Positions 1-64,000 are shown, numbered from the stretch's first letter. The stretch is DNA of 64,000 nt from Sulfurovaceae bacterium (GCA_028714675.1 JAQTLV010000001.1:41507-105506); one strand, 5' to 3'. Made by a program: numbers and translations. The notes: generated by a model from the sequence alone, not told the origin.

Positions 1-940
1 GCCAATGTATGATTCAAAACCTGTTATGGAAATACTAAGAGGGTTAACACAAAAAATATCAAAACCATTATTTGATATTACAAAAAAATATGACATGGAT
101 GTGCAAGATTCATTAACCAAGCTTACTCCAACAGCAGTTTCTGAAGATACTAATTCTACAGAAGTGGCTTCGACAGATACAAACTCTTCTTTGTCCAAAC
201 CTTTAGCATTAACTCCAGAGCAAAAAGAGGCAGAAATATTTGCTGAATTTGACATATCTTTACCATTTAAAGAGTCTCAAGAAAAGATAAATGAACAAAT
301 GGTGCTAGAGTTTTATGGCGAAGAGGCTGTTAAGGCACTTAAAGAGCATGGTGTATTTTATCCAAACATGAAGCAATTCTTCAAACAAATCTCAGCAAAC
401 GAATACCAATATTATCCAGAAAAAGAAAGAGCTTATACCGTAAATGGGGGAATTCCAAATACTGAGAGTGGAAAAGTAGAATGCAACTTGGTATTTTTAG
501 CAGAAAAAGGAATAGATGCTATGCCTACATGGAAGAATGAATATCTATTTAAAGTTCCAGAAGGCAAATTTAGAATGCTTACAGGCAGACATGCACAATT
601 TACCCAGAATAGTACAGCCAATAATATTGCTTTACATGATCTTATGTATACAAATTATATTTGGATAAACAAAACGGTAGCTGATAAAATGGGTATAGAA
701 TTCGGCGATGAAGTTGAAGTTTCAAGTGCTACAGGAAAAACAACCATTAAAGCGTATCCAACACAAAAGATAATTCCAGAAGTTGTCTTTTTTGTTCATG
801 GATTTGGATCAGAAAGCGAAGCTCTCGCTTGGGCATATCAAAATGGCGGAAGTGATAATGCAATAATAATAGATTCCATAGAGTCGACATATGGCGCAGC
901 AATTATGCATGAAACTAATGTTGAAATAAGAAAGGTGTGA
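1..940 (+). CDS. psrA: PsrA/PhsA-type molybdopterin oxidoreductase, C-terminal part (5' end outside window)
   Basis: This is the C-terminal 313 residues or so of a periplasmic molybdopterin-guanine-dinucleotide enzyme of the polysulfide/thiosulfate reductase family. The reading frame is open back to the first base, and the same segment lies internally in the complete paralogue at 3186-5678, so the gene starts outside the window. The visible part covers the end of the catalytic domains and the C-terminal molydopterin dinucleotide-binding domain (from about the GRHAQFTQN segment). A Ser/Thr/Asn-rich linker (about 118-240) differs from the paralogue, whereas flanking blocks are identical at nucleotide level. 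It is followed after 4 bases by its ferredoxin subunit gene. The exact electron acceptor (polysulfide, sulfur, thiosulfate or other) cannot be read from this fragment. Confidence 0.85.
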   Translation, partial: PMYDSKPVMEILRGLTQKISKPLFDITKKYDMDVQDSLTKLTPTAVSEDTNSTEVASTDTNSSLSKPLALTPEQKEAEIFAEFDISLPFKESQEKINEQMVLEFYGEEAVKALKEHGVFYPNMKQFFKQISANEYQYYPEKERAYTVNGGIPNTESGKVECNLVFLAEKGIDAMPTWKNEYLFKVPEGKFRMLTGRHAQFTQNSTANNIALHDLMYTNYIWINKTVADKMGIEFGDEVEVSSATGKTTIKAYPTQKIIPEVVFFVHGFGSESEALAWAYQNGGSDNAIIIDSIESTYGAAIMHETNVEIRKV

Positions 941-944
941 GAAT

Positions 945-1622
945 ATGGCAAATTATGCAATGGCATTAAATTTTCAAAATTGTATCGATTGTAGAGCATG
1001 TGAATCAGCATGTAAAGACGAGAATGGAGTTCAGTTGGGAGCAGACAAGCATAGACTTTGGGTAGGAATGACCGAAGAAAGCATATTTGGAAGACCATAT
1101 GTAAATTTTTATCCATCACAATGCAATCATTGTCAGGATGCTCCTTGTGTAGAGGTATGCCCAACTGGTGCGAGTTATTTTGCAGATGGCGGATTGGTAA
1201 TGGTTGAGCAAGATAAATGCATATTATGTAAAGGCTGTATGGAAGCATGTCCGTATAATGCTAGATTTGTTGATGATAAGGTAGTAGCTGTAGATAAGTG
1301 TACTTTTTGTTATGATACTAGGATTGCTCGCGGAGAAACTACAACAGCTTGTCAGGCAACATGCCCTACCAAAGTTAGACTATTTGGAGATTTAGATTCA
1401 GAAGATGGCGAGCTTGTAAAGCTTCTTAAAGAAAGAAGATTTTTTGTATTAAAAGAAAAAGAAAATACAGTTCCAAAACTTCTATATTTAGTACCAGAAG
1501 ATGAAAATACGGCAATTAACTCAATAGGACATGACACAAAAATTTATACATGGAACGAGTTTAAGCCACTCATAGAAAAAGCAACAGCCAAAAGGAGACC
1601 GCAATGGGAAACAATAAAATAG
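945..1622 (+). CDS. psrB: PsrB-type four-cluster ferredoxin subunit
   Basis: This is the iron-sulfur electron-transfer subunit of a Psr-type complex (225 aa), carrying electrons between the membrane subunit and the molybdenum subunit. Four Cys clusters are visible. The first is C13-x2-C-x2-C-x3-C, followed by CNHCQDAPCVEVCP, CILCKGCMEACP and CTFC...CQATCP, typical of a 4x[4Fe-4S] protein of the DmsB/PsrB/PhsB family. It has no signal peptide of its own and would be exported together with the Tat-bearing catalytic subunit. The start lies 4 bases after the psrA stop, and the 3' end overlaps the NrfD gene by 19 bases, which suggests translational coupling. It is longer at the C-terminus than the second copy (187 aa). 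Confidence 0.92.
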   Translation: MANYAMALNFQNCIDCRACESACKDENGVQLGADKHRLWVGMTEESIFGRPYVNFYPSQCNHCQDAPCVEVCPTGASYFADGGLVMVEQDKCILCKGCMEACPYNARFVDDKVVAVDKCTFCYDTRIARGETTTACQATCPTKVRLFGDLDSEDGELVKLLKERRFFVLKEKENTVPKLLYLVPEDENTAINSIGHDTKIYTWNEFKPLIEKATAKRRPQWETIK

Positions 1623-2872
1623 CAGGAGTACATATAAATCAAATCAAGTTAAAAGATTTTCTTCTTAGCAAGAGTATGTTTTTGGCATATTTTTTATTGG
1701 CATTGGGACTTTGGGGGCTTTTTGATGTATTTTCGCAAAGATATTTTTTTTCGGCGATTAATTTACATGACATAGCTCTAAATCCAGACAGCAAGGAAGT
1801 AGTTAATGGTCTTAAGGAGGCCATTACTGGGGATGGTGGAGAAGTAAAAAGAGAGGCTCCTTGGACCTTGTACATTGTTAATTATATGTACATGATATAT
1901 AGTGGAAGCGGCATTATATTTTTAGTAGCATTGGCCGAGCTTTTAAATATAGATATTATCAAAAAAACAGCAGCAGGATTTATGAGCCTCGGTCTTGCTA
2001 TGATTTTTGGAGGACTATTTACAATAGCAGTAGATTTAAATATATTACATATGCATTGGATGTTTTTGAGTCCTCATTTTAGCGCCGGAATGTGGTTAAT
2101 GTTGCCATTATATATGATATATATTCCATTTGTTATGTTTGAGATATATCTTCTAATTACAGACAGATATGATATAGCAAAAAAACTTGCTGTGCCTATT
2201 TTGCTTCTGAGTATAGTTGTAGATATTATTGAGTACTATATACAAGCAAGACTTTTTGATATGAATGTAGCAAGACACTTATGGACAACATATCCAATGC
2301 TGACCGTATATTTTATTATTTCTTCATTTGTTGCAAGTTCTGGGTTAATGATGCTTTATTCAATGATAACATATAAAGATTCTCTAAAAGCGGAGCTATC
2401 AGATCTTTTAGATTTTTTAGTAGGCATAGCATTATACACTATGGTTATACTTGGCGCATATGAGGCTACCGCCTATTTGTTTATAGACAAAGCATGGGGT
2501 GGGGTTATGTTGTTTGGCAAGTTCAAATACTACTTCTTTGCTTATATTATCACCGCTGTTGGAATACCATTTGTTATACTTTTTAGAAGAACACATTCAA
2601 TTTTTTGGATAACTGTTGCATCTATATTTATTATATGTGGTGCATATCTAGGAAGAATAATGTTTGTATATGGTGGAAATGCTTTTCCAATGAGTGATAC
2701 TTTCGGCACTGGATTTCAAAAATATGCAGAGTATGAGCCTATAAAAGATTATATATTCTTTTCTCCTCATTATAGTGAAGTTTTTATAGTTTTAGGCTCC
2801 GTTGGCGTTGTTATTGTTGTTTACAAAATCATAGAATCGCTTTTTTCTGTTACTAAAATACACAACCACTAA
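1604..2872 (+). CDS. psrC: PsrC/NrfD-type quinone-interacting membrane subunit
   Basis: This is a polytopic membrane protein (422 aa) of the NrfD/PsrC family, which anchors the complex and exchanges electrons with the quinone pool. The sequence shows about eight to nine hydrophobic segments beginning near residue 27, with charged loops between them. The start is ATG at 1604 inside the 3' end of psrB, with AGGAG six bases upstream. It is longer than the classical Wolinella PsrC of about 317 aa. It is only distantly similar to the second copy at 6258-7472, although the psrA genes of the two operons are almost identical in places. A hairpin follows the stop codon. Confidence 0.88.
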   Translation: MGNNKIAGVHINQIKLKDFLLSKSMFLAYFLLALGLWGLFDVFSQRYFFSAINLHDIALNPDSKEVVNGLKEAITGDGGEVKREAPWTLYIVNYMYMIYSGSGIIFLVALAELLNIDIIKKTAAGFMSLGLAMIFGGLFTIAVDLNILHMHWMFLSPHFSAGMWLMLPLYMIYIPFVMFEIYLLITDRYDIAKKLAVPILLLSIVVDIIEYYIQARLFDMNVARHLWTTYPMLTVYFIISSFVASSGLMMLYSMITYKDSLKAELSDLLDFLVGIALYTMVILGAYEATAYLFIDKAWGGVMLFGKFKYYFFAYIITAVGIPFVILFRRTHSIFWITVASIFIICGAYLGRIMFVYGGNAFPMSDTFGTGFQKYAEYEPIKDYIFFSPHYSEVFIVLGSVGVVIVVYKIIESLFSVTKIHNH

Positions 2873-2878
2873 TTTTAA

Positions 2879-2910
2879 ATCTACCCTTTTGATTTTTTAA
2901 AAGAGTAGAT
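2879..2910 (+). terminator. Hairpin after first psr operon, probable terminator
   Basis: An inverted repeat pairs ATCTACCCTTTT with AAAAGAGTAGAT (one mismatch) around an 8-base T-rich loop, starting 7 bases after the psrC stop. The following bases are only moderately T-rich. The position between two complete operons supports a terminator. Confidence 0.6.
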
Positions 2911-3080
2911 ACTTTATCTTACATATTAATTTTATTTCATAAATTATATTTAATAATTAAGCATAAACCCCGATATTAAACTACCTTAACCAACAATTTA
3001 TACCCATAATTTACAAATAGTAAGACATTGATACCTACATATTATCAAAACTTATGAAATTTAGTTAAGTAAAAATTATC

Positions 3081-3107
3081 TTGTTCATAAGCAAAATTTT
3101 GTATAAT
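3081..3107 (+). promoter_or_regulatory. Probable promoter of second psr operon
   Basis: An extended -10 element TGTATAAT lies at 3100-3107, with a weak -35 candidate TTGTTC at 3081-3086 (15-base spacer). The leader to the ATG at 3186 would be about 70 bases. The rest of the 313-base gap (2873-3185) shows the terminator hairpin and otherwise featureless AT-rich DNA. I found no ModE-like palindrome here. Confidence 0.55.
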
Positions 3108-3185
3108 TTTTCACGGCTTATTTATAAAATACTTATTTAATTTTAATATTTTTTAAGCTCAATTTTTCTTTATCTAGGAGGACAA

Positions 3186-5678
3186 ATGAAAATAGAGGTT
3201 TCTAGAAGAAAATTTCTTCAAGGAAGTGTTGCGCTTAGTGTTGTTGGGGGAGCTTCTTTTGGTGTTACATCACTTATCGCAGAAGAAGAGGAACAAGGAG
3301 AGCTCTCTATAACAACCAAAACAGGCACGGGGAAAGCCAAATTGGTACCAACTTTATGTGAAATGTGTGTAAACAAATGTGCAGCAATCGCAAGAGTTGA
3401 AAATGGGGTAGTCACAAAGCTAGATCCAAATCCAATGTTTCCTAAATCAAAAAATATGCTTTGCCCAAGAGGGAATGCTGGTATACAAGCACTATATGAT
3501 CCAGATCGTTTAAAATCTCCAATGATTCGTATAGGGGAAAAGGGCGAAGGAAAATTTAAAAAAGTTACATGGGATGAAGCATACAATGCAATACTAAATG
3601 GTACAGACAAATTTCCAGGTATGGCAAAAATATTAGACGAAGAGCAAGATAATCGTTCAAGTTTTCTATTTTGTGCAGGAGAGGGAATGGCAGAACATAC
3701 ATTCAAAACATTTTATGGAGCATTTGGTTCTGCTAACTGGTTAAATCACTCTTCTATTTGTCTTCAAACAGTATCTGCTGCATATAATCTTACTCTTGGT
3801 GCTTATCCTGGAGCAGATTTAGGCAATGCGACATATGTTATTATGGCAGGAGCAAATAGAGCAGAAGCTATAGTTACTCCTGATACTATGAGTATTTTTA
3901 AAAAAACAAAAGGAAGGGGCACAAAACTTGTCTGCATAGATCCTAGATTTACAAATACTGCCGCTAAAGCAGACGAGTGGCTTCCTATCAATCCTGGAAC
4001 AGATTTAGCTTTTGTGTTGGCTTTGACATATGTTACATTAAAAGAAGAACTTTATAATAAAGAATATGTTGAAGCAAACTTCAATGATTTTGAAGCTTAT
4101 AAAAATCATATAATTAGTCATAACTATACCCCAGAGTGGGCAGAAAAAATCACATCAATACCAGCAAAAGAGATTTATAAAATCGCTAGAGAGTTTATGC
4201 AAAATGCTCCTAAAGCTATATATTATCCAGGAAGAAGAAGTACTTTTGGTGCAAATGACTTTCAGCTTCGCAGAGCAACGGCTATATTTCAAGCATTAGG
4301 AGGCGGTATAGACGCTAAAGGTGGATTGGTGTTTGGTAAAAAATTAGATCTTGGTACGCATGAGGGAATATCACCTTTGTATTTTCAAGCATCATCAAGA
4401 GCTTTAGAAGAAACCAAAAAGGGTGAGCATGCCAAGGATTCTATAGCCATAATAGGTGATGGCGGCTCATGGATAGCATGGAGAAATAGATTCTTAGAAA
4501 ACAGAATGCCATATAAAGTAAGAGGAATGTTTGTATATAAACACAATCCAATGATGAATATGCCAAATACAAACAAAACTGCTCAAATGATGAAGAAAAT
4601 GGAACTAACTGTAGTTATAGACACCATGCCAAGTGATACAGTTATGTATGCAGATGTAGTATTGCCAGAGTGTACATATTTAGAAAGAACAGACCCTGTC
4701 AATACATTTGCTGGGGTTGAACCATCAATTGCCCAAAGAAATAAAGTTATAGAGCCAATGTATGATTCAAAACCTGTTATGGAAATACTAAGAGGGTTAA
4801 CACAAAAAATATCAAAACCATTATTTGATATTACAAAAAAATATGACATGGATGTGCAAGATTCATTAACCAAGCTTACTACAACAGCAGTTTCTGAAGA
4901 TACAAATTCAACCAATATCGCATCTTCTGATTCAAATGCTACAATGTCAACAGCACCAAAAAGCGAAGAAGATATATTCGCCGAATTTGACATATCTTTA
5001 CCATTTAAAGAGTCTCAAGAAAAGATAAATGAACAAATGGTGCTAGAGTTTTATGGCGAAGAGGCTGTTAAGGCACTTAAAGAGCATGGCGTATTTTATC
5101 CAAACATGAAGCAATTCTTCAAACAAATCTCAGCAAATGAATATCAATATTATCCAGAAAAAGAAAGAGCTTATACTGTAAATGGTGGAGCTCCAAAAAC
5201 TACAAGTGGAAAAGTAGAATGCAACTTGGTATTTTTAGCAGAAAAAGGAATAGATGCTATGCCTACATGGAAGAATGAATATCTATTTAAAGTTCCAAAA
5301 GGCAAATTTAGAATGCTTACAGGCAGACATGCACAGTACACACAAACGGGTACAGCAAATAATGCAATTCTTCACGATTTAATGCCTTCAAATTATGTTT
5401 GGATAAACAAAAGGGTTGCAAAAGATATGGGCATAGAGTTTGGAGATGAAGTTGAAGTTTCAAGCACTACAGGAAAAACAACCATCAAAGCATACCCAAC
5501 AGAACAAGTAGCCCCAAATGTTGTATTCTTTATTCATGGGTTTGGACAGGAAAGCAAAGAACTTACTTGGGCTTATAAAAATGGTGGACGAGATAATGCT
5601 GTAATAACAGATAATGTTGAACCTGTTTATGGTGCGGCGGCTATGCATGAAACTAATGTTGAAATAAGAAAGGTGTGA
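3186..5678 (+). CDS. psrA: PsrA/PhsA-type molybdopterin oxidoreductase, complete second copy
   Basis: This is the catalytic subunit (830 aa) of a periplasmic polysulfide/thiosulfate-reductase-like complex. A Tat signal (SRRKFLQG, residues 6-13, then a hydrophobic stretch) directs folded export. The [4Fe-4S] site is C58-x2-C61-x3-C65-x27-C93. Cys192 in HSSIC lies where PsrA/PhsA enzymes place the Mo-ligating cysteine. The C-terminus holds the dinucleotide-binding domain. A Ser/Thr/Asn-rich linker sits near residues 560-600. The start is supported by AGGAGG four bases upstream. From about residue 520 on it is nearly identical to the truncated copy at 1-940. The family is well supported, but the substrate within the S0/polysulfide/thiosulfate group is not decided by the sequence. 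Confidence 0.93.
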   Translation: MKIEVSRRKFLQGSVALSVVGGASFGVTSLIAEEEEQGELSITTKTGTGKAKLVPTLCEMCVNKCAAIARVENGVVTKLDPNPMFPKSKNMLCPRGNAGIQALYDPDRLKSPMIRIGEKGEGKFKKVTWDEAYNAILNGTDKFPGMAKILDEEQDNRSSFLFCAGEGMAEHTFKTFYGAFGSANWLNHSSICLQTVSAAYNLTLGAYPGADLGNATYVIMAGANRAEAIVTPDTMSIFKKTKGRGTKLVCIDPRFTNTAAKADEWLPINPGTDLAFVLALTYVTLKEELYNKEYVEANFNDFEAYKNHIISHNYTPEWAEKITSIPAKEIYKIAREFMQNAPKAIYYPGRRSTFGANDFQLRRATAIFQALGGGIDAKGGLVFGKKLDLGTHEGISPLYFQASSRALEETKKGEHAKDSIAIIGDGGSWIAWRNRFLENRMPYKVRGMFVYKHNPMMNMPNTNKTAQMMKKMELTVVIDTMPSDTVMYADVVLPECTYLERTDPVNTFAGVEPSIAQRNKVIEPMYDSKPVMEILRGLTQKISKPLFDITKKYDMDVQDSLTKLTTTAVSEDTNSTNIASSDSNATMSTAPKSEEDIFAEFDISLPFKESQEKINEQMVLEFYGEEAVKALKEHGVFYPNMKQFFKQISANEYQYYPEKERAYTVNGGAPKTTSGKVECNLVFLAEKGIDAMPTWKNEYLFKVPKGKFRMLTGRHAQYTQTGTANNAILHDLMPSNYVWINKRVAKDMGIEFGDEVEVSSTTGKTTIKAYPTEQVAPNVVFFIHGFGQESKELTWAYKNGGRDNAVITDNVEPVYGAAAMHETNVEIRKV

Positions 5679-5682
5679 GAAT

Positions 5683-6246
5683 ATGGCAAATTATGCAATG
5701 GTATTAAACTATAAAAACTGTATAAATTGCAAAGCATGTGAAGTTGCTTGCAAGGAGGAGAATGGCATTTTGCTCGGAGCTGAGAAGCATAGGATTTGGG
5801 TTGGTTCAATGAATCCAGAGGGGGAGTGGCCATTTTTGAGCATAGCATCAGCCACATTCTTGCCTAGCCAGTGTCAACAGTGTGAAAATGCACCATGTCA
5901 AGATGTTTGCCCAACTCAGGCTACATATTATGATAAAAATGGAGTAGTGCAAGTTGATAGTGAAAAGTGTATATTGTGTAGCTACTGCATGGTAGCATGC
6001 CCTTATGATGCAAGATATGTTGACGATAGGACAATGACGATAGACAAATGTACTTTCTGTAGTGATACTAGGCTTGCTCGCGGAGAAACTACAACAGCTT
6101 GTCAGGCGACATGCCCTACCAAGGTTAGAACTTTTGGGGATTTGGATGATCCAAATAGTGAAGTTAGTCAGATATTAAGAACTAAAGAGCATTTTACGCT
6201 CAAACCGCATATTGGTACAAAACCAAAACTATTTTATATTATATAA
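5683..6246 (+). CDS. psrB: PsrB-type four-cluster ferredoxin subunit, second copy
   Basis: This is the electron-transfer subunit (187 aa) with four [4Fe-4S] cysteine groups: C-x2-C-x2-C-x3-C from residue 13, then CQQCENAPCQDVCP, CILCSYCMVACP and CTFC...CQATCP. The first residues and the final Cys cluster are identical at DNA level to the copy at 945-1622, while the middle differs and the C-terminal extension of that copy is missing. It sits 4 bases after psrA and 11 bases before the NrfD-type gene, so the three genes form one operon. Confidence 0.92.
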   Translation: MANYAMVLNYKNCINCKACEVACKEENGILLGAEKHRIWVGSMNPEGEWPFLSIASATFLPSQCQQCENAPCQDVCPTQATYYDKNGVVQVDSEKCILCSYCMVACPYDARYVDDRTMTIDKCTFCSDTRLARGETTTACQATCPTKVRTFGDLDDPNSEVSQILRTKEHFTLKPHIGTKPKLFYII

Positions 6247-6257
6247 GGAGAGAGTAG

Positions 6258-7472
6258 ATGTTAAATAAAATTTTGCCTCATAAGGCAATAACAATAAAGG
6301 CGCTTTTAGATTTTAAGAAGACACCTTTTAATATATTGATGTTTTCAGTTACGGTCGGTCTCCTAGCAATGTTTTTAATAGGAGCTATAAATTATTTTAT
6401 ACATGGTCATCATGCTTATGGAGTAAGCAGAGAACACCCTTGGGGACTACTTATCGCTATGTATATATTCTTTGTTGTTAGTTCCACAGGACTTTGTATC
6501 ATATCGTCTTTGGGGCACGTTTTTAAGTTTAAAAGCTTTGAATTTATAGGGAAAAGAGCCATATTCGGCGCTATTATTACCATTATATCTGGTTTCGCGG
6601 TAATAGGACTTGAGATAGGACATCCTCTTAGAATGGCCATATATAATACAATTTCTCCAGGCATAACGTCAGCAATATGGGGCATGGGAGTTCTGTATTC
6701 TATATATTTAGGCTTGATAGTTATGGAATTTATACTTTTATCAAGAGATGATCATAAGTGGGCGAAGTTTTTTGGGCTCGGGGGACTTTTGGTTGGTATA
6801 GCTGCTCACTCAAATCTTGGAGCCGTATTTGGATTTTTAGTTGGTCGCCCATTGGCAAATGGGGTATTTTATCCAATATATTTTATATTGTCAGCGATGA
6901 TTACAGGGTGTTATTTGTTGTTTTTGATGTATGGATATAAGTATAGAATGAACTTTGATGATGATAAAGAGATATTTTTAAAACATCTTGCTAGATTGCT
7001 TGGTTTGCTTTTGGCAATAATGTTATTTTTTGAGTTTTGGAGATTTTTGACACTTATTTATGGAGATGTTCCTGAAAGAGCAGAAACAGCTTTGCATATA
7101 TTAAAATCGCCAAATTTCTTGATAGGAGAACTTCTTTTAGGAATAGTAATACCTTTTGTTATTATTCTTTACAGCAAAGCCGAGGCAATCCATAAAATTA
7201 TATGGGCATCACTAGGCGGTATGATAGGAATATTTTTTATGAGATATGATCTTATAAAAGATACACTAATGTACCCTATGCAAACACTAAAAAAAGTTGA
7301 ATATCAATTGGCACCAACACTAATAAACTATTCGCCTACTTGGACAGAGTGGTTTATAGCTCTTGGGGCAATAGGAATAACTTTGGCTATGTATTATATT
7401 GGCGAAAACTTTTTCTTTTTAGATCCTAAAGAGAACGATGATTACTTTGATCATTACCAAGATATAAAATAA
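6258..7472 (+). CDS. psrC: PsrC/NrfD-type membrane subunit, second copy
   Basis: This is a membrane quinone-interacting subunit (404 aa) of the NrfD family, with about eight to nine transmembrane segments starting near residue 28. The start has a good ribosome binding site (AAGGAG, 9 bases upstream). Its sequence is markedly different from the 422-aa counterpart at 1604-2872: the first 50 residues and most loops do not align by eye. The two complexes may therefore differ in quinone partner or electron flow direction even though their catalytic subunits are close. That last point is inference. Confidence 0.88.
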   Translation: MLNKILPHKAITIKALLDFKKTPFNILMFSVTVGLLAMFLIGAINYFIHGHHAYGVSREHPWGLLIAMYIFFVVSSTGLCIISSLGHVFKFKSFEFIGKRAIFGAIITIISGFAVIGLEIGHPLRMAIYNTISPGITSAIWGMGVLYSIYLGLIVMEFILLSRDDHKWAKFFGLGGLLVGIAAHSNLGAVFGFLVGRPLANGVFYPIYFILSAMITGCYLLFLMYGYKYRMNFDDDKEIFLKHLARLLGLLLAIMLFFEFWRFLTLIYGDVPERAETALHILKSPNFLIGELLLGIVIPFVIILYSKAEAIHKIIWASLGGMIGIFFMRYDLIKDTLMYPMQTLKKVEYQLAPTLINYSPTWTEWFIALGAIGITLAMYYIGENFFFLDPKENDDYFDHYQDIK

Positions 7473-7502
7473 TATATTATATTATTCTTTATCAAATCTT
7501 CT

Positions 7503-7539
7503 AAGCATATAGTTATCAAGACCAGATGACTATATGCCT
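7503..7539 (+). terminator. Hairpin after second psr operon
   Basis: GCATATAGT at 7505-7513 pairs with ACTATATGC at 7529-7537, and ATC/GAT can pair inside the loop. A T-rich tract follows at 7546-7557. The position 30-65 bases after the psrC stop fits a terminator. Confidence 0.55.
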
Positions 7540-7637
7540 TCTATTAATTTTTTATTTACAACTAATCTTAGATAAAAATTCTTTTTCAATTTTTTTTGAT
7601 ATTATTGCAATTATTTTTATAGGAATTATTTATTATT

Positions 7638-7865
7638 ATGAAAAAAGAATTATATATATTTTTAGGGATATTTTTATTTTTAGCAATTGGAATGCATTTT
7701 AAAGAGTGGACATCCCATCCAATAGAGCATATTATAAGTCTTCCTGATTCTGGGGCTTATGGAATAGGATTTGTGCATCCATTTGTGTTTACGCTTGTTG
7801 TTTATCTATTTTTTGTTTTGTTTAGAAGTGTTTACAGAGGGATTAAAAAGGTAGTTGGCAAATAA
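7638..7865 (+). CDS. Small two-helix membrane protein, unknown function
   Basis: This 75-residue protein has a hydrophobic N-terminal helix (about 5-20), a polar middle with several His residues (HFKEWTSHPIEHI), and a second helix (about 47-62) followed by a basic tail. I do not recognise a characterised family. It lies downstream of the psr operon on the same strand, separated by a hairpin, so it may be an independent small gene. The middle His residues could in principle bind metal or haem, but there is no direct evidence. Confidence 0.65.
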   Translation: MKKELYIFLGIFLFLAIGMHFKEWTSHPIEHIISLPDSGAYGIGFVHPFVFTLVVYLFFVLFRSVYRGIKKVVGK

Positions 7866-7878
7866 GAGCGTGAGCGTG

Positions 7879-7903
7879 AATTGATAGGAAAATCCTATCA
7901 ATT
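7879..7903. terminator. Hairpin between convergent genes
   Basis: A perfect 11-bp stem (AATTGATAGGA / TCCTATCAATT) has a three-base loop, between the small membrane gene on + and nifU on -. It overlaps the nifU stop codon by two bases. No strong T run flanks it, so a bidirectional terminator is likely but not certain. Confidence 0.5.
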
Positions 7904-8870
7904 AAAGAGGAATTACTCTGATATTTTCGTCTAGTTTGTCTTTGAGTATGCTTTCCATAGCAAAAAGTGTACCCGTACTTGAGCTTGCACATCCACTACA
8001 AGCACCTAAATAGCGTATATATATATCAAAATTTGCACCATTTTCTTTAATATCCAATATCTCAACATTTCCACCATCCATAATAAGCATTTGGCGAATA
8101 TTTTCATCTATTACTTTTTCAACAGCTTTAAGTCTTTGAACTATAGTCATTTTTGAAAAATCTACATTTCCAGCATTTGCTTCATCTGCAACATGAGTCA
8201 TTTTTTCTTTTTCATATTCAGTAAGCAAATCAACTAAGTATATATCTTTTGCTTCATGCCCACCAGGACGAACACATGATTTACAAAAGGCACCAGCTTT
8301 TGTGTAATCAGTAATTTGCTCAACTGTTGTAAGGTCATTTATTCTTATAACTTCTCTTAAAGTTGATAAGCTTACTCTTGCACACTCACACACTATGATT
8401 TCGTGCTCAAAAGAAGCCATGTCTACACCCTTATATTGACTTGCAGCTTTTTTTATAACATCATATGCCATTACTGAGCAGTGCATTTTTTGTGGTGGAA
8501 CTGCTGGAATATCAGGGGTATCACGCATGGCTTTTTCAACATCTATATTAGTTATTTTAAGTGCTTCATCTACACTTTTGCCTTTACAAAGTTCCGCCAT
8601 AGTATCACTACTAGCTATTGCAGTACCACAGCCAAAGCTTTTGAATTTAGCATCAAGTATAATGTCATTTTTTGGATCTACTGCCCAATAAAGCCTAACA
8701 GCATCACCACAACTCTCAGCCCCAAAATCAGCGACTATTAGTTTTGCTTTCATAGAAGCAGCTTCTTCTTCGGTTATTTCTCCCATGTTTTTTGGATTGT
8801 TCATAAGTTCACAAACTTTTTGACTATATTCATCCCAAATAGTCCCGCCTATTAAACTATCTATTCCCAT
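7902..8870 (-). CDS. nifU: NifU-type Fe-S cluster scaffold protein
   Basis: This is a three-domain Fe-S assembly scaffold (322 aa) that receives sulfur from NifS and passes clusters to client proteins in the cytoplasm. The N-terminal IscU-like domain carries Cys54, Cys81 and Cys131. The central BFD-like [2Fe-2S] domain has C161-x-C163 and C196-x2-C199. The C-terminal NifU domain has C291-x2-C294 (CSGC). The full NifU architecture without nitrogenase genes is normal for Campylobacterota, where NifU/NifS act as the general machinery. It follows nifS with a 32-base gap and is probably co-transcribed. Confidence 0.95.
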   Translation of the reverse strand: MGIDSLIGGTIWDEYSQKVCELMNNPKNMGEITEEEAASMKAKLIVADFGAESCGDAVRLYWAVDPKNDIILDAKFKSFGCGTAIASSDTMAELCKGKSVDEALKITNIDVEKAMRDTPDIPAVPPQKMHCSVMAYDVIKKAASQYKGVDMASFEHEIIVCECARVSLSTLREVIRINDLTTVEQITDYTKAGAFCKSCVRPGGHEAKDIYLVDLLTEYEKEKMTHVADEANAGNVDFSKMTIVQRLKAVEKVIDENIRQMLIMDGGNVEILDIKENGANFDIYIRYLGACSGCASSSTGTLFAMESILKDKLDENIRVIPL

Positions 8871-8902
8871 TTTTATATCCTTGTTTATAATTAATATTTA
8901 TT

Positions 8903-10117
<1,215 letters not shown>

Positions 10118-10251
10118 CTATTTTTATCCTAATTAATCTGATGATACATCAAATATTCTTAAAGTTTTATAAAATATGTTATAATTAAAGATAATTATAC
10201 TCCTAATATATTTAATAATTACAGCTAAGTATGCATAGTTTTTAATCACTT

Positions 10252-10268
10252 TTTGCCATTATGGCAAA
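10252..10268. other. Short perfect inverted repeat downstream of folE
   Basis: TTTGCCA and TGGCAAA flank a three-base loop a few bases after the folE stop (folE is on -). On the minus strand it is followed by A residues rather than T, so it is a poor intrinsic terminator in that direction. It may be an mRNA 3'-end structure. Confidence 0.35.
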
Positions 10269-10274
10269 TTTTGT

Positions 10275-10862
10275 TTAAAAATTTGATGGTGTTGGGCTCT
10301 TTATTAGGTTATAAAATTCACTTCTAGTTCTTTCGTCACTTTTAAAAAGTCCCCTAAGGGCAGAACTAACTGTAGTTGAATTTATCTTTTGCACCCCTCT
10401 CATTTCCATACACATGTGTCTTGCATGAACAACTACGGCAACACCTTTTGGTTTTATAACTTCACTTATGGCATCAGCAATTTGTTCAGTTAATTGTTCT
10501 TGAATTTGAAGTCGTCTAGCAAATACATTTACAATTCTTGGAATTTTTGAAAGACCTACAACCTTTCCATCAGGGATATAGGCAACATGCACTCGACCAA
10601 TAATAGGCAACATATGGTGTTCGCACAAAGAGTAGAATTCTATATCACGTACTAATACCATTTCATCATTGCTGGTAGTAAAAAGTGCTTCATTTAGTAT
10701 GTCGTGAGGATTTTCTTTATAGCCACTAGTTAAAAACTCCAAAGCTTTTGCTACACGCATAGGAGTTTTAATGAGACCTTCTCTTTTTGTATCTTCACCC
10801 AAAAGAGTTAATATTTTTGAAGTTGCTTCGGCAATCCCTTCTAGATTTGCTTCTTTATTCAT
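10275..10862 (-). CDS. folE: GTP cyclohydrolase I
   Basis: This is GTP cyclohydrolase I (195 aa), which converts GTP to dihydroneopterin triphosphate, the first step to folate and other pterins. The zinc ligands are visible as C80 and H83 in SLCEHHMLP and C151 in ARHMCMEM. It is the last gene of the minus-strand run that begins at the globin promoter near 16190, 61 bases after modD. Whether it belongs to the ModE-controlled unit or has its own promoter is not clear. Its presence there could be chance or could point to a pterin need under Mo limitation. Confidence 0.95.
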
Positions 10863-10923
10863 AAAATCCCTATATTTTTTGATTTTCTCAATTGTATCAA
10901 AAATAGGTTAAAGGAGTTAAGAT

Positions 10924-11772
10924 TTATTTTAATATCTCGATCTTACTCCCAAGATTTGCCATCCCACAAAAATAAACTTTACTTGTAACAACACCATCAA
11001 TACCAGTAAGCACAAAATCTCTGACATTTTCTTTGTCAATTCCTCCAGCACCAAGTATTTTAACAAGAGGATAGTGTTCATTTTTGTATGTTACAATTTT
11101 ACTTAAAACTTCAAGGCTAGTTTTATCCATCTGTAATACATCTACGCCATTTTGCATTAATGCTATGGCATCATCAAAGTCTTTTGGCTCTACAACAATT
11201 TTTTTCTCTAAAGCTTTTATTTTTGTTTCTCTTAATGCTTCGTAAAATATTTCATCATTATCATATATTTTGCGGTGGTGTTCAAAAAAGAGTATAGTTT
11301 CGCTAAGACCAAGCCTATGAGGCATAGCTCCTCCACACATTATAGATTTTATGCAAAATCTTTTTGCAAATGGAAAATGTTTTCTAGTTACTAGTAATTC
11401 GCAATGTGGATTTATATCTCTAATTTCTTGATTCATTTCATAAGCATATGTAGCTATTTTGCAAGAATACTCCAATATTACTTGAGCAGATCGCCATGCA
11501 CTCTGTACACCCTCATAGCTTCCGCCAAACTCTAGTAAAACATCTCCTTGTTTTGCCTTAGTGCCAGATGGAAGCATAAAAAGCACTTCACATCCATTAA
11601 GTTCAGCTATTCTTGCAGCTTCTTCGCCACATGCTACGATAACATCTTCTCTTGTAAAAATTTGGAGTTTAGCTTTTTTGTCAGATGCACATTGTAAGTA
11701 TGTTGTTAGGTCAAAATATGGCACATCTTCTTTTATATATTCAAGTAGCTCCACATCGTTTAGTTTAAACAT
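10924..11772 (-). CDS. modD: ModD, quinolinate-phosphoribosyltransferase-like protein
   Basis: This protein (282 aa) has the fold of nicotinate-nucleotide pyrophosphorylase (NadC). Residues such as TRKHFPFAKR and the segment FEHHRKIY, together with a typical C-terminal barrel (LGAGGI), match the ModD subgroup found with molybdate transport genes, for example in Rhodobacter. The biochemical role of ModD is unsettled; phosphoribosyl transfer to a small acid is the fold's usual chemistry. Its place in a minus-strand run downstream of a ModE-like box supports the ModD rather than the NadC assignment. Confidence 0.8.
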   Translation of the reverse strand: MFKLNDVELLEYIKEDVPYFDLTTYLQCASDKKAKLQIFTREDVIVACGEEAARIAELNGCEVLFMLPSGTKAKQGDVLLEFGGSYEGVQSAWRSAQVILEYSCKIATYAYEMNQEIRDINPHCELLVTRKHFPFAKRFCIKSIMCGGAMPHRLGLSETILFFEHHRKIYDNDEIFYEALRETKIKALEKKIVVEPKDFDDAIALMQNGVDVLQMDKTSLEVLSKIVTYKNEHYPLVKILGAGGIDKENVRDFVLTGIDGVVTSKVYFCGMANLGSKIEILK

Positions 11773-11788
11773 GTTATTCCTATTTTGT

Positions 11789-12559
11789 TTATTTTTTGAT
11801 TATCCAAGACAAGACAACAGATTTGATAAAGCTCGTATTCCTTTTAAAATTATAAGTTTTTTGAAAATACTCTTCTATATCTATTTTTTCATCATCATCA
11901 AGATTTTTTAAACTCATTTGTACCTTTTCAAAAAACACATCTTCAGTTTTTGCTAAAAATCTTTTATTTTCTCTATGAATAAAATCTATCTTTGCACACA
12001 CTCCCATAGACTCCAGTATATTCACTAAAAAAGATTTGTCTATTTTTGGACTAATATGTTTTTGCAATTGAACCAAAATCCCTTCCTCTTTAAGCTCACT
12101 GTCCATAGAGAGTTTTAGATAAAATCTATTTTCCAATCCACTATCAAGTTTTTGCATTGATGTTTTTATAAACTCTATATCTTCTTCTTTGGAAGATACA
12201 ATTATATCAAATTGATGTAAATCCTTCCATTCATCATCACAATCATTTTCTATAGTTGTAATTTTATTTAAGTTTTTTAAATTACAGTTGTTTATAAAAT
12301 GCTCAACAGTTCCAAAATGATAATCATCATGAGCATACAGATATTTAAATTTGGGGGGAATATTTTTGCTACTCAACAAAGGAGGAGTCAGAGCACTAGC
12401 ATCAATTATGTTTATTTTTAGAATAAATTCTTTTTCAATATGAATATTTTCTATTTTGTCGTTGATTGAAAGAGGCTTTTCTGACTTAATATAGTTTGTT
12501 TGTAAATCAGCGAGTTTTTCAATATCAAGTATTTCTAAATTTGTTTTTGTAAAGCTCAT
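11789..12559 (-). CDS. Degenerate methyltransferase-like protein, unknown function
   Basis: This is a 256-residue protein that I cannot assign by its N-terminal half. The C-terminal 70 residues resemble those of the neighbouring methyltransferase at 12581-13372: IDFIHRENK versus IDYIDTQRA, then an acidic helical segment, a shared EEYFQ/REYYE pattern and a terminal SWIIKK versus SWKIN. A glycine-rich SAM motif is not seen where the neighbour has DIGCGPG. It may be a paralogue that lost cofactor binding and acts as a partner, similar to catalytically dead methyltransferase subunits. It sits 21 bases after that gene and 16 bases before modD. Confidence 0.7.
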   Translation of the reverse strand: MSFTKTNLEILDIEKLADLQTNYIKSEKPLSINDKIENIHIEKEFILKINIIDASALTPPLLSSKNIPPKFKYLYAHDDYHFGTVEHFINNCNLKNLNKITTIENDCDDEWKDLHQFDIIVSSKEEDIEFIKTSMQKLDSGLENRFYLKLSMDSELKEEGILVQLQKHISPKIDKSFLVNILESMGVCAKIDFIHRENKRFLAKTEDVFFEKVQMSLKNLDDDEKIDIEEYFQKTYNFKRNTSFIKSVVLSWIIKK

Positions 12560-12580
12560 TTTTTGCCTTTTTAGTAAAAA

Positions 12581-13372
12581 TTAATTAATTTTCCAAGAGA
12601 TAAATGCCCATGTAAATGGTTTTGGCAACCGATTCTTTTTAGCAATAAAATTCTCATAATATTCACGAGCTTTAAGTTGTTGATTTTCATCCAACTCATG
12701 AACGCTCCAAATAAGAGAAGAGACAAATTCGTCAACTGATGAGTAATTAACAGATGCTCTTTGAGTGTCTATATAATCAATATGTGGCAGATAGCCTTTT
12801 TTATAAAGCAATAATGGAATGTACCAAAAGTCTGGTTTTGTAACTATTTTCTTTCCAATATAATCAAGGATATTCATATCTACAAAACTTCCACCTGCCT
12901 TATATGTGATATAGCATGCTTTTGTTGCTTGAGATGAAATTTTTGTTAATGCCATATCAATATCTTGCACTTCGATACTACGAGACGCAACAACTATATC
13001 TATTTTTGGCAAGATGCTCCAATCGTCTTCCCAGCTTAGATGATATGTGTCTATATTGTGTACACCCTCTTTTTTGGCATATTCTTTGAGTTCTTCAAGC
13101 ATTTTTTCTGAAAAGTCAATAGCTATAACTTTTTTTACTTTTTTAGCTAGAGGAATGGCGAGTGTTCCTGGTCCACATCCAATGTCAAGTATCACCTCAT
13201 CTCCAGTTAATTCCATTCTTGATATAAAGTCATTAACATATGGGCTATTTAGTGCAGTTGCTGCCATATCTTTAGATTTTTCATCCCAGTCTTTACTGTT
13301 TTTGCCTTTAAAATCAGTAGCTTTTTTATGATCTTGATACATTTTAGCAAAATCAATTTTTTCTAAAAACAT
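12581..13372 (-). CDS. Class I SAM-dependent methyltransferase
   Basis: This is a Rossmann-fold methyltransferase (263 aa). The SAM motif I is VILDIGCGPGTLAIPLA (about residues 59-75), with the acidic motif II residue in AIDFSEKM. The substrate is unknown, and the C-terminal part is family-specific and shared with the next gene. It is located between a TonB-dependent receptor and modD in the presumed ModE-controlled unit that starts with the globin gene. This suggests a small-molecule substrate linked to metal uptake, but a cofactor or protein substrate is equally possible. Confidence 0.85.
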   Translation of the reverse strand: MFLEKIDFAKMYQDHKKATDFKGKNSKDWDEKSKDMAATALNSPYVNDFISRMELTGDEVILDIGCGPGTLAIPLAKKVKKVIAIDFSEKMLEELKEYAKKEGVHNIDTYHLSWEDDWSILPKIDIVVASRSIEVQDIDMALTKISSQATKACYITYKAGGSFVDMNILDYIGKKIVTKPDFWYIPLLLYKKGYLPHIDYIDTQRASVNYSSVDEFVSSLIWSVHELDENQQLKAREYYENFIAKKNRLPKPFTWAFISWKIN

Positions 13373-13426
13373 ATTTTCCCTTTATTTATAATATCAAAAA
13401 TTCTTTTTTTGATGTAAATTAGATTT

Positions 13427-15502
13427 TTAGAATGTATATCTTATATCACCATAGTACATTCTGCCTGCTTCTGGGAATCCATAGCTATAATAATAGTTTT
13501 TATCCAATATATTACTTATGCCTAAATCCAATGATATATTTTTATTTATATCATATATAACCTTTGTATTCCAAAGAGAAATTGAGCCAGTAGTGTCATA
13601 AACATTCTTAACATTAGGAGCTGTTCCAGTAGTACCCACAGAGGCATATCGCTTTGAATTATACTCATAAGTGTTTAGCCATGTTAGTTTTTCAAAAGGA
13701 CTATAAGATACTGTAGCAATAAACTTATGTTTTGGAACATCTGTAATTTTTTGAGACGCATCAATTTCATTGGACATATCAAGATAGGTATAACTTCCTT
13801 CTAGTGTTAGGGAATCTATAGGGATGTAAATTGCTGAAAGCTCAAGACCTTTTTGGGTAACTTTACCAATATTTTGGAGTTGCTGTTGTTGTGTATATGT
13901 GCTACCGCTTTTATACCACAGTGGTATATAAGTACTTTGAATATAATCGCTTATATCTGCATAAAAAACAGCACCACTAATAGATCCAGAGCTAAAAGTT
14001 TTTGTTCCACCAATTTCATAATTGATTGTTTTTTCTACATTTAGGTCTGGATTAGGTACAAATGTTTTAAATTTAAATGAATAACGATCTTTCAAAGATG
14101 GGATACGACTTTTGCCCGCTATGCCACCATACCAAGAGAGAGTATCATTAATTTTTCCATCTAGTTTCAAAATAGGATTAAAAGATGAGGTGTCACCATT
14201 TTCAAACTCTTTGGTTGTTGAATAGCCAGTAGTGGTATTTGGGATTGTTCCCGCAGCATCGTCGTAGTATGCTTCCGTTGCTCCATAGTTTGTATTTTGT
14301 GCTACATCAATTTTTTCTTTATCATAGCTCGCTCCCAAGGTTAGTTTTAGAGTATCAGAAATTGCATAAGAATCCTCTAATCCCAATGAACCAACTTGAT
14401 CTTTCATATTATATACGGCTGTTTGGTTTGCTCCGCCTTCTTTGTGGCTATCAACTTTATAGTGAAGTGCCATTTTTAAAGTATTTACATCAGATGTTCT
14501 GACACCAGTTTCGACAGAACCACCTCTAGTGTATTCATCATACCAGCTTGGATTCCCTACCCCACCATAACTATATGTTGAGTATGTATTGTCTGTATAT
14601 ATTGCAAGCGAGTTTTTAAATGTATCATTAAATAAGCGCGTTTTTACATACCACTTGCCAAAATCAGTTTTTGAAAGAAAATATAAACTTTCTTTATCCC
14701 AATATTTCCACTGCCAAAATCCTCTTTTTGATAAGTTTGCTGCTTCATCTGGCGGAACGCCCTTGTCTGCAGTTTGGCGAATATAATTTAGTGCATATTC
14801 ATCTGTATCATTTGGGGTATAACCTATTTTGAAGTTTATTTTATCATCTTTTGCATATGCATTATTACGGTCTCCTCCATCTTCATTTGTTGTATTTTTA
14901 GGTACAAAATCATCAGAAAGCGGATAAGTATCTCGTTTTGTTTCGGAAACAGAAGCTTGTATATAGTATTTGCCTTGATTAGAACCTACATTGAGATATC
15001 CTATTTTTCCATTTCCACTAAAAAGACCTACGCCAGCATCTCCTTCAAAGCTTTTGCTCGGTTTTTTGGTAACGAGATTAATAGCACCAGCAAAAGTATT
15101 TACTCCAAGCAATGGAGATGTAAGTCCTTTTGAAACTTCAATTTCTGATAGATCAAAAGTTGTAAATCTAGAAAAATCAACATATCCATCATATGGCACA
15201 GCAACAGGAATGCCATCAATAAATAAAGGTGCATGTTTGACATCGAATCCACGAATCATGATCATTTGTTCATTTCTGGCACCAAAATTTTGTATTGTTG
15301 CACCAGGGATTAGGTCTAATGCTTCAACGATTGTTTTTCTATTTTGATCTTTTATTTCTTGTGAGTCAATAATATTTACAGAAGAGCTGTATTGAGTGTC
15401 AATGGTTGCATTAACATCAATCTTTCCAAGATTAAATACATTATCATCACCATAAAGTGCAGATATAGCAGACATTGATAGAATTAATAAGTGTTTGTTC
15501 AT
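13427..15502 (-). CDS. TonB-dependent outer membrane receptor (receptor 1)
   Basis: This is a 691-residue TonB-dependent receptor: signal peptide (about 1-18), plug domain with QEIKDQNRKTIVEALDLIPG and IRGF...FIDGIPV (about 50-115), then a long beta-barrel ending in a terminal Phe (RYTF). Such proteins import scarce chelates across the outer membrane using TonB energy. It follows the globin gene by 30 bases in a unit headed by the ModE-like box at 16157-16180. No binding-protein gene is adjacent, unlike receptors 2 and 3. The substrate is inferred to be a molybdenum, tungsten or similar species from context only. Confidence 0.9.
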   Translation of the reverse strand: MNKHLLILSMSAISALYGDDNVFNLGKIDVNATIDTQYSSSVNIIDSQEIKDQNRKTIVEALDLIPGATIQNFGARNEQMIMIRGFDVKHAPLFIDGIPVAVPYDGYVDFSRFTTFDLSEIEVSKGLTSPLLGVNTFAGAINLVTKKPSKSFEGDAGVGLFSGNGKIGYLNVGSNQGKYYIQASVSETKRDTYPLSDDFVPKNTTNEDGGDRNNAYAKDDKINFKIGYTPNDTDEYALNYIRQTADKGVPPDEAANLSKRGFWQWKYWDKESLYFLSKTDFGKWYVKTRLFNDTFKNSLAIYTDNTYSTYSYGGVGNPSWYDEYTRGGSVETGVRTSDVNTLKMALHYKVDSHKEGGANQTAVYNMKDQVGSLGLEDSYAISDTLKLTLGASYDKEKIDVAQNTNYGATEAYYDDAAGTIPNTTTGYSTTKEFENGDTSSFNPILKLDGKINDTLSWYGGIAGKSRIPSLKDRYSFKFKTFVPNPDLNVEKTINYEIGGTKTFSSGSISGAVFYADISDYIQSTYIPLWYKSGSTYTQQQQLQNIGKVTQKGLELSAIYIPIDSLTLEGSYTYLDMSNEIDASQKITDVPKHKFIATVSYSPFEKLTWLNTYEYNSKRYASVGTTGTAPNVKNVYDTTGSISLWNTKVIYDINKNISLDLGISNILDKNYYYSYGFPEAGRMYYGDIRYTF

Positions 15503-15532
15503 AGTTTGTTCCTTGTTTTTATTTTCATTTCA

Positions 15533-16132
15533 TTATTCTCCTGCCAATTCTTTTTTTACGCTACTCCAATAATGGCGTTTTATGCCATCCATTGTTGTAC
15601 GTCTGTTAATCATACGAATAGAAAGTGCTTCAATCCAATTCCAAAACTCTTCTAAGTGTTCTTTTGGGAAAGATATATCTTTGAGAGTTTTTTTATACAT
15701 TGCAAGCCAAATTTCACGATCACTTTCATCTATTGGAACGGTAAAATGACGCATTCTTAGATGAAATCCACCATATTGCTCAGTAAACACAGGACCTCCT
15801 CCTAATGCTTCTACAAACAAATCTGCACTTTTATCAACAGCTATTTTAAATCCTTCTTCATCTTTGGGAAAAAGGTTTCCAACTTTTGTTTTTGCTAGTA
15901 GGCGATGATGATACCAAACCATCTCTCTTATCTTATCTTCTCCAATAGCTTTGAATATCTTATTGGATGGAAATGGAACAGGAGGATATATGACATCTAT
16001 CATAGCATCTACAATTCTAATTTCATCCCCACCAAAATTAGGTTTACTAGCATTAGGAGGCATATTTGCTACTTGAGTAAAAGATTTTATATCTCCATGT
16101 TGACAGCTATTGTTTTCTTTATGTTCACTCAT
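15533..16132 (-). CDS. Truncated-hemoglobin-like globin with N-terminal extension
   Basis: This is a 199-residue globin of the truncated (2/2) type, closest by eye to group II. The probable proximal His is H129 in LRMRHFTVPI, with W142 in REIWLAMY as the conserved distal-pocket region. An extension of about 35-40 residues precedes the globin fold and contains a CQH near the start. Such proteins bind oxygen or NO, or act as haem oxygen sensors or mono-oxygenase-like partners. It is the first gene after a strong sigma70 promoter and a ModE-like operator. The start is supported by AAAGGAAG upstream. Why a globin is controlled by molybdenum status is open. Confidence 0.85.
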   Translation of the reverse strand: MSEHKENNSCQHGDIKSFTQVANMPPNASKPNFGGDEIRIVDAMIDVIYPPVPFPSNKIFKAIGEDKIREMVWYHHRLLAKTKVGNLFPKDEEGFKIAVDKSADLFVEALGGGPVFTEQYGGFHLRMRHFTVPIDESDREIWLAMYKKTLKDISFPKEHLEEFWNWIEALSIRMINRRTTMDGIKRHYWSSVKKELAGE

Positions 16133-16146
16133 CTTCTTCCTTTAAG

Positions 16147-16205
16147 TTATTTTATCCGTTGTATATAAAATAATATAACGAGTATTATACATTTTTTGTT
16201 CCTTA
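16147..16205 (-). repeat. Duplicated promoter-operator cassette, copy A
   Basis: This 59-base segment is the same as 21541-21599 at 54 of 59 positions by hand alignment. It holds the -10 box, the 24-bp palindrome and the downstream GGATAAAATAA element. One copy precedes the globin gene and the other precedes receptor 2, which implies duplication of a regulatory unit. Confidence 0.8.
16157..16180 (-). promoter_or_regulatory. ModE-like operator of the globin unit
   Basis: The 24-bp palindrome on + reads CGTTGTAT-N8-ATATAACG, with arms at 16157-16164 and 16173-16180. It has the half-site and spacing of the E. coli modA ModE operator as I remember it. It begins 3 bases after the -10 box and thus covers the expected transcription start, a repressor position. 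A ModE homologue is encoded at 33232-34005. Confidence 0.75.
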
Positions 16206-16212
16206 TTGTAAA
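16184..16212 (-). promoter_or_regulatory. Sigma70-type promoter of the globin unit
   Basis: On the minus strand TTTACA (16207-16212) and TATAAT (16184-16189, preceded by TG) are separated by 17 bases, an almost ideal vegetative promoter. The -35 box lies within the last codons of the upstream oxidoreductase gene, so this promoter is internal to the gene cluster. Confidence 0.75.
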
Positions 16213-17213
16213 TAAGGTCTGATTTTTGTATTAAAATCTTCTAACATCAAATAGTTTTGGTTAGCATCACTTGATGATGGTTTAAGAATCAGATGAAGAT
16301 TTGGCAACAACTTTTGTATATTGCAAATAGTATCAATACATTGTGATGGTGTTCCCAAAATTGCATTGTCAAAAAACTTTTGCCCATCAAAAAATGCTTC
16401 ACGCTCTTTAAGTATGGCATCATAATTTTCACGATTCCACTTAGGGGCGGGAACTTCGGAAGAAGCAGCACGCATTGATTTGACAAAGTGATCTATAGAT
16501 GGGCGAATAATACGGTAAGCATCATCATATGTGTCTGCTATACAAAATACACGCATTAATACAATTTCTGGGATAAATCCAGCAATAGAAAAGTATAGAT
16601 TTTGTGCATCTTCACACTCTTTTAGACTAGCTCCTTGTGACATTAATAATCCATAGCCATTTTTGGCAGCAAATTTTATCGTATCAGGATTGGCAAATGT
16701 TGCAACAAAAAAAGGAACCCTTTTTTGTATGGGCTTTGGCTGTAAAACAACATCTTGAAATGATGCAAATATTCCATCATAAGAAGGACTTGGAAGGTGC
16801 AAGAGTCTATCTATGGACTCTGTAATTTCAAACATTGCATTACGTAAGCTATCTGGATCGCGTTTAAAGTGTTTATTGTCTGGGGCAAATCCGCCCTTTG
16901 CAAATCCAGCATTGATTCTTCCGCTTGAAAGATTGTCCAATACTGAAATACTCTCGGCCAATCGGACAGGATGATAAAAAGGGGCAAGAAATCCAGCCGT
17001 TCCTATGCGTATATTGCTTGTTTTTGCTATAGCATATGCCATCATCACAGCAGGATCTGGAATAACACTAAAACCATTAAAATGATGTTCGCCAAACCAT
17101 GCCTCATCAAAGCCTAATTTATCGGCAAGCTCTACAAGCCGTAGTTGATCCATAATACTTTTTTGTACTGTACCTTCAAAATGCTCAGTAAGACAAAATA
17201 TTCCTATTTTCAT
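16203..17213 (-). CDS. LLM-class (luciferase-like) flavin-dependent oxidoreductase
   Basis: This is a 336-residue TIM-barrel protein of the bacterial luciferase-like monooxygenase family. The N-terminal MKIGIFCLTEHF, the motif AWFGEHHFNGF (about 39-49) and GTAGFLAPFYHPVRLAE (about 93-109) are typical. These enzymes use reduced flavin and O2 or F420 to oxidise small organic substrates, and the substrate here is unknown. The gene lies 9 bases after a methyltransferase gene and ends in the promoter of the globin unit. Placement in a Mo-acquisition island suggests modification of a ligand or a scavenging reaction, as inference. Confidence 0.88.
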   Translation of the reverse strand: MKIGIFCLTEHFEGTVQKSIMDQLRLVELADKLGFDEAWFGEHHFNGFSVIPDPAVMMAYAIAKTSNIRIGTAGFLAPFYHPVRLAESISVLDNLSSGRINAGFAKGGFAPDNKHFKRDPDSLRNAMFEITESIDRLLHLPSPSYDGIFASFQDVVLQPKPIQKRVPFFVATFANPDTIKFAAKNGYGLLMSQGASLKECEDAQNLYFSIAGFIPEIVLMRVFCIADTYDDAYRIIRPSIDHFVKSMRAASSEVPAPKWNRENYDAILKEREAFFDGQKFFDNAILGTPSQCIDTICNIQKLLPNLHLILKPSSSDANQNYLMLEDFNTKIRPYLQ

Positions 17214-17222
17214 TTACATTCC

Positions 17223-17840
17223 TTATTTAGTTATGATAGTCCAAAATCCACTTTCGTCATTGACAAGCTCATAACCCATTGGGTTAAGGGATGCAAGTAT
17301 GCTAGGCAATGCATCTCGTTCAGGCTTAAGTCTATCTTTAAATGAATTACGCCAGTCTGGATTGTTTTCGCTCATGGTTTTAATAATCCCTTCTCTTAGC
17401 TCAGCATTACCAAACCCACCACCAATATATGTCATGCCACCAGGTTTTAATACGCGTATTATTTCACTATATGCTTTATACCAATCATCCCAAAATGGAG
17501 AAGAACCTCTACTAATTACAATGTCCACACTCTCATCTTTTAGTGGGATAGAGTGAATGTCTCCTTGCAAGAATGTGCTCCTGTTGGCAATATTTTCATC
17601 GCTTGCATATCCTTTTGCAAGTTCCAACATTTCATCTGATTGGTCAAAGAAGGTGATATCTAAATTTGTAATTTTAGCTATTGCTCGCCCCAATGCTCCA
17701 GTGCCACATCCAGCATCTAGGCACTTGCCATTTTTGATAGCTGTTTTGGCCACGATTTGCTCTGCAATAATAGGATATATTGGAGCAAATACCTCTCTTA
17801 CTATTCGATCAAAACTTTGAGGATTTGTTGCGCCTTTCAT
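17223..17840 (-). CDS. Class I SAM-dependent methyltransferase
   Basis: This is a 205-residue small methyltransferase (Methyltransf_11/25 type). Motif I is CLDAGCGTGALGRAI (about 40-54), motif II is FFDQSDEML, and the motif around SVDIVISRGS is followed by IRVLKPGGMTYIGGG. The substrate is unknown. It is unlike the methyltransferase at 12581-13372 in its C-terminal region. It is flanked by the two-helix membrane protein and the flavin oxidoreductase in the unit that starts with receptor 2, so it may act on the same small molecule. Confidence 0.87.
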   Translation of the reverse strand: MKGATNPQSFDRIVREVFAPIYPIIAEQIVAKTAIKNGKCLDAGCGTGALGRAIAKITNLDITFFDQSDEMLELAKGYASDENIANRSTFLQGDIHSIPLKDESVDIVISRGSSPFWDDWYKAYSEIIRVLKPGGMTYIGGGFGNAELREGIIKTMSENNPDWRNSFKDRLKPERDALPSILASLNPMGYELVNDESGFWTIITK

Positions 17841-17889
17841 ATATTCTCCTTATAAAAAATTTGTTTTAGCTTTTTAAACAATACAACTT

Positions 17890-18390
17890 TCATACACTAA
17901 ATGAACCTTTTGTTGTAAAAGCATTCCATGTATGGCGTTCTAAAATCATTGTAAAAATCTTTGATACATCATAATTATTCTCTGTTGCTATATTCTCTAT
18001 AGTGTTATCTAAATCACATCTATATATTTTCTTTTGTAACAATATAGGCATTATCGTTGCTTTATCTACATCAAAAAAATCACAAATTTCTTGTAATGAT
18101 TTTTTCTTTAGAGCATTTGGAAGCAACTGAGATTCACATGCAAAGGCATACTCTTTTTTTGTTGCTATATAATACATTGATTTAAAAAGTCTTACAAATC
18201 TTCTTCTCATTAAAAAAAGATGTACAGATAGTGCAGCCAAAAAAATAATACCTGCACTATAATGCCACAATATTAACTCAATGTTGTACCCAAGTATTTT
18301 GTTTGCTGTAATAGTTGTCAATACTGTCATAACACAAGAGAGCATTATGGCAATAGTTGTAGCCTTGATTATCACGATTTTATTGTCCAT
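17890..18390 (-). CDS. Two-helix membrane protein with paired histidines, DUF4405-like
   Basis: This is a 166-residue protein with two hydrophobic helices (about 8-30 and 41-61). The second carries His residues in LWHYSAG and SVHLFLM, spaced about 14 residues apart, as in b-type haem helices of cytochrome b561/DUF4405-like proteins. A basic segment RRRFVRLFKS follows and then a soluble C-terminal domain of about 95 residues with an HTH-like helical character (LQEICDFFDVDKATI). The function is unknown. It lies 10 bases after a binding-protein gene. A role in reducing an imported metal species at the inner membrane is speculative. Confidence 0.65.
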   Translation of the reverse strand: MDNKIVIIKATTIAIMLSCVMTVLTTITANKILGYNIELILWHYSAGIIFLAALSVHLFLMRRRFVRLFKSMYYIATKKEYAFACESQLLPNALKKKSLQEICDFFDVDKATIMPILLQKKIYRCDLDNTIENIATENNYDVSKIFTMILERHTWNAFTTKGSFSV

Positions 18391-18400
18391 TTTTTCCTCC

Positions 18401-19444
18401 TTACATTTTGTTTGTTGGATATAAAATTTCTTGAACTTGCTTGTCGCTCAATGAAATACTCATAAATAGTTGATAAAAAGCTCTAGTCTCTTTTTTGATA
18501 TCAATATTATACTCTTTGGGATAAAGTTTACTCATTAGCCACTTTAAACCCATTATGCGCATAAATGATGGTGGGCGATCAAACCAATTAAATGGAGCTT
18601 TTGGAATCAAGTAAACTCTTTTGTTTTTTACAGCAGATACATTTGACCATATGGGAATATTTTTGATTTTGTCATAAAATATTTTTTCTTGGACAATGAC
18701 TACATCTGGGTTATAAGCCAAAACAGTTTCCATAGATACTTTCTCAAAGCCTTTATGGTTTGAAGTGTGACATTTATGAACATTTACATCGCCAGCCATT
18801 TTAAGCAGCTCTACATGTATAGAGTCATCACATTCTGTGCTAAGCCCATCTAGCCCTTCGGCATAATAAACTTTTGGTCTTTTTTTTGCAGGAATCTTGG
18901 AAACAACATTTTGTGCATCAATAAAAGTTTTTTGAGTATAAGAAGCGAGCTTATCCCCTCTTTCTTTTTTGTTTAAAGCATTGCCTAAAAATTTGAATAT
19001 TTTAGGATAGTCTTTTATGTTTTCATCTACTGCATATACAAATGGAACATTTAGAATTTTTAGCTTTTGTGCTTCTTTGTCATTAAATTCATTTTGATGT
19101 GACCACATTAGTATCAAATCAGGGTGTGACGCTAGAAGTATTTCCATATTTGCACTCTGACCGGCACCAAATACTCGTCCTATTGTTGGTAGGGTCTGCA
19201 TTCGTTTGTTGAGATATGGATAATCATTTTTATTTATTTCAAAAATCCATCCAGCTAAAAGAGATGGATCCATAGCATACAAAGCATATGATCCATATGG
19301 AGATGGAGCATAAACTTTTTTAGGATTTTGTGGGACTTCTACTTTTCGTCCCAACATATCAACAATTTCTCTCGCCATAGCCTCACCTGTTGTAATCAAA
19401 AATATTATAGACATTAAGATAGTTATTTTAATACTTTTTTTCAT
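18401..19444 (-). CDS. MolA/FecB-type periplasmic binding protein (A)
   Basis: This is a 347-residue type III (helical backbone) substrate-binding protein for a B12/iron-chelate/molybdate class ABC importer. A signal peptide (about 1-24) precedes the typical DMLGRKVEVP start. A motif YYAEGLDGLSTEC (about 193-205) and RPPSFMRIMGLKWL near the C-terminus are shared with the two other binding proteins at 21611 and 26617. Its stop-side neighbour encodes the two-helix protein, and it follows receptor 2 with no gap. The Haemophilus MolA precedent and the ModE-like box upstream of receptor 2 suggest an Mo/W-containing ligand, but iron, nickel or cobalt chelates cannot be excluded. Confidence 0.85.
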   Translation of the reverse strand: MKKSIKITILMSIIFLITTGEAMAREIVDMLGRKVEVPQNPKKVYAPSPYGSYALYAMDPSLLAGWIFEINKNDYPYLNKRMQTLPTIGRVFGAGQSANMEILLASHPDLILMWSHQNEFNDKEAQKLKILNVPFVYAVDENIKDYPKIFKFLGNALNKKERGDKLASYTQKTFIDAQNVVSKIPAKKRPKVYYAEGLDGLSTECDDSIHVELLKMAGDVNVHKCHTSNHKGFEKVSMETVLAYNPDVVIVQEKIFYDKIKNIPIWSNVSAVKNKRVYLIPKAPFNWFDRPPSFMRIMGLKWLMSKLYPKEYNIDIKKETRAFYQLFMSISLSDKQVQEILYPTNKM

Positions 19445-21520
19445 TTAAAACTCCGCTCTTAATTCAAAACCAAGTGTTCGTCCACGGTCATAATAGTATC
19501 CAGTGGTATAGCGCGTTGCATATTGATCATTGCCCAAGTTGCGACCATATAGTTTTCCAGTTACAATAAAATCGTTAAACGCAAAATCTCTTTCTATATT
19601 TGCATCTATGCGAGTATATCCTCCTAAGTTAACATTATAAGCAACCCCCATCGCACTAGTTGATTGATTCCATTCATCTATACGTTTAGCAGAGATGTTG
19701 GCACGATAATTGTCCCATGAGTGGCTTAAAAGTGCCGTAAAACTGTTTGCAGGAGTTTCTACTCCTACGGTATCTGTTGTTACTCCGCCAACTGTATTTG
19801 AATTATCAAACATATGCGTCCATCCAAATTTATAGTTTGTGTTTGTGCCGATATTTCCTTTGAGAGTCAATTCCATACCACGACGATGTGAGTCTGATTC
19901 TGTGTAGTAATAATAGATATTACCATCAGAGTCTGTATAAGTAGCATCTGTAGCTGTTTTTTGATTTTTGATATCTACATCAAACCAAGTAACTGTTGGT
20001 TTAAAATAAGGAGATACAGACGCTTCTAGTGCAATTTCAATACGATCTTGTTTTTCGGCATGAAGAGGGTCACCACTTTGTGTTGCGAGATCAAAATCAC
20101 CTGATGTTCCTTCGTCTCCTTTGAAGTAACGACCACTTAGTGTGAACATATCATTTATATGCCATAATGCTCCTGCTGCTATTATGCTTGCTGGAGCCAT
20201 ATCAACATCATTATTTGCATCATTGTTTGTTGCTTTTGTGCTAGAATAGTTTATATGTTTTATATCCCTACGATATCCAGCATCTAAAATTACCTTTCCA
20301 TCAAAAAGCTTTTGCTCTACAGAAGCAGACCATCCTTTTACATCGGTATCAAAACGATTATAGCTTTTGCTTAAATTTGGACCAAAGCCTTTGCTATTTG
20401 TAAATTGTCCACCAAGCTGTATAAGAGTGTTGCCAAAGGTAGCATTGTGACGTAAGCTGTATGTTCTTGTATTTTCTTCATAGTGTTTTTCAGCGTGTGA
20501 TGTGTTTGCAAAATTTTCATTTATCTCGGTTTGTTGATAATTTACTTTGCCAATAGAAAAAAGAGTAATTTGATTTTCATTCCACTTCATACTCATATCG
20601 GCTGAGTATATAGATGTTTTTAAAGGGTCATAATACCATTTTGAATTATCTAGCACTCCAGCAACCGTAACTCCTCTTTGCATTTCAAAACTTCCAGTAT
20701 CTTTGTATCCCATCAAATTAAGATTAAATCTACCAATATTAAATCCACCATTAATCATTCCTGCATCAGCATCACTTCCATCAAACCATGTATCTTTGCT
20801 AGGACGATTATATCTAGAAGCCATAGCACTCATATAACCACCATCAGATGAATTTTTAGATGTAAATCTTGTTCCAAGATATATATCTTGACCATTTGCC
20901 GTAGGCTGAGAATTTGCTTTTTCAACATATGTTGAAATGGAGCCCTCGGTACTTTTGGGCTGTTTGGTTCTAATAATAACAAAGCCAGTATTTATACCAG
21001 AACCACTATTTGAAGCACCTATTCCAATAGAAGGAGCAAGAGATAGTGCTGTAGAGCCTCGCACAACCTGAATCTCTTCAATAGCAGACATTGGTATTTT
21101 TTGTAGTATTCTATCAGCAGAAGAAGGAAGTATTACACCATCAAGAATATATGTTATATTTCCTCCACCACGAATGTTTAAGAAATAAGGGTGTTTGCGC
21201 CCTTGATAGGTTGCATCAACCCCTATTGCTTTGTCCAAAAGATCGAAAAAGTCTTTTGGGGCATATGCATCAATATCTTCTTTGGTTATTACTTGTGTTC
21301 CAGCTTGTGCGGTTTTTTCTACACGATATAAGTTAGTTACACTATCTAATTTTAAGTCATCTCTTGTTTTTGTAGAGTTGCTATCAGCTTTTACCTCTAT
21401 CGTATCCAAGTCTTTATAAACACTTGTTTCGTTTGCTTGTAATGCAATTGTTGAAAAGAGCAATGCAGCTACCAAAGGGCTTATAAGAGTATTTTTTGTT
21501 GACATTTCTTTTGTGTTCAT
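19445..21520 (-). CDS. TonB-dependent outer membrane receptor (receptor 2)
   Basis: This is a TonB-dependent receptor (691 aa from the chosen start). It has a signal peptide, plug (TQVITKEDIDAYAPKDFFDL, then IRGGGNITYILDGVI), and a beta-barrel ending in Phe. The open frame extends to 21586, but the ATG at 21520 is preferred. It has AAGGAAG upstream, is followed directly by a signal peptide, and the upstream ATG lies before the expected transcription start at about 21571. It is the first gene of a unit with binding protein A, the two-helix protein, a methyltransferase and the flavin oxidoreductase. Confidence 0.9.
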   Translation of the reverse strand: MNTKEMSTKNTLISPLVAALLFSTIALQANETSVYKDLDTIEVKADSNSTKTRDDLKLDSVTNLYRVEKTAQAGTQVITKEDIDAYAPKDFFDLLDKAIGVDATYQGRKHPYFLNIRGGGNITYILDGVILPSSADRILQKIPMSAIEEIQVVRGSTALSLAPSIGIGASNSGSGINTGFVIIRTKQPKSTEGSISTYVEKANSQPTANGQDIYLGTRFTSKNSSDGGYMSAMASRYNRPSKDTWFDGSDADAGMINGGFNIGRFNLNLMGYKDTGSFEMQRGVTVAGVLDNSKWYYDPLKTSIYSADMSMKWNENQITLFSIGKVNYQQTEINENFANTSHAEKHYEENTRTYSLRHNATFGNTLIQLGGQFTNSKGFGPNLSKSYNRFDTDVKGWSASVEQKLFDGKVILDAGYRRDIKHINYSSTKATNNDANNDVDMAPASIIAAGALWHINDMFTLSGRYFKGDEGTSGDFDLATQSGDPLHAEKQDRIEIALEASVSPYFKPTVTWFDVDIKNQKTATDATYTDSDGNIYYYYTESDSHRRGMELTLKGNIGTNTNYKFGWTHMFDNSNTVGGVTTDTVGVETPANSFTALLSHSWDNYRANISAKRIDEWNQSTSAMGVAYNVNLGGYTRIDANIERDFAFNDFIVTGKLYGRNLGNDQYATRYTTGYYYDRGRTLGFELRAEF

Positions 21521-21540
21521 TTTCTTCCTTCTTCTTTTAT

Positions 21541-21599
21541 TTATTTTATCCGTTATATATAAAACAATATAACGACCAATATACATTTTTTGTTCCTTA
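21541..21599 (-). repeat. Duplicated promoter-operator cassette, copy B
   Basis: This is the partner of the segment at 16147-16205 (54 of 59 identical by hand). Differences fall mainly in the three bases between -10 box and operator and in the palindrome centre, so the functional parts are conserved. Confidence 0.8.
21551..21574 (-). promoter_or_regulatory. ModE-like operator of receptor 2 unit
   Basis: This is a perfect palindrome CGTTATAT-N8-ATATAACG (arms 21551-21558 and 21567-21574). It is the cleanest of the four sites in this window and begins 3 bases after the -10 box, where a bound repressor would occlude transcription start. Confidence 0.8.
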
Positions 21600-21607
21600 G
21601 CTTTGAA
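21578..21607 (-). promoter_or_regulatory. Promoter of receptor 2 unit
   Basis: On the minus strand, the -10 box TATATT (21578-21583, with upstream TG) and a weak -35 box TTCAAA (21602-21607) are separated by 18 bases. Its layout relative to the operator is the same as in the globin promoter. Confidence 0.6.
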
Positions 21608-21610
21608 ATT

Positions 21611-22579
21611 TTATTTTGGGAAAAATATTTTTTCAAATCTTTGTTTTTCTTGAGCTATCGGTTTGATTAAATTTGGGTAAAATGAATGGATTAACCATCT
21701 TATCCCCATTAATCTCATCAATGATGGCGGTCGGCTAATATAATTGAATGGTTCTTCTGGAACAATCAAAACACGATTTGTTTTAACTGCATTAAGTGAG
21801 CTCCATTTAGAACTCTTGTGTATAGAGTTTGCAAAAGTTTTATCCATTGCTATAATGACATCAGGGTTTGACAGGATAATTTTTTCCATAGAAATTTTTT
21901 CCATTCCATAATCAGATGACATTTTGCAATTTATAGCATTTTTAGCTCCGGCATATTTAAATGGTTCTAAATGAAACGACCCTTCGCATTCAGTTGATAG
22001 TCCATCTGAACCTTCTGCAAAATAGTAACTAACTTTTTTATGTGACTTAACTTTGCTTTGAAGAGAGTTAAAAAGTCCAAGCGTTTCTTTTGTATAAGAT
22101 ATAAGTGCATTGGCTCGTTTTGTATTTCCAGTTAGCTTACCTAAAAGAGAAAATTGTCCCACAAGATCATTTATTGATTCATTATGCACCATTATTACTG
22201 GAATTCCAAGAGCATTAAGTTTGGATAGTGCATTTTGATTGCCAGTCATACCTCCCCACATAAGTATAACATCAGGTTTTATTGTGGCCAATACTTCATA
22301 GTTTGGAGTGTTTCCTTGTCCAAAAAATCCACCTGCAACAGGCTTAGAGGCAGCAACGCCAACATATGGTATTTCATTTTTTCTTAGTGGAAAATTGAGT
22401 GCAGCAACAAGAGATGGATCAAAAGCAATAATGCTTATTGTGAGCGGAGGTGATGAGGCGTAAATTTTAGTTATTTTATCAGGTATAGTAACCGTTCTGC
22501 CATAATCATCAATGATAGTTCTAGCATAGGTATTGCTAAAAGATAAAAACACAAACAAAAAAATCATTGTTTTTTTCAT
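21611..22579 (-). CDS. MolA/FecB-type periplasmic binding protein (B)
   Basis: This is a 322-residue binding protein with a signal peptide (about 1-19), DDYGRTVTIPDKITKIYAS at the start of the mature domain, the shared motif FAEGSDGLSTECEGS, and RPPSLMRLMGIRWL near the C-terminus. Its ATG overlaps the stop codon of the ATPase gene (TAATG), so translation is coupled to the importer genes. This makes it the most direct partner of the permease/ATPase pair. The ligand is inferred to be molybdate/tungstate or a chelate, as for the other two. Confidence 0.87.
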   Translation of the reverse strand: MKKTMIFLFVFLSFSNTYARTIIDDYGRTVTIPDKITKIYASSPPLTISIIAFDPSLVAALNFPLRKNEIPYVGVAASKPVAGGFFGQGNTPNYEVLATIKPDVILMWGGMTGNQNALSKLNALGIPVIMVHNESINDLVGQFSLLGKLTGNTKRANALISYTKETLGLFNSLQSKVKSHKKVSYYFAEGSDGLSTECEGSFHLEPFKYAGAKNAINCKMSSDYGMEKISMEKIILSNPDVIIAMDKTFANSIHKSSKWSSLNAVKTNRVLIVPEEPFNYISRPPSLMRLMGIRWLIHSFYPNLIKPIAQEKQRFEKIFFPK

Positions 22580-23367
22580 TATATTCCTTTATTAAAAACA
22601 GGTATGCAGCGCGTATGAGAGCCGTGTTCTATAAAATCAGCCTCTACACCGTAAACACTATTAATCATATCAGGATTAATAACATCTTTTGGATTACCAT
22701 TTGCGATAATTTTCCCACCATTCATTACAACAACACGACTTGATACCATTAGGGCATGATCTGGGTAGTGTGTAGTTTTTAGAAAGGTATAACCTTGATC
22801 GCTTAATTTTGAAATTGTTTCAAGCAAGCGGATTTGATTGCCATAGTCCAGTCCAGATACTGGCTCGTCCATGATGAAGGTATCAACTTCTTGAGTAAAT
22901 GCACGAGCTAGAAGCACCATTTGTTTTTGACCTCCACTTAATTGCCCAAAAGCCTGGTTTGCAAGATTTTCAATACCAATTTTACGCATAGACTCATGCG
23001 CTATGTCATAATCTTTTTTCGATGGCATAGCAAAAAGACCAAGTTTACTTACTCTTCCCATCATTACCATTTCTAGTACACTATAGTTAAACGGAACACT
23101 GTGATATTGTGGGATATATGCCACATGAGACGCAATTTCTTTGTGAGAATAGTTGCGAATATCTTTTTGGTTGAGCAATATATCGCCACTATCGGTATTC
23201 ATAAGTTTAAGCATTAGTCTAATGAGTGTGCTTTTGCCACAACCATTTGGACCGAGCAAGCTAACAACCTCTCCACGATTGATATTAAAATCAATACCGT
23301 TAAGTATCTTTTTTTTAGAGTAAGCAAAATGTAAATTTTTGATAGTAATAATTGAATTTAATTCCAT
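22579..23367 (-). CDS. ABC importer ATPase, MolC/FecE/BtuD type
   Basis: This is a 262-residue ATP-binding subunit: Walker A GPNGCGKS (39-46), Q-loop in IPQYHS, signature LSGGQ (143-147), Walker B TFIMDE (163-168) and the switch His in KTTHYPDHA. It belongs to the vitamin B12/iron-chelate class (type II importers), which includes MolC of Haemophilus influenzae for molybdate. It overlaps the permease gene by 10 bases. It is the only ATPase of this class in the window and so presumably serves all three binding proteins. Confidence 0.9.
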   Translation of the reverse strand: MELNSIITIKNLHFAYSKKKILNGIDFNINRGEVVSLLGPNGCGKSTLIRLMLKLMNTDSGDILLNQKDIRNYSHKEIASHVAYIPQYHSVPFNYSVLEMVMMGRVSKLGLFAMPSKKDYDIAHESMRKIGIENLANQAFGQLSGGQKQMVLLARAFTQEVDTFIMDEPVSGLDYGNQIRLLETISKLSDQGYTFLKTTHYPDHALMVSSRVVVMNGGKIIANGNPKDVINPDMINSVYGVEADFIEHGSHTRCIPVFNKGI

Positions 23368-24377
23368 GCTGCCCTCGCATTTTTAAGTACTATTATAAAT
23401 ATAGGTATTCCTATAAGAGAGGTTAAAATGCCTATCGGAATTTCTACGCTAAAAGCTAAACGAGAGATTGAGTCTGCCAACAATAAGAAAATAGCTCCAA
23501 TAATTGCTGAAAGAGGAATTAATAATCTATGAGATGGACCAACTGCCATACGAACTATATGAGGAATAATTAATCCAACCCATCCTATCATTCCAGCCAT
23601 AACAACTGATAGTGAGCTTGCTAATGTTGCTAAAACTATAGCCCCAAAACGAACAAGTGCTACATTTACTCCTAATGCTTTTGCCTCTTCATCCCCAAGG
23701 CTTAAAAGATCAAAATATTTAGAAAGAATAATCATGCCAATAATACTAAACAGCATAGGAATACTAACATAAAGCACTCCAGACAAATCAGCCATTGTTA
23801 AACTTCCCATAAGCCAGTAAACAATTGCAGGAAGCGTACTATATGGATCTGCAACATATTTGACGATAGAAAGGAGTGCAGTAAAGAGTGATCCACTGAT
23901 AACACCGCCCAAAACCAACATAATTGTAGAACGAGAATTTGTTACCATCGAACCAACTAGCACAGCAACACCAACAGCGATAAATCCGAAAACAAACGCT
24001 AATGTTTGCACAATATACCATTGTTCGCTAATCAACATTCCAAGTGCTGCACCAAAGGATGCTCCAGCGAGAACTCCTAAAATTCCAGGAGAAACAAGTG
24101 GGTTTACAAACATTGCTTGAAAAGAAGCTCCTGACACTGCCAATGATGATCCTATCAATATTGCTAGAAGTATTCGTGGAAGGCGTATTTGAATGATAAT
24201 ATTATCTAAAAGCGTATAAGTATCATTTCCTACTCCTCCAAATAATTTAAAATTTAAATATCCAATAAATGTAGAAAAATCAATTGGGTATTGACCCCAC
24301 AAAAGTGATATTATAGCAATCATAATCAAAACTACAGATGCAGTACTAATTATTCCTAGGGCTTTTAAACTTTTCAT
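23358..24377 (-). CDS. ABC importer permease, MolB/FecCD/BtuC type
   Basis: This is a 339-residue polytopic membrane protein of the FecCD family with about ten hydrophobic segments. Family landmarks are visible: RLPRILLAILIGSSLAVSGASFQAMFVNPLVSPGILG in the first third and GLIIPHIVRMAVGPSHRLLIP in the last third. It would form a homodimeric channel with the ATPase encoded next. It lies 9 bases after receptor 3 in a six-gene unit that begins with tonB. Confidence 0.9.
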   Translation of the reverse strand: MKSLKALGIISTASVVLIMIAIISLLWGQYPIDFSTFIGYLNFKLFGGVGNDTYTLLDNIIIQIRLPRILLAILIGSSLAVSGASFQAMFVNPLVSPGILGVLAGASFGAALGMLISEQWYIVQTLAFVFGFIAVGVAVLVGSMVTNSRSTIMLVLGGVISGSLFTALLSIVKYVADPYSTLPAIVYWLMGSLTMADLSGVLYVSIPMLFSIIGMIILSKYFDLLSLGDEEAKALGVNVALVRFGAIVLATLASSLSVVMAGMIGWVGLIIPHIVRMAVGPSHRLLIPLSAIIGAIFLLLADSISRLAFSVEIPIGILTSLIGIPIFIIVLKNARAAWN

Positions 24378-24385
24378 TCTATACC

Positions 24386-26620
24386 TTAAAATTTCATATT
24401 GATGCCACAGTAAACTCCAAGCGGAGCTCCTGTTTGATAAGTACTAGCTGTACCAGTTGCAGCCAAAAAGTTATCCGCAGCATTTATAGTAGCGATATAC
24501 TCTTCGTCTGTTAAGTTGGTTATGGTTAAATTGAGCATAGTATTTTTAGAACCAAGGAGTTTGCCCATATCATATGCTACATCAAAATCTATTATTGTAA
24601 ATCCATCTATTTTTTGAGTATTTGCAACATCTCCCCATCTACTAGAAGTATAGCGCACACTTGGAGTCAAGATCCAGTCTCCTAAGTTATAAGACAATGT
24701 AGCTTTTGCCATATATTTTGGAGCATCTGGTAGTTGTTTTCCATCTGTTTGAACAGTTGCACTTGAAGAGCTTTGGAAGTCTTGAGTAAAATTATATTTA
24801 TTGTAAGACAATCCAGCCAAAAAGCTTAGATTATCAGTTATGTTGCCATATGCAGATAATTCAGCCCCATATCCTAGCGCATCTCCAACATTCGCTGGAT
24901 AGTTTACGCCATAAACAGGATCATAAATATTGGCTTGTTTGTTTTTGACAAACGAGACAAAAACATTTGGATTAATTGTAATTTCTCCTACTTTTGTTTT
25001 AACACCAATATCTATATTATCTGAAGTTTCAAGATCAAGGTTGTTCCATAGTTGTTGAAGGGTAACATTTTGAGCAACAAAAGTTGCACGATTTGACACA
25101 TAAGTTGGAAATAAATTTACATCAAAACCATATGTGCGAGAATAATCAATATATCCAGTGGTTGTTGGGGTAAATTCATATCCTAGATATAACGAAGGGA
25201 TTAATGTATGGAATGTTTTTGCGTCCACACTAGCCCATGAATCATAAGTAGAGGTTGCAAGTGCAGTATCATAATTTTGGCTTGTTGAACTATTTGTGCC
25301 TGTATAACTATCAATAGCACCCAATTTAAATGATTGATATTGTAAGCCAGCAGAGTAATTAAATTTACCCATATTTCCGCTAACTTCGGCAAATGGGGCT
25401 TGCAATACATGATAATCACTATCGGCAAGGATACCATATCCATCAAAAACAAGAGCTCCATTGACAACTCTATATTTTATTTGATCAGTAGGAGGTCCAG
25501 GAGGTAATTGTTTGTGATACCAGTATCCAACTTTTGTTTTTAATGCTTCAGAAAACTCATGATCATATTCTAGTGTTGCACCATAAAGATCATGGTCAAT
25601 TCTCCAATTCATTACACGCTGCTTTGTTGCTGTAGCATCAAATTTAGAGAACCAATAGTCACCATTATCTTTTTTATAGTAAGGTTTTAAGGTTATAGTA
25701 TCTTTTGATGTAGGTTTATATTCAACCTCCCCCATTAAAACAGTAGTGTCGAAGCTTTGTTTATTCCAATCATAATAATCAACATCATTGCTCGCGGTTG
25801 GATGTGTTGTTGCAAAATCTTTATTATAGTTAATCCCAAGAGCAGTTGCTTGTGCATAAGAAAGATTATAATAATTATGGTGATCATCGGAGTTGTGAAT
25901 AGCAAAGAATTTGGCTTTGAGCTTATCAGATGGCTCATAATTTAAACCAAGCATAGCGTTAGTTCTTTCTAGATCACCCTCCCCTTTATTTTTATCATTT
26001 GATAGATAAGAAAATGAACCAAAGGCACTTACATCACCAATTTTTCCAGAATCTAAACGCAAAAAGGTTCGCATAAAATTGTCACTTCCAAGAGATTGAG
26101 AAAATGTACCTCCAAAAGTTTCACTTGGGTCTAAAAGATTTATATCTACTTTTCCGATAAGACTAGAAAATCCTAAATTTTTTTCAATTGGCACATAACC
26201 TTTAAACAGATCAATAGATGCAACATTTTCCATGTCTATTATCTCTTTGCCACCCCCAGGGTTACTGGATATTGGCATACCATCTACCATAAAGACCCCA
26301 CCAGGACCTGATTGAGACTTCCCTCTAATTCGTATTGGATCATGATAAGAAGGCTCGTTTGAGCCTGCTGGATCTACTGGTGTAAAGTTTACAGAAGGTG
26401 AGTACTGTATAACAGAGTATGGATTCATATTGGCTTGTGTTCCTAATATCTCAATACTTTTTTTTGTAAAACTTTGTACCCCATTTGACATATTAGAATC
26501 GCCAATAAACCCAGTATTGTTTTTGTAAGTATCTGTTACAGCTATTTCTCCAAGATTTACAGTATCAGCAAATATTATTGTTGAAACAGCAATTGACATC
26601 ATCGGTATAATAATTTTCAT
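24386..26620 (-). CDS. TonB-dependent outer membrane receptor (receptor 3)
   Basis: This is a 744-residue TonB-dependent receptor with a signal peptide (about 1-18), a plug domain containing IRGKSQSGPGGVFMVDGMPI (about 96-115) and a barrel ending in NMKF. The plug has a longer loop near residues 75-95 than receptors 1 and 2. The start overlaps the stop of the binding-protein gene by 4 bases (ATGA). It is in the same unit as tonB, binding protein C, the permease, the ATPase and binding protein B. Confidence 0.9.
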   Translation of the reverse strand: MKIIIPMMSIAVSTIIFADTVNLGEIAVTDTYKNNTGFIGDSNMSNGVQSFTKKSIEILGTQANMNPYSVIQYSPSVNFTPVDPAGSNEPSYHDPIRIRGKSQSGPGGVFMVDGMPISSNPGGGKEIIDMENVASIDLFKGYVPIEKNLGFSSLIGKVDINLLDPSETFGGTFSQSLGSDNFMRTFLRLDSGKIGDVSAFGSFSYLSNDKNKGEGDLERTNAMLGLNYEPSDKLKAKFFAIHNSDDHHNYYNLSYAQATALGINYNKDFATTHPTASNDVDYYDWNKQSFDTTVLMGEVEYKPTSKDTITLKPYYKKDNGDYWFSKFDATATKQRVMNWRIDHDLYGATLEYDHEFSEALKTKVGYWYHKQLPPGPPTDQIKYRVVNGALVFDGYGILADSDYHVLQAPFAEVSGNMGKFNYSAGLQYQSFKLGAIDSYTGTNSSTSQNYDTALATSTYDSWASVDAKTFHTLIPSLYLGYEFTPTTTGYIDYSRTYGFDVNLFPTYVSNRATFVAQNVTLQQLWNNLDLETSDNIDIGVKTKVGEITINPNVFVSFVKNKQANIYDPVYGVNYPANVGDALGYGAELSAYGNITDNLSFLAGLSYNKYNFTQDFQSSSSATVQTDGKQLPDAPKYMAKATLSYNLGDWILTPSVRYTSSRWGDVANTQKIDGFTIIDFDVAYDMGKLLGSKNTMLNLTITNLTDEEYIATINAADNFLAATGTASTYQTGAPLGVYCGINMKF

Positions 26621-27642
26621 TTTTTAACTCCTAGTATATTTTTGGTTTGAGAATCCGTTATTTTTACATGTAAAAATAAATCATAAAACTCTTTCGTGCG
26701 TTTGTTTATGTCGACTTTGTAACTTTCTGGGTGAAGTATTTTGGCAAGCCACTGTATGCCAAGCACCCTCATAAATGATGGTGGACGATCAATCCAATTA
26801 AAAGGTTGATTAGGAACTAAATATATACGACCATTTTTGACAGCTTTTAAATTTTTCCACATCGAATCAAGCATAATGTCGTTATAAACCACAGGAGTTT
26901 GAACTATAATCACATCAGGGTTGTATTTCAGTAAAGTTTCAAATGAAATTTTTTCTAAACCCAAAAGTCCACTTTGTTGACATTTGTGTACATTAACTCC
27001 TCCAGCAAAATTTATTGCCTCAACATGAAAAGACTGATCACATTCTGTTGAGAGCCCATCAATACCTTCTGCATAATAGTATCTTGTAGGCTTTGTTTTT
27101 GCAGTATTTGATTTTACTTCATTGATTATCTTTTGTGAATAATTAGCCAAGAGTTCACCTCTTTTTTCTTCGCCTATAACTTTTCCTGTTACTCTAATAG
27201 AGTTGGGCATATCTTTTATTTCACGAAATAGAACCATAAAAGTAGGAACATTTACCTTTTTAACCTCTTTTTTTATAGTTTGAACCAAGAAATCATCTTC
27301 CCATACTAAAATAAGTTCTGGTTTATGAGCCATTAAAACTTCAAGGTTTATATTTTGTCCCCCACCATGATATGAACCAATTACAGGTAAAGATAGAAAT
27401 TTTTTAGTTAAAAATTTACCATCTGCTCCGTTTTGTGCATTTTTTGCTTTAAAATTTAGACCTATCATTTTGTTCGGATTTAAAGCATATATTAAATATG
27501 TCATTGGAGGGGAAGATCCAAAAACTCTATTTATATTGTTTGGTATTGTTATAACTTTACCTTCAGCATTTGTGATTGTTTGTGCTTCAAGAGACAGGCA
27601 CATTAACAATAATAAAAGTATTCGTAAAAATATGTTGTTCAT
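26617..27642 (-). CDS. MolA/FecB-type periplasmic binding protein (C)
   Basis: This is a 341-residue binding protein with signal peptide (about 1-20), the shared motif YYAEGIDGLSTECDQS and the C-terminal RPPSFMRVLGIQWL. It is closest by eye to binding protein A: both have a VHKCxxS segment after the STEC motif and a longer C-terminus. It is encoded between tonB and receptor 3. The conserved Cys in STEC and in the downstream NVHKC segment are unusual and could form a disulfide or bind ligand. Confidence 0.87.
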   Translation of the reverse strand: MNNIFLRILLLLLMCLSLEAQTITNAEGKVITIPNNINRVFGSSPPMTYLIYALNPNKMIGLNFKAKNAQNGADGKFLTKKFLSLPVIGSYHGGGQNINLEVLMAHKPELILVWEDDFLVQTIKKEVKKVNVPTFMVLFREIKDMPNSIRVTGKVIGEEKRGELLANYSQKIINEVKSNTAKTKPTRYYYAEGIDGLSTECDQSFHVEAINFAGGVNVHKCQQSGLLGLEKISFETLLKYNPDVIIVQTPVVYNDIMLDSMWKNLKAVKNGRIYLVPNQPFNWIDRPPSFMRVLGIQWLAKILHPESYKVDINKRTKEFYDLFLHVKITDSQTKNILGVKK

Positions 27643-27650
27643 TTTGTTCC

Positions 27651-28406
27651 TTATGATTTTTTTAGTGAAAAAGCTATTGGGAAGCTTAATCCAAGAGATT
27701 TTTTAGGGGCTGGATAATGACCGCTAAGGTTCATGATGGTTTGAATTGCTCTATCATCAAGCAAGTTACTTCCGCTAGTTGTTTTGACTTTGGCAGTTTT
27801 TACCGTGCCATCTGGATTAATGACAATAAACACTACTACAACACCCTCTATTTTCATTTTGCGTGCAACAGGAGGATATTTGACAGCATTTTTTATCATA
27901 GCCCATATTTGTTCTGGTGTTGCTCCCCCCAATTCTTGAGCAGAGCTTTTGTTTTCTGACAATTCATTTTTAGATTCACCTTTGGCATCTAAGCTATCAG
28001 AATTTGTCAAAGAAGGTGTCTCAACATGAGGTTGAACTGCAGGTTTAGACTCCTCAGAAGATACCACCGGAGAATGTAATGGTATCTTCTCAGGAGACTT
28101 TGAAATAGTATGTTTTAAAATTTTTTTCTCTGTTTGAGGTTTAGTCATAGGTTTGGATATATTCTCCTTGGTTTTTGGTTTGTCTAAAATTTGTTTATCA
28201 CCAGAAGTTGAAGAAAATTCTGACAAGGAGATATTGATGATTTTTTCCGATTTTGTTACAACAGGTTGGGCAGAAGAAACATAAAATATAACTAAAATCA
28301 ATGTGGTGTAGATTGCTAAAGATACCACAAGGGCTTGAATATTTCTCAATAAAACATTTTTTCGTTGTATGTTTTCAAACATAACGATATCATTAAAAAA
28401 AATCAT
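27651..28406 (-). CDS. tonB: TonB energy-transducing protein
   Basis: This is a TonB protein (251 aa) with one N-terminal membrane helix (about 26-46), a Pro/Lys/Ser-rich periplasmic spacer and a C-terminal TonB domain with KYPPVARKMKIEGVV and DGTVKTAKVKTTSGS. It transfers proton-motive energy to outer membrane receptors. The ATG at 28406 has AAAGGAG upstream. No exbB or exbD gene is present in the window, so it must use partners encoded elsewhere. It is the first gene of the unit with binding protein C, receptor 3 and the importer, and a ModE-like box lies inside its first codons. Confidence 0.9.
   Translation of the reverse strand: MIFFNDIVMFENIQRKNVLLRNIQALVVSLAIYTTLILVIFYVSSAQPVVTKSEKIINISLSEFSSTSGDKQILDKPKTKENISKPMTKPQTEKKILKHTISKSPEKIPLHSPVVSSEESKPAVQPHVETPSLTNSDSLDAKGESKNELSENKSSAQELGGATPEQIWAMIKNAVKYPPVARKMKIEGVVVVFIVINPDGTVKTAKVKTTSGSNLLDDRAIQTIMNLSGHYPAPKKSLGLSFPIAFSLKKS
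28363..28386 (-). promoter_or_regulatory. ModE-like operator inside the tonB 5' end
   Basis: On + the sequence reads CGTTGTAT-N8-ACATAACG (arms 28363-28370 and 28379-28386). The left arm is identical to that of the globin-unit site and the right arm to the one at 33008-33015. It covers codons 7-15 of tonB. No clear -10 box stands 3 bases upstream, so the site would act as a roadblock, or the promoter lies in the 37-base gap before tonB. Confidence 0.65.
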
Positions 28407-28443
28407 GACTCACTCCTTTTAAATTTTATTAACATAAAATATT

Positions 28444-29331
28444 TCATTTTTGTTCTTCTTGTAATGGAATAATAATAGGATTAAATGCTTTTACAGAGAT
28501 TATGGCATGTTCTCCAATTTGAAGTTTTTTCCCCTCTTGTATATCAACAACAGTTTTAACTATAGATGAGTCAACAAGTAGTGTTACAATAATAACAGGG
28601 AATTCCTCCTCTAGTTTTAAAACTTCTCCCACAAGTTGAAGCTTTCCACTAAGGGTGTGTGTTGTGAAAAATTCCATAGGAGTACAAATGCGCTCTACTT
28701 TGCCCAGCTTGATAGAAGCTAAGCGATCAGAGAGTTTTACTGTCTCGGCAATATCATGACTAACTAAAAGAGTTGTTACTTTTAAGCGATTATGAATTAT
28801 AGAAAGCTCATCTTGTAATTTTTGGCGCATAGCAGGGTCAAGTGCTGAGAGTGGTTCATCAAGAAGCAGGAGTTTAGGATGGCGAACTAAAGCTCGTGCT
28901 AAAGCAACTCGTTGTTTTTGTCCGCCCGATAATGTATTTGGAAGGCGAGAGGCAAGAGAAGTAAGCTCTGTCATCTCCAACAAATCATCCACATGTTTAT
29001 ATTGAGAGCTATTTTCTGCCCCAAAGAGTAAATTTTGTTTAACATTCATAGTTGGGAATAAGGCATAATCTTGAAAAACAAAACCAACACTTCTTTTTTG
29101 TGGAGGGAGATTGATTTTTAATTTACTATCGAACCATACCTCCCCATCTACTTCTATACGCCCTTGTTCAGGAGTTTCTAAACCAGCCAAAATACGCATA
29201 AGCGTAGTTTTCCCTGCTCCTGATGGACCAAATATGGTTAAAAGTTCCCCTTTGTTAACAGAAAGCTTAAAATGGGCATCAAGCAACCCACTCGTAGTAT
29301 TTAAAAGTTTAGTAACATCGATACTAATCAT
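28444..29331 (-). CDS. modC: Molybdate ABC transporter ATPase ModC
   Basis: This is the ATP-binding subunit (295 aa) of the classical high-affinity molybdate importer. Walker A is GPSGAGKT (35-42), the signature is LSGGQ (134-138), Walker B is LLLLDEP, and the switch is VSHDIAE. The C-terminal 70 or so residues form a TOBE-like regulatory domain with oxyanion-binding potential. Its start overlaps the modB stop by 4 bases (ATGA). It is the last gene of the mop-modA-porin-mop-modB-modC unit. Confidence 0.93.
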   Translation of the reverse strand: MISIDVTKLLNTTSGLLDAHFKLSVNKGELLTIFGPSGAGKTTLMRILAGLETPEQGRIEVDGEVWFDSKLKINLPPQKRSVGFVFQDYALFPTMNVKQNLLFGAENSSQYKHVDDLLEMTELTSLASRLPNTLSGGQKQRVALARALVRHPKLLLLDEPLSALDPAMRQKLQDELSIIHNRLKVTTLLVSHDIAETVKLSDRLASIKLGKVERICTPMEFFTTHTLSGKLQLVGEVLKLEEEFPVIIVTLLVDSSIVKTVVDIQEGKKLQIGEHAIISVKAFNPIIIPLQEEQK

Positions 29332-30005
29332 CGCAATGTCTCCAGCGATTTTTTGTTCAGAGTATATACGAGTAACAGTATTGAAAAAGTAACTACAAAT
29401 AATGTCAGAGCATATTGATGAGCCACAGCATAATTAAGCGAATCAACCTCATCATATATTGCAATTGATGCAACACGAGTTTCTCCAGGTCTATTTCCGC
29501 CAATCATTAAAACTACACCAAATTCACCTACGGTATGGGCAAATGCAAGAACAATTCCAGATATTAAGCCATGGCGTATAGTAGGGAGTACCACGCGTAG
29601 CATTGTGGTAAATTTTGATTTACCCAAAGTATAAGCAGCTTCAAAAATAGAGCTAGGAACCTGAGATAGTGCTGATTGGATAGGATGCACCATGAATGGC
29701 AAACTAAATAGTACAGAACCGATCACTAAGCCCTCAAAGCTAAAGGCCAATTTTATGCCATGACTTGTCAAGAACTCCCCCATAAAAGAGGCTGGACTAA
29801 AAGCAAGCAATAGATAAAAACCTAAAACTGATGGAGGAAGAACAAGGGGCATTGAAACTATAGTTTCAACAACACTTTTAAATCTAGTTTTTGAAAATAC
29901 CAAAAACGAAGCAAGAGGAATGCTAATAAACAAAAGAATTATTGTAGTAATGGTCGCTAACTTAAAAGTAAGTATCATTGTTTGTATGAAATCATTTTCC
30001 ACCAT
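29328..30005 (-). CDS. modB: Molybdate ABC transporter permease ModB
   Basis: This is the membrane subunit (225 aa) of the molybdate importer, with five to six hydrophobic helices and the EAA-type cytoplasmic motif EAAYTLGKSKFTTMLRVVLP followed by AHTVGEFGVVLMIGG, typical of ModB. The open frame runs to a GTG at 30029, but that codon has no ribosome binding site. ATG at 30005 or GTG at 30002 lies just after AAAGGAG. The chosen start overlaps the end of the TOBE gene by 14 bases. Confidence 0.92.
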   Translation of the reverse strand: MVENDFIQTMILTFKLATITTIILLFISIPLASFLVFSKTRFKSVVETIVSMPLVLPPSVLGFYLLLAFSPASFMGEFLTSHGIKLAFSFEGLVIGSVLFSLPFMVHPIQSALSQVPSSIFEAAYTLGKSKFTTMLRVVLPTIRHGLISGIVLAFAHTVGEFGVVLMIGGNRPGETRVASIAIYDEVDSLNYAVAHQYALTLFVVTFSILLLVYTLNKKSLETLR

Positions 30006-30387
30006 GACTCCTTTGAAGTGATATTTCACTAGGATTAATAATCCAATATACAGTATCGTTAAGCTTAAGCTCCATCATATCAAATTTTACACTTGGCACA
30101 AGAACTATAATTTCTATATCATTATATAGTAGTCCTATATGCGTTAGAATTTTACCCTTTTGTATTTTATTTATAACTCCACAAGATATGTTAGCAGTAG
30201 ATTTTACCAACTCTTTAGAGAGGATAACTTCACTCTCTTTAAATACTAAATTTACTTCAGACCCAATGGTTTCAATTGGCTTTTCAAGCAAGAGAAGATA
30301 TAGTAATCCACCATTTGTTTTAACACCAATAAAAGAAAGGTGTTCGGACGATTGTATAGAATCTATATATCCTTTTAATTTATTCAT
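29992..30387 (-). CDS. Mop/TOBE-like small protein, divergent
   Basis: This is a 131-residue protein with two repeats of the beta-rich TOBE (Mop) type, less conserved than the one at 32562-32981. It lacks the SARN motif of classical Mop proteins and has weak strands such as VNLVFKESEVILSKE and IEIIVLVPSVKF. TOBE domains bind molybdate or tungstate in the cytoplasm. It is located between the porin and modB, overlapping modB, so it is surely part of the operon. A regulatory or storage role is inferred. Confidence 0.65.
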   Translation of the reverse strand: MNKLKGYIDSIQSSEHLSFIGVKTNGGLLYLLLLEKPIETIGSEVNLVFKESEVILSKELVKSTANISCGVINKIQKGKILTHIGLLYNDIEIIVLVPSVKFDMMELKLNDTVYWIINPSEISLQRSHGGK

Positions 30388-30398
30388 TTTTCATAAAC

Positions 30399-31751
30399 CT
30401 AAAACCTATAATTTGCTTCTAATCGCATTTCACGATTTGAAGTCTCTTTTGGATATAAAGTTGTCGGACTATTGTCTTGGTTCATAAGTCTAGCTTTCAA
30501 CTCTATATTTTTAAAATCGCCTGAGAGTTTTTGAATGATATCTAAATTCCACTGTTTAGTATCGCCATTTCCATAGCCTCGATTTGTCATAGATTGATAT
30601 GGTATTTTATTCTCATCCCTATCATATTTACTATAACTTAAAATAGTACTCAATCCCTCTATATATTCATCCCAATCATAATCAAACTCTGCTTTATATG
30701 AAGTTGTTCCGGCATTCCAGTCTGTTTGTGTTTTGCTTCTAGTGTAACCATATGTTGGAAATCCACGCCAAGGTGCAATTATATCTGCATCACTTGATGT
30801 TTGAGAAGTTGCTAGCAAGAATCTGCTGTTGCCTAAATTTATCGTAGTTTTCAATGCCCATAAAGAACCATCAATTTTATTATTATTGTCATTATTGTTT
30901 GTTTGAGGCAAGATTATATTTCCAGCACCTATATCAAATTGTTGTATATATCTTCCACTAAATCCTATTATAGCGTCTCCGGCTTCTATTGCATAATTGC
31001 CTTCGATTGTAGCTTGATTTACTAGTTCATCCCAATGCATTATCCAACCTTGAAGTTCTAGGTTATTTATGGATCTATTTTTAACACCAAAGATATACAA
31101 ATTAGGATTTTCTTTACCAACATAATAGTTCAAAATTTTTGCAGGAGTGTCTCCAGTGCTTGCCATTCCATCGAAATAGCTCTTTCCTCTTTCTTTGATT
31201 TTTTGTGTATAGTCAAATTGTATAGTAGTGTTTGGTAAATCATTTGAGACAATCTCTATACCTTCTACGGCAATAGGTATCATTTTTGTATCATTTGGAG
31301 TAATCCAAGGATTTGTTGTTAAAAATCTACCTGTTTTGGTTTTTATTCTAGCAAAATCATAACCCAAATAAAGTTGAGCCAATGTAGTAAACCCATCACC
31401 ATATTTGCTTCCAGGATCTCTAGAAAATAAATCTTTACTAGTAGTAGCAGTTACACCATCTTCTGGGTCTGTGAGGTTGAAAGCATTTTGTGTAGTATAT
31501 AGTCCGCCTCCAATAGTAAATCCATAATATGGAGCAGTTTTATAAAGAATACTTCCTCCTATTGCAAATCCACTAGCATCTTTTCCATTTTTTCCAGTAG
31601 CACTATTGTCATCCCAGTCAGTTAAAAAATATTGTAATCTTATGCGTCCATCCCATTTGCCATTTTTAAAAGCACTTGACAAGTCATCTGCGGCATATGA
31701 GCAGACAACAGATCCTAACAATAGTGCTTTTATGACAAACAATTTATTCAT
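30399..31751 (-). CDS. OprD-like outer membrane porin
   Basis: This is a 450-residue outer membrane protein with a signal peptide (about 1-20), an N-terminal segment DLSSAFKNGKWDGRIRLQYF and repeated amphipathic strands, ending in aromatic YRF. It resembles the OprD/Campylobacterota outer membrane porin family. It lies between modA and the divergent Mop gene inside the mod operon, where a porin is unusual. An oxyanion-selective channel is an attractive reading but is inference. Confidence 0.8.
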   Translation of the reverse strand: MNKLFVIKALLLGSVVCSYAADDLSSAFKNGKWDGRIRLQYFLTDWDDNSATGKNGKDASGFAIGGSILYKTAPYYGFTIGGGLYTTQNAFNLTDPEDGVTATTSKDLFSRDPGSKYGDGFTTLAQLYLGYDFARIKTKTGRFLTTNPWITPNDTKMIPIAVEGIEIVSNDLPNTTIQFDYTQKIKERGKSYFDGMASTGDTPAKILNYYVGKENPNLYIFGVKNRSINNLELQGWIMHWDELVNQATIEGNYAIEAGDAIIGFSGRYIQQFDIGAGNIILPQTNNNDNNNKIDGSLWALKTTINLGNSRFLLATSQTSSDADIIAPWRGFPTYGYTRSKTQTDWNAGTTSYKAEFDYDWDEYIEGLSTILSYSKYDRDENKIPYQSMTNRGYGNGDTKQWNLDIIQKLSGDFKNIELKARLMNQDNSPTTLYPKETSNREMRLEANYRF

Positions 31752-31790
31752 AAATAATCTTCCCTTTTATATTTTTGATGTTACTGCCAA

Positions 31791-32549
31791 TTATTTTTTT
31801 GGCAAACCATATCCATTTGCTTTTAAAATTTCAACCGCCTTTGGTGAAGACATAAATTTGATAAATTTTTTCGCAGCAATTTGATTTTCTGGCAATCCAT
31901 TTTTTAATCCTACCATTGCTTGGTCAATTGTATTATAAGCTTTCGGATTTACCTCAACCCATTTGCCAACATTTTTCATTTCTGGGCTAAAAACTATTGA
32001 TTTTGCTATAAAACCAACATTAACAGCTTTTGTATTTACATAGGCACCAACTTGAGATATAGATTCAGCTATTATTAGTTTCGGTGCTACTTTGTCTGCT
32101 ACTTTATAAAATTTCATTGCATTCATAGCCTCTACTCCATAAGGAGCAGTTTTCGGATTTGCAATAGCAATTTTTTCAACAGAAGGATCTAGCACAACAC
32201 TAACACCTTTGGTTAAATTTGCACCAGTATTACTCCAAAGAACCAGCGTTCCATAAGCATAAACTTGCGATGGTGTAGTAGTATAGCCACCTTGTGCCAA
32301 TTTGGCAGGATATTCTGTATCTGCCGAAAGAAAAACATCAAAAGGGGCACCACTCATAATTTGTTGAGTTAATTTTCCAGATGCTCCAGTTGTGATATTA
32401 ACTTTTATATTTGTACTTTTTGTAAACTCTTTAGCTATATCACTGATAGCATATTTCAAATTAGCTGCGGCCGCTACTGTTATAGTTTGTGTCCAACCTA
32501 CAGATACAATTACAGATACAATTAAAAGAGCTTTAGATATTTGTTTCAT
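31791..32549 (-). CDS. modA: Molybdate-binding periplasmic protein ModA
   Basis: This is the periplasmic binding protein (252 aa) for molybdate/tungstate. A signal peptide (about 1-20) precedes the hallmark TVAAAANLKYAISDIAKEF, followed by TGASGKLTQQIMSGAPFDVFLSAD, where the oxyanion ligands Ser and Ala backbone groups lie in ModA. The length is normal. It follows the Mop gene by 12 bases and is followed by the porin gene. Confidence 0.93.
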   Translation of the reverse strand: MKQISKALLIVSVIVSVGWTQTITVAAAANLKYAISDIAKEFTKSTNIKVNITTGASGKLTQQIMSGAPFDVFLSADTEYPAKLAQGGYTTTPSQVYAYGTLVLWSNTGANLTKGVSVVLDPSVEKIAIANPKTAPYGVEAMNAMKFYKVADKVAPKLIIAESISQVGAYVNTKAVNVGFIAKSIVFSPEMKNVGKWVEVNPKAYNTIDQAMVGLKNGLPENQIAAKKFIKFMSSPKAVEILKANGYGLPKK

Positions 32550-32561
32550 AATATTTCCTTA

Positions 32562-32981
32562 TTAATGTATTCCAAGAATAACGCTTGAAGCTTTAAAAAT
32601 AGCATATATTTCATCATTGGGCTTTATCATTAATTCTTCTGCTGATTCTTTGGTAACAACAGCGGTCATAGTATTGTCTGAATCAATGCTCATTTTTACT
32701 TCAGTATTTACTGCCCCAGATATAACATCATCAACCTTTGCCGTTATTACATTTCTTGCACTTATATTGGTAGGCTTGTGTTTTGTCAAAATAATAGAAC
32801 TCGACTTTACAAGAGCATAGATTGTATCATCTATGCCTAATTTCATTCTCTTAAGAGATTCATTTGTTATAGTTGCTACAATTTTCTCAGAACCTATAGA
32901 AAGTGAAACTTCGGCAGAAACTATACCCTTTTCGATAGAGCCTACTTTTCCATAAAAACAATTGCGTGCTGATGTCAACAT
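32562..32981 (-). CDS. mop: Di-domain molybdopterin-binding-type Mop protein (molbindin)
   Basis: This is a 139-residue cytoplasmic oxyanion-binding protein with two tandem TOBE domains (about 1-67 and 72-139), each beginning with SARN (residues 4 and 73) as in ModG-type molbindins. Such proteins store or buffer molybdate and tungstate. It is the first gene of the mod operon. The ribosome binding site AAGGAG lies at the end of a ModE-like palindrome, which would tie translation start and repressor site closely. Confidence 0.88.
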   Translation of the reverse strand: MLTSARNCFYGKVGSIEKGIVSAEVSLSIGSEKIVATITNESLKRMKLGIDDTIYALVKSSSIILTKHKPTNISARNVITAKVDDVISGAVNTEVKMSIDSDNTMTAVVTKESAEELMIKPNDEIYAIFKASSVILGIH

Positions 32982-32991
32982 CTAGACTTCT

Positions 32992-33015
32992 CCTTGTATA
33001 TCTTACTACATAACG
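32992..33015 (-). promoter_or_regulatory. ModE-like operator of the mod operon
   Basis: On + this reads CCTTGTAT-N8-ACATAACG (arms 32992-32999 and 33008-33015), 15 of 16 arm positions equal to the tonB site. On the minus strand a -10-like TATTGT (33019-33024) stands 3 bases before it, the same distance as in the two cassette promoters. The last bases merge into the mop ribosome binding site. Confidence 0.65.
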
Positions 33016-33231
33016 AAAACAATAATGCAAAAAGCGTTCCATTGGTGGATAATTTGCCAATTGCAGAAGATTTATTTGTTTTAAAAGCACCGCTATATAT
33101 CAAATAATACATTGATAAGTATTTTAAAATCTTTAAAATGTTATCAAAATATTTTTTTATTACAAATAAAGTATAAAATAGTCATTTGATATAGATGTTT
33201 TTTACAAAGAATATATATTTTATTGTACCTT

Positions 33232-34005
33232 TTATATCCCTATTAGTATATTTTCACTTCCAAAAACACCATAAGCTTCCATTCCAACACTCAAACTTGA
33301 TGCTTCGTTTGTATTGTTTAGTGCCACAAGCATAAAGTCATCATCGGTTTTTAATCCTACTTCGCTGCCATTTTCATTTTGATTTATATATGATATTTTC
33401 CCTTTTATGGCATTTCCTTCGTTTCCATTTAAAGAATTTGTTATTTTTATATCATTGGCCTTAATAATGGCATATATATTTTGACCTTCGTGTATTCCCA
33501 TATTTTGAAGTGATTTTGTTGTTATTGTGGACACAAAGATAGTTTTTTCTTTGAAAGCAAGTTTTATCTTGCTTGATATATCATTTGACTCTATGGCAAC
33601 AACATCACATAAAAATTGATTTCTAGCACTTGTTGTTAGGAATGTTCGATTTAATATAGTTTGTAGTTTTGCAGGGTTGTCTCCAGCCTCTTTAAATCTA
33701 TCTATAAATTCATTATGTAATTTATCAAATTTTTCAAATGTAGCAAGCATCTCTTTGGCATAAAGAGTAAGAGTAGTTCCGCCACCTCCTTTTCCGCCAA
33801 TATGCTTTTCTAAAAGTGGTTGAGGAGAGACTTCGCCCATTTGTTTTAATGTATCCCAAGCTGCCTTATAGCTCATTTTCATAGCTTTACTTGCACTGTG
33901 GATTGAGCCAATTTGGTCTATTTTTTTAAGTAGCTCTACTCTGCCGCCACCTAAAAATGGTTTACCATTAATGTTAAGCCAAAATCTACCATCAAGTTCA
34001 ATCAT
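33232..34005 (-). CDS. modE: Molybdate-responsive regulator ModE
   Basis: This is the molybdenum-dependent transcription factor ModE (257 aa). The N-terminal winged-helix domain (about 1-110) contains GGGRVELLKKIDQIGSI and the HTH segment SASKAMKMSYKAAWDTL. The C-terminal half carries two TOBE domains, the first starting at SARNQF. Length and architecture equal E. coli ModE (262 aa). The start overlaps the hemH stop (ATGA), so it is expressed from the hemH promoter. It is the natural candidate to bind the four palindromes listed here, usually as a repressor when loaded with molybdate. Confidence 0.93.
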   Translation of the reverse strand: MIELDGRFWLNINGKPFLGGGRVELLKKIDQIGSIHSASKAMKMSYKAAWDTLKQMGEVSPQPLLEKHIGGKGGGGTTLTLYAKEMLATFEKFDKLHNEFIDRFKEAGDNPAKLQTILNRTFLTTSARNQFLCDVVAIESNDISSKIKLAFKEKTIFVSTITTKSLQNMGIHEGQNIYAIIKANDIKITNSLNGNEGNAIKGKISYINQNENGSEVGLKTDDDFMLVALNNTNEASSLSVGMEAYGVFGSENILIGI

Positions 34006-34937
34006 TTTTTCATTCCTTTATAAATATCTACCAAACACTCTACAAACTCATCACTATCATTTGGAGCACGTGCGACTATATATTCTTTTATTCCTATTTC
34101 CTTTGCCAAATGACGATACTCTATATCAAGCTCATACTCTGTCTCAGAGTTATCTATCGTAAATGCTATTGGAAAAACTATAACATTTTTACCCTTGAGT
34201 TCTCTTAGCTTATCATCCATATATGGTCTTAGCCACTCTAGTGGTCCTAGTCTTGATTGGTATGCAAGATGTGTTCTTGCAAATTTCATTCCTTCTTTGA
34301 TTAGTGCTTTTCTAGCATGAAAAAGTGTATATCTAATATGCTTTTGATATAAATCGCCCTGCTCTATCATTTTTTTTGGCAATCCATGAGCTGAAAAAAC
34401 AAGCTCAAATTCAGCAGGATTTTTGTCTTTTAGAGCTTTTTTAATGCTATTTATAATAGACGCTATATAACATGGGTGACTGTAATACTCGCTTATTGAG
34501 TGTACTTTTGCCCCAATTTTATGCTTTTTTAGTGTTTTAAACATATCATCGAAAGAAGAGAGCGTTGTGGAGCTAGAGTGTTGAGGATAAAGAGGAATGG
34601 CATATATTTCATCATGGTTTTTTATCTCACTAACGATATCTTTTGCAAAAGGCGGAGTATATCTCATAACCATATATACATCTGCATCAACCTTTTTTTC
34701 TAACTTCTCGATGAGCTTTTTAGTATAATCAACGATTGGAGATTTCCCCCCAAGTAGTTTATAGTTTGATGTTGCACTATTTAGTCTTTTGGATATTATA
34801 ATTTTAGAGATTAACCAACGAATAGGTTTTGGTGCTGATATTATTCGAGAATCATTAAACATATTATGTAAAAACATTTTTACTTCATCGATGTTGTTTG
34901 GTCCACCCATGTTTAAAAGTAAAATAGCCCTTTTCAT
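34002..34937 (-). CDS. hemH: Ferrochelatase
   Basis: This is ferrochelatase (311 aa), which inserts Fe2+ into protoporphyrin IX in the last step of haem synthesis. The N-terminal LLLNMGGP, the substrate-binding segment VMRYTPPF and the catalytic SAHGLP motif in the middle are visible. The start ATG at 34937 follows a short divergent region shared with tig. It is coupled to modE by a 4-base overlap, an unusual pairing for a molybdenum regulator. Confidence 0.93.
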   Translation of the reverse strand: MKRAILLLNMGGPNNIDEVKMFLHNMFNDSRIISAPKPIRWLISKIIISKRLNSATSNYKLLGGKSPIVDYTKKLIEKLEKKVDADVYMVMRYTPPFAKDIVSEIKNHDEIYAIPLYPQHSSSTTLSSFDDMFKTLKKHKIGAKVHSISEYYSHPCYIASIINSIKKALKDKNPAEFELVFSAHGLPKKMIEQGDLYQKHIRYTLFHARKALIKEGMKFARTHLAYQSRLGPLEWLRPYMDDKLRELKGKNVIVFPIAFTIDNSETEYELDIEYRHLAKEIGIKEYIVARAPNDSDEFVECLVDIYKGMKK

Positions 34938-35085
34938 TTAATGCCTCAATTTTTATTTTATGTTATCATATTTTTATATAAATTATCGTGGTTTTTTAAA
35001 TAACATTTTATGATTCAAATTCTTTTTTATCATTTTTTGGATAAAATCACTCCAAATTTTAATAATATTTAAATAAAGGAAATAT

Positions 35086-36378
35086 GTGAAAGTAACCGTA
35101 AATAAAATAGACGAAGCAAATATGCTTTTTAGCGCAACTATACCATTATCAGATATAGATAAGCGTATAGATACACTAGCACAACAAGCTGGTAAGAGTA
35201 TGAAGGTAGATGGATTTAGAAAAGGTAAAGTTCCTGCTCATGTTGTTAAAAAACTTCATGGAGAAAAATTGGCAAATGATGCTGAAGGTGAAGCAGTTAG
35301 AAATATTTTAAATGAGGGAAGCAAAGAGGCTAAGTTGAATCAAAAAGATTTAATAGGCGAACCATTCTTTAAAAAGTTTGAAAGAGGAGCAAAAGGAATC
35401 GATGTAGAAATAGAGGTTTCGGTAAAGCCAACTTTTGAATTAGGCGATTATAGCAATGTTGTTAAAAAACCAGCAAAACCAAAAATTAGCAAAAAAGTAC
35501 TTGATGAAAGAATAGAAGGACTTGTAACTGCACAAGCACCTTTTGAAAAGATAAAAGAAGACAGAGGTTTAGCAAGTGGTGACATGGCAGTTATTGACTT
35601 TGTTGGAAGCGTTGATGGCGTAGAGTTTGATGGCGGTAAGGCTGAAAATTTTTCACTTAAAATAGGTTCAGGTCAATTTATCCCTGGTTTTGAAGATCAG
35701 ATGATAGGAATGAAAGCTGGCAAAACAAAAGTAGTAAAAGTAAAATTCCCTGAAAATTATGGTGCTGCAAACCTTGCTGGTAAAGATGCCGAGTTTAAAG
35801 TTACTTTACATGAAATCCAAGTAAAAGCAAAACCAGAGTTAAACGACGAACTGGCAGCTAAACTTTTACAAGGCAAAGAGGGAGCAAATGTAGAAATGCT
35901 AAAAGAGCAAATCACAGAGCAACTTCAAAGAGAAGAGATTTCAAAAAAATATCATGAAGAGCTAAAACCAGCACTTGTTGAAGCACTTGTTGCTAAATAC
36001 TCTTTTGCATTACCAAATAATATAGTAGAGCAAGAAATAGATGCAAAACTAAACCAAAAAGCTAGCCAAATGAGTAAAGAAGAGATTGAAGAACTTAAAA
36101 GCGATGTTGAAAAAATCAAAGCCATGAGAGAAGAGCTAAGAGGCGAAGCAAGTGACAGCGTAAAAGCTACATTTATAGTCGATGCTCTTGCAAAGGCAGA
36201 AAATATATCAGTAAATGATCAGGAAGTTTCGCAGGTTATATACTATGAAGCGATGATGTCTGGACAAGATCCTCAAAAAGTTATGGAATATTACAGCAAA
36301 AACAATCTTCTCCCAGCTATAAAAATGGGCATAATTGAAGATAAATTGTTTTCTAAAATTCTTGGACTTGAAGAATAA
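35086..36378 (+). CDS. tig: Trigger factor
   Basis: This is the ribosome-associated chaperone and prolyl isomerase (430 aa). The N-terminal ribosome-binding domain carries GFRKGKVPAHVV (about 43-54, the GFRxGxxP signature), the central FKBP domain spans about 155-245 (DFVGSVDGVEFDGG), and a helical C-terminal domain follows. The start is GTG at 35086 with AAAGGAAA upstream; the overlapping ATG one base earlier is out of frame. It heads the cluster tig-clpP-def on this strand. Confidence 0.95.
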   Translation: MKVTVNKIDEANMLFSATIPLSDIDKRIDTLAQQAGKSMKVDGFRKGKVPAHVVKKLHGEKLANDAEGEAVRNILNEGSKEAKLNQKDLIGEPFFKKFERGAKGIDVEIEVSVKPTFELGDYSNVVKKPAKPKISKKVLDERIEGLVTAQAPFEKIKEDRGLASGDMAVIDFVGSVDGVEFDGGKAENFSLKIGSGQFIPGFEDQMIGMKAGKTKVVKVKFPENYGAANLAGKDAEFKVTLHEIQVKAKPELNDELAAKLLQGKEGANVEMLKEQITEQLQREEISKKYHEELKPALVEALVAKYSFALPNNIVEQEIDAKLNQKASQMSKEEIEELKSDVEKIKAMREELRGEASDSVKATFIVDALAKAENISVNDQEVSQVIYYEAMMSGQDPQKVMEYYSKNNLLPAIKMGIIEDKLFSKILGLEE

Positions 36379-36393
36379 ACTTAAAGGAATAAA

Positions 36394-36981
36394 ATGAGCT
36401 ATGTTATCCCATATGTTATAGAGCAAACTGGTCGTGGAGAGAGAAGTTATGATATATACTCTAGACTTCTAAAAGATAGAATCATCATGCTAAGCGGCGA
36501 GGTAAATGATCAAGTAGCATCAAGCATAGTCGCACAATTACTTTTTTTAGAAGCTCAAGACCCAGACAAAGATATTTATTTTTATATAAATTCTCCAGGT
36601 GGGGTGGTTACAAGTGGTCTTAGTATGTTTGATACTATGAATTATATAAAGCCTGATATCGTAACTATTTGTATCGGACAGGCAGCCTCTATGGGTGCAT
36701 TTTTGCTTGCTTCTGGAACAAAAGGGAAAAGATATGCTCTTCCAAATGCTAGAATTATGATACATCAGCCATCGGGCGGAGCACAAGGGCAATCAACAGA
36801 TATTCAAATCCAAGCAAAAGAGATACAAAGACTAAAAGATACTCTAAACGAGATATTGTCTAAACAAACTGGCAAAACAAAAAAACAGGTTGAAGCAGAT
36901 ACCGAGAGAGATAATTTTATGTCAGCTGATGAAGCTGTAAAATATGGTTTAATCGATAGGGTTTTAACCAAGAGTTTATAA
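36394..36981 (+). CDS. clpP: ATP-dependent Clp protease proteolytic subunit
   Basis: This is the serine protease subunit of Clp (195 aa). The catalytic Ser99 lies in GQAASMGAF, His124 in MIHQPSGG, and the third residue Asp near the C-terminus in GLIDRVL. Length and motifs are standard. It follows tig by 15 bases with AAAGGAAT upstream and abuts def without a gap. Confidence 0.96.
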
Positions 36982-37497
36982 ATGATAAAAGATATAGTAA
37001 TATACCCAGATAAAAGACTTAAGACTGTCTCAAAAGAAGTTGTTGATTTTGATGAGTCTTTACATACATTATTAGACAATATGTATGACACTATGATATC
37101 AAAAAATGGGGTAGGGCTTGCAGCCATCCAAATAGGTGTTGGATTAAGAGCAGTTATTATAAATATTCCACTAAAAGATAAAGAAAAAGGTGAAGATCAG
37201 CCCAAAGACAATACTTTGGAAATTATAAATCCTGTTTTTATAGAAGAAGACGGTTGCTCAAAATATGAAGAGGGTTGCCTTAGTGTCCCAGGATACTATG
37301 AATATATTGATAGATACAAAAGAGTAAAGATAGAATATCAAGATAGAAATGGCGTTAAACATACTATCGAAGATGATGATTTTCTCTCAATCGCTATCCA
37401 ACACGAGATAGATCATCTAAATGGAAGAGTTTTTATAGAAAAACTCTCTATTTTAAAAAGAAAGAAGTTTGAAAAAGAGTGGAAAAATAGAAAATAA
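36982..37497 (+). CDS. def: Peptide deformylase
   Basis: This enzyme (171 aa) removes the formyl group from nascent proteins. All three motifs are present: GVGLAAIQIG, EEGCLSVPG with metal ligand Cys99, and QHEIDHLNG with His141 and His145. The start abuts the clpP stop, suggesting coupling. An ordinary bacterial type I enzyme. Confidence 0.96.
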   Translation: MIKDIVIYPDKRLKTVSKEVVDFDESLHTLLDNMYDTMISKNGVGLAAIQIGVGLRAVIINIPLKDKEKGEDQPKDNTLEIINPVFIEEDGCSKYEEGCLSVPGYYEYIDRYKRVKIEYQDRNGVKHTIEDDDFLSIAIQHEIDHLNGRVFIEKLSILKRKKFEKEWKNRK

Positions 37498-37584
37498 CAA
37501 AAAATATTACAATTTGACATATTTTTAGCATTACTATCAAAAACTGTTCATAATTTTACTAAGAGATAAAATGAAAGTAAGATT

Positions 37585-39144
37585 ATGAGCAAAGAAAACG
37601 AAATATTACCAATAGACAAAGAACCCACTGTCATAAATAGGCTCACTTGTGCCTCTCTAGAGGGTGTTAGCTCCAAAGTTATAGAAGTGGAAGCCACCTT
37701 TACCAAAGGACTTCCAGGATTTGCTGTAGTAGGACTTGCTAGCAGCGACATACAAGAGGCAAAAGAGAGAGTCAAATCAGCCCTTCTTACAAATAATTTT
37801 ACATTCCCCCCTTTAAAAATTACTATCAATCTAAGTCCAAGTGATTTAAAAAAGAGCGGAACGCACTTTGATTTATCAATCGCCCTTCTGATAGCACTCA
37901 ATAAACAAACAATACAAAAAGACGGTCTTTTTGTGTTTGGAGAGCTAGGATTAGATGGTAAAATAAAAAGCAGTTCTATGCTTTTTCCAACAATTTTATC
38001 TCTAAAAGAACAAGGGATTATAAAAGAAGCGATAGTTCCAAAAGAGGCTATTGAGTATCTAAGGTTTATAACAGACATCAAATTTATACCAGTTGATACA
38101 CTAAGTGAGGCAATTGATGTAGTAAGTAAAGAAAACTATACTTATATTTCAGAGACTTTTGAATACAACTCAAAAAGTTTTGATATCAATAGTCAAAAAT
38201 ATTATTATGATGAAAAATATGAAGGAGATTTTTTTGATATAAAAGGGCAGCATATCGCAAAAAGAGCATCACTTATAAGTGCAGCAGGGATGCATAACTT
38301 TTTAATGGAAGGAAGCCCTGGATGTGGTAAAAGTATGATAGCAAAAAGGCTAAAAAGTGTATTGCCACCACTTAATCAGAACGAAATACTTTCCATAGCC
38401 AAACATCAATTTCTAGATGGGCAAACTCCACTTTTCGATGCCATTCGCCCTATTCGCTCCCCACACCATACAGCTACAAGTGCGTCTATATTTGGAGGTG
38501 GTTCAAATCAAGCTAGGATTGGAGAAGTCGCACTTGCTCACAATGGAATACTATTTTTTGATGAACTTCCACATTTTTCTAAAAATATCCTTGAAGCATT
38601 AAGAGAACCATTGCAAGACAGAAAAGTGCATATAGCTAGAGTTAATGCCAAGATAGCCTATGAATCGGACATCATGTTTGTAGGAGCCATGAATCCATGT
38701 CCATGTGGAAATATGCTCTCAAAAAGCAAGCAGTGTAGATGTAGTGATATTGAGATAAAAAGATACCAAAACAGATTAAGTGATCCTTTTTTAGATAGGA
38801 TTGATTTATTTGTAACTATGCAAGAAGTTAGCAAGGAAGACAAATCTGATATTACATCAAAGCAGATTCAAGAAAAAGTTATAAAAGCTTTCAAAAAGCA
38901 AAAAAACAGAGGGCAAGAGAGACTAAATGGCAAACTCAAAGAAGAAGAGATAGAAAACTATTGTTTATTAGAAGATGAAGCAAAAGTTGTGCTTGATAGC
39001 GCAATTATGAGATTTGCACTATCGCACAGAAGCATAGCAAGTATCAAAAAAGTTGCACGAACTATTGCAGACCTTGAAGAACATGAAATGATAACAAAAA
39101 GTGATATTTTAGAAGCACTTAGCTATCGCAGGAGAAAAAATTAA
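37585..39144 (+). CDS. comM: ComM/YifB-type Mg-chelatase-like AAA+ ATPase
   Basis: This is a 519-residue AAA+ protein of the YifB/ComM family, implicated in branch migration during natural transformation. It has an N-terminal LonC/S5-like domain (PGFAVVGLASSDIQEAKERV), Walker A GSPGCGKSM (about 247-255), Walker B ILFFDELPHF and a C-terminal Mg-chelatase domain with CPCG and CRCS zinc-like cysteines. The length matches the family. An 87-base gap separates it from def. Confidence 0.9.
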   Translation: MSKENEILPIDKEPTVINRLTCASLEGVSSKVIEVEATFTKGLPGFAVVGLASSDIQEAKERVKSALLTNNFTFPPLKITINLSPSDLKKSGTHFDLSIALLIALNKQTIQKDGLFVFGELGLDGKIKSSSMLFPTILSLKEQGIIKEAIVPKEAIEYLRFITDIKFIPVDTLSEAIDVVSKENYTYISETFEYNSKSFDINSQKYYYDEKYEGDFFDIKGQHIAKRASLISAAGMHNFLMEGSPGCGKSMIAKRLKSVLPPLNQNEILSIAKHQFLDGQTPLFDAIRPIRSPHHTATSASIFGGGSNQARIGEVALAHNGILFFDELPHFSKNILEALREPLQDRKVHIARVNAKIAYESDIMFVGAMNPCPCGNMLSKSKQCRCSDIEIKRYQNRLSDPFLDRIDLFVTMQEVSKEDKSDITSKQIQEKVIKAFKKQKNRGQERLNGKLKEEEIENYCLLEDEAKVVLDSAIMRFALSHRSIASIKKVARTIADLEEHEMITKSDILEALSYRRRKN

Positions 39145-39145
39145 T

Positions 39146-39697
39146 TTACTTTTTTATCTCTGCAACCACAACACCCCTAAGGTCTCCTAGTTTAAATCCT
39201 ACGGCTTTATCATTAGGATAGTATTTTTTGATTTTCGCAACTGTTTTTGGATTCATAGCATTAATATCTCCATGACAAGCAAGACACATCTGAAGAGTTA
39301 CCAAAGGCTTATATACTCTATACCCATCTGTTGTTTTGATTATAACTGGAGTCATGGTTTTTGAACCCATCATTTTATTCATAACTTCTTTGTCTATATC
39401 GTCAGGCTTGTTTAAAGGATTTCTATATCCAAGGGCAGTTCTTCGGATTTTCATATTTGACGAAAGAGTTTTGTTATAATTTTTTGTCAACTGTTGTGCA
39501 GAAGCGCTACACATATCAATTCCACTTGCACCCGTATGGTCTTGCTTTAAAGAGGCAATAAGAAGAGGTTTTATAGAGTTGACAAAATCATCAATTTCTA
39601 ACAAAGCCTCTTTTTTTATAGAGTAAGTGTCCTCTTTGTTTATATTTACACAGCCGCCTAGCAAAAATAGAGTAGAGATAATTAATAGTTTATTCAT
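39146..39697 (-). CDS. DUF3365-type haem lipoprotein
   Basis: This is a predicted lipoprotein (183 aa from the chosen ATG) with signal peptide and lipobox LLGGC, then a Tll0287-like/DUF3365 domain with RTALGYRNPLNKPDD and a single c-type haem motif CLACH near the C-terminus. Such domains are periplasmic monohaem sensors or electron-transfer modules. The upstream ATG at 39715 lacks a ribosome binding site and would put extra residues before the signal peptide. It converges on comM with a 1-base gap. Confidence 0.82.
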   Translation of the reverse strand: MNKLLIISTLFLLGGCVNINKEDTYSIKKEALLEIDDFVNSIKPLLIASLKQDHTGASGIDMCSASAQQLTKNYNKTLSSNMKIRRTALGYRNPLNKPDDIDKEVMNKMMGSKTMTPVIIKTTDGYRVYKPLVTLQMCLACHGDINAMNPKTVAKIKKYYPNDKAVGFKLGDLRGVVVAEIKK

Positions 39698-39744
39698 ATT
39701 GTATAGTCCTAACATTTTTTTGGATTATAACAATTATAACTTAA

Positions 39745-40803
39745 TTAAAAAATCTCACAAACCATTTTCGTTACTACAAAACCTCCAAATATAAGCCATA
39801 TAAACATAATAAGAGCTGTTAAAAGAGGTGCAGCTCCTAGTCCTTTAAATTTTGAGAATTTAGTTCCCAAGCCAAGAGCACTCATAGCCATGGTCAACAA
39901 AAATGTATCTATAAGATTAATCCCATCAACGATATTTTTTGGCAGTAGTTCCAAAGAATTAAATCCAGCAACCCCTATAAAATATACCGCAAACCATGGA
40001 ATAACAATTTTTAGTCCACCAGCACTTTTTTCACTAGATTTGAAAGATAACCATAGTCCTAAAACTATAAGCATAGGAGCTATCATCATAACCCTTGTCA
40101 TTTTTACTATGACAGCACTATGACTCATTTCTTGAGGAGCATTTGGGATCGATGATGGCACAGCAACAACTTGAGCTACTTCATGAATTGTTCCACCCAC
40201 ATAGATGCCAAATTCTTTTGGCTCCATATGTAAAAAACCGCTTGCATGTTCAATTATCCCCATATATAAAACAGGATACAAAAACATAGCAATTGTTCCA
40301 AACAGAACTACCATAGATACCGCAATAGCTGCTTTATAACCCTCTGATTCAAGTACAGGCTCGGTTGCCAAAACAGCTGCAGCACCACATACAGAAGCCC
40401 CAGCTGCATTAAGAAGCGATATATCTCTATCCATTTTAAATATTTTTATCCCAATCCAAGAACCCAACAAAAATGTAGAAATAAGCATTATCGTTGAAAC
40501 CAAAAAACCATCCATACCTACACCAATAATTTCTTGAAATGTTATACGAAAACCATAAAATACTATGGCAAATCTAAGAATCTTTTTTGCCGAAAACGTT
40601 ATTCCACTATCCCAGCTTTTAGGCAATTTTCTCTCAAATGTGTTTGTGATTATTATCCCTATAATTATACCAATCACAAGAGGAGATATCCCCATCTTTT
40701 CGAAAAAGCTACTCCAAGAAAGCAATGTTGCAAAAAGCGCAATTAAAGCAACTATAATGATTCCTGGAGTATAATCTTTGTTGTTTAAAAAAAATTGTTT
40801 CAC
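39745..40803 (-). CDS. yeiH: YeiH-family (UPF0324) membrane protein
   Basis: This is a 352-residue membrane protein with about ten helices and the family landmarks PLVIGIIIGIIITN, FYGFRITFQEI and ASVCGAAAV. It is annotated in families as a putative sulfate exporter, with weak experimental basis. It is divergent from the LysR-type gene at 40933, as in E. coli yeiH/yeiE. Confidence 0.85.
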   Translation of the reverse strand: MKQFFLNNKDYTPGIIIVALIALFATLLSWSSFFEKMGISPLVIGIIIGIIITNTFERKLPKSWDSGITFSAKKILRFAIVFYGFRITFQEIIGVGMDGFLVSTIMLISTFLLGSWIGIKIFKMDRDISLLNAAGASVCGAAAVLATEPVLESEGYKAAIAVSMVVLFGTIAMFLYPVLYMGIIEHASGFLHMEPKEFGIYVGGTIHEVAQVVAVPSSIPNAPQEMSHSAVIVKMTRVMMIAPMLIVLGLWLSFKSSEKSAGGLKIVIPWFAVYFIGVAGFNSLELLPKNIVDGINLIDTFLLTMAMSALGLGTKFSKFKGLGAAPLLTALIMFIWLIFGGFVVTKMVCEIF

Positions 40804-40932
40804 AAAAATACCTTAAAGAGGTTAATTAAATATAATCTCGTATTGTCATTATATTAAAATTGTGGAATAATAATCAAATAAATATAAAACTACTTATGTA
40901 TCAATTTTTTTGAACTAAATCAGGGGGAATGT

Positions 40933-41826
40933 GTGGATATAACACTAAGACAGATAGAGATTTTTTTGAACGTTGTCGAGACGGGACACTTGACACAAGT
41001 TTCTAAAGATATGAATCTCAGCCAATCAGCAATTTCTATGTCTATAAAAGAGTTGGAGACTTCTATAGGAAAACCACTTTTTGACAGAATAAACAAAAGA
41101 CTTACTTTAAATGAAGTGGGTAGATCTTTTCATAGTGAGATAAAACCACTATTTAAAAAGATTTTAGATATTCAAACAGAATTTCAAAATTCACCAAACA
41201 AAGGGCATATAAGAGTAGGTGCAAGCACTACTATAGTTGATTATATAATGCCACAAATTGTTAGTAGCTACATGGAAAATTATCCGGAAGTAAAAATCAA
41301 TTTAAAAAACGGCAATACACAAGACATAATAGACGATGTAAAAGAAGGACTTGTGGATGTAGGTTTTGTTGAAGGAAATGTTAATGACTATGAAATCATA
41401 AAAGAAAAAGTAGGGGTTGATGAACTAGTTGTTGTAACTGCAGGCGAAGAGTTGAATCAAAGTTGCTTTATAGATAGTATAGCAGACAAAAAATGGATAG
41501 TAAGAGAAAAAGGTAGCGGCACAAGGGATATCTTTTTAAATTGCATAAAAGACAAAATAGAGTCATTGAATGTTTTTATGGAATTAAACCACACAGAGTC
41601 TATTAAAAGTGTTTTACAAAACAAAACAACATATGCTTGTTTGTCAAAAATCGCAGTCGATAGAGAGATAAAAGATGGGAAATTATTTCGTGTTGATGTT
41701 AAAAAGTTTGAGTGTAAACGAGAATTTTTTATGATTTATCACAAAAATAAATTTAAAAGCGGGCTATTTGATAAATTTACATTTTTTGCTAAAAAAATGA
41801 TGACACAAATCCTAGAAGAGAAATAG
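40933..41826 (+). CDS. LysR-type transcriptional regulator
   Basis: This is a 297-residue LysR-family regulator with N-terminal winged HTH (LRQIEIFLNVVETGHLTQVS and SQSAISMSIKELE) and a C-terminal substrate-binding fold. GTG at 40933 is used, with AGGGGG five bases upstream. The divergent neighbour yeiH is the obvious target, as with YeiE in E. coli. The effector is unknown, with sulfur compounds as an inference. Confidence 0.88.
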   Translation: MDITLRQIEIFLNVVETGHLTQVSKDMNLSQSAISMSIKELETSIGKPLFDRINKRLTLNEVGRSFHSEIKPLFKKILDIQTEFQNSPNKGHIRVGASTTIVDYIMPQIVSSYMENYPEVKINLKNGNTQDIIDDVKEGLVDVGFVEGNVNDYEIIKEKVGVDELVVVTAGEELNQSCFIDSIADKKWIVREKGSGTRDIFLNCIKDKIESLNVFMELNHTESIKSVLQNKTTYACLSKIAVDREIKDGKLFRVDVKKFECKREFFMIYHKNKFKSGLFDKFTFFAKKMMTQILEEK

Positions 41827-41830
41827 TTTC

Positions 41831-42415
41831 TTAGGATTTAACAAGCTTTAATGCATCTTGATAGTCATGGGGATAATTTAGATTTGTAAAAATATCCTCC
41901 TTATTAAATTTTAAAAGTTTATTTTTGCTTTGCTTTACAAGAGCAGTTAGTCTGTGATTATTTTCATTTAAAAATCTATTCGCACGTTCATATATACCTG
42001 CTCTATAAATACCAAACAGTGGTTCAATCCCGCTAGGGCTTTGTGCTATTATAGCGTCATAGTCTCTATAATTATCAGCAAAATCTAAAAGTTGTAAAAT
42101 CTCTTTTCCTCCAACCATTGGCATATCTACACTTAAAACAAAAAACTCATCACATTGTAGAGTATCAAATACAGAGACAATTCCAACTAGAGGCGAGCTA
42201 TCTTCAAATTTATCAAAAACAATAGGCACTTCAAAGTCAAATTTGTCATTTTTTGATGAAATATATACATTTTCAAATACATTTTTTAGATTGTTGTATC
42301 CAAACTCACTTAGTGTGTTAAATTCACCATATGGAAGTAGGGCTTTATCGCACCCCATCCTACTGCTTTTCCCTCCAGCAAAAAGAATTGCAGGAATTTT
42401 AGATAGTTTGTTCAT
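41831..42415 (-). CDS. mobA: Molybdenum cofactor guanylyltransferase
   Basis: This enzyme (194 aa) adds GMP to Mo-molybdopterin to give the bis-MGD cofactor needed by the PsrA enzymes. The nucleotide-binding signature is AGGKSSRMGCDKALLPYG (about 13-30), and VLSVDMPMVGG holds the metal-binding Asp. The start overlaps the end of the transporter gene by 17 bases. It is not in the ModE-linked island but functionally related to it. Confidence 0.92.
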   Translation of the reverse strand: MNKLSKIPAILFAGGKSSRMGCDKALLPYGEFNTLSEFGYNNLKNVFENVYISSKNDKFDFEVPIVFDKFEDSSPLVGIVSVFDTLQCDEFFVLSVDMPMVGGKEILQLLDFADNYRDYDAIIAQSPSGIEPLFGIYRAGIYERANRFLNENNHRLTALVKQSKNKLLKFNKEDIFTNLNYPHDYQDALKLVKS

Positions 42416-43514
42416 TTTTTTCCTTTATGCCAAAAAGAGATAAAAAAGCAACAAGTGCCAATATGGATTCTATTAAAAATAGATATTCACCATAAAAATA
42501 ACCAGCGCTGATAGCACCTATAGAGCCTCCAAGTCCAAAAGAAATACCAAGATAGAATTGTTGTGCTAATTTTTTTTGTGCATAAAGACAAAATATATAA
42601 CTAATTACAGCCGTGTGATATAAAGCAAAGCTAAAAGCATGGAGTGATTGTGATGCAAATGCGACCAATGTTGATGCGGGATATGTATAAAGCATAAGCC
42701 ATCTTATAGCAGTTGCAAATGTAGCAAATTTTATAATAGTTAGCAAGTTTTTATGAAGTAGGGGGCCTTGAAAATAAAGCATAACTATCTCACACATTAC
42801 TCCAAAACTCCAAAGATAACTTGTAAGTTCTAGGCTTAAACCATGCGATGTTTCATATATAGTAAAAAAGTTATAAAAACCACCAAAACTAATTTGCATC
42901 AAAAAAAGAGAAATCCAAAGATATTTATATTTTAAAAGAGAAAAACCAGAAGAGTTTTCTTTTGCCTCGTTTTTCTTTTTATAATTATGTAAAGTTGCAC
43001 TAATGCCAAAATATAGGGTTAAAAATGCTGTTAATCCCAAAGAAAACAGTCCAATATTTGGAGAATTTAAAATTTTACCAAGCACCAATACTATAGCCAT
43101 AAAACCTAGCGATCCCCAAAGCCTAGTTTTGCCATAACTAGCTTTTGGAAGGATAGATAGAGAGTATGCTTCGATGTATGGTAGAGATATGCCCATAGCC
43201 CCACCAAAAAAAATATTACTAATTAGATACCCATAAAATCCATCAATTGTTGCATAAAAAAGCCATATAGAAAAAAAACACAGCATCAGTGAAGCTACAA
43301 AAATTTTGTATGTTAGTTCTAAGAAGTGTTTAAAGACAAATGGTATTAAAAATCTCATCATTGGAGCACTAGCGTAAATGATTCCAACCTCATATGGCTT
43401 ATATCCCAAATCTGTTAATATTTTTGGCATAAAAACGACATAAACACCAATCATAGCAAAATAAAAAAAGTAGTAACCCCTAAGAAACCAAAGTATCTGT
43501 TTGTTTTTGGTCAT
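42399..43514 (-). CDS. MFS transporter, HcaT/nucleoside-permease-like
   Basis: This is a 371-residue major facilitator protein with about 11-12 helices. LRGYYFFYFAMIGVYVVFMPKIL and YASAPMMRFLIPFVF resemble the MFS_1_like/HcaT group of sugar, nucleoside or aromatic acid transporters. The substrate is unknown. It overlaps the RDD gene by 4 bases and the mobA gene by 17. Confidence 0.8.
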   Translation of the reverse strand: MTKNKQILWFLRGYYFFYFAMIGVYVVFMPKILTDLGYKPYEVGIIYASAPMMRFLIPFVFKHFLELTYKIFVASLMLCFFSIWLFYATIDGFYGYLISNIFFGGAMGISLPYIEAYSLSILPKASYGKTRLWGSLGFMAIVLVLGKILNSPNIGLFSLGLTAFLTLYFGISATLHNYKKKNEAKENSSGFSLLKYKYLWISLFLMQISFGGFYNFFTIYETSHGLSLELTSYLWSFGVMCEIVMLYFQGPLLHKNLLTIIKFATFATAIRWLMLYTYPASTLVAFASQSLHAFSFALYHTAVISYIFCLYAQKKLAQQFYLGISFGLGGSIGAISAGYFYGEYLFLIESILALVAFLSLFGIKEKNEQTI

Positions 43515-43990
43515 TTTTGGATAACTGCCGTGTTGCTAAGTAGGTCATGAAGTGTTTTGTAATCTTTTCTAAAAAACATCATTATCCATCCAAATATAGA
43601 AAAAAATGATAATACGACACAAGCATTTCTAAACAAAATAATCCCCAAAGAAGGTTTTTGTTTTGTTTGCTCATCTATCAAATATAAATTATACGCTTTA
43701 TACCCTGGCGTTTGACCAAATTTAAAAAACAAAAGAGTTTGAATCAAAACAAAAGGCACTATTATTTCTATCCACCCATATATTTTATGCTCACTAAATG
43801 CCTCTCTGCTGCCCATAAGGAGATAAAAAACAATATACATGATAGGCATAAGTAACATAAAACTATCAAGCAGAAAAGACTTAAACTTGCTTAGCTTTGT
43901 AGCATAATTTGGCAATTCTTTTTTTATGCTTTTTTTTGCGTGTTTTGCTTTTAATTTTTTCATTTTTCCTCTTAGTTGTGGTAATGACAT
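43511..43990 (-). CDS. RDD-family membrane protein
   Basis: This is a 159-residue membrane protein with the RDD domain: three hydrophobic helices, basic N-terminus, and GQTPGYKAYNLYLIDEQT plus a C-terminal RKDYKTLHDLLSNTAVI. The function of the family is uncertain (ion or substrate transport). It is the first gene of the unit RDD-MFS-mobA. Confidence 0.82.
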   Translation of the reverse strand: MSLPQLRGKMKKLKAKHAKKSIKKELPNYATKLSKFKSFLLDSFMLLMPIMYIVFYLLMGSREAFSEHKIYGWIEIIVPFVLIQTLLFFKFGQTPGYKAYNLYLIDEQTKQKPSLGIILFRNACVVLSFFSIFGWIMMFFRKDYKTLHDLLSNTAVIQK

Positions 43991-44055
43991 TTTACCGTTT
44001 TTTATTTATATAAATTTTACGATATTATTATCATAAGTTTACAAAGGAGAGCAAT

Positions 44056-46368
44056 GTGTCAAAAGATATATATGAAAAGTTAGATTTGTTTTATTTGGGT
44101 AAGGACTTTGATAAGGCAACATTACAATCTACCAATGAATTAACGCTTATTAAAAATAAAGCATTTACAACACATGCTACAATAATAGGCATGACAGGCT
44201 CTGGCAAAACAGGATTAGGGGTTGGACTAATCGAAGAAGCCAGTTTAGACAATATTCTTTCTATTGTCATAGATCCAAAAGGAGATATGGGAAATTTATG
44301 TTTAGTGGATAGCACATTTAACCCAACAAGTTTTGAAGGATGGGTTAAAGATGAAGCGGTTTCAAAAGGCAAAGATCCCATAGAATATTCTAAAGAAGTT
44401 GCACAAAATTGGTTAAATGGCATAGAAGGCTCAGATCAAGACAAAGAAAGAGTTAATAGATTTCAAAGCGTTGAAAAAACTATATATACTCCAGGCAGTA
44501 CCGCAGGTGTTGGCGTGAATATACTGAGTTCGCTCGAAGTCCCAGATGCTCAAGTTTTAGAGGATATGGATACATATATGTCTTATCTTAAAACAACGAC
44601 TTCAAGTTTGTTGTCTTTGGTGAGTATTGAAGATGATTCTGGCTCAAAAGAATATGTATTGCTTTCTTCTATTATTTCAAACTCTTGGAAAAATGGAGAA
44701 AATGTATCATTAGAGACCATCATAGCAAATATCATCAATCCTACGTTTGACAAGATAGGTATTTTGCCAGTTGAAGATTTTTTTGAGAGTAAAAGTAGAT
44801 TTGATTTCGCATCAAAATTTAATGCTCTTTTGGCATCCCCGTCATTTGCACTATGGTTACAAGGTGAAAATATAGATATCGACAAGCTTCTTTATGACCA
44901 AAATGGTAAAGCAAAAATTGCCATATTCAATATATCCCATCTAGACGATAACCAAAGAATGTTTTTTGTGTCACTTCTTTTAAATAGGTATATTGCTTGG
45001 ATGAGAAGACAAAGTGGGACAGAGGTGCTTAAAACTATTCTTTATATGGATGAGATTTTTGGCTTTTTCCCTCCTAGTAAAAATCCTCCGAGCAAAGAGC
45101 CAATGCTTTTGCTTTTAAAGCAAGGAAGAGCATTTGGAGTTGGCGTAATCTTAAGTACTCAAAATCCTGTTGATTTAGACTATAAAGGCTTATCCAATAT
45201 GGGTACTTGGTTTATAGGAAGGCTTCAGACATCACAAGACATCAACAAAGTAATAGATGGGCTTAGTGGTCAAATAGGCTCAAGTTTTAGCAAAGAAGAG
45301 ATAGAAAAACTTCTTTTAAATCTTCCAAAAAGAACATTTTTGCTTAAAAGCATTCACCTAGAAGATGTAAAACTTTTTGGCACTAGATGGACTATGAGTT
45401 ACCTTAAAGGGCCACTAAAAAAAGAGGAGATTATCGCCCTATCAGTTGGCAAAAAAAGTAATTCACCAACTATCAAAGAGCCAAGCACAACTGTTGTTAA
45501 AAAGACACTCTCTCCAGTTGATAGTTCAATATCGCAGTATTTTGAGACAGGAGCAAATGACTTTGTACCAACAATAGGAGCTAAAGGAACAATTTTATTT
45601 TTCAATCAAGCCAAAGGGATAAATGAAAACAAAGACCTTGTTCTAAATGTATCTATTGATGAAAATAGTTCACATATTGATACATCAAATATTGCAATTG
45701 ATAATGCTGATTTTACTAGGTTTCAAACAACACCTCCTAATAGTTCTTCTTTTGAGGCAGTTCCTGACTTTGTAAGAAAAGACAAAAGCCTAAAAGATGC
45801 CCAAAAACAACTTACGGATTATATTTACCAAACACAAAATATTGAGCTATTTGTTTGTAAAAGTTTAAAATTAGAATCTGCACCAAATGAAAGTAAAACA
45901 GATTTTATTATCAAGGTAAATGATGCCATAAGAGCAAAAAAAGATGAGCAAATAGAAAAACTTACACAAGAACTCAAGAAAAAAGAAGAATCTCTAAATA
46001 ACAAAAAAGAAACACTAAACTATCAGCTTGATAAAGAAAAATCAGAATCCACGGCATCTTGGCTAAATGCTGGAGTTGCCGTACTTGGAGCCTTGCTTAG
46101 TGGGGGAAGTAGTGCCAGCAAAGTAGGCAAAGTTGTATCCCAAGGAGGAAGAGTTTTAAGAGAGAATGGCGACAAAAGCAGAATTGAAGACAAGATGGAT
46201 CAATTGGATGAAGATTTAAAGCTGTTGGACGATGATTTTAAAAACAAAGTGGATGAGCTTGATTCTATATTTAAAATAGAAAACTATCCAATAGAAACAC
46301 TTCTTGTGAAACCTAAAAAAAGTGATATAAATATATCTACTGTTGCTTTGGTTTGGAGAAGAGCTTAA
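44056..46368 (+). CDS. HerA/DUF87-type ATPase with C-terminal coiled coil
   Basis: This is a 770-residue protein with an N-terminal P-loop ATPase of the HerA/FtsK superfamily ([16 protein letters not shown], about 42-57; [37 protein letters not shown]). It is followed by a linker and a long coiled coil (about 630-670 and again 715-755) around a Gly/Ala/Ser-rich hydrophobic segment. It probably moves DNA or protein with ATP. The start is GTG with AAAGGAG upstream. The coiled coil may drive oligomerisation. The role is unknown. Confidence 0.8.
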
Positions 46369-46970
46369 GCCCTGCTTCCAGGCTTGATAGCAATACTTCC
46401 AGCTTTGCACATTGGACAATTGTTTGACTCGTACATTTCAAATTCAAAGTCAGCAAGCGCAAAAAATGGAGTATCTTTTAGCAGTTTACAGTTATCTTTT
46501 CTAGACACATTGCTGTTTTGTCTATGACAAAAACCTCTATTTGCAAGGGCGGCAAATGCTACTATCTCACCGCCTAGTTCTGTTATGATTTTTGCAACTT
46601 CCATGGCTGAACCACCAGTTGTTATGATGTCTTCACAGATAATTATTTTTTCGCCTTTTTGTATATCAAAACCTCGTCTGAGACTCATAACATTATCTTT
46701 TCTCTCAGCAAATATACTTCTTACACTAAGTGCACGAGCAAGTTCATAACCAGCGATTACTCCACCAAGAGCAGGAGCACAAACAGTATCAACTTTGATG
46801 CCAGCTGATTTTATTTCTTTTGCTAAAGCATCAGCCAAAAGAGATGCAGTTTTTGGATTTTCTAAAACTTTTGCACTTTGTAAATATCTATTTGAATGAT
46901 TGCCGCTTGAAAGTATAAAATGTCCCTCAAGTAATGCGCCAGCTTGTTTGTAAATATCTTCTACATTCAT
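46365..46970 (-). CDS. pyrE: Orotate phosphoribosyltransferase
   Basis: This enzyme (201 aa) forms orotidine monophosphate in pyrimidine synthesis. The PRPP-binding motif is [14 protein letters not shown] (about 109-122). The start lies 2 bases after the frr stop on the same strand. The 3' end overlaps the ATPase gene stop on the other strand by 4 bases. A Cys pair NCPMC near the C-terminus suggests an added zinc or redox element. Confidence 0.94.
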
Positions 46971-46972
46971 AA

Positions 46973-47530
46973 TTAAACTTTTAATATATCGACTTCTTTT
47001 GTCTTTAGAAGTTCATCGGTTTTTGCTACAAAATCATCTGTAATTTTTTGGATTTGATCAAGTGCTTTTTTGGCTTCATCCTCACTTACGGCTTTATCTT
47101 TTTCTTGTTTTTTGACTTTGTCATTGCTATCTTTTCTAATATTTCTTATTGCAACCTTTGCTTTTTCACTCATAGCTTTAGCTTGCTTTACTATTTCGTT
47201 TCTTTGTTCAACTGTCATAGGAGGAAAAAATAGTTTAATCATAGATCCATCACTGTTTGGATTTACTCCTATGTTTGATTCTTGAATTGCTTTTTCAATC
47301 GGTTTGAGCATACTTTTTTCCCATGGATTTATAGCAATTGTAGTAGCATCAAGAGCCACTACACTTCCAACTTGGCTTAAAGAGGTTGGTGTTCCATAAT
47401 AATCTACTTTTATATTGTCTACAATTGTTGTGGTAACTTTGCCTGTTCTAAGCGTTGAAAAATCTCTTTTTAATGCATCAATGCTTTTATTCATATGTGA
47501 TGAGGTTTCATCATAAATATCGTTTAACAT
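46973..47530 (-). CDS. frr: Ribosome recycling factor
   Basis: This is ribosome recycling factor (185 aa), a three-helix bundle with [20 protein letters not shown] near residues 28-47 and the conserved [18 protein letters not shown]. The start is ATG at 47530, six bases after AGGAG. A GTG at 47533 is in frame but too near the site. Standard length. Confidence 0.95.
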
Positions 47531-47620
47531 CACCTGCTCCTGATTTAATTTTTGTTATTTTACTCTTTTTTTGCTTGCTAAGCACTTCTTTTTATCTTTA
47601 GAAACAGTTAAAAATTGTGT

Positions 47621-47626
47621 TATAAT
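47621..47626 (+). promoter_or_regulatory. -10 box of small lipoprotein gene
   Basis: TATAAT lies 30 bases upstream of the lipoprotein ATG at 47656, with only a weak -35 match. The gap to frr contains nothing else. Confidence 0.45.
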
Positions 47627-47655
47627 AACCCTATCGCATAAAAAAGGATTTATTT

Positions 47656-47841
47656 ATGAAAATCATTTCAACACTATTTTTTATAGTATTCATATTTAAT
47701 GGATGTGCAACTTGGGATGGAGCCAAGCAAGACAGTAAAGCTGTCTATGGAGCAGGCAAAGAAGCAGTTGTGGATGTAAAAGATAGCGCAGTGGGCGTGT
47801 ATGAAGATACAAAGGGCGCTATTCATAAAGCAACAGAATAA
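47656..47841 (+). CDS. Small entericidin-like lipoprotein
   Basis: This is a 61-residue protein with signal peptide and lipobox FNGCA (Cys17), then a short repeated alpha-helical stretch with DSKAVYGAGKEAV and DVKDSAVGVYED. Entericidin-like or coiled-coil lipoproteins of this size are common in the phylum. It has its own promoter and a hairpin over the stop codon. The function is unknown. Confidence 0.75.
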   Translation: MKIISTLFFIVFIFNGCATWDGAKQDSKAVYGAGKEAVVDVKDSAVGVYEDTKGAIHKATE

Positions 47842-47852
47842 TTTTCTGTTGC
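47830..47852. terminator. Hairpin at end of small lipoprotein gene
   Basis: A perfect 9-bp stem (GCAACAGAA / TTCTGTTGC) with a 5-base loop spans the lipoprotein stop codon, 23 bases before the end of the convergent DUF475 gene. No long T run follows, so a bidirectional terminator is probable but not proven. Confidence 0.5.
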
Positions 47853-47874
47853 AAGTAAAACCAAAATCAATCTC

Positions 47875-48843
47875 TTACTTTTTTTTGTTTTCCCACATAG
47901 AGTGAACAAATGCTATAAAAATTAGTCCAACTCCTATAGTTCCAGTAAAAGCCTCCCCAATATCAAGTTTTATTTTTAATAACATAATGATAGCTAATAT
48001 ACCTATGGCATAATGAGCACCATGTTCCAAATATCTATATTCTGAAAGAGTATTTTTTTCTACAAAATACAAAGTAATGCTTCTAACAAACATAGCACCA
48101 ACTCCTAGACCTATCATAATTATAAAAATATTGCTGCTAAGAGCAAAAGCACCTATTACTCCATCAAAACTAAAACTTGCATCTAGCACTTCTAAGTATA
48201 CAAATCCAGCTAAACCATTTTTTACGCTATTCACACTAAAGGCATCATCTATCATGCCCAAAATAGCATGCAATAGTACACCATACATATATGCTAAAAG
48301 TATGTCAAAATTGTTTGTTAAATGTCCTAGAATAAGACCAATTATAATTGCTATTGATAGGGAAATATTTGAAAGAAGAGATATTTTTTTAACTAGTTTA
48401 GAATTTTCTATTCTTTTTATCCACGACACTTCTTTTTCTTCAAAGAAAAAATCCAAAAACACCATAAGCAAAAATGCTCCACCAAATGCAAATATTGTAT
48501 GTTCTGCTGATTTTAGAGCATGTTCATATTTTATTGGATTGTTTAAAGCAGTATTGAAAGTTTCTATTAGTCCCATATTTGTCACAAGAGCAACTATTAT
48601 TAGTGGAAAAAGCAATCTCATGCCAAATACAGCTACAGGAATACCAAGTGTAATAAATCTCTCTTGCCAAACCTTATCCATGTCTTTTAATACTCTAGCA
48701 TTTACTACTGCATTATCAAAAGAGAGAGAAACTTCAAGTAAAATCAAAAGAAAAGCGACATATGCAGCATTAACTCCACCAATTAGATATGCAACAATCA
48801 AACCAATAATGCCAAGAATAAAAGAAGTGGTAAAGTGCTTCAT
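47875..48843 (-). CDS. DUF475-family membrane protein
   Basis: This is a 322-residue membrane protein with about nine helices and the family signature LLILLEVSLSFDNAVVNARVL near the N-terminus, where acidic and Asn residues sit in the membrane (resembling TerC/metal transporter-like proteins). The open frame reaches a TTG at 48885 without a ribosome binding site, so the ATG at 48843 is chosen. Metal-ion export has been suggested for related TerC proteins; the function here is unknown. Confidence 0.8.
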   Translation of the reverse strand: MKHFTTSFILGIIGLIVAYLIGGVNAAYVAFLLILLEVSLSFDNAVVNARVLKDMDKVWQERFITLGIPVAVFGMRLLFPLIIVALVTNMGLIETFNTALNNPIKYEHALKSAEHTIFAFGGAFLLMVFLDFFFEEKEVSWIKRIENSKLVKKISLLSNISLSIAIIIGLILGHLTNNFDILLAYMYGVLLHAILGMIDDAFSVNSVKNGLAGFVYLEVLDASFSFDGVIGAFALSSNIFIIMIGLGVGAMFVRSITLYFVEKNTLSEYRYLEHGAHYAIGILAIIMLLKIKLDIGEAFTGTIGVGLIFIAFVHSMWENKKK

Positions 48844-48890
48844 AACCCAACCTAGTAATTTTATGAAATAATAGCTAAAAAACAATGAGA

Positions 48891-48913
48891 TTAAGCCCCA
48901 AATTAGGGCTTAA
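48891..48913 (-). terminator. Terminator after OmpA-type lipoprotein gene
   Basis: TTAAGCCC pairs with GGGCTTAA around a 7-base loop, 11 bases after the OmpA-type gene on the minus strand, and is followed by a T-rich tract (about 48878-48890). Confidence 0.65.
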
Positions 48914-48923
48914 AAATTGAAGG

Positions 48924-49643
48924 TTATTGTTGACAAGGGTTTATTTGTACATTTGTATTTGGATATAGATAAACCTCAACTCTGCGATTTAGAGATTTGT
49001 TTGAAGCTGTTGTGTTTGGAGCTACTGGGGCATTATATGAACACCCAATAGAAGATACATTTGAAGCTCCAGCATTTTGGAATTGATATGCTACATTTTC
49101 AGCTCTTCTATTTGATAAGTCCTGATTGTAATAATAGCTTCCACTATTGTCGGTAAAGCCAGCAACTTGAACTATAGTTTGTGGATACTGTTGAAGAACC
49201 ATTCCCACTTTATTTATTTTATTTTGAGCTGTTTGTTGAGGTGTTGCAGAGTTTACTCTGAACATCATTCTGTCGCGGAATATTATTTTTACATAATTTG
49301 GTGTTTTTATTACTATGATATCTCTATTTGGATCAAGCTCTGCAAGAGGATCATTGCTTACGCCAGTTCCCAATGCTTTTGCCACAGCATTTGCTTGTTG
49401 ATCTAAGCTATAACCAATTGCCGCACCGGCCGCACCACCAAGCAATGCACCAAGCAGTACTCTTTTGCCAGAATGATTACCTGTTGAACCACCTATAATA
49501 GCACCACCAATTGCACCAGTAAGTGCACCAGTTTTTGTTCTATTGTAGCCATCATCAGCCACTAGACCTTGTTCTGCACATCCTGCAAGCATAAACATAG
49601 CTACAGCTGAGGCAGTAATTGAAGTTAATATTTTTTTTGCCAT
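48924..49643 (-). CDS. OmpA-family lipoprotein with glycine zipper
   Basis: This is a 239-residue lipoprotein: lipobox MLAGC (Cys22), a glycine-zipper segment (GALTGAIGGAIIGGSTGN and GALLGGAAGAAIGYSL, about 38-80) and a C-terminal OmpA domain with VAGFTDNSG and NRRAENVAYQF that binds peptidoglycan. It resembles YiaD/Pal-like cell envelope proteins. It is flanked by its own terminator and probably by its own promoter. Confidence 0.87.
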   Translation of the reverse strand: MAKKILTSITASAVAMFMLAGCAEQGLVADDGYNRTKTGALTGAIGGAIIGGSTGNHSGKRVLLGALLGGAAGAAIGYSLDQQANAVAKALGTGVSNDPLAELDPNRDIIVIKTPNYVKIIFRDRMMFRVNSATPQQTAQNKINKVGMVLQQYPQTIVQVAGFTDNSGSYYYNQDLSNRRAENVAYQFQNAGASNVSSIGCSYNAPVAPNTTASNKSLNRRVEVYLYPNTNVQINPCQQ

Positions 49644-49774
49644 TTTGTATCCTTTTGTTAGAGTTGTTTTATGATTATATCACAATTATTTATTGTTGAA
49701 TAGTTATTACATCAATCATTCCCATAGTGATAATACCAATAATATGAAAAAAATGTGGGTTAAATGTGAAAAAA

Positions 49775-50953
49775 CTATTTTTTTGTGATTTTTTCTATCC
49801 ACTCTTGAAGAGTTTTTTCAAATCCAATACTCTTGTGGTGATAAAAATTTAATTTTTCACTTAAATACTCTTGCTCGACCCATCCACCAAAATTATGTGG
49901 ATAAAGATACTCTTTAGAATGGGTTTTGATGTGGTTAGGTATTTCTATATTTTTGCCATTTTGTACTGTTTGTAGCGCCATATTTATTGCTTCATAGCTA
50001 CTATTTGATTTTGGAGAAGATGCCAAGTATACAACCAACTGGGCTAATGGTATTCTGGCTTCTGGAAAGCCAATATGAAGAACAACATTCAATACACTTG
50101 AAGACAAGATCAGGGCATTTGGATTTGCATTACCTATATCTTCGCTTGCAAGTATACAAAGTCTTCTGGCTATAAAATCTCCACTTTCGCCACCTTCTAT
50201 TAATCTAGCAAGATAATAAAGCGATGCATCAATATCGCTTCCCCTTATACTTTTTATCATTGCTGATGTTAAATCATAATGACTTCCATCTTCATTGCTT
50301 CCTTGTTGCATGGCATTTGGTCTAATATCTTTGATGGTTTTGAGAGTTATGGGATTTTCTATGGCACAAGCATTTTCTAACAAACCAAGCATAGCTCTCA
50401 CATCTCCACCACTTGAATTAACTAAATACTCTTTAGCGTCTTTGTCAATAGAGATATTTTCTTGTTTTATTACTATTTCAAGCAATTTCACCATAGAATC
50501 GTTTTTTATAGGTTTAAGCTCAAACAGGTGGGAGCGAGAACGGATAGCAGATGTTAAAGTATAATATGGATTTTGTGTGCTAGCGCCTATCATGATAGCG
50601 TCATATCTTTCCATAAAAGGCAAAAGTACCTCTTGCTGAGTTTTGCTAAGTCTATGAACCTCATCTATAAAAATCAGTGGTTTTGATAAGGCATTAGTAT
50701 GAGTTTTTAGTATATTTCTAAGCTCTTCTATCTTGAATGTTGTTGCATTTAGTTCATAAAAAGGAAAACCAAGTTTGTTGGCTATATTTCTAGAAAGTGT
50801 GGTTTTGCCACATCCAGCAGGTCCATAAAAAAATAGATGTGGAATTTTGTTTGATTCTATTATTTTTTTTAAAATCCCATTTTTGCCTATTAAATGTTCT
50901 TGCCCTATAATATCATCTAAAGTTTTTGGACGATATTTATGGGCAAAAATCAT
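49775..50953 (-). CDS. rarA: RarA-type replication-associated AAA+ ATPase
   Basis: This is a clamp-loader-like ATPase (392 aa) acting at stalled forks. The N-terminus KYRPKTLDDIIGQEHLIG, Walker A GPAGCGKT (44-51), Walker B IFIDEVHR and sensor region STQNPYYTLTSAIRSR are all present. The C-terminal MgsA domain has EYLYPHNFGGWVEQEYL. It lies 3 bases after rluB on the same strand. Confidence 0.92.
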   Translation of the reverse strand: MIFAHKYRPKTLDDIIGQEHLIGKNGILKKIIESNKIPHLFFYGPAGCGKTTLSRNIANKLGFPFYELNATTFKIEELRNILKTHTNALSKPLIFIDEVHRLSKTQQEVLLPFMERYDAIMIGASTQNPYYTLTSAIRSRSHLFELKPIKNDSMVKLLEIVIKQENISIDKDAKEYLVNSSGGDVRAMLGLLENACAIENPITLKTIKDIRPNAMQQGSNEDGSHYDLTSAMIKSIRGSDIDASLYYLARLIEGGESGDFIARRLCILASEDIGNANPNALILSSSVLNVVLHIGFPEARIPLAQLVVYLASSPKSNSSYEAINMALQTVQNGKNIEIPNHIKTHSKEYLYPHNFGGWVEQEYLSEKLNFYHHKSIGFEKTLQEWIEKITKK

Positions 50954-50956
50954 TTT

Positions 50957-51721
50957 CTACTTCTTTGCTCTTGCTTTTTTGATAAACTTATGTAGATCAT
51001 CGTACTCTTTACGAGTAAAATATCTAGTTTTGTTTGTAGGAAGATTATTTAGTTCTATATCCCCATAAGCTACACGCTTGAGATCAAGAACTTTTGCATC
51101 AAAGTGACCAAAAAAGCGTCTTAATTCCCTGTTTTGACCTTCATTAATAATAACTCTTAGCTTAGTGAAGTTTTTGCCCTCGCCTCTAATCTCAAAGTTT
51201 TCAAATGGTGCAAAACTCATACTAGTTATTTTACTTTTTTCATGTCCACCGCTAGTTGCATCTTCAAGTATTAATCCATTTTTCATAGCTTCACTCATGG
51301 CTATACTAAAAGGTTTATCTATTTTTACATTATAAACTCTAGGCAGTGAACTCTCCATGAGTGTCTGTGCGACCTCAGGAGTGTCTGTGAGTATCAAAAG
51401 TCCTTCACTTGCATAGTCAAGTCTACCTACTGGTATAAAGTGCCTATATTTGCCTGAAAGCTTGTGATATATTGTTGCACGTCCTCTATCATCTTTTTTA
51501 GTTACTAAAACACCCTTTGGTTTATTGTAAACAATTACTGTAACTTCATGTCTTCTTTCTACAGGTCGACCTTTTACTGATATATTATCATCATCTTGAA
51601 CTTCATATGATAAATCTTTTAATACTTGACGACCAATTTTAACTTCCCCAGATTTTATAAGCTCATCAGCTTCTCGTCTGGAGTACTTTGTGTGGTGAGA
51701 AATAAATTTATTGATTCTCAT
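50957..51721 (-). CDS. rluB: RluB/RsuA-type pseudouridine synthase
   Basis: This rRNA pseudouridine synthase (254 aa) has an N-terminal S4 RNA-binding domain (MRINKFISHHTKYSRREADE) and the catalytic motif PVGRLDYASEGLLILTD with Asp. It belongs to the RluB/RluE/RluF/RsuA group; RluB is the probable assignment by context. It overlaps the isomerase gene by 4 bases. Confidence 0.88.
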   Translation of the reverse strand: MRINKFISHHTKYSRREADELIKSGEVKIGRQVLKDLSYEVQDDDNISVKGRPVERRHEVTVIVYNKPKGVLVTKKDDRGRATIYHKLSGKYRHFIPVGRLDYASEGLLILTDTPEVAQTLMESSLPRVYNVKIDKPFSIAMSEAMKNGLILEDATSGGHEKSKITSMSFAPFENFEIRGEGKNFTKLRVIINEGQNRELRRFFGHFDAKVLDLKRVAYGDIELNNLPTNKTRYFTRKEYDDLHKFIKKARAKK

Positions 51722-52683
51722 GATTTTATACCAGCATCTACAAGGTCATGTATATGAATAGTGCCTAGAATTTTACCTTCTTTATCAGTTACTGGCAAAA
51801 GTTGAATTTTTTTTGCCTCTATAAGTTTTAAAACATCAGTTGCCAAAAGGCTATCATCGTCTAAACTTATTGGATTTTTTGTTGCATAATTTAAAGCTGG
51901 TAGCGATAAATCAAAATCATCTTTTCCTAAGGCTCGTCTTAAATCCCCATCGCTTAATAATGCAGTAAGGACATTTTCTCTATTGACTATTAAAACAGTA
52001 CCTATTTTGCCTTCATTCATCGCCACGATGGCATCTTTAAGGCTTGTGAACTCATCTATTATAGGCAGTTCATCTTTTTTCATAATGTCGCTTGCTTTTA
52101 CAAACAGTCTTTTACCCAAGCTTCCACCTGGGTGAAATGATGCAAAATCTTCTTGTTTAAAACCTCTTTTGTTCATTAAAACAATAGCAAGAGCATCACC
52201 AAGGGCCATAGTAAGAGTAGTGGAGGTTGTTGGGGCAGCTCCAAGAGGACAAGCTTCTTTGTGTATTTTCACAGGAAGAACAATATCGCTAAATTTACCC
52301 AAAGTTGACTCATTTGATGCTGTCATACCAATCAAATTAACACCAAGTCTTTTTATGTGAGGGAGTATCTTTGCCAGCTCTTCACTCTCGCCACTATAGC
52401 TTATAGCGAGAACTGTATCTTCTTTGCCTATCATTCCAAGATCACCGTGAAGTGCTTCTGTAGGATGCAGGAAAAATGATGGAGTTCCAGTACTTGCAAA
52501 TGTCGCAGCCATTTTTGCTCCAACCAAACCTGATTTGCCTACACCTGCAATGATAAGTTTACCCTTTGTGTTTAAAATCATATCTATGGTTTTCGAAAAA
52601 CTAACATCAAGCGCATCTGCAGCAGCCTTTAAGGCAAAGGCTTCTATCTCAAGTGTATCTTTTGCAATTTGGATATCATCCAT
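51718..52683 (-). CDS. kdsD: Arabinose-5-phosphate isomerase (KpsF/KdsD)
   Basis: This isomerase (321 aa) makes arabinose-5-phosphate for KDO in lipopolysaccharide. An N-terminal SIS domain (IIAGVGKSGLVGAKMAATFASTGTP, HPTEALHGDLGM and ISYSGESEEL) precedes two CBS domains (about 205-321). It is co-transcribed with rluB and rnj. Ordinary housekeeping gene. Confidence 0.93.
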   Translation of the reverse strand: MDDIQIAKDTLEIEAFALKAAADALDVSFSKTIDMILNTKGKLIIAGVGKSGLVGAKMAATFASTGTPSFFLHPTEALHGDLGMIGKEDTVLAISYSGESEELAKILPHIKRLGVNLIGMTASNESTLGKFSDIVLPVKIHKEACPLGAAPTTSTTLTMALGDALAIVLMNKRGFKQEDFASFHPGGSLGKRLFVKASDIMKKDELPIIDEFTSLKDAIVAMNEGKIGTVLIVNRENVLTALLSDGDLRRALGKDDFDLSLPALNYATKNPISLDDDSLLATDVLKLIEAKKIQLLPVTDKEGKILGTIHIHDLVDAGIKS

Positions 52684-52692
52684 ATTTTCTCC

Positions 52693-54765
52693 TTAAATGA
52701 TAAATACTATAGGTATGATTAATGGGTAACGTTTTTTGAATTTTACGATATGTTTTCTAACCACATTTCTTATCTCATTTTCAATTGCTTTGTGATCTTT
52801 TAGTGCCTCAGGTTTCATAGCAAGTAAAAGTGTTTCTAAAAGAAGCTCTATATCACTAGTAAATCTTTTCATCTCTCTATTTGCCACGATGCCATGAGTT
52901 GTGATTACTGGCTTGCCTATAACCTTCCCTGTCTCTTGAGAGATTTGAGCAACTATGTTTACTATACCATCTTCAGCAAGCTTTTGTCTATCTAAAACTA
53001 TGTCATTATCAATTGTTATGTTGTTTTGGTTGTCTATATATGTTTTACCAGATTTTACTGTTTTCACTTTTTTAATGTATTTTGGTGTTATTTCTATCTG
53101 ATCACCATCTCCCATTAGGATTATATTTCTTTCATCTACTCCGCAAGAAACGGCAGTTTTTGCATGTTGTACTACATGATTGTATTCTCCATGTACTGGC
53201 AAGAAAAATTTAGGCTGAACTAGACGAAGCATTAGCTTTTGCTCTTCTTGACCAGCATGTCCTGATACATGCATATCAGGCAAATCAGCATAATGCACAG
53301 TTGCACCAGATTTTAATATATGATTCATAAGTTCGCTGACACTTCCCTCGTTTCCAGGGATTGCTTTGGCTGATATCAATATTGTATCGCTCGGTTTTAA
53401 TTTTATATGTCTATGTTCATCTGTTGCCATTCTAAATAGTGCAGCCATAGTTTCACCTTGTGATCCTGTTGTTACTATTAGAACCTCATTATCTTTATAT
53501 TTTGGCACTTCATGAACCTCTATAAAGTTCTTGTCTGGTATATCAATATATCCCAGTGCTCTTGTGGTTTCAACATTTCTTTCCATAGATCTGCCTATTA
53601 CACAAATTTTTCTACCATGTTTGATGGCGTGATCCATAGCCTGATATACACGATGTAGGTTTGAAGAGAATGTTGACATTATAACTCTTCCTTTTGTTGT
53701 CATAAAAATATTTTGAAAAGTTTTACCCACAACTGCTTCGCTTTTTGTAAAGCCAGTATTGTGTGAATTTGTACTATCTGAAAATAGACACAATACACCT
53801 TTTGCTCCATAGTGTGCAAGTCTGTGTAAATCCGGTCCAAATCCATCAATAGGAGTGTAGTCTATCTTGAAATCCCCAGTATGTATAATTGTTCCAGCTG
53901 GTGTTTGGATTGCGAGTGAACAAGAGTCTATAATAGAATGTGTCATATGCATCCATTCTATAATAAAATCACCTATCGGATATGGTTGTCTTTTTGTTAC
54001 AAAATTAAAATACTTACTATCGTCTCTAAGTCCGTGCTCATCAAATTTGTTTTTTATCATAGCAAGTGCTAATGGAGTTCCGTATATTGGAAATTTAAGC
54101 TCTTTAAATAGATATGGCATACCACCAATATGGTCTTCGTGAGCATGGCTTATAACAATAGCTTTGATTTTGTCTTTGATGGTGTGTAGATATGAAAAGT
54201 CTGGCACTAGTATATCAACTCCATGCATTGTTTCATCAGGGAAGCTCATACCAACATCAAATATAATAGCACTTGTTTCTGTTTCTATAACAGCCATATT
54301 TCCACCAATTTCGCCAAGTCCACCAAGAGGGGTAAATCTAATTTTTGCATTATTGTTAGTATCTATCATTTTCCAAGGATTCATTCTAAGATCTTGCGCT
54401 GCAAAATTTGCTTGGATAGATCTACTCATCTCCTCACTAACTGTAACTGGATTTTTTCTTCTATCGTTTTTATTGTTGTTTTTAGGTTTATTTGTTGTAT
54501 TTTCTGTCTCTTGTGTATTTTCGCCAGAAGGGGTATTGTTGTTTTTATTATTTTTAAAAAAAGGCTTTTTAAATCTATTTTTTTTGAAATTAGGGTTAGG
54601 GTTTTCTGTATTTTGGGCAGAAGTTATTTCTGTATTTTGTCTATTAGGGTTAGGGTTTTCTGTATTTTGGGCAGAATTTGTTTGAGTGCTTTGTCTATGA
54701 GGGTTTGGATTCCTTTTATGAGGATTCTGGCTCGTTTGTTCTTTTTTTTCGTTGTTTTCGTTCAT
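52693..54765 (-). CDS. rnj: Ribonuclease J with repetitive N-terminal extension
   Basis: This is a metallo-beta-lactamase/beta-CASP exo/endoribonuclease (690 aa) for mRNA turnover and rRNA maturation. The metal site is SHAHEDHIGG (about 208-217). The C-terminal RNase J domain is complete. An Asn/Pro/Gln-rich extension of about 130 residues precedes the catalytic part and includes two 18-residue repeats (NPNPxRQxT...SAQNTE). Campylobacterota enzymes such as Helicobacter RNase J also carry long N-terminal extensions. The ATG lies inside the 3' end of rsmA, with AAGGAA upstream. Confidence 0.93.
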   Translation of the reverse strand: MNENNEKKEQTSQNPHKRNPNPHRQSTQTNSAQNTENPNPNRQNTEITSAQNTENPNPNFKKNRFKKPFFKNNKNNNTPSGENTQETENTTNKPKNNNKNDRRKNPVTVSEEMSRSIQANFAAQDLRMNPWKMIDTNNNAKIRFTPLGGLGEIGGNMAVIETETSAIIFDVGMSFPDETMHGVDILVPDFSYLHTIKDKIKAIVISHAHEDHIGGMPYLFKELKFPIYGTPLALAMIKNKFDEHGLRDDSKYFNFVTKRQPYPIGDFIIEWMHMTHSIIDSCSLAIQTPAGTIIHTGDFKIDYTPIDGFGPDLHRLAHYGAKGVLCLFSDSTNSHNTGFTKSEAVVGKTFQNIFMTTKGRVIMSTFSSNLHRVYQAMDHAIKHGRKICVIGRSMERNVETTRALGYIDIPDKNFIEVHEVPKYKDNEVLIVTTGSQGETMAALFRMATDEHRHIKLKPSDTILISAKAIPGNEGSVSELMNHILKSGATVHYADLPDMHVSGHAGQEEQKLMLRLVQPKFFLPVHGEYNHVVQHAKTAVSCGVDERNIILMGDGDQIEITPKYIKKVKTVKSGKTYIDNQNNITIDNDIVLDRQKLAEDGIVNIVAQISQETGKVIGKPVITTHGIVANREMKRFTSDIELLLETLLLAMKPEALKDHKAIENEIRNVVRKHIVKFKKRYPLIIPIVFII
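54589..54711. repeat. 54-bp tandem repeat in rnj 5' part
   Basis: A 34-base unit is repeated at 54589-54622 and 54643-54676 with period 54 bp (18 codons). A degenerate third copy follows toward 54711. The TTAGGG on + is coincidental coding of Asn-Pro codons. Confidence 0.8.
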
Positions 54766-55561
54766 GTTTTATTTCCTTTAAGGTTTCATATAGTTGTATA
54801 TACTGTTTTGTTTCTACTTCATGCGGTCTTGTATTTAAATCTAGACCAAATTTTTCAAATTTATCTTCTAATTTTTTTATATCTTCTAGTAATGATAAAT
54901 TTTTGATTAGTTTTTTTCTAGGTTGGCTAAAGGCAACTTTTAAAAACTCTTCAAAATTATTATCATCTAGTGAGCTGTTTTTTGTAATTTTTAAAACAGC
55001 TGATGTTATCTTTGGTGGTGGAACAAAAGCAGTTGGTGGTACATTAAAGCAATTAATTGCTTCTCCCACACTAGACGCCAAAACTCCAAGTGCTGAAAAC
55101 TCTTTTTGTTTTGGTTTCGCTGAAAACTTATCAGCCACTTCTTTTTGTACCATTACTAATATTGATTGGCACATTTTATCTCTCAAAGCTTTCAAGATAA
55201 TATGTGTTGCAATATAATAAGGTAAGTTCGCCACTAGGTGATAAGGTTCATCTATTAAACTCTCATTTTCCCAATTGTCTAAAACATCACCACATCTAAG
55301 TTTAAAACAATCATTGTTTTTAAAACTTTCTAATGTGCTATTTAGATGTTCACACAATCGCTTATCGACCTCGAATGCTATGACATCATTGCCGCTTATT
55401 AGCAGCTCTTTAGTCAAATCACCTAATCCAGGCCCAATTTCTACAACTTTTAATTTGTTTTTGGGCATCGATTGGATGATTTGTTTTAGATAAAAATCAT
55501 CTTTTAAAAAGTTTTGTCCAAATTTTTTATTAGCGAATTTGGATAAATCACTATTAATCAT
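54716..55561 (-). CDS. rsmA: 16S rRNA dimethyladenosine transferase RsmA
   Basis: This is the SAM-dependent enzyme (KsgA, 281 aa) that dimethylates two adenines of 16S rRNA. Motif I is VVEIGPGLGDLTKEL (about 40-54), and the catalytic NLPYYIATHII matches the N-L-P-[YF] motif. The 3' end overlaps rnj by 50 bases, which places the rnj start and its ribosome binding site inside this gene. Confidence 0.95.
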   Translation of the reverse strand: MINSDLSKFANKKFGQNFLKDDFYLKQIIQSMPKNKLKVVEIGPGLGDLTKELLISGNDVIAFEVDKRLCEHLNSTLESFKNNDCFKLRCGDVLDNWENESLIDEPYHLVANLPYYIATHIILKALRDKMCQSILVMVQKEVADKFSAKPKQKEFSALGVLASSVGEAINCFNVPPTAFVPPPKITSAVLKITKNSSLDDNNFEEFLKVAFSQPRKKLIKNLSLLEDIKKLEDKFEKFGLDLNTRPHEVETKQYIQLYETLKEIKHERKQRKKRTNEPESS

Positions 55562-55622
55562 ACTCTAATTTACCTTATTTTATTTTTAAACCATATGTAA
55601 AACTAGATTTTTACAGAATTTT

Positions 55623-55630
55623 TGTATAAT
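55623..55630 (+). promoter_or_regulatory. Extended -10 promoter of hisF unit
   Basis: TGTATAAT lies at 55623-55630, 27 bases before the hisF ATG. No clear -35 box. The gap to the divergent rsmA gene is 96 bases. Confidence 0.5.
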
Positions 55631-55657
55631 CATAGCATATTTTATGAATGGCTTTAG

Positions 55658-56422
55658 ATGGATTATTTTGCAAAGAGAATTATACCTTGTTTAGACGTAG
55701 ATAATGGCAGGGTTGTAAAAGGTATTAATTTTGTTGGTCTTCGTGATGCTGGAGATCCAGTAGAGGTTGCAAGCAGATACAACAACGAAGGAGCCGATGA
55801 GCTTACTTTTCTTGATATCACTGCGACACACGAGAGAAGGTCTACAATAGTAAATGTTGTTAAACAAGTAGCGCGTGAAGTTTTTATTCCACTAACAGTA
55901 GGTGGAGGCATAAGAGAGTTAAACGATATATATGCACTTTTAAATGTTGGGTGTGATAAAGTTAGTATAAATTCTGCAGCAATCAAAAGACCTGACTTTA
56001 TAGAAGAGGGAGCAAAGAGATTTGGAAGTCAGTGTATTGTTGTGGCAATTGATGCCAAAAGAGTAGAAAATGGTAAATGGAATATTTTTACTCATGGAGG
56101 CAGAAATGATACAGGCATAGATGCTATTCTTTGGGCCAAAGAAGCATATAATCGTGGTGCAGGAGAATTGCTTGTAACTTCTATGGATGCGGATGGCACA
56201 AAAGCAGGTTTTGACAATGAATTAAACCTTGCAATCAGCTCAATTGTTGATATTCCACTAATTGCAAGTGGCGGAGCAGGAACTATGGAGCATATAAAAG
56301 ATGCATTTGTTAAGGGTGGAGCTGACGCGGCTTTAGCTGCATCAATATTTCACTTTCGAGAAATAGAGATAAATACTCTTAAAGCTTATCTTAAAAAAGA
56401 GGGAATTGCTGTAAGGAGCTGA
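55658..56422 (+). CDS. hisF: Imidazole glycerol phosphate synthase subunit HisF
   Basis: This cyclase subunit (254 aa) makes imidazole glycerol phosphate and AICAR in histidine synthesis. TIM-barrel landmarks are [16 protein letters not shown] (7-22), [12 protein letters not shown] and [12 protein letters not shown] with the phosphate-binding Gly residues. The length is standard. It is followed after 2 bases by the SIMPL-domain gene. Confidence 0.96.
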
Positions 56423-56424
56423 AA

Positions 56425-57099
56425 ATGAAAAAATATATTATCGCTTTAAGTGTTTTAACTTTTATGCTAAATGCTACTACAGAAATTAGTTTTACTAAAA
56501 CTTTTGAAAAAAAGATAAAGCCAGATATTCTTGCAACATCAATTAGTTTTTCATCAACAAAATTGGATCAACAAAAAACTATAGAAAAATTAACAATTAT
56601 TTCTGATTATATTTCAAGTATTAATAATTTAACAATTAAAGGTGGGGCATATTCTGTAAATCCTCATATAGTTTACAATAATGATAAAAGTTATCAAGAT
56701 GGATATAATGGATATATGAATTATAATATTTCATCAAAAAATCCAAAAGAATTAAATAAACTTATCAGAGACCTACAAAGACTTGGCGAAAAAGAAGGTT
56801 TGTCCGTTTCTATATCAAATGTTTCTTGGCAACTAAGTGAAAAACAGTCAGACGATAGCAGTAGTGATACTTTAAAGATTAATGCTATTTTGTGGGCAAA
56901 AAATTATGCAAACATTCTTTCATCAAAGTTATCACAAAACTGTAAAGTTTCAAAAATAGATTTTAATGGCGGAGGGAATGTTTATTATGCTCCAGTGATG
57001 GCAATGAAAGCAGAAGTTGCTAATGACTCTGCCCCAACTCCAATGCAAGACGAACAGAAAGTTCAAATCAATGCAAATATAATGGTAACTTGCAAATGA
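56425..57099 (+). CDS. SIMPL-domain (DUF541) exported protein
   Basis: This is a 224-residue protein with a signal peptide (about 1-17) and a SIMPL/DUF541 domain. Its N-terminal strand pattern TSISFSSTKLDQQKTIEKL and segment LNKLIRDLQRLGEKEG are typical. The function of the family is uncertain. Ribosome binding site AAGGAG at the end of hisF. It overlaps the next gene by 10 bases. Confidence 0.82.
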   Translation: MKKYIIALSVLTFMLNATTEISFTKTFEKKIKPDILATSISFSSTKLDQQKTIEKLTIISDYISSINNLTIKGGAYSVNPHIVYNNDKSYQDGYNGYMNYNISSKNPKELNKLIRDLQRLGEKEGLSVSISNVSWQLSEKQSDDSSSDTLKINAILWAKNYANILSSKLSQNCKVSKIDFNGGGNVYYAPVMAMKAEVANDSAPTPMQDEQKVQINANIMVTCK

Positions 57100-57653
57100 T
57101 ACTTTGTGCTGGAAACGGAGAAGTTTTTCCTTTTGCTACATCTATTGGCGTAGGGATGGTTGAGTCCTCTATAACATTAACCGAGCTTGTTATAAAAAAT
57201 AAACCAAAGTTTCTTTTTTTTATAGGAAGCGCAGGCAGTTATGGTGAAAAAGAAATTTTTGAGATTATTCATTCTAAAAGTGCTTGTAATATAGAAAATA
57301 GTTATTTTAATTCAAACTCTTATACCCCTATAGAAAATTTAATAACAACAAGCGAAAATGTTTCACGTGAAACTATAGTAAATTCTTCAAACTACATAAC
57401 TACAGATTTTTCTCTTGGAGAGAAATATATAGAAAAAAATATACATATTGAAAACATGGAATTTTTTAGTGTCATGCATGTTGCTAAAAGATTTGGTTTA
57501 CCAGCTGGCGGACTTTTTGCTATTACAAATTATTGTAATGAAAATGCCCACAAAGATTTTAAGCAAAACCAATCAAAAGCTATGGAGCTTTTAAATAAAT
57601 ATATCTCAGAAAATAGAGATAAACTTTTTGCAAATTCAACGAATGGAAAATAA
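57090..57653 (+). CDS. Nucleoside-phosphorylase-superfamily-like protein
   Basis: This is a 187-residue protein with a phosphorylase fold pattern (GIGxxxxS-like [24 protein letters not shown] at about 42-51, and [18 protein letters not shown] at about 122-139, the nucleobase/ribose region). It is shorter than the usual 230-240 aa enzymes. Substrate specificity is not readable. It overlaps both neighbours (10 bases with the SIMPL gene and TAATG with rlmN), so all are one operon. Confidence 0.72.
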
Positions 57654-58711
57654 TGCTACCCTTTATATATGATTTTACACAAGATGAGTTAAAAGAGATT
57701 ATATCTCCAGCTTTTAGGGTTAAGCAAATTTGGAACTGGCTATATCATAAATATATAGATGATTTTGATATGATGGGCAATATTCCAAAAGATTTAAAAC
57801 AACAGTTAAAAGAAAAATTTTCCCTAAACCCTCTTGAAATTTTAACATCACAAAAGAGTAGTGATGGTAGTATAAAATATCTTTTTAAACTTCACGATGG
57901 ACATACAATAGAAACTGTTTTGTTACAAATGAAAGATGAAGAGTATCATGAAGATGGAGCATTAAAACATCAAAAAAGATATACAGTTTGCATCTCATCC
58001 CAAGTTGGATGTAAAGTTGGTTGTGCATTTTGTTTAACAGCAAAAGGTGGGTTTGTTAGAAATTTGAGTGCAGGAGAGATTGTTGCTCAGCTTTTGATGA
58101 TTAAAAAAGTAAATAACATAGCAGCAAACAGAAGAATAAATATAGTATATATGGGGATGGGAGAACCGCTAGATAACTTAGATAATGTTGTCAAAGCTAT
58201 AAAAATATTTAGTGATAATGATGGTATGGCGATATCTCCAAACAGACAAACTTTGTCAACTTCAGGACTTAGTTCAAAGATTGAAAAACTTGGAAATTTT
58301 GATCTCGGTGTAAATCTTGCTATCTCTCTTCATGCGGTTGATGATGAGCTTAGGGAAAAGCTTATGCCTATAAATAAAGCTTACAATATAGCTTCCATTA
58401 TAGATGCCGTTAAAAATTTTCCTGTCAATGCAAGAAAGAGGGTGATGTTTGAGTATTTGGTTATAAGAGATGTCAATGATGATATAGCTTCAGCAAAAAA
58501 ACTTTTGAGCCTTTTAAATGGCATAAAAGCTAAAGTAAATTTGATTTATTTTAATCCATATGGTGGTACAGATTTTCAAAGACCTACGGTAGAATCAATG
58601 ATTAATTTTCAAGAATATCTTACAAAACGAGGACAGCTTTGTACTATTAGAGAGTCAAAAGGACTTGACATTAGTGCTGCTTGTGGACAGCTTAGAGAGC
58701 AAAATATTTAA
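57653..58711 (+). CDS. rlmN: 23S rRNA/tRNA adenine-C2 methyltransferase RlmN
   Basis: This radical SAM methyltransferase (352 aa) has the [4Fe-4S] motif C120-x3-C124-x2-C127 and a methyl-carrying Cys344 in SAACGQL. It methylates A2503 of 23S rRNA and A37 of some tRNAs. Start overlaps the previous stop (TAATG). Ordinary housekeeping gene. Confidence 0.95.
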
Positions 58712-58720
58712 AGGATTTTT

Positions 58721-58810
58721 ATGACAGCACTTGATTGGGCAATGATAGTTTTTATTTCAGCAGTAGTTATAGTAGGGGTAAGTTGGGTTATATATGAGAG
58801 TAGGAAATAG
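58721..58810 (+). CDS. 29-residue single-helix membrane peptide
   Basis: This short ORF encodes MTALDWAMIVFISAVVIVGV plus a tail SWVIYESRK. It has a strong ribosome binding site (AAGGA, 5 bases before ATG) and one hydrophobic helix with a short basic C-terminus. It lies 9 bases after rlmN, and its stop is 8 bases before the convergent gene end. Such genes are often missed. A role as a subunit of a membrane complex is possible but unknown. Confidence 0.6.
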   Translation: MTALDWAMIVFISAVVIVGVSWVIYESRK

Positions 58811-58818
58811 TAAAATAA

Positions 58819-59763
58819 TTAGTAACTATCAACTAATTTTCTATCTCTTTTTGGTGTGATTAAACTCTTTAATTCTTTGAAGTCAACCAAGCTTTTTATC
58901 TTATATTTTACCTCGTCATATTCAAATTCTATAGCTTGTGCATGAAGCATAAGCCTGCTAGCTCCAGTGTATATCATACGCTCCTCAATATTCAATTCGC
59001 CATCAAGATATTTGTTGCTAATTTCAAAAGTTCTGCCATATAATGGGTCTCCAAGTATTGGATGTTTCACGTGAAACAAATGGATTCTAATCTGATGCAT
59101 TCGACCTGTTTTAGGATAACATTCAACCAAGGTTGCATCCAAATTCTCATCATAAATTATCGGAATAAAATCTGTATGAGATGATTTTCCAAGAGTGGAA
59201 ATTTCCACTTTATGTTTGTTTGTATCATAATTATCCCTCTTTTTTATTGGCATATTTATAGAGAATGGAGAGTTAATTTTTCCTTCAACCCAAGCTAGAT
59301 AACACTTTCGTATAGCTCTTTTTTCAAATGCGCTTTTGAGATATATTTCACTAATTTTATGTTTGCTTGCAAGCAATATGCCTGATGTTTCTTTGTCAAT
59401 TCTATGTGTAGAATTGGCTTCATTCCCACCATAAAATCTAACACAATCCAGCATTGATTCAGGCGTTTTGCGTGTTTTTGGATGTACTAAAATATCACTA
59501 GGTTTATCGAAAATCAAAAAATCTTTAGTTTGAAATATTGGTTTTATATCAAGATCAATAGGCTCAAAAACTTCTAATTCTATATCGCCTGAAATTCTTT
59601 TTGCAGTATCAGTAACCACTTCTTTGTTGACACAAAGTTTTCCAAGATGTATAAATCTTTGTGCTTGACCTTGAGAGCAACCGAGTGTTTTTATAATATA
59701 TATAAATGCTTGGACGGGGGTATCGATATAAAATTTTTTCTTTACAAATGGCAAAGCCGTCAA
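58819..59763 (-). CDS. RluA-family pseudouridine synthase
   Basis: This is a 314-residue pseudouridine synthase of the RluA/RluC/RluD group, with N-terminal S4-like region (QAQRFIHLGKLCVNKEVV) and catalytic HRIDKETSGILL (about 120-131). The start is unclear: the open frame starts at TTG 59763, directly after AAAGG, whereas TTG at 59754 has better spacing of 9 bases. No ATG start is available near the N-terminus. The rRNA target is unknown. Confidence 0.85.
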   Translation of the reverse strand: MTALPFVKKKFYIDTPVQAFIYIIKTLGCSQGQAQRFIHLGKLCVNKEVVTDTAKRISGDIELEVFEPIDLDIKPIFQTKDFLIFDKPSDILVHPKTRKTPESMLDCVRFYGGNEANSTHRIDKETSGILLASKHKISEIYLKSAFEKRAIRKCYLAWVEGKINSPFSINMPIKKRDNYDTNKHKVEISTLGKSSHTDFIPIIYDENLDATLVECYPKTGRMHQIRIHLFHVKHPILGDPLYGRTFEISNKYLDGELNIEERMIYTGASRLMLHAQAIEFEYDEVKYKIKSLVDFKELKSLITPKRDRKLVDSY

Positions 59764-59819
59764 CCTTTAAACACTATTTAGATATTATTTTACCATAATA
59801 GCAGAGGTAAGGTAAAAGA

Positions 59820-61148
59820 ATGGTTGAGAGATATTCTAGAAAAGAAATGAGCAGCAAGTGGACTATGCAGGCAAAATATCAAGCATGGCTAGATGTTGAG
59901 CTTGCTGTTGTAAAAGCATGGAATAAGCTTGGTCTTATACCAGATGATGATGCTAAAAAAATAGTTGAAAATGCAAAATTCAATGTAGAGAGAATAGATG
60001 AAATTGAAGCAGTTACAAGGCATGATCTTATAGCTTTTACAACTAGTGTAGCAGAAAGTTTGGGAGAAGAAAGCAGATGGTTTCACTATGGTATGACAAG
60101 TTCAGATACTGTTGATACTGCAGTTGCACTTCAAATGAAAAGTTCTTTGGAGCTTATCATAGAAGATGTAAAGATAGTCATGGAATCGATTAAAGCAAGG
60201 GCACTTGAGCACAAGATGACGCTTATGGTAGGTAGAAGTCATGGCATTCATGGCGAGCCTATTACCTTTGGTTTAGTTCTTGCTGTATGGTACGAAGAGA
60301 TGTCTAGACACTTAGAGAATTTAGAGCAAACTATGAAAGTTATTAGCGTGGGACAAATCAGTGGAGCTATGGGTAATTTTGCTCATGCACCATTAGAGCT
60401 CGAAGAGATAGCCTGCGAAGAATTAGAACTTGCCCCAGCTCCAGTATCAAATCAAGTAATCCAAAGAGATAGGTATGCTAGACTTGCTTCCGCGTTAGCC
60501 CTTCTTGCTAGCTCCATCGAAAAATTTGCTGTTCAAGTAAGACACTGGCAAAGAACAGAAGTTTATGAGTGCGAAGAGTTTTTTGCTGCAGGACAAAAAG
60601 GAAGCTCAGCGATGCCACACAAAAGAAACCCTATATTAACTGAAAATATTACAGGGCTTGCAAGAATTATACGAGCTTATGCGGTTCCTGCTATGGAAAA
60701 TGTAGCCCTTTGGCACGAAAGAGATATAAGTCACTCATCGACAGAGAGATTTTGGCTTCCTGATAGTTTTATAACAAGCGATTTTATGCTTCATAGATTT
60801 AACTCCGTTATATCGAAACTTACAGTAATGCCGGAAAATATGATGAAAAATCTAAATCTTACAGGTGGACTTGTGTTTTCTCAAAGAGTTCTTTTGGAGT
60901 TACCAAAAGCTGGAGTTAGCAGAGAAGATGCATATCGCATAATTCAAAGAAATGCTATGAAAGTTTGGGAAGAGATACAGCATGGCAAACCAACAACAAA
61001 TGAAAAAGGCGAAAGTCTTTATTTGCAATATTTGTTGGCGGATGAAGAGCTAAGAGCAAAACTAAGTGAAGAGCAAATAAGAGAGTGTTTTAACTATGAT
61101 TACTATACTAAAAATGTAGATGCCATATTTAAAAGAGTTTTCAAGTAA
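59820..61148 (+). CDS. purB: Adenylosuccinate lyase
   Basis: This enzyme (442 aa) acts twice in purine synthesis, cleaving SAICAR and adenylosuccinate. The signature SSAMPHKRNP (about 262-271) and GSxxMPxKxNP fold context are clear, as are RSHGIHGEP and TSSDTVDTA. Start ATG with AGAGG/AAGG upstream. It is followed after 3 bases by the phosphatase gene. Confidence 0.95.
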   Translation: MVERYSRKEMSSKWTMQAKYQAWLDVELAVVKAWNKLGLIPDDDAKKIVENAKFNVERIDEIEAVTRHDLIAFTTSVAESLGEESRWFHYGMTSSDTVDTAVALQMKSSLELIIEDVKIVMESIKARALEHKMTLMVGRSHGIHGEPITFGLVLAVWYEEMSRHLENLEQTMKVISVGQISGAMGNFAHAPLELEEIACEELELAPAPVSNQVIQRDRYARLASALALLASSIEKFAVQVRHWQRTEVYECEEFFAAGQKGSSAMPHKRNPILTENITGLARIIRAYAVPAMENVALWHERDISHSSTERFWLPDSFITSDFMLHRFNSVISKLTVMPENMMKNLNLTGGLVFSQRVLLELPKAGVSREDAYRIIQRNAMKVWEEIQHGKPTTNEKGESLYLQYLLADEELRAKLSEEQIRECFNYDYYTKNVDAIFKRVFK

Positions 61149-61151
61149 TAT

Positions 61152-61598
61152 ATGAAGATACTTTTTGTATGCCTTGGCAATATCTGCAGATCTCCTATAG
61201 CGGAGGGGATAGCTAAAGACATAATAAAACAAAATAGTTTAAATATACACATAGACAGTGCTGGTACGAGTAGTTGGCACATTGGTGAGATGCCGTGCAG
61301 TAATTCTATTAGAGTTGCAAATTTAAACGGCGTTGACATATCGCACTTTAGGGCCAGACAAGTTACAAAAAATGACCTTAAAGAGTTTGATTTTATAGTA
61401 GGGCTTGATAAAAGCAACATAGAAGACCTTAGAAGCATAGGTTGTGAAAATCCATTGCTTTTAGGTGATTTTGGGTTTGATGGAAACGATGTGCCAGATC
61501 CATATTTTTTCGATGGATTTGATGGATTTGACAAGGTATATAATATGATAAAAATATGTACAGATAATCTAATAAAACATATAATTAGTAAATATTAA
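61152..61598 (+). CDS. Low-molecular-weight protein-tyrosine-phosphatase
   Basis: This is a 148-residue cytoplasmic phosphatase with the P-loop C7-x5-R13 (VCLGNICRS) and general acid Asp in VPDPYFF near residue 117. It belongs to the arsenate reductase/LMW-PTP family; the Cys-loop pattern fits the PTP side. Substrate unknown. Confidence 0.9.
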   Translation: MKILFVCLGNICRSPIAEGIAKDIIKQNSLNIHIDSAGTSSWHIGEMPCSNSIRVANLNGVDISHFRARQVTKNDLKEFDFIVGLDKSNIEDLRSIGCENPLLLGDFGFDGNDVPDPYFFDGFDGFDKVYNMIKICTDNLIKHIISKY

Positions 61599-61628
61599 AA
61601 CAAGAACAATATAAGCTTGTTTTAATAT
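61592..61628 (+). terminator. Hairpin after phosphatase gene
   Basis: A perfect 13-bp stem (ATATTAAAACAAG / CTTGTTTTAATAT) with an 11-base loop begins over the stop codon of the phosphatase gene. The arms are AT-rich and end in a TTTT-containing arm. It separates purB-ptp from nrdA. Confidence 0.65.
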
Positions 61629-61714
61629 AAATAATATAAGAAAATATTATAATATTTACAACAAAAAATATATCCAATTTCAAATTGAATAAAGCATTTT
61701 TTTAGTAAAATCTT

Positions 61715-61720
61715 TATAAT
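61715..61720 (+). promoter_or_regulatory. -10 box of nrdA
   Basis: TATAAT lies 28 bases before the nrdA start, in a T-rich region without a clear -35 box. No NrdR-like box was noticed in the 149-base gap. Confidence 0.45.
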
Positions 61721-61747
61721 TCAGTATCAGAAGCAAGGTTTATAATA

Positions 61748-64000
61748 ATGATAAAAGTAGTTAAAAGAAATGGCAGAGTAGAGCCACTTGATATATCAAA
61801 AATTCAAAAATATACACAAGAATCAGTAAGAGATTTAGACAATGTAAGCCAAAGTGAGCTAGAAGTTGATGCTAAGCTCCATTTTAGAGATATGATAACC
61901 AGCGAAGAGATACAACAAACACTTATAAAAACTGCTGTTGACAAAATTGATATTGATAGACCAAACTGGACATTCGTAGCTTCAAGACTTTTTTTGTATG
62001 ATCTTTACCATAAGGTAACTGGTTTTACAGGATATAATCATTTAAGAGATTATATGACAAAAGGCGAAAACGAGGGTAGAATAGTTTTAGGGCTTAAAGA
62101 CAAGTATGATCTTGATGACCTAAACAACTACATAAAGCCTGAGAGAGATTTGCAGTTTACATATCTAGGCATTAGAACACTATATGACAGATATTTGATA
62201 AAAGACAGAAGTGGTAAGCCTATAGAGCTTCCTCAGCAGTTATTTATGGGTGTAGCTATGTTTTTGGCTCAAAACGAGTTTGATTGTCAAACATGGGCTA
62301 AAAAGTTTTATGATGTAATTAGTAGTTTTGAAGTCATGGTGGCTACCCCAACGCTCTCAAACGCTAGAACACCAAGACATCAATTAAGCTCATGCTACAT
62401 AGGCTCAACACCTGATAATATAGAAGGTATTTTTGACAGCTATAAAGAGATGGCATTGTTGTCAAAATTTGGTGGTGGTATAGGTTGGGATTGGTCGCTT
62501 GTTAGGGGCATGGGGTCATCAATTGATGGTCACAAATTAGCAGCTGGAGGGATTATCCCATTTCTAAAGATTACAAACGATATAGCAGTTGCTGTTGACC
62601 AACTAGGGACTAGAAAAGGGGCAATTGCGGTTTATATAGAACCATGGCATGTAGATATTAAAAACTTTTTAGATCTTAAGAAAAATTCAGGCGAAGAGAG
62701 AAGAAGAACTCATGAGCTTTTTCCTTCATTGTGGCTAAATGATATATTTATGAAAAGGGTAGAAGAAGACGGAAGGTGGACGCTGTTTGACCCATTTGAA
62801 GTTCCAGAATTAGCAACTTTATATAAAGAAGATTTTGAAAAGAGATATATAGAGCTAGAATGTGATGATTCGGTATCAAAAGAGGTTGTGTCTGCAAAAG
62901 CATTATGGAAAGACATTTTGAGATCTTATTTTGAAACTGGCAGCCCATTTTTGACATTCAAAGATACAGCAAATGCAACAAATCCTAATAAACATTTTGG
63001 TGTTATTAGAAGTTCAAATCTTTGTACAGAAATATTTCAAAATACATCGCCAAACACATACAAAACAAGAGTTACATATATTGATGGCACCATAGAGTCT
63101 TTTGATGAAGAGATTATTATTAGAGTTGACAATGGTATGCAAAAACCAGCTAAAAAAATTACTGCACTTGATAGTATAAATGGTAAACAAATTTGGATGG
63201 TTGACAAAGAGATGAGTGATGGGGATACTGCAGTTTGTAATCTAGCATCTATAAATCTATCAAAAGTCAACACACTTGAAGACATACAAAGAGTTGTTCC
63301 AACTGCAGTTAGAATGCTTGACAATGTGATTGATTTAAATTTTTATCCTTTAGCAAAAGTAAAAAAGACAAATGAAAAAACAAGAGCTATCGGACTTGGA
63401 GTAATGGGCGAAGCTCAAATGCTTGCCGAAAGCAAAATAGAATGGGGCAGCAATGACCATTTTTATAAGATAGATGAGATTATGGAGTCTGTTTCGTATT
63501 TTGCTATAAGAGCATCGAGTGATTTGGCACTTGAAAAAGGAAAATATCCTAACTTTGAAGGGTCAGAATGGAGCAAAGGGGTATTTCCAATCGATAAAGC
63601 AAACGAAAATGCTTGTAAGCTTGTAGATCGTGGTGGATTGTTTGGCTATACACACGACTGGAATGCCTTAAAAGAGAAAGTAAAAAGCAATGGCATGAGA
63701 AATGGTTATCTTATGGCTATAGCACCAACAAGCTCCATCTCTATACTTATAGGAACAACTCAGGCAATTGAACCAATCTATAAGAGAAAATGGTTTGAGA
63801 AAAACCTCTCAGGCATGATACCTGTTATCGCTCCAAATTTAAGTCCAGACACATGGGCTTATTACACACCAAGCTTTGAGCTTGATCAAAAACTTTTGAT
63901 TCGCGCAGGGGCAATTAGACAAAAATGGATAGATCAAGGGCAAAGCTTGAATATATTTATAACACTTGATAAAGCGAGCGGAAAATATCTAAACGATATT
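61748..64000 (+). CDS. nrdA: Class Ia ribonucleotide reductase alpha subunit, 3' end outside window
   Basis: This is the large subunit that makes deoxynucleotides; 751 codons are seen before the window edge. An N-terminal ATP-cone (about 1-90, starting MIKVVKRNGRVEPLDISKIQ) is present. Active-site cysteines are C216 (LSSCYIGS) and C497 (CNLASINL) as the redox pair and C426 (NLCTEIFQN) as the radical site. The distance from C426 to C497 (71 residues) exceeds the 23 of the E. coli enzyme because of an insert of about 48 residues, which I recall from other Campylobacterota. The ATG has AAGG 10 bases upstream. Confidence 0.93.
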   Translation, partial: MIKVVKRNGRVEPLDISKIQKYTQESVRDLDNVSQSELEVDAKLHFRDMITSEEIQQTLIKTAVDKIDIDRPNWTFVASRLFLYDLYHKVTGFTGYNHLRDYMTKGENEGRIVLGLKDKYDLDDLNNYIKPERDLQFTYLGIRTLYDRYLIKDRSGKPIELPQQLFMGVAMFLAQNEFDCQTWAKKFYDVISSFEVMVATPTLSNARTPRHQLSSCYIGSTPDNIEGIFDSYKEMALLSKFGGGIGWDWSLVRGMGSSIDGHKLAAGGIIPFLKITNDIAVAVDQLGTRKGAIAVYIEPWHVDIKNFLDLKKNSGEERRRTHELFPSLWLNDIFMKRVEEDGRWTLFDPFEVPELATLYKEDFEKRYIELECDDSVSKEVVSAKALWKDILRSYFETGSPFLTFKDTANATNPNKHFGVIRSSNLCTEIFQNTSPNTYKTRVTYIDGTIESFDEEIIIRVDNGMQKPAKKITALDSINGKQIWMVDKEMSDGDTAVCNLASINLSKVNTLEDIQRVVPTAVRMLDNVIDLNFYPLAKVKKTNEKTRAIGLGVMGEAQMLAESKIEWGSNDHFYKIDEIMESVSYFAIRASSDLALEKGKYPNFEGSEWSKGVFPIDKANENACKLVDRGGLFGYTHDWNALKEKVKSNGMRNGYLMAIAPTSSISILIGTTQAIEPIYKRKWFEKNLSGMIPVIAPNLSPDTWAYYTPSFELDQKLLIRAGAIRQKWIDQGQSLNIFITLDKASGKYLNDI

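Follow-up and report, generated by a model that had tools for sequence, protein, structure and literature searches.

Two nearly identical promoter-operator cassettes lie on the minus strand of the 64,000-nt stretch of DNA analyzed here (the window), which comes from a Sulfurovum-like bacterium, each in front of a different gene of the same molybdenum-uptake island. This led us to ask how the second cassette arose. Was a regulated promoter copied in front of genes that were new to the island, or was an existing operon divided between two copies? We also asked which signal the cassettes would respond to.

Two cassettes with one layout

The cassettes occupy positions 16147 to 16205 (copy 1) and 21541 to 21599 (copy 2). 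They are identical at 54 of 59 positions, exactly the number that a sequence-only reading had counted by hand. The next-best ungapped match to either cassette in the window is 35/59, and the best 59-mer match in Markov-random DNA of the same composition (three sets of 3.5 Mb, 10.5 Mb in all) is 36 to 37. Each cassette contains, in order, a −10-like hexamer, a gap of 3 bases, a 24-bp palindrome, and GGATAAAATAA; thus, the layout described earlier, with its downstream element, was found in both. Of the 42 positions that belong neither to the operator arms nor to the −10-like hexamer, 37 are shared by the two copies. For comparison, 119 additional ModE-like sites gave a mean of 13.8 shared noncore positions (standard deviation, 3.2) and a maximum of 21.

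All genes of the island described here are on the minus strand. Copy 1 separates LLM, encoding a luciferase-like monooxygenase (16203 to 17213; PF00296, 180 bits), from a gene for a Bac_globin-family hemoglobin (15533 to 16132; PF01152, 39 bits), which is the first gene after this copy and is followed by the TonB-dependent receptor gene TBDT_C (13427 to 15502; PF00593 and PF07715). Copy 1 begins with the stop codon of LLM (16205 to 16203). Copy 2 lies between SBP2 (21611 to 22579; PF01497; PDB 4pag, 188 bits), which closes the first operon, and TBDT_B (19445 to 21520; PF07715), which encodes a TonB-dependent receptor with a plug domain. TBDT_B, the first gene after copy 2, likely starts at 21520; its longest open reading frame extends to 21586, within the cassette. 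It is followed by SBP3, encoding a Peripla_BP_2 metal-chelate-type binding protein (18401 to 19444; PF01497), gene 17890, the S-adenosylmethionine methyltransferase gene MT (17223 to 17840; PF08241), and LLM, with which the copy 2 unit ends.

The search for further copies, proposed with the original observation, was performed. A whole-genome pattern search found no third copy in the 1.75-Mb genome to which the window belongs. Among 175 genomes of the family, the cassette with at most 2 mismatches occurred only in G001, which has both copies, and in G401, which has one related copy. The 32-base left half of the cassette was found in no other genome among 399 genomes of the order, a sample that does not include G001. 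We therefore rejected a mobile or dispersed general repeat: there were no copies at unrelated loci in this genome or in the 175 family genomes.

The palindromes match the ModE operator

The E. coli ModE consensus is ATCGnTATATA-N6-TATATAnCGAT (PMC545781), and CGTTATAT-N8-ATATAACG is its core. The palindrome of copy 2 (21551 to 21574), with the perfect palindrome arms CGTTATATTGTTTTATATATAACG, has no mismatches to this core, and that of copy 1 (16157 to 16180), CGTTATATTATTTTATATACAACG, has one. These are the best and second-best sites of the 1.75-Mb genome, the sole sites with 0 and 1 mismatch, respectively. The chance expectation is 0.009 sites at 1 mismatch or fewer and 0.55 at 2 or fewer. 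The sites with 2 mismatches beyond the island (L093 and L094) are inside unrelated coding genes, and we took them as chance matches. Compared with CGnTATATA-N6-TATATAnCG, the operator form found at E. coli modABCD and at related Geobacter sites, copy 2 has 15 of the 16 defined bases and copy 1 has 14.

The island has two further ModE-like operators, one before mop/modA (32992 to 33015; 3 mismatches) and one within the first codons of tonB (28363 to 28386; 2 mismatches). The latter is embedded in coding sequence, and an operator is similarly placed in G003 (L071) and G400 (L076).

A full-length gene for a predicted molybdate-sensing regulator, ModE, is located at 33232 to 34005, 11.6 kb from the nearer cassette. 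Its product scored 144 bits against PRK10676 and 109 bits against the PDB structure of E. coli ModE, 1o7l, over residues 10 to 255 (the helix-turn-helix and molybdate-binding region). The Mop domain scored 66.6 bits (cutoff, 55), and TIGR00637 (the ModE_repress domain) scored 88.2 bits, below its curated cutoff of 98.5. The island also encodes modA, modB, modC, and mop genes, three TonB-dependent receptors, and three Peripla_BP_2 proteins. The ABC ATPase, FecCD permease, TBDT_A, and SBP1 genes (22579 to 27642) combine a TonB-dependent receptor with a MolBC/BtuCD-type importer, and they are adjoined by the tonB open reading frame (27651 to 28406). The top PDB match of the permease is MolB HI1471 (2nq2; 213 bits), and SBP1 matches 4pag and MolA HI_1472. 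The importer thus resembles H. influenzae MolBC-A (PMC4031551) in having a FecCD-type permease closest to MolB and a binding protein related to MolA. However, unlike MolBC-A, it stands with TonB-dependent receptors, a dedicated tonB, and three binding proteins, and its substrate is putative. At the end of the island, a ModD-like (QPRT-fold) gene (10924 to 11772; 170.9 bits against an NCBIfam cutoff of 178.85) adjoins folE, nifS, and nifU-like genes.

ModE-like operators recur before uptake genes in Campylobacterota

TBDT_A, the marker of the island, is present in 29 of the 399 order genomes. In most of 15 further islands from several families, operators matching at 14 to 16 of 16 bases stand before SBP1-TBDT_A-FecCD-ABC, tonB, modA, globin, TBDT_B, methyltransferase-LLM, or TBDT_C. 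These operators are often directly behind modE, which adjoins operator sites in G277, G401, G335, G323, G237, and G329. Whole-genome scans of 12 relatives placed most sites with 0 or 1 mismatch in such islands, and the nonisland sites in G010 and G401 lie before TBDT_C homologues or a second TonB/FecCD cluster. Given the operator sequence, the nearby modE gene, and this recurrence in relatives, the prediction that both cassettes respond to molybdenum is well supported.

Two relatives have additional arrangements. G010 has a second, separate island with the order operator-LLM-FecCD-ABC-operator-TBDT-SBP-TBDT (L040, 2415 to 10430). In G009, a 1-mismatch ModE-like operator (L087, 5147 to 5170) precedes an operon for a 968-amino-acid protein and a ferredoxin-type partner protein. 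Annotated by eye, this operon reads like a molybdoenzyme, and the regulon may extend past uptake.

Gene order in relatives points to a divided operon

We compared the order of the genes behind SBP2. It is SBP2-operator-globin-TBDT_B-MT-LLM-TBDT_C in the congener G005 (L037), SBP2-operator-globin-another TBDT-MT-LLM-TBDT_C in G003 (L038/L071), SBP2-operator-TBDT_B-globin-LLM-TBDT_C in G329 (L081), and SBP2-degenerate operator-TBDT_B-MT-LLM-TBDT_C in G400. In the window and in its sister G001 (Sulfurovum enrichment clone C5; locus L036), copy 2 fills the slot, and the order is copy 2-TBDT_B-SBP3-17890-MT-LLM-copy 1-globin-TBDT_C. Only these two genomes have the second operator, and there is no operator between LLM and TBDT_C in G005, G003, G009, G400, or G329. 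This distribution indicates that the position of globin behind LLM is derived and that the SBP2 slot is old. No genome in an intermediate state, carrying globin at both positions, was found. In G001, SBP2 itself has been lost between the ABC gene and copy 2, and the cassette is retained (L036, 4480 to 4640).

The leaders of the slot genes gave a second line of evidence. The leader and start of TBDT_B in G001, AAAACAAGGAGTAAAACAATGAA, equal those of globin in G005 at 18/18 upstream bases and at 23/23 bases through the start. Among 393 candidate starts, the next-best leader had 14/18, and that of TBDT_B in the window was tied behind it with 13. Such identity is the remnant that would be expected had globin moved out of the slot and passed its leader on to TBDT_B. 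Thus, the cassette at 21541 to 21599 would lie at the old operon head and that at 16147 to 16205 at the new position. A similar leader, AAGGAGTAAACAATGAAC, stands directly before TBDT_B in G400, where there is no globin, and the leader may therefore belong to the slot, with globin having come and gone.

Most likely, then, the duplication accompanied the relocation of globin and split an existing operon, and neither globin nor TBDT_B was recruited as a new gene. From the gene orders, we infer the operon boundaries and the following order of recombination. Relatives have these genes in what appears to be a single transcription unit, with one operator adjoining SBP2. In the ancestor that the window genome shares with G001, globin would have moved from the head of this unit to the junction of LLM and TBDT_C, and its departure would have left the old operator before TBDT_B. 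The two operator regions would then have acquired the same left arm, by copying from one to the other or by gene conversion. We consider it probable that the cassettes are two copies of one ModE-repressed promoter region, between which the old operon was re-divided.

Source of the shared arm

The segment AAGGAACAAAAAATGTATAnTnnnCGTTATAT is common to all four copies, two in the window and two in G001. To its right, both window copies and G001 copy 1 agree, whereas G001 copy 2 has the slot-type sequence. G401, which belongs to a different genus, has a related cassette, ATGTACAATATCCGTTATATTATTTTTAACATAACGGATAAAAT, immediately ahead of a TBDT_C homologue; this cassette agrees at 25 of the 42 noncore positions, above all 119 other sites. 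Copy 1 may therefore be the native TBDT_C promoter, into whose unit globin moved and whose left arm was later copied into the slot. As to the direction of copying, the leader evidence suggests that copy 2 is the old slot, and the G401 cassette suggests that copy 1 is the source of the shared arm.

These observations bear on a variant of the divided-operon explanation in which copy 1 has another source. It holds that there were two independent old operators, one in the SBP2 slot and one as the native TBDT_C promoter, and that globin jumped into the TBDT_C unit, with short-range gene conversion across the palindromes making the two sites alike. The G401 TBDT_C behind the related cassette is 72% identical and has the same leader type, and G001 copy 2 is chimeric, with a left arm like that of copy 1 and a right arm and leader like those of the slot. 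However, five relatives lack an operator between LLM and TBDT_C, and the G401 match is moderate. We find two old operators conceivable but would not favor them over one.

A more general proposal, which is speculative and which we think improbable, is that ModE operators of Campylobacterota act as recombination joints, with short conversion or crossover between palindromes shuffling genes among coregulated units. If true, this would explain why almost every genome has globin, LLM, TBDT_B, and TBDT_C behind different operator copies, as well as why the chimera of G001 copy 2 is split into left and right at the operator.

Promoter type and predicted repression

Copy 1 has the −10-like hexamer TATAAT (16184 to 16189) and, at a spacer of 17 nt, the −35-like hexamer TTTACA (16207 to 16212), which is in the end of LLM, outside the duplicated unit. 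With a score of 11/12, this is the best sigma-70-like site in the 17 kb scanned. Copy 2 scores 9/12, with TATATT (21578 to 21583) and a weak −35, TTCAAA (21607 to 21602), at a spacer of 18; it has no equal to the TTTACA of copy 1. The sequence-only reading had proposed that a molybdenum-responsive promoter was copied. The duplication of a ModE operator is supported, and the predicted molybdenum response is well founded, but the proposed promoter lacks a −35 common to both copies.

An alternative is that the cassettes are sigma-54-type promoters, with GGAAC-N5-ATGTAT as the −24/−12 element and ModE over the start. This concerns the promoter type only and would fit alongside the division of the operon. 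In the promoter of the window's mod operon, GGAAC-N5-TTGCAT lies nine bases ahead of the ModE operator (32992 to 33040), and the internal spacing of the cassette element is equal to that of the mod operon. The combination GGAAC-N5-TTGYAT at the same spacing to a ModE-like operator of a mod or uptake operon occurs in four congeners and the window genome, only 5 of the 399 order genomes, and rpoN is encoded in this genome. However, the cassette has GT where the −12 GC is expected, copy 1 holds the top sigma-70-like site, and the G401 relative retains TACAAT but not GGAAC. We consider sigma-54 unlikely here. In the four congeners, the sigma-54-like arrangement with a ModE operator often has a second operator some 60 to 100 bp away.

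For the divided operon, the repression logic follows what is established for E. coli ModE. Since the −10-like hexamer ends 4 bases ahead of the operator, transcription is expected to start within the operator, which begins at about −3 relative to this start, and bound ModE would cover the start and block initiation. From these positions, we infer the start sites, ModE binding, and repression. When molybdate is plentiful, dimeric ModE-molybdate would bind CGTTATAT-N8-ATATAACG and block RNA polymerase. Molybdate scarcity would relieve this block and yield two transcripts, TBDT_B-SBP3-17890-MT-LLM from copy 2 and globin-TBDT_C and further genes from copy 1. A site over the expected transcription start is also a feature of the E. 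coli modABCD operators. Unlike at modABCD, several operators are present per cluster here, and they stand before TonB receptors, globin, and a MolBC-like importer, beyond modABC.

Were new genes placed under the promoter?

It had been suggested that the island expanded by copying a molybdenum-responsive promoter in front of new genes. In keeping with such growth, two sister genomes each carry a pair of near-identical cassettes, operators precede varied genes in other islands, and the corresponding G005 unit lacks SBP3 and 17890. However, the two genes that immediately follow the cassettes, globin and TBDT_B, already share one operator in G005, and the slot operator precedes globin in G003 and TBDT_B in G329. 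In addition, TBDT_B of G001 retains the leader of G005 globin. Neither gene was thus new to the regulon, and we regard promoter capture as quite improbable.

Least probable is that the left arm, AAGGAACAAAAAATG, serves as ribosome site and start codon for a small leader peptide (MYxxRYI...), with translation rather than ModE constraining the block: all four copies have the Shine-Dalgarno-like AAGGAAC at the correct spacing to ATG, and at copy 2 the reading frame runs on into TBDT_B without a stop, but the G001 copy 2 frame stops after 7 codons, third codon positions hold 0 of the 5 changes between the window copies, the G401 relative lacks AAGGAAC, and the ATG would lie upstream of the expected transcription start. 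We rejected coding constraint by a small open reading frame on the codon positions of the changes and the G001 stop.

A putative ModE regulon

The divided-operon reading makes this locus a clear case of operator duplication dividing one operon into two. More broadly, the recurring operators point to a conserved ModE regulon in Campylobacterota that is predicted to turn on TonB-dependent outer-membrane receptors, a MolBC-like importer, and globin during molybdate shortage. If expression agrees, TonB-dependent uptake of molybdenum or a molybdenum chelate would become directly testable. We found no description of this regulon in the literature searched for ModE with TonB or for ModE in Campylobacterota. 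In the related bacterium Campylobacter jejuni, a single ModE-like regulator likewise controls molybdenum and tungsten transport; we know of no TonB receptor island in that system.

The receptor at the end of this gene order has a separate history. The window's TBDT_C shares 87% identity with its G009 counterpart but only 35% with that of the sister G001, and the G001 protein is 75% identical to that of G005 and 72% identical to that of G401. TBDT_C therefore appears to have been replaced at a conserved position.
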